A stretch of DNA of 14,381 nucleotides from Gallionellaceae bacterium (GTDB taxonomy: Bacteria > Pseudomonadota > Gammaproteobacteria > Burkholderiales > Gallionellaceae), in contig JAUSKS010000077.1 of the NCBI GenBank assembly GCA_030646595.1, positions 1-14,381 of the forward strand. Reading direction: 5' to 3'. The notes below the pieces were generated by a model. The model ran no database searches. It saw only the letters and a program-made list of their open reading frames with translations, and was not told the origin of the DNA. This document shows, in pieces, positions 1 through 14,381 of the stretch; within the stretch, counting starts at the first letter, position 1, and each line of letters starts with the position of its first letter. Both the position numbers and the translations under genes were made by a program.

Positions 1-2627
1 AGCGTAGGAGTATCGGTATCGAGACGAGAATACTTGAGCAAATCTTCGATGAGACTATCGAGATTTTTGGATGCAGTAATGATTTGCGTAATGCAAAATT
101 GTGCGCGCTCAGCCATCCCTTCCTTGTGGCGACGTTCCAACTCCTGTGCGTAGCCAGTAATGCCGCGCAGCGGCGCTTTAAGGTCGTGCGAAACGGTGTA
201 GGCAAAGCCCTTGAGCTCTTCGTTCTTGGCGCTGAGTTGGGTGGTACGCTCGATGACTTTTGATTCAAGTTCGTCATGTGACTGTTGCAGCGCCGCCTCA
301 ATTCGCCGATGCTCGGTAATATCCTGATTGGTCCCGACGACCCATTCGGCCTGACCTTGCGCGTTGGTACGTACTGTTTCCACCGCGCGGATCAAACGGT
401 ATTCCTCTTCCCCCTGCCGCCGAATGCGGAATTCCCGAATGCTGTGCCCGCATTGGCGCACCGTTTCCTGCAAAATTTGTTCCTGCTGGCTTAACTCCTC
501 TGGGCAGACGGCTGTACTCCACTGGCTGTACTCGACCAAACCATTGGCCGTCTGCGGGATACCATATATCAAAAACATCTGGGCATCCCAATGAATATTA
601 TTGTTTATAACATTCCATTCCCAAATACCCACCTCCGTTGCCTCTGTCGCCAGGCGTACGCGCTGCTCGCTGGCACGCAATTCTTCCGCCGCTTGTTGGC
701 GATGCAGGGCTTCCTGGCGCAGGGTTTCGTTGAGCGTCGCCAGTTCAGAGGTACGTTCCCGCACCCGTGTTTCCATCTCGTCATGCGCCTCGCGCAGCGC
801 AGCATCCACACGCTTGCGCTCGGTAATGTCGCGTCCTACGGCAAAAATAAGTCCTTCTTCGGCCAAGGGATAGGCAACCCAGGAAAGCCACTTGTAGGTA
901 CCATCTTTGCATACATAACGGTTATCAAAAAAATAAATGATCTTGCCGTCAACCAGCTCGCCAGCGGTATTCGTGGTTGCATCACGGTCATCCGGATGGA
1001 CAAACTCCAGATAGGGCCGGGCCAATAACTCAGCGGCTTTCCAGCCCAGTGTCTGCTCCCAGGCCGGATTCACCTGAATGAAATAACCATTGAAATTCGC
1101 GATGCCATATATGTCGAGGGAATAATTAAACATGCGGTCGCGTTCCCTTTCCGCCTGCTTGCGTCGCGAGATGTCCGCGGCCATGCCGAGAAATCCGGTA
1201 ATTTCACCATTTGCATTGCGCAATGCAGTTACCGACAGCAATACTGGAAGGCGTATGCCATCTTTGCGGATATATGTCCACTCATATTCGGCAGGCAGGT
1301 TATAGCGCGCCTTGGCAACAAATACTTCAAAGCCGGGTTCGACCATCACGCCAAATTCGGCCGATAACTCTTGTGCGCGTGCTACTACTTCAGACGGATC
1401 ATGCAGTATGGCTGGCGACTGTAAACCCACCACCTCCGCTGCTGTATAGCCCAGCATGCGCTCGGCAGCCTGATTAAAAGTTGTGATGATGCCATCTGGC
1501 GTCGTACTGATAATGGCATACGCAGCATTGTCCAGAATCGCGCGTTGCAATGCCATTGCCTTGCCCAATTTTTCTTCGGCAAGTTTTTTTTCGGTAACGT
1601 CACGCCCCACGGCAAAGATCAACTTTTCCTCGATCAGGGGATATGCCACCCAGGATATCCATTTATAGCTGCCATCCTTGCCACGGTAGCGGTTATCAAA
1701 CAGAAATAATTCCTTGCCATCGCGCAACGTGCCGGCCACATGGGTGGTTGCCTCCCTGTCATCCGGATGAACAAATTCCAGATAGGGAGTCGCCTGCATT
1801 TCAGCAGCAGTCCACCCTAGAAGATGTGTCCAGGCAGGATTAACCTGGGTGAAATAGCCATCGAAATTGGCTACGCAATAAATATCGAGGGCATAATTAA
1901 ACAAACGGTCACGTTCATGTTCGGCTTGCCTGCGCTGGGCAATGTTTTGCCGGATGTGCAGGGTGCTCCAGCCGAGAATGATAATTGCCAGCCCGCCCAG
2001 GCCGAGAATGACTAGCAAGGTATATTGGGCGCTGGCTTTTATTTGCCGGGTGCGTTCGGCCAACAACTGTTGTTCCTCGGTGTTCATATCCTTTAACACC
2101 ACTCGTATCTGGTCTGTCATGCGTTGGCCATATCCTTGCACGACAAATTTTTTTGCTGCTTCAAATCCCTGATTTTGGCGTATTGCGACCAATTGCTCGG
2201 CGTACTCGATGCGCTGTTTTACCAAAGATTCCAAATGGGGAACATATCGCTGCAGGCTGGGGTTGTCTGCTGTCATGTCGTGCAAGCGAGCAACCTCCGT
2301 TATTACCGTATCCCGCGCGGCAGAATAGGCATTAAGCAGTTTTGTGTCTTGCGTAATGACATAACCACGCAGCCTGTTTTGCAAATCAATTGCGGCATAT
2401 AACACCTGCTTGGTCTGGCTAATGATCTCGTGCGTGCGCGACCGCTGGTCAGCATCTGCCCTGACTTCCAGCAAACTACGCGCAGACAGAATGCTGACTG
2501 CAAGCAGCGCCAGGAAGGCCACCACAAAGGTGATATTGGCACTGCGCTCTAGCGACCCCTTTTCAGAAACCAGAGCGTGAGCTTTTTCAGGGCCAGTAAA
2601 CTGGTCTGAGATCAAGGTGGTGTTCAT
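1..2627 (-). CDS. CHASE3-like, multi-PAS membrane sensor histidine kinase (C-terminus cut by window edge)
   Basis: Inner-membrane sensor kinase expected to autophosphorylate and pass phosphate to a response regulator not in the window. The frame is open for 875 codons to the left edge. Visible order: cytoplasmic N-terminus; membrane segment about 31-49; extracytoplasmic helical region about 50-200 with the CHASE3-like stretch LRGYVIT at 86-92; second membrane segment about 203-221; PAS domains about 239-348, 362-490, 496-605 and 650-772; then HisKA with H-box SHDLKAPLRG and phospho-acceptor His814. Two similar coiled linkers (HDEMETRVRERTSEL at 615-629 and HDELESKVIERTTQL at 784-798) precede PAS4 and HisKA. 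The ATP-binding domain lies outside the window. PAS1 and PAS3 are near copies. The ATG at 2627 has no clear ribosome site and overlaps the stop of a short upstream ORF; an in-frame GTG at 2732 is an alternative start. The signal sensed is unknown. Confidence 0.9.
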   Translation of the reverse strand, partial: MNTTLISDQFTGPEKAHALVSEKGSLERSANITFVVAFLALLAVSILSARSLLEVRADADQRSRTHEIISQTKQVLYAAIDLQNRLRGYVITQDTKLLNAYSAARDTVITEVARLHDMTADNPSLQRYVPHLESLVKQRIEYAEQLVAIRQNQGFEAAKKFVVQGYGQRMTDQIRVVLKDMNTEEQQLLAERTRQIKASAQYTLLVILGLGGLAIIILGWSTLHIRQNIAQRRQAEHERDRLFNYALDIYCVANFDGYFTQVNPAWTHLLGWTAAEMQATPYLEFVHPDDREATTHVAGTLRDGKELFLFDNRYRGKDGSYKWISWVAYPLIEEKLIFAVGRDVTEKKLAEEKLGKAMALQRAILDNAAYAIISTTPDGIITTFNQAAERMLGYTAAEVVGLQSPAILHDPSEVVARAQELSAEFGVMVEPGFEVFVAKARYNLPAEYEWTYIRKDGIRLPVLLSVTALRNANGEITGFLGMAADISRRKQAERERDRMFNYSLDIYGIANFNGYFIQVNPAWEQTLGWKAAELLARPYLEFVHPDDRDATTNTAGELVDGKIIYFFDNRYVCKDGTYKWLSWVAYPLAEEGLIFAVGRDITERKRVDAALREAHDEMETRVRERTSELATLNETLRQEALHRQQAAEELRASEQRVRLATEATEVGIWEWNVINNNIHWDAQMFLIYGIPQTANGLVEYSQWSTAVCPEELSQQEQILQETVRQCGHSIREFRIRRQGEEEYRLIRAVETVRTNAQGQAEWVVGTNQDITEHRRIEAALQQSHDELESKVIERTTQLSAKNEELKGFAYTVSHDLKAPLRGITGYAQELERRHKEGMAERAQFCITQIITASKNLDSLIEDLLKYSRLDTDTPT
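813..1142 (-). repeat. PAS domain copy 2 of an internal duplication
   Basis: Encodes kinase residues 496-605, the partner of the copy at 1584-1913. The copies are separated by a different PAS domain (about residues 362-490), so this is not a simple tandem duplication. Differences cluster in the middle of the domain, where a PAS pocket would bind ligand or cofactor, so the two may have diverged in what they sense. That last point is inference. Confidence 0.85.
1584..1913 (-). repeat. PAS domain copy 1 of an internal duplication
   Basis: Encodes kinase residues 239-348. Aligned without gaps to residues 496-605, about 80 of 110 positions are identical by hand count. Shared blocks include QVNPAW, PYLEFVHPDDR, FDNRY, SWVAYPL and LIFAVGRD. 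The preceding residues (QAEHERDR against QAERERDR) match too, so the duplicated unit includes part of the linker. Confidence 0.85.
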
Positions 2628-2725
2628 TTTGGATAAGGTAGCGGGAAGCGGAGTAGTGGGTCGAGCGCAGCTCCAGCGAAACTGGAACGTCCACGTAGCA
2701 GCGTTTGGTCTATACGTAACGGCAT
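2624..2725 (-). CDS. Possible 33-residue ORF coupled to the sensor kinase
   Basis: ATG at 2725 is preceded by AGGGG (2732-2736) with a 6-base spacer, a better ribosome site than the kinase start has. The frame ends in TGA at 2626-2624, overlapping the kinase ATG as ATGA. It encodes a short basic, proline-rich peptide beginning MPLRIDQTLL and ending LRFPLPYPK, with no recognised family. It may be a leader that couples translation to the kinase. It may also be chance, since the kinase frame is itself open upstream to a GTG at 2732. Nothing beyond start, ribosome site and overlap supports it. Confidence 0.25.
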   Translation of the reverse strand: MPLRIDQTLLRGRSSFAGAALDPLLRFPLPYPK

Positions 2726-2848
2726 GCTGCACCCCTTTAACTTCTTGTTGAGTTAATGAAGAACATCAAGAGCAATCTCAAAGCCTGGGCAAGGATACTC
2801 TCAAATCATGCTATTAAGAATTCCTTTTTATGCAGCAGGAAAGCTTTA

Positions 2849-4435
2849 CTATTCCCATTCTATTGTGGCTGGTGGTTTACCGGATATATCGTACACCACG
2901 CGGTTAATGCCGCGCACTTCGTTGATGATGCGATTGGAAACTTTGGCCAGCAGTGCATGCGGCAATTCGGCCCAGTGTGCGGTCATGAAATCCTGCGTTT
3001 GCACGGCGCGTAATGCCACCACCCACTCATAGGTGCGACCATCGCCCATTACGCCCACTGATTTAACCGGCAGGAATACGACGAAGGCCTGCGAAGTTTT
3101 TTCGTACCACGAATTACCCGCTTCATCTTTAGTTGCGCGCAATTCTTCGATGAATATCGCATCGGCACGACGCAGCAGATCAGCATATTCTTTCTTCACT
3201 TCGCCCAATATGCGCACGCCCAAACCAGGGCCGGGGAAAGGATGGCGATACACCATATTGCGTGGCAAGCCCAGCGCCACGCCCAGTTCGCGCACTTCGT
3301 CCTTGAACAATTCACGCAGCGGCTCCAGCAATTTCAGATGCAAACTTTCCGGCAAGCCGCCGACGTTGTGGTGCGATTTAATGGTGTGCGCCTTTTTTGT
3401 TTTCGCGCCAGCGGATTCGATCACGTCGGGATAGATCGTTCCTTGTGCCAGCCATTTTGCTTGCGGCAATTTCTTGGCTTCGCGCTGAAATACTTCAACA
3501 AATTCGCGTCCGATTATTTTGCGCTTCTGCTCAGGGTCGGAGATACCAGTCAGGTGATGTAAAAATTCGGCACTGGCATCTACGTGTATCACTTTCATGT
3601 GCAGATGGCTGGCAAAGGTTGCCATCACTTGCTCGGCTTCGTGCAAACGCAGCAGCCCGTTATCCACGAACACGCAGGTCAGCTGGTCGCCGATAGCGCG
3701 ATGTATCAACGCCGCCGCCACCGAAGAATCCACGCCGCCAGACAAACCGAGGATCACTTCGTCCTTGCCCACCTGAGCGCGTATTTTTTCCACCGCCTCG
3801 CCTACATAGTCCGGCATGTTCCAGTCCTGTGCACAGCCGCAAATGTCATGCACAAATCGGCTCAACATGGCCTTGCCCTGATGGGTGTGCGTCACTTCGG
3901 GATGAAATTGCAGCGCGTAAAAATGTCGCGCTTCGTCTGCCATACCGGCAATAGGCGTCGTAGGATTGCTGGCAATGACCTTGAAACCGGGCGGCAGTTT
4001 GGTCACTTTGTCACCGTGACTCATCCACACATCAATCAAACCGTGGCCTTGCGCATTGCTCCTGTCCTGAATGTCGCGCAGCAATGCCGAGTGTCCCTGC
4101 GCACGTATCTCGGCATAGCCGAATTCGCGCACCAAGCCATTTTCAACCGCCCCGCCCAATTGCGCTGCCATCGTCTGCATGCCGTAGCAAATGCCCAGCA
4201 CGGGTACGCCCAGATCAAACACGGCCTGCGGCGCGCGCGGGGTATCGCCTTCGGTTACAGAATTGGGCCCGCCGGAGAGAATAATTCCGGTTGGCTGAAA
4301 ATCACGGATGAATTGATCGCTCACATCATAAGGATGCAATTCACAATAGACATGTGCTTCACGTACACGACGCGCGATCAGTTGGCTGTATTGCGAACCG
4401 AAGTCGAGGATGAGGATTTTTTTGTGGATTGTCAT
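2849..4435 (-). CDS. guaA: GMP synthase (glutamine-hydrolysing)
   Basis: Cytoplasmic enzyme that converts XMP, ATP and glutamine to GMP, the last step of guanine nucleotide synthesis. Its 528 residues match the usual length of about 525. The N-terminal class I glutamine amidotransferase domain (about 8-200) has the nucleophile elbow GICYGMQ with Cys83, and His178 and Glu180 in FHPE. The ATP-pyrophosphatase domain begins near 210 with the P-loop LSGGVDSS (231-238). The C-terminal dimerisation domain includes GPGLGVRI and ends KPPATIEWE. The ATG lies 6 bases after the endonuclease stop with only a weak ribosome site (GCGA region), so translation is probably coupled to the gene before it. In many proteobacteria guaA directly follows guaB; here two restriction-modification genes lie between them. 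No clear terminator follows the stop. Confidence 0.97.
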
Positions 4436-4441
4436 TTTTCG

Positions 4442-5392
4442 CTAGAGATATGGCCCCAAAAATCGGATACCATTAAAGTGAATAAGATGGGTCGGGTCAC
4501 TTGCACACCAGACCTCGGTTTCCCAAGCCACTAGTGCAAGAAATTTCCGAAAAATTTCGCCACGATCCGGGAATGCGGTGACATAGACGAGGCCCGCATT
4601 GGAGTCCTTGAAGACTTTGGCAAGCTCTGCGTGGCGGCCACCATCAACAGGGCCGCTACTGGTAACTGCTTCAATCAAAATCAGCCAGTTTTTTTCCCGG
4701 TAGTAGATTATGACATCGGGCATTTTTCCGTGCAGCTTAACTTTTACACCCAGCGTGGATAGCAGTATTTCATCAAAGTATCCCCACTTTTTCCCGGTAT
4801 CGCCCACGTACACAAGCTCTCCACCCGGCGCGAAAAATGATCCAAAATTTTCGATGATGGCGCGAATGAGATCAGAATGGCCACCCGCGCTCAGGGTGAT
4901 TTTTTTTTCTGTCTTTGTTTTTACCGGGATACGATGAAGGTCTCTTGCATGCGCATAGTGCGCTACCAGGGTTCCACGGGCTGCAAGGTAAGTTTCGAGG
5001 GAACGGTCCCAGGTCCTGGAACCAAATTGCCGTAAAAGTGCCAAGGCATGTTCTTCTACCTGATAACAGTTGCCTGAGCTATTGGTGACTCTGTCTGGTT
5101 TGTCGGGGTTATGCAACAGCAACCCTGCTGCTACGAGCTGTTTTACACTGTACTTGCGCACACTCTCGCGCGTGTTCTCGGCATAATTTCTATCCAATTG
5201 CTCACGCGCAAAATCAAGGATAGCGCGGATGCCCAGCATGGGATTCTGTGCCTCATGCCAGCGTCTCTTGGGCGGAAGATTTAATAGCGCCAGCAAGCAA
5301 ATCGCGGTGCGGTCATTAAGCTGCTCATTCGGCATGCCCAAGGCTTGAAGCACAGTTAATGCTTCAGCTATGCGCCGCACTTTTGTTGTCAT
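4442..5392 (-). CDS. BsuBI/PstI-type type II restriction endonuclease
   Basis: Predicted type II endonuclease that cuts unmethylated DNA, by family analogy at CTGCAG. The 316 residues are close to the size of BsuBI and PstI. The N-terminal half (about 1-150) resembles the helical N-terminal domain of this family. The C-terminal half carries the family core: VYVGDTGKK (194-202), MPDVIIYYREKNWLILIEAV (224-243) with acidic candidates Asp226 and Glu241, SSGPVDGGRHAEL (245-257) and YVTAFPDR (270-277). The Asp and Glu fit a PD-(D/E)xK-like site, but the exact catalytic set is inferred. Its ATG overlaps the methyltransferase stop (ATGA, 5389-5392), so the endonuclease is made after and probably coupled to the protective enzyme. 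The CTGCAG specificity is a family-based guess. Confidence 0.92.
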   Translation of the reverse strand: MTTKVRRIAEALTVLQALGMPNEQLNDRTAICLLALLNLPPKRRWHEAQNPMLGIRAILDFAREQLDRNYAENTRESVRKYSVKQLVAAGLLLHNPDKPDRVTNSSGNCYQVEEHALALLRQFGSRTWDRSLETYLAARGTLVAHYAHARDLHRIPVKTKTEKKITLSAGGHSDLIRAIIENFGSFFAPGGELVYVGDTGKKWGYFDEILLSTLGVKVKLHGKMPDVIIYYREKNWLILIEAVTSSGPVDGGRHAELAKVFKDSNAGLVYVTAFPDRGEIFRKFLALVAWETEVWCASDPTHLIHFNGIRFLGPYL

Positions 5393-6864
5393 GCTTCTTG
5401 CATCTCTGTAACCAAACGGTCAATTTCCGGCTGTTCCTGTGGCATATCCTTCGTTGCATTACCTAAAGCAATGAGCATGGCGCGGCTCGGATATTTCATC
5501 AGCCTGAGATCGGTTGCATTAACCTGAGTGTGGCCGTTAAAGCGGCGGAAGCATTCATCTACAGCAGTGGTATTGAGGAAGATGGCCAGGCCGCGCGCAA
5601 GCGCTTCCGGTAAGCCGCGTTTATTTTCGTGAAATACATTTAAATGATTTTCAAAACCGAGCATTTCGGCATCATTAAAAGATTTCGGCTGTACCACGCT
5701 TGCCATGATGCGCCGTTTTTCCTCTTTGGACGAAAAGCGACGAACCACACAATAGCTCCCCGTAGGGAATAGCCACTTTTCTGTTTCGCCATTACGCTGA
5801 ATTGCGTTGGGCTTTTTTATATCTATTTTTGGCCATTCCATAGTCTGGCCATTGAAGTGGATCGGGTAAAGCAAGGGCACTGTGCCCTTTTCCGGAAAAT
5901 TTCTCAGGTGACTCTTCAAACGAAAATCTACCACCGGGCCAGTGGATACCTGAATGCCGAGCTCCTCAAGTGTATGGTGTACCCCTGTGTTCAGCCCGAT
6001 TTCATCAATCGCCGATAAGGTGGGGATGTGAATGAAGCGCTCCGGGTCGTCGGCAAAAACGATGCGTCCGAATGGGTGGATATGCTCCACAAGATCAAGG
6101 AAACTGTCATCAGTTGAAGTCGTTATTTTTATTTCATTTTGCTGGCCGTCGCGCTCCAGCACGATGATAATATTTTCCTGCAGGACACTATCGTCCTTGA
6201 AAGCTTTATCGCGTGATTTAAACAGGTGTATTTGCCTGATTGCAGCTCGCTGCAAAATAAAACTGCGGAAAGGATGGTAATACGGCCCATTGCAAAAACT
6301 TCTGGGGATGATCGCTACAACCTGTCCACCAGGTGCCATCATGGCCAATGCTAAAGCCACAAAAGCGGAATATAGATTGACCGTTTCTATCCCTACCTGT
6401 CGCAACAAAGCACGGTGGCGAGAATTACTGTTTATCTTCTTATAGGGGGGATTAAGAATGGCATGAGAATAGCCTTTGTTGTTGCCGAACTGAATGCGAT
6501 TAACGGCTTCCTCAATAAAGTCGCCACCAATCATTTCATAGCCCAGGGGTATTTGTTCTGCGTAACTGGCAAATGTATGCGCTAAATCTGCATGCAGCAG
6601 ATGATCCAGTTCAAAGGCAGTAATTTCAACCTTGCTAAAAGCTAAATCTCCGGTCATGCACCGCTCAATAAAAGCACTGGAGAGCGAACCTATCCCGGCA
6701 CCCGCATCAAGTAAACGGCAATTTTTATGGCCAGTCGCATGAAACAAACCCGCCATATAGCGGGCTGTTCGTGCGGGCGTAAAAAACTGCCCAAGTTGCG
6801 CCTTCTTTTGCGCCGTGGTGTTTTTTGCAATATGTAATCTGGTTTTTTCGATTGCGATCAGCAA
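5389..6864 (-). CDS. Type II N6-adenine DNA methyltransferase, PstI/BsuBI type
   Basis: Protective partner of the adjacent endonuclease, transferring methyl from S-adenosylmethionine to adenine in the recognition site. Its 491 residues are near the length of M.BsuBI and M.PstI. KAQLGQFFTP (21-30) is a motif X-like segment, LLDAGAGIGS (51-60) the methyl-donor motif I, and NPPY (138-141) the catalytic motif IV of adenine methyltransferases. The C-terminal half (about 290-480) is the likely target-recognition region. The start is TTG, set by an optimal AAGGAGG (6872-6878) 7 bases upstream; no ATG is available there. It is first in the cassette, 91 bases after guaB, with a long hairpin between. 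No controller-protein gene was found beside it, so expression may rely on gua read-through, the hairpin, or a promoter I cannot identify. Confidence 0.93.
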   Translation of the reverse strand: MLIAIEKTRLHIAKNTTAQKKAQLGQFFTPARTARYMAGLFHATGHKNCRLLDAGAGIGSLSSAFIERCMTGDLAFSKVEITAFELDHLLHADLAHTFASYAEQIPLGYEMIGGDFIEEAVNRIQFGNNKGYSHAILNPPYKKINSNSRHRALLRQVGIETVNLYSAFVALALAMMAPGGQVVAIIPRSFCNGPYYHPFRSFILQRAAIRQIHLFKSRDKAFKDDSVLQENIIIVLERDGQQNEIKITTSTDDSFLDLVEHIHPFGRIVFADDPERFIHIPTLSAIDEIGLNTGVHHTLEELGIQVSTGPVVDFRLKSHLRNFPEKGTVPLLYPIHFNGQTMEWPKIDIKKPNAIQRNGETEKWLFPTGSYCVVRRFSSKEEKRRIMASVVQPKSFNDAEMLGFENHLNVFHENKRGLPEALARGLAIFLNTTAVDECFRRFNGHTQVNATDLRLMKYPSRAMLIALGNATKDMPQEQPEIDRLVTEMQEA

Positions 6865-6871
6865 TGAAACG

Positions 6872-6878
6872 CCTCCTT
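6872..6878 (-). promoter_or_regulatory. Consensus ribosome binding site of the methyltransferase
   Basis: AAGGAGG on the minus strand with a 7-base spacer to the TTG at 6864. It decides the unusual start. It lies 6 bases beyond the 3' arm of the long hairpin, so hairpin folding could affect ribosome access. Confidence 0.8.
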
Positions 6879-6884
6879 AAAAGC

Positions 6885-6957
6885 AGGATTCAGGATGCGG
6901 GATATGGGATGCAAAATCAAAGGCCGGTTTTTTCCTGCATCCCGCATCCTGAATCCT
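6885..6957. repeat. Inverted repeat with perfect 18-bp arms at the guaB/restriction-cassette junction
   Basis: Arm AGGATTCAGGATGCGGGA (6885-6902) is exactly complementary to TCCCGCATCCTGAATCCT (6940-6957), with a 37-base loop. Inside, GGGATGC (6906-6912) can compete for GCATCCC (6938-6944), giving an alternative fold. The right arm ends inside the guaB stop codon (6956-6958). On the minus-strand transcript the 3' arm is followed by GCTTTT, a short U-run, so weak termination or attenuation is possible. It could also be a mobile REP- or MITE-like unit. Which of these it is cannot be settled from one copy. Confidence 0.8.
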
Positions 6958-8416
6958 AGTCCACATGATAATTCGGCGCTTCCTTGGTGATCTGCACATC
7001 ATGCACATGGGACTCGCGTATACCCGCAGCGGTGATTTGCACAAACTCGGCCTTGCTGTGCATGGTGAGGATATCGGGGCTGCCCAGATAACCCATGCTG
7101 GCGCGCAAGCCGCCCATCAGTTGATGGATCACAGCCAGTACGCTGCCCTTGTAAGGTACGCGTCCTTCTACACCTTCCGGGACTAATTTTTCGTGGTTGT
7201 CTTCGTCGTCCTGAAAATAGCGGTCGCTGGAACCTTGTTGCATTGCGCCCAGGCTGCCCATGCCGCGATAGGATTTGTAGGAGCGCCCCTGAAATAATTC
7301 TACTTCGCCGGGTGCTTCTTCGGTACCCGCAAACAAGCCTCCCAGCATCACCACATGCGCGCCCGCAGCAATGGCCTTGGAGATGTCGCCGGAATAGCGC
7401 ACCCCGCCATCAGCAATCAGCGGCACACCGGAGCCGCGCAGTGCTTCAGCTACATTTTGAATGGCGGTAATCTGCGGCACACCGACACCAGCCACCATGC
7501 GCGTGGTGCAAATCGAGCCGGGCCCGATGCCGACCTTGACCCCATCCGCGCCATGTTCCAGCAGGGCCTTGGCCGCAGCGCCAGTGGCGATGTTGCCGCC
7601 TATCACGTCTACTCTGGGGAAATTTTTCTTGACCCAGCGCACACGGTCCAGCACACCTTGAGAATGACCATGTGCGGTATCCACTACCAGCACATCCACG
7701 CCGGCATCTATCAACAATGCAGCGCGCTCGTCCGTGCCTTCGCCCACACCGATGGCAGCGCCGACACGCAAGCGCCCCAGTTCATCCTTGCAGGCTTGCG
7801 GATGTTCGCTGGATTTTAAAATATCTTTTACAGTAATCAGGCCGCACAATTCGAATGTATCATTCACTACCAGCACACGCTCGATACGGTATTTGTGCAT
7901 CAAGGTGCGCGCTTCTTCACGGCTGGCATTTTCCTTGACCGTGATCAAGCGCTCACGCTTGGTCATGATGTTTTGTATGGGTTGATCGAGATTGCTTTCA
8001 AAGCGCAAATCACGATTGGTGACGATGCCAACTACTTTTCTCCCCTGCACCACCGGCAAACCGGAAATTTTATGCTGACGAGTAAGATTCAATACATCGC
8101 GTACCGTCATTTCGGCGGTAACTGTGATTGGGTCTTTCACCACCCCGCTCTCGAAACGCTTGACCTTGGACACTTCCAGCGCCTGTGCCTTGGCAGACAT
8201 ATTTTTATGCACAATACCAATCCCACCTTCCTGGGCCAGAACGATGGCCAGGCGCGCCTCGGTAACCGTATCCATGGCGGCAGATAACAGGGGAATATTC
8301 AGGGTGATATTGCGCGTAAGCTGCGTACGTAAACTGACATCACGCGGCAACACACTGGAGTGTGCCGGCACCAGCAGGACATCGTCAAAGGTTAGCGCTT
8401 TTTGGGTAATACGCAT
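6956..8416 (-). CDS. guaB: Inosine-5'-monophosphate dehydrogenase
   Basis: Oxidises IMP to XMP with NAD+, the committed step toward GMP, in the cytoplasm as a tetramer or octamer. The 486 residues match the family's usual length. The TIM-barrel catalytic domain is split by a CBS pair at about 95-205 ([25 protein letters not shown]). The loop GPGSICTTR (298-306) carries the catalytic Cys303. IADGGVR (334-340) and [10 protein letters not shown] (383-392) bind the substrate phosphate and form the active-site region, and EGRVPYKG (417-424) supplies Arg419 and Tyr422 on the flap. The ATG has a good ribosome site (AAGG 8424-8427, spacer 7). It is the likely first gene of a transcript guaB-methyltransferase-endonuclease-guaA. 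A structured repeat ends only 26 bases upstream, so promoter elements may lie within it; I could not fix a convincing -35/-10 pair. Confidence 0.97.
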
Positions 8417-8442
8417 GGACTCACCTTCTCCATATAAAAACT

Positions 8443-8544
8443 GTAGGGGCGTGATTTACCTCGAAGAGGTTCTTGTACCCTTGCGGGTATCACGCCTTGA
8501 TCTGTTCGTGTATTAAAGAAGGGCGCGATAAATCACGCCCCTAC
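8443..8544. repeat. Structured MITE/REP-like repeat upstream of guaB
   Basis: Terminal arms GTAGGGGCGTGATTTA (8443-8458) and TAAATCACGCCCCTAC (8529-8544) form a perfect 16-bp inverted repeat. Inside are smaller hairpins: ACCTC-GAA-GAGGT (8458-8470), TACCC-TTGC-GGGTA (8476-8489), GGCGTGAT (8448-8455) with ATCACGCC (8489-8496), and GGGCGCGAT (8521-8529) with ATCACGCCC (8532-8540, one wobble). It begins 8 bases after the unknown gene's stop and ends 26 bases before the guaB ATG, filling the gap. It may act as a terminator for the first gene, as part of the guaB leader, or be a non-autonomous mobile repeat. It encodes no protein I can see. Confidence 0.75.
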
Positions 8545-8551
8545 GTGCGGC

Positions 8552-9268
8552 TTATGTGCGGTCACTGCTCTTGCGCCCCATCACATAGATCAGGCATTCA
8601 AAAAACACTTCACACCAGGCTTGATCATTGCCTTTCAACGACTCCAGCAACTTTTTGACTTCCAGGGGCGGCCAGTTTGGATTAAAGGAAACCAGTTGTT
8701 CTACGGCGTATACCTTCAATAACGGCTGCAACTGGTCACCCAATTTATTTATTTCCTTGAGCATCAGCGCCAAGTCTTTGTCCGAATCAAGCTCGGCGGT
8801 TAGATCGCCATACATTTTGGGATTATGCTTGGCATATTCCACAAAATGACTAAGCAGGAAAAAAAACTGGCTTTTGCTATTTTCGGTGACCGGGTCGCCC
8901 AGCAAAAATGGCATAGGCATCAATTCCAGCCAATAATATTGCAGCTTGGGATTGCGGTGCTTGGTTACACCGATATAGCCGTTCCGGGCTTTGGCACGCT
9001 GCAGACAATCGTCCAATATCAGCTTGTCAGAAGAACGAGTGGCTATGTTGGGGTTGCCCAGTACGTCCGGCTTGACCAGAAAAAACTTGGGGAAATCGTC
9101 AAACAGCTTGCCGGAATGCTGGTGCATCCGGTAATAGGCGGTAAACAGCCTCAGCACATGACTCTGGTTTTGGTCAGTGCGGTAATATTCTGGATTGACG
9201 CCCGCCTCGGCTGGGGTGTGCGACATGTTATTGGCCCTAACTTGAGCTTGGTTTTCTACTTCCGTCAT
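8552..9268 (-). CDS. Conserved-looking protein of unknown function, 238 residues
   Basis: I do not recognise this family. The frame encodes a soluble-looking protein with no signal peptide or clear membrane span. A polar N-terminus (1-35) is followed by an aromatic-rich region (HVLRLFTAYYRMHQH, KLFDDFPKFFLV), a segment with YYWLELMPMPFLLG (111-124), and a mostly helical C-terminal half (about 130-230) ending CLIYVMGRK plus a charged tail. The ATG at 9268 has AGGG close upstream. An in-frame ATG at 9226, preceded by AGGG at 8 bases, would remove 14 residues and is about equally plausible. It is upstream of and collinear with guaB, 135 bases away, but the structured repeat between them argues against a simple operon. 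It is divergent from the DUF4124 gene across a 145-base gap. Ordinary codon use and length support a real gene; function is open. Confidence 0.75.
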   Translation of the reverse strand: MTEVENQAQVRANNMSHTPAEAGVNPEYYRTDQNQSHVLRLFTAYYRMHQHSGKLFDDFPKFFLVKPDVLGNPNIATRSSDKLILDDCLQRAKARNGYIGVTKHRNPKLQYYWLELMPMPFLLGDPVTENSKSQFFFLLSHFVEYAKHNPKMYGDLTAELDSDKDLALMLKEINKLGDQLQPLLKVYAVEQLVSFNPNWPPLEVKKLLESLKGNDQAWCEVFFECLIYVMGRKSSDRT

Positions 9269-9413
9269 TATGCCCTATCCCCAAGGATTATTGCACTCTG
9301 ATTTCGCAATTTGTCAGTGCTTAAAATTTGCCAAGTTTGCATCATGCCAGCCGCTAAGGTACATTAAAACCTGGGAACGGCCAGTTTTTACAACTGTCGT
9401 GAAAGGAATGAAG

Positions 9414-9890
9414 ATGAAATATGAGTTACCAATTCACCTGCTACTGCTTGGCCTGGTCAGCTTCAGCGCCTACAGTGCGGTCAACAAATGGGTGGATGAT
9501 AAGGGTCAGGTACACTATTCCGATCAGCCGCCTCCTGCCGATACCCGCGCCACTACGCTAATCAATATATCCACCGCCTCTGACGTCCCGGCCAGCGGTG
9601 TCTCCGCCAGTGGTGTTTCTGCGCCCAAATCCGTAGCTGAACGCGAGGCAGAATATAAAAAAGCCCAGAAAGCCAAAGCCGACGCCGAACGTCAGACTGC
9701 CAAACAAAAAGATGCAGACACCGCCAAACAGAAATATTGCGAGGACTTGCGGAACAATCTGAAATTGATAGAAGACAGTGGCCGCATCGCCGCTTATGAT
9801 GCCAAGGGAGAGCGTTATTATCTGGATGATGCTGCACGCCAGCAACGCATAGAAACAGTTCGTCAGTCTTTGCAAACCAATTGCAACTAA
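9414..9890 (+). CDS. Secreted DUF4124-domain protein
   Basis: Small exported protein of 158 residues. A Sec signal peptide covers about 1-22 (basic MKYE, hydrophobic LLLLGLVSFSAYSA) with likely cleavage after AYSA. The mature start NKWVDDKGQVHYSDQPP (24-40) is the DUF4124 signature, a small beta-rich envelope domain common in beta- and gammaproteobacteria with no settled function. Then come a low-complexity linker with the repeat SGVSASGVSAP (two 15-base direct repeats at 9591-9605 and 9606-9620), a charged Ala/Lys/Glu helix (about 73-108), and a C-terminal segment with Cys109 and Cys157 that could form a disulphide. I chose ATG 9414 because AAAGGA (9402-9407) lies 6 bases before it; ATG 9408 abuts that site directly. 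The stop overlaps the end of smc, which runs the other way, leaving no room for a separate terminator. Confidence 0.88.
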   Translation: MKYELPIHLLLLGLVSFSAYSAVNKWVDDKGQVHYSDQPPPADTRATTLINISTASDVPASGVSASGVSAPKSVAEREAEYKKAQKAKADAERQTAKQKDADTAKQKYCEDLRNNLKLIEDSGRIAAYDAKGERYYLDDAARQQRIETVRQSLQTNCN

Positions 9891-12800
9891 GCCATCACCG
9901 CGCCTTGCACAGGCAGTTCATTGTCCTCGTGCAGTTTTAACGCCTCCTCGATATCCACTGCCACTACGTGCGATACCCCGCGCTCCTGCATGGTCACACC
10001 CACCAGTTGCTGTGCCAGTTCCATGGTGATCTTGTTGTGGCTGATGAAAATGAATTGGGTGTGCTGCGCCATTTTTTTGATGAGCTTGCACAGGCGCTCG
10101 GTATTGGTGTCATCCAGCGGCGCATCCACCTCGTCCAATAAACAGAAAGGTGCAGGATTGAGCTGGAACAGGGAGAACACCAGCGCAATCGCCGTCAATG
10201 CTTTTTCGCCGCCGGAGAGCAGATGTATGGAAGCGTTCTTTTTGCCGGGTGGGTGGGCCATGACCTGTACGCCGCTATCCAGTATCTCTTCGCCAGTCAA
10301 TACCAGACGCGCCTCGCCACCGCCGAACAACACCGGGAATAGTTCCGCCAAATGACGGTTCACTTCGTTATAAGTGGCCATCAATAACTCACGCGACTCT
10401 TTGTCTATGCGGCGTATCGCCTCTTCCAGTGTCGCCATCGCCTCGTTCAAATCCTTGGCCTGCGCATCCAGATAGGCTTTGCGTTCTTGTGCCGCCTGGA
10501 GTTCTTCCAGTGCTGCCAGGTTCACTGCGCCCAAGGCGGCAATGGCATCCTGCAAACGAGTTAATTCACTTTGCAAAACATGCGGCCTAGCGTTACCCGT
10601 TTCCAGCAAGGGCAATAACGCTTCTTCGTTTATCCCTTGCAACTGCGCCGCCCATTGCTCAAATTGCAGGCGCGCTTCCTGCTCCTTGAGCGATAGCTCG
10701 GTGGCTTTTTCGCGCAGCGGGTGCAGTTTTTGCTCACAGGATAGGCGCTCCTGCTCCAACTGATTCAGGCTATTGGTCGCATGCTCCAGCGCATTGCGCG
10801 CCTCGGCCAGCACTTGTTCACGCGCTTGCCGCTGTTGCAGCATGTCCTGCAATTGCTGTTTGCTTGCCCCATCATCCAGCTTGGTCAATTCGTCGCGGCT
10901 TTGTGTCAGCGTTTGTTGCAACTGCGCCAAGGTCGAGTCAATCTGCTTGAGATTGTGTTCCAGATCAGCAATTTTTTCCGTACAAGTCTTGGCAAAAAAG
11001 CGCGCCTCTTGCAATTCATGCTGGGCTTTTTGCACGCGCTCACGCTGGGCGCGCAGGGTGGCTTCCTGCGTGGCAGCTTGCGTCTTGACCTGCTCCGCTT
11101 CAGCCTGCTGCGTAGCCATGTTCTCGCGCAGAATATCCATGCGCTCGGTAATTTCCTGCTGCTGCCGCTGTTCCGTGGCAGACTGGTCAGCCAGCTCCTG
11201 CATCTCGCTGGCGATTTGCGTCGCCCGCTCATGGCTGCGCTCCATCGCCTGAGTTAATTTCAATATCTGCACTTGCAAGCTGTGCTGACGTTGCTGCGAT
11301 TCGTTGCTGGCCGTGCGTAGCGGTGCAATACGGCTATCAATGGCGCGATAATTTTCTTCGGCTTGCGCCACCTCGCGCTTGCCTTGTTCCAACAAGGCAG
11401 ACTGCTGCTGCACTTGCTGTTGCAACTGTTCAATTTCGCGCTGCCGCGCCAATATGCCATGCACCTGGCTATCGGGCGCGTGGAACAATACGCTGTGCGC
11501 CCCGACCAGATGCCCTTGTGGCGTCACCAGCCAAGCGCCTGCGGGCAGGCGTTCGCGCAAGCTCAATGCTTGGGCCAGCGTTTCCGTAGCATATATTCCA
11601 GACAGCCAATCTGCGACTACGGGTGCGGCTTGCTGATCCTGACAATGCACAAATTCTGACAATAGCGTTAGATGCGTAGGGCGGATGTCCCCGCCAAGGG
11701 GAGGCCAGTGGGTACCCGGCGGCGGTGCCGCCACCCTTTCGCACAGCGTAGCGTTATCCGCCGCATGGCTCGCCAAAACGTCGGAAGGCGCTGCGCTTTT
11801 CCGACCTACATCTGCCGCGCTCTGTATGCCGCCTGCGGCAAATACCGCCAGCTTGGCTGGCGGTGCATCACTCCAGCCGCTGGCATCTTCCAGTTGTGGC
11901 AGGGCCAGCGCATGCAGACGTTCACGCAGCACGGCTTCCAGCGCATCCTCCCAACCGGAATCAATGCTGATGGATTGCCACAAGCGGGGCGATTGATCCA
12001 GTTGGCGCTGGGCCAGCCACTGCTTCAAATTCTTGTCGTTATCAACCTGCTTTTGTAATTGCGTCAGCGCGGCCAGCCTGGCTTCGACCTGCGCCAACTT
12101 GCGTTCCAGTTCCTGCGTGGCTATACGCTGGCTGTGTCGCGCCGCATCGGCAGCGGGTAGTTGTTCCTGTAATTGGGTCAGTTGTTGCTGTTGCGTCTCG
12201 CGCTCCGCCTCCAGCGCCAGCAATTGCTGCTGCGCTTGCGCCAGCACCCCGGCATCGGTGTGCGGTAAATTATCCTGCTCCAGTAATAAACGGGAACGTC
12301 GCGCATCCACTTGCTGCATATTGCGCTGGCTATGTTCGCGTTGCGTCTCGGCCAATTGCAGCTTTTGTTGCAGCATCAATTGCTCGCGCTGCACTGCGTT
12401 ATAACACTCCTGCGCCACACGCGCCGCTTCTTCTGCCTGGGGCAGATGTTGCGCCTCAGTCGTGGCGTGGCTATCGCATAGCTCCAGCCGCACACCAGCC
12501 TCCTGTTGCTGTTGCTGCCAATGCGCCAGCAAGGATTGCACACCTTGCAATTGGCTGCGCTGCTGCTCCATTTGCAACTCGCCATTGGCCAGTTGCTGGG
12601 TCAAGCGGGTGCGTTGATCGTTGATGTGAGTAATGTGCTGTTCCAGCCGCGCGATTTCGGCGTTGGTGGCGTATAGCTCGCCCTGCTTGGCATGCAGCGT
12701 ATCAGCCAATTGATAATGGCCGCTACGCGCGCCTTCCAGCTGGTTTTCCACTTCACGCAAGCGCGCAGTTTCCGCTTCCAGCTCGGTTTTTATTTTCTCG

Positions 12801-13552
12801 ATTTGCTGGGTGTAACGCGCGCGGCGCACTTCGGCCTCACGCTTGTTGACCAGCCATAGCAAATGTTGGGTAGTATCGCGCTGACCTTCCAGTGCGCGAT
12901 ATTGTTTCGCCACCTCGGCCTGCTCAGTAAGATGAGTAAGCTGCTTGCCCAGCTCCAGCAGAATGTCATCCACGCGCAATAAATTCTCGCGCGTATCGGC
13001 AATACGCAATTCAGTTTCGCGGCGGCGGTCGCGGTATTTGGACACGCCTGCTGCTTCTTCCAGAAACACGCGCAACTCTTCCGGCTTGGCTTCGATAATG
13101 CGCGAGATCATGCCCTGCTCGATAATGGCATAGGCGCGCGCGCCCAGGCCGGTGCCAAGAAAAATATCGGTTATATCCTTGCGCCGCACATGCTGGTTGT
13201 TGATGTGATAACTGGAATCGCCGTCACGCTGCAAAATACGCTTGATGGATATTTCGGCGTAGCTCGACCATTGCCCTGCGGCCTTGCCCAGGCTGTTATC
13301 GAAAATCAATTCGACGCTGGCGCGCGACACTGGCTTGCGTTTGCTGGAGCCATTGAAAATAACGTCCTGCATCGAGTCCCCGCGTAGTGCTGAAGCGCGT
13401 GATTCGCCCATCACCCAGCGCAAAGCATCAATCACATTCGATTTGCCGCAGCCATTGGGGCCGACTATGCCGACGATTTGCCCGGGCAGGGCAATGTGCG
13501 TAGGGTCAACGAAAGATTTAAAGCCAGCGAGCTTGATATGGGAAAGACGCAA
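9887..13552 (-). CDS. smc: Chromosome segregation protein SMC
   Basis: ATPase of the SMC-ScpAB condensin that compacts and helps segregate the chromosome. The 1221 residues exceed the usual 1170-1190 or so. Order: N-terminal ATPase half with Walker A GPNGCGKS (31-38); long coiled coil about 170-505; hinge about 510-690; returning coiled coil about 700-1030; C-terminal ATPase half with signature LLSGGEKA near 1111 and Walker [11 protein letters not shown] near 1135. The start is TTG at 13552, giving the canonical N-terminus (M)[13 protein letters not shown]; an in-frame TGA lies two codons upstream, so no earlier start exists. Residues about 581-628 are encoded by a hairpin-rich insertion and explain the extra length. 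The gene is divergent from queF and converges on the DUF4124 gene. The ATPase motifs are intact, so the protein is probably functional. Confidence 0.97.
11671..11812. repeat. Hairpin-rich repeat-like insertion inside the smc hinge
   Basis: The ends GATGCGTAGG (11671-11680) and CCTACATC (11805-11812) form an imperfect terminal inverted repeat. Within are GGCGGAT (11680-11686) with ATCCGCC (11756-11762); GGCGG-TG-CCGCC (11721-11732); and GTCGGAA (11780-11786) with TTCCGAC (11799-11805) around a GC-rich loop. This matches the style of dispersed intergenic repeats and is unlike the coiled-coil and hinge code on either side. It is read in frame by smc as about 48 residues (581-628) rich in Ala, Pro and Gly. 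The exact borders are uncertain: 142 bases is not a multiple of three, so the original insertion must differ slightly or have been trimmed. Confidence 0.65.
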
Positions 13553-13568
13553 TTTCGATCAGCCAGAC

Positions 13569-13576
13569 GTTATAAT
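13569..13576. promoter_or_regulatory. Candidate overlapping divergent -10 elements for queF and smc
   Basis: On the plus strand TATAAT (13571-13576) is a perfect -10 for queF, 36 bases before its ATG. On the minus strand the same bases read TATAAC (13574-13569), a 5/6 -10 for smc, 16 bases before its TTG. Neither direction has a good -35 at standard spacing, and the smc start site would leave a very short or absent leader. The queF assignment is therefore the stronger of the two. Confidence 0.4.
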
Positions 13577-13612
13577 GCAGCGCATTCTAACCGACACCTT
13601 AGGCATTTCAAA

Positions 13613-14062
13613 ATGCGTACTCCCCCTGCTCCGACCTTAGCCAAAAAATCCCAGCCTGCCAAAGCCTTGGAAACCTTCCCCAATCCCAATCCCAAGCGGG
13701 ATTATCAGATCCATATGGAAATTCCGGAATTCACCTGCTTGTGCCCCAAAACTGGCCAACCCGATTTTGCCACGCTGATTCTGGATTACATCGCCGATAA
13801 AAAATGTGTGGAACTGAAAAGCCTCAAGCTGTACATCTGGTCATTCCGCAACGAAGGCCATTTTCACGAAGACGTCACCAATCGCATCCTCGATGATCTG
13901 GTCGCGGCCACCCAGCCGCGCTTTATGCGGCTCACCGCAAAATTTTATGTGCGTGGCGGGATATTTACCAATATCGTGGCGGAACACCGCAAGCGCGGTT
14001 GGAAGGCGCAGCCGGTAGTAGATTTAGCGATGTTTGAGACGCAGTCGAATACGCGCGAGTAA
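13613..14062 (+). CDS. queF: NADPH-dependent 7-cyano-7-deazaguanine reductase
   Basis: Reduces preQ0 to preQ1 with NADPH, a step of queuosine tRNA modification, in the cytoplasm. The 149 residues are the single-domain (YkvM-like) form rather than the roughly 280-residue two-domain enterobacterial form. Visible signatures are [13 protein letters not shown] (40-52), with Cys44 of LCP as the expected thioimide-forming nucleophile; [20 protein letters not shown] (67-86), the QueF substrate and NADPH region; and [11 protein letters not shown] (111-121). Family members start shortly before the [12 protein letters not shown] segment, so I take ATG 13613; the frame runs open to the left only because it overlaps smc. 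The ribosome site is weak (AGG about 9 bases upstream). A TATAAT lies just upstream. Its substrate derives from GTP, but nothing here shows coregulation with gua. Confidence 0.96.
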
Positions 14063-14093
14063 TTCTCCAGAATCTGATTTACCTCTGTGATAG

Positions 14094-14122
14094 TTGTGCT
14101 AAGATATGTACAACATTATAAC
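14094..14122 (+). promoter_or_regulatory. Promoter and operator of the yefM-type antitoxin gene
   Basis: TTGTGC (14094-14099) and TATAAC (14117-14122) are separated by exactly 17 bases: a weak -35 with a good -10. TGTACA (14107-14112) lies in the spacer. This hexamer is the core of the operator palindromes bound by YefM and YefM-YoeB in Escherichia coli, so the pair would repress itself here. Partial flanking symmetry is also seen (GTTGT at 14093-14097 with ACAAC at 14110-14114). Only one TGTACA was found. Confidence 0.6.
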
Positions 14123-14139
14123 GGAGTAAACCATACACT

Positions 14140-14381
14140 ATGGATGCCTTCACCTATAGCTATACGCGCCAAAATTTTGCTGACGTAATGCGCCAGGTCA
14201 ATGAAGACCACGTACCTGTGGTCGTTACCAGCCAGCGCGGAAAACCTGTTGTCATCATGTCTCTGGACGATTTTCACGCGCTGGAGGAAACGGCTTATCT
14301 GCTACGTAACCCAAAAGGCGCGAAACGTCTGATGGAGGCGGTTGAGCAACTGCGCAACGGCAATGGCGAGATCAAGAAGCT
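14140..14381 (+). CDS. yefM: YefM-type antitoxin (Phd/YefM family), cut by window edge
   Basis: Antitoxin that binds and neutralises a YoeB-type ribosome-dependent mRNA interferase and represses its own operon. Eighty complete codons are visible before the right edge, with no stop yet; E. coli YefM has a similar length, so little is missing. The N-terminal DNA-binding fold has YSYTRQNFADVMRQVNEDH (6-24) and the strand PVVVTSQRGKPVVIMS (26-41). The YefM signature LEETAYLLRNP follows at 48-58, then the toxin-binding helical tail AKRLMEAVEQL (61-71). The ATG follows a GGAG (14123-14126) at a long 13-base spacing. The toxin gene should start just beyond the edge but is not visible. Confidence 0.9.
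   Translation, partial: MDAFTYSYTRQNFADVMRQVNEDHVPVVVTSQRGKPVVIMSLDDFHALEETAYLLRNPKGAKRLMEAVEQLRNGNGEIKK

Follow-up and report, generated by a model that had tools for sequence, protein, structure and literature searches.

We describe herein a PstI/BsuBI-type restriction-modification pair that lies between the purine genes guaB and guaA of a Gallionellaceae bacterium. In our estimate (a probability of about 0.75), a compact pair made up of the genes for a methyltransferase (M) and an endonuclease (R) alone was inserted, in one lineage only of those examined, between the hairpin at the end of guaB and the start of guaA, left the gua row intact, and is expressed by readthrough. The sites are empty in relatives, the placement is exact, a kindred R occurs in a second housekeeping gene row (prmB-hpnC), and M and R differ in their histories; these points are direct observations. 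The enzymes are known and their placement is unusual: a known system has been inserted precisely, and in one lineage, into a purine gene row.

The window (the whole stretch of DNA analysed, 14,381 nucleotides) carries guaB, M, R and guaA all on the minus strand, and the gaps of 91, -4 and 6 nt given in the original prediction are exact in the ORF listing. Also in that listing, guaB (6956-8416, minus strand) encodes an IMP dehydrogenase (TIGR01302, 6.6e-192; PF00478, 5.4e-164), and guaA (2849-4435, minus) encodes a glutamine-hydrolysing GMP synthase (NF000848, 4.7e-248). M (5389-6864, minus) is an adenine-specific DNA methyltransferase of PstI/BsuBI systems with an Eco57I domain and a TTG start. 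It matches PF07669 (4e-11, Pfam) and the PADLOC profile MTase_II (2.4e-197), and its translation contains the sequence NPPY, which we take to be the catalytic motif of adenine methyltransferases. Profile match and translation thus agree that such an enzyme adjoins R. R (4442-5392, minus), whose start overlaps the stop codon of M by 4 nt, is a type II endonuclease of the BsuBI/PstI family and is full-length for both domains, PF17728 (4.5e-46, residues 6-143) and PF06616 (1.1e-58, residues 155-308 of 316). A sequence search found a sole solved relative, SdaI (2ixs; 4.6e-62), which aligns with residues 9-315 of the 316 of R. SdaI cuts CCTGCAGG.

The insert is barely more than M and R, and is placed after a hairpin at the guaB stop codon. 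At its 5' edge, 20 nt between hairpin and M (6865-6884, minus) contain the Shine-Dalgarno sequence AAGGAGG. The TTG start of M is plausible, if unproven, since AAGGAGG precedes it and most homologous methyltransferases of the family align from residue 1-8. At the other end, only 6 nt separate the stop codon of R from the ATG of guaA (4436-4441, minus), with no Shine-Dalgarno sequence among them.

The hairpin occupies most of the 91-bp gap (6885-6957, no strand assigned). Repeat search and folding define it as a perfect 19-nt inverted repeat with arms at 6885-6903 and 6939-6957, the second of which overlaps the guaB stop codon; the arms are composed of degenerate tandem heptamers (window 6880-6962). 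As RNA, it has a folding energy of -46.8 kcal/mol (z -3.4), which none of 200 shuffles equalled, and a stem of 20 bp followed by GCUUUU. Similar hairpins occur in the same place in four relatives (L024, L028, L355 and L372). In the genome itself, the arm motif has nine matches at up to 2 mismatches, two of which are this very repeat, and the reversed control has none. A scan of the genome's own contigs for 7-nt tracts yielded three under a strict setting and 19 under a looser one, five of the 19 being N contigs; the looser scan gave 6-9 tracts (again five N) at lags of 8, 10, 11 and 13, and 20-28 at lags of 6, 9, 12 and 15, which coding periodicity explains. Upstream of guaB lies another inverted repeat (window 8443-8544; 21 nt, 90%).

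The 20-bp stem of the guaB-M hairpin and the GCUUUU that follows could terminate or attenuate transcription between guaB and M, so M, R and guaA might form a separate unit, in which the hairpin ends guaB transcripts, an unrecognised promoter drives the three genes, and the pair is a mere neighbour and no operon passenger. The usual layout of the junction speaks for such a boundary: among relatives' guaB-guaA spacers of 60-300 bp, inverted repeats score above every one of 30 mononucleotide shuffles in 53 of 75 (and in 70 of the 98 relatives' spacers overall), so the hairpin may mark the end of a unit. On the contrary, no sigma-70-like promoter was found in the 91-bp gap (over 2500-9500, two such sites were seen against 7.3 expected), no terminator-like site was listed there by a search whose loop limit of 8 excludes the guaB-M hairpin, and the kindred pair in the prmB-hpnC row has only 3 or 5 nt in front of M, which leaves no intergenic room for a promoter. 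We therefore regard a separate unit as unlikely, and M and R are probably made by readthrough from guaB, as judged from the promoter-like sites and spacings; the hairpin may dampen that readthrough.

In the mechanism that we favour, a PstI/BsuBI-type M-R pair would have inserted between the heptamer-repeat hairpin and the guaA start without bringing a recognisable promoter, and would owe its transcription to polymerase reading on from guaB through the hairpin. M would be translated from its own Shine-Dalgarno sequence and R through coupling where the two genes overlap, with guaA next in line. The pair would act as an ordinary restriction-modification system of the CTGCAG type, a specificity suggested by the family, and its loss might be resisted both by post-segregational killing and by the risk that an imprecise deletion poses to guaA.

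It had also been proposed that guaA may depend on translation of the endonuclease. This proposal is weakened by the relatives: a Shine-Dalgarno-like 4-mer at -20 to -4 of guaA (starts picked by script) is missing from all 109 relatives, as it is from the window. The tight R-guaA junction therefore does not demonstrate that guaA depends on R.

Evidence for insertion comes from guaA loci with upstream sequence in these 109 relatives, namely 108 Gallionellaceae (drawn from 140 family genomes with a guaA match, the window's own left out) and G060, an outgroup at the level of the order. In 106 of the 109, guaB is the gene immediately upstream of guaA, with a gap of 38-787 bp (median 103); the exceptions are G016, with groEL and other genes upstream, G492, and G312, where the contig ends. 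Neither M nor R was found in any of the 109 stretches (E 1e-3). The four-gene order, which would have pointed to an old arrangement had relatives shared it, was sought in the same loci and not found. Near related R genes in GTDB, gua genes were found in none of the 80 best of 576 confirmed stretches, whose flanks are at most 5 kb and in many cases shorter. The comparison of the guaB-guaA interval thus supports the entry of a PstI-like pair into an existing gua row; cotranscription of the four genes, constant expression of the pair and a cost of its loss are predicted. Among the sampled genomes, the gua placement is specific to the lineage of this genome.

The closest comparison is with G011, the genome of the same genus with the best guaA score. 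Its gene order, guaA-guaB-ORF238-DUF4124-smc-queF, is that of the window minus the pair, with partial matches to a histidine kinase beyond guaA, and its guaA and guaB are 92-93% identical to those of the window. This bears on a possible assembly error, in which a restriction-modification fragment would have been joined wrongly to the gua row. The window corresponds to one entire contig (14.4 kb) of an assembly in 333 contigs that is 83.85% complete, and the gua placement is known from this one genome, with no second example among those examined, as a misjoin would have it. Such an artefact is nevertheless very improbable: both flanks show the stated identity to G011 in a collinear neighbourhood, the junctions are gene-precise, and the assembly holds a single guaA match at E <= 1e-80.

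The guaB-guaA junction is, to judge from the spacers of relatives, a recurrent landing site. Spacers exceed 300 bp in 23 of 106 relatives, and 19 of these 23 bear, as read from their translations, the four-helix-bundle signature of the 23S-IVP type. Four of the 19 ORFs were tested against profiles and all match 23S_rRNA_IVP / TIGR02436; three of the signature spacers hold only 72-85 open residues, and one has no ORF closed inside the spacer. Of the other four long spacers, one holds a clan-AA aspartic-protease-like ORF, one (in the outgroup G060) a SIMPL ORF and one a 212-aa ORF with no match, whereas the last lacks any long ORF. In most cases, the IVP-type signature sits between inverted heptamer-repeat arms and looks like a recurrent small element (for example, L012:1124-1480, L326:200-559, L299:101-475 and L297:4577-4942). 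A period of 7 nt is widespread in the junction: in the 99 spacers that measure 60 bp or more (98 relatives and the window), it is the best of the lags 4-12 in 80, against 12 after shuffling, and the pooled lag-7 z is 43.6, with heptamer units that vary between genomes. Because the spacers share ancestry, these counts do not represent independent events. The heptamer-repeat hairpin is probably an ancestral type of spacer.

A kindred pair was found elsewhere in the family. Among 158 genomes searched for R, 20 have a match, and in eight the subclade of the window R is present at 72-76% identity. In seven of these (G027, G032, G443, G468, G471, G482 and G523), the kindred R, accompanied by a different M, lies between prmB and hpnC in the row dapE-prmB-hpnC-hpnD (gene names confirmed on L038 with NCBIfam); the eighth, G008, has two restriction-modification systems, neither in such a row. 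The pair in the prmB-hpnC row resembles that of the window in R, in the order M-R, and in being a gene-only insertion in a housekeeping row, and differs in the row and in M, which is about 49-51% identical and of another lineage. From the prmB stop to the M start there are 3 nt in six loci and 5 nt in G471, and from R to the hpnC start 6-25 nt. Among twelve prmB-hpnC junctions without the pair, nine measure -1 to 6 nt, two have longer spacers (G507 and G030), and in one (L212) the stop is unclear. Out of 30 hpnC loci fetched, a subset of the 139 genomes in which hpnC was found, three are occupied, 13 have prmB and neither M nor R, and 14 have no prmB in the flank.

Decay is visible at this second site. 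M is kept without an intact R in three further genomes. In G474 and G496, a 194-aa ORF (L177:3821-4405 and L178:5517-6101) with a weak likeness to DUF429, below the Pfam cut-off, stands in place of most of R, of which a tail of 41 residues remains; in G506, M is kept and an R match is absent. In G460, M spans two reading frames and shares a contig with hpnC, from which it lies about 2.5 kb away; in G020, the contig ends within M. A 25-residue stretch between recX and queF in G442 (L179:5033-5107), with stops nearby, resembles an R tail, a weak and doubtful match. That the pair goes far back in the family and was lost from almost every relative, instead of being gained here, might be argued from the spread of the R subclade in the family and from the remnants in G474, G496 and, doubtfully, G442, yet these lie at prmB-hpnC or recX-queF with none at gua, and the 109 empty gua stretches make this reading very unlikely.

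Phylogenies of M and R were built from 111 pairs and then from 42 pairs (39 different). In the R tree, the window-type, hpn-site and one G008 endonuclease form one clade (support 1.0 / 100), a distinct long-branch subclade whose members go with two or more lineages of M. In the M tree, the window type falls among generic methyltransferases, the hpn-site type groups with L064/L087/L183 (0.998 / 98), and the G008 enzyme stands apart. An M tree forced to join the hpn-site type, the window type and L064/L087/L183 was rejected (p-AU 1.2e-11), as was an R tree that united the window type with the group of Gallionella-palsa type and its relatives (p-AU 1.8e-5). Both values are optimistic, since the groupings were chosen once the first tree had been built, and support for the window-type groups of M and of R is itself weak (31-66). 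By these trees, the two genes differ in history, and the conflict lies between the window-type pairs, the hpn-site pairs and one pair of G008. A recent chimera was considered for the window pair itself and rejected: in database clusters, an R of 76-89% identity goes together with an M of 67-80% (10 pairs, matched by hand through equal length of the longest contig, so that M and R possibly do not share a contig), and the window-type pairing is therefore older.

These findings suggest a broader, still tentative idea, to which we give somewhat less than even odds. The PstI-type subclade may consist of operon passengers, that is, bare promoterless M-R pairs that settled at the starts of housekeeping genes (at least two independent times in one family), were long kept, swapped M, and decayed R-first to M-only remnants, with an unrelated ORF replacing most of R in two genomes. 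Such seating is no general habit of the PstI-type family, as only eight of 76 pairs show it. In that survey of 94 loci, 76 had enough flank; both neighbours, taken as the longest ORFs only, were co-directional in 37, and both gaps were at most 60 bp in the eight, namely six hpn-site loci, L071 and L076. Some loci duplicate one record, and the hpn-site locus L176 failed the cut.

The pair is like known PstI/BsuBI systems (PF06616 and PF17728 with an Eco57I-type M) in both proteins, in the order M then R, and in the single direction. It differs from them in its position between two purine genes, 6 nt from the next, and in an R subclade that goes with more than one M lineage. On entering a host, a type II system has to make M ahead of R, and many such systems come with promoters or a controller gene (cf. 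the review PMC3874152). Inspection of the ORF listing by eye revealed no controller-like ORF next to M-R. A limited literature search, covering few subscription papers, found no description of restriction-modification genes in guaB-guaA or prmB-hpnC rows. Operon-seated kin with exchanged M partners lift the case above routine. A pair that lives on host operon transcription, with two placements and swapped M, would make the establishment of such systems testable, and likewise whether embedding slows loss and how tolerant R is of foreign methyltransferases that recognise its target.

Restriction-modification systems are reported to move by insertion sequence (IS), plasmid or long target duplication (PMC3031569). 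The window pair shares with these a chromosomal insertion, and differs in having no IS, transposase or long border duplication: nine window ORFs searched gave no match to an IS or transposase, and no long direct repeat or duplication was found at the insert borders within 2500-9500. Generic relatives of R matched 149 of 72,556 plasmid records (58% identity in the best) and 3 of 50,697 phage records. Composition does not clearly mark the pair as foreign or as recently transferred. The GC content is 0.47 for M and 0.50 for R, against 0.55 for guaB, 0.54 for guaA and 0.57 for smc, with a neighbour (ORF238) at 0.48; codon-usage distances of 4.83 (M) and 5.99 (R) lie within the neighbours' range of 4.17-6.25.

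By analogy with the family, the pair would cut and methylate CTGCAG. This hexamer is scarce in a sample of 55 contigs of the genome (393,305 bases in total, including five contigs of 14,255 bases that read as N), being seen 61 times against 196 expected (ratio 0.31), the second lowest z of 64 palindromes. Its avoidance was considered as proof of the pair's activity and set aside: the ratio is also low in relatives' loci (0.40 and 0.44, small sets), so the scarcity is no argument for this pair in particular. At the far end of the window, an ORF for a YefM/Phd-type antitoxin (14140-14379; TIGR01552, above cut-off) runs to the contig end.
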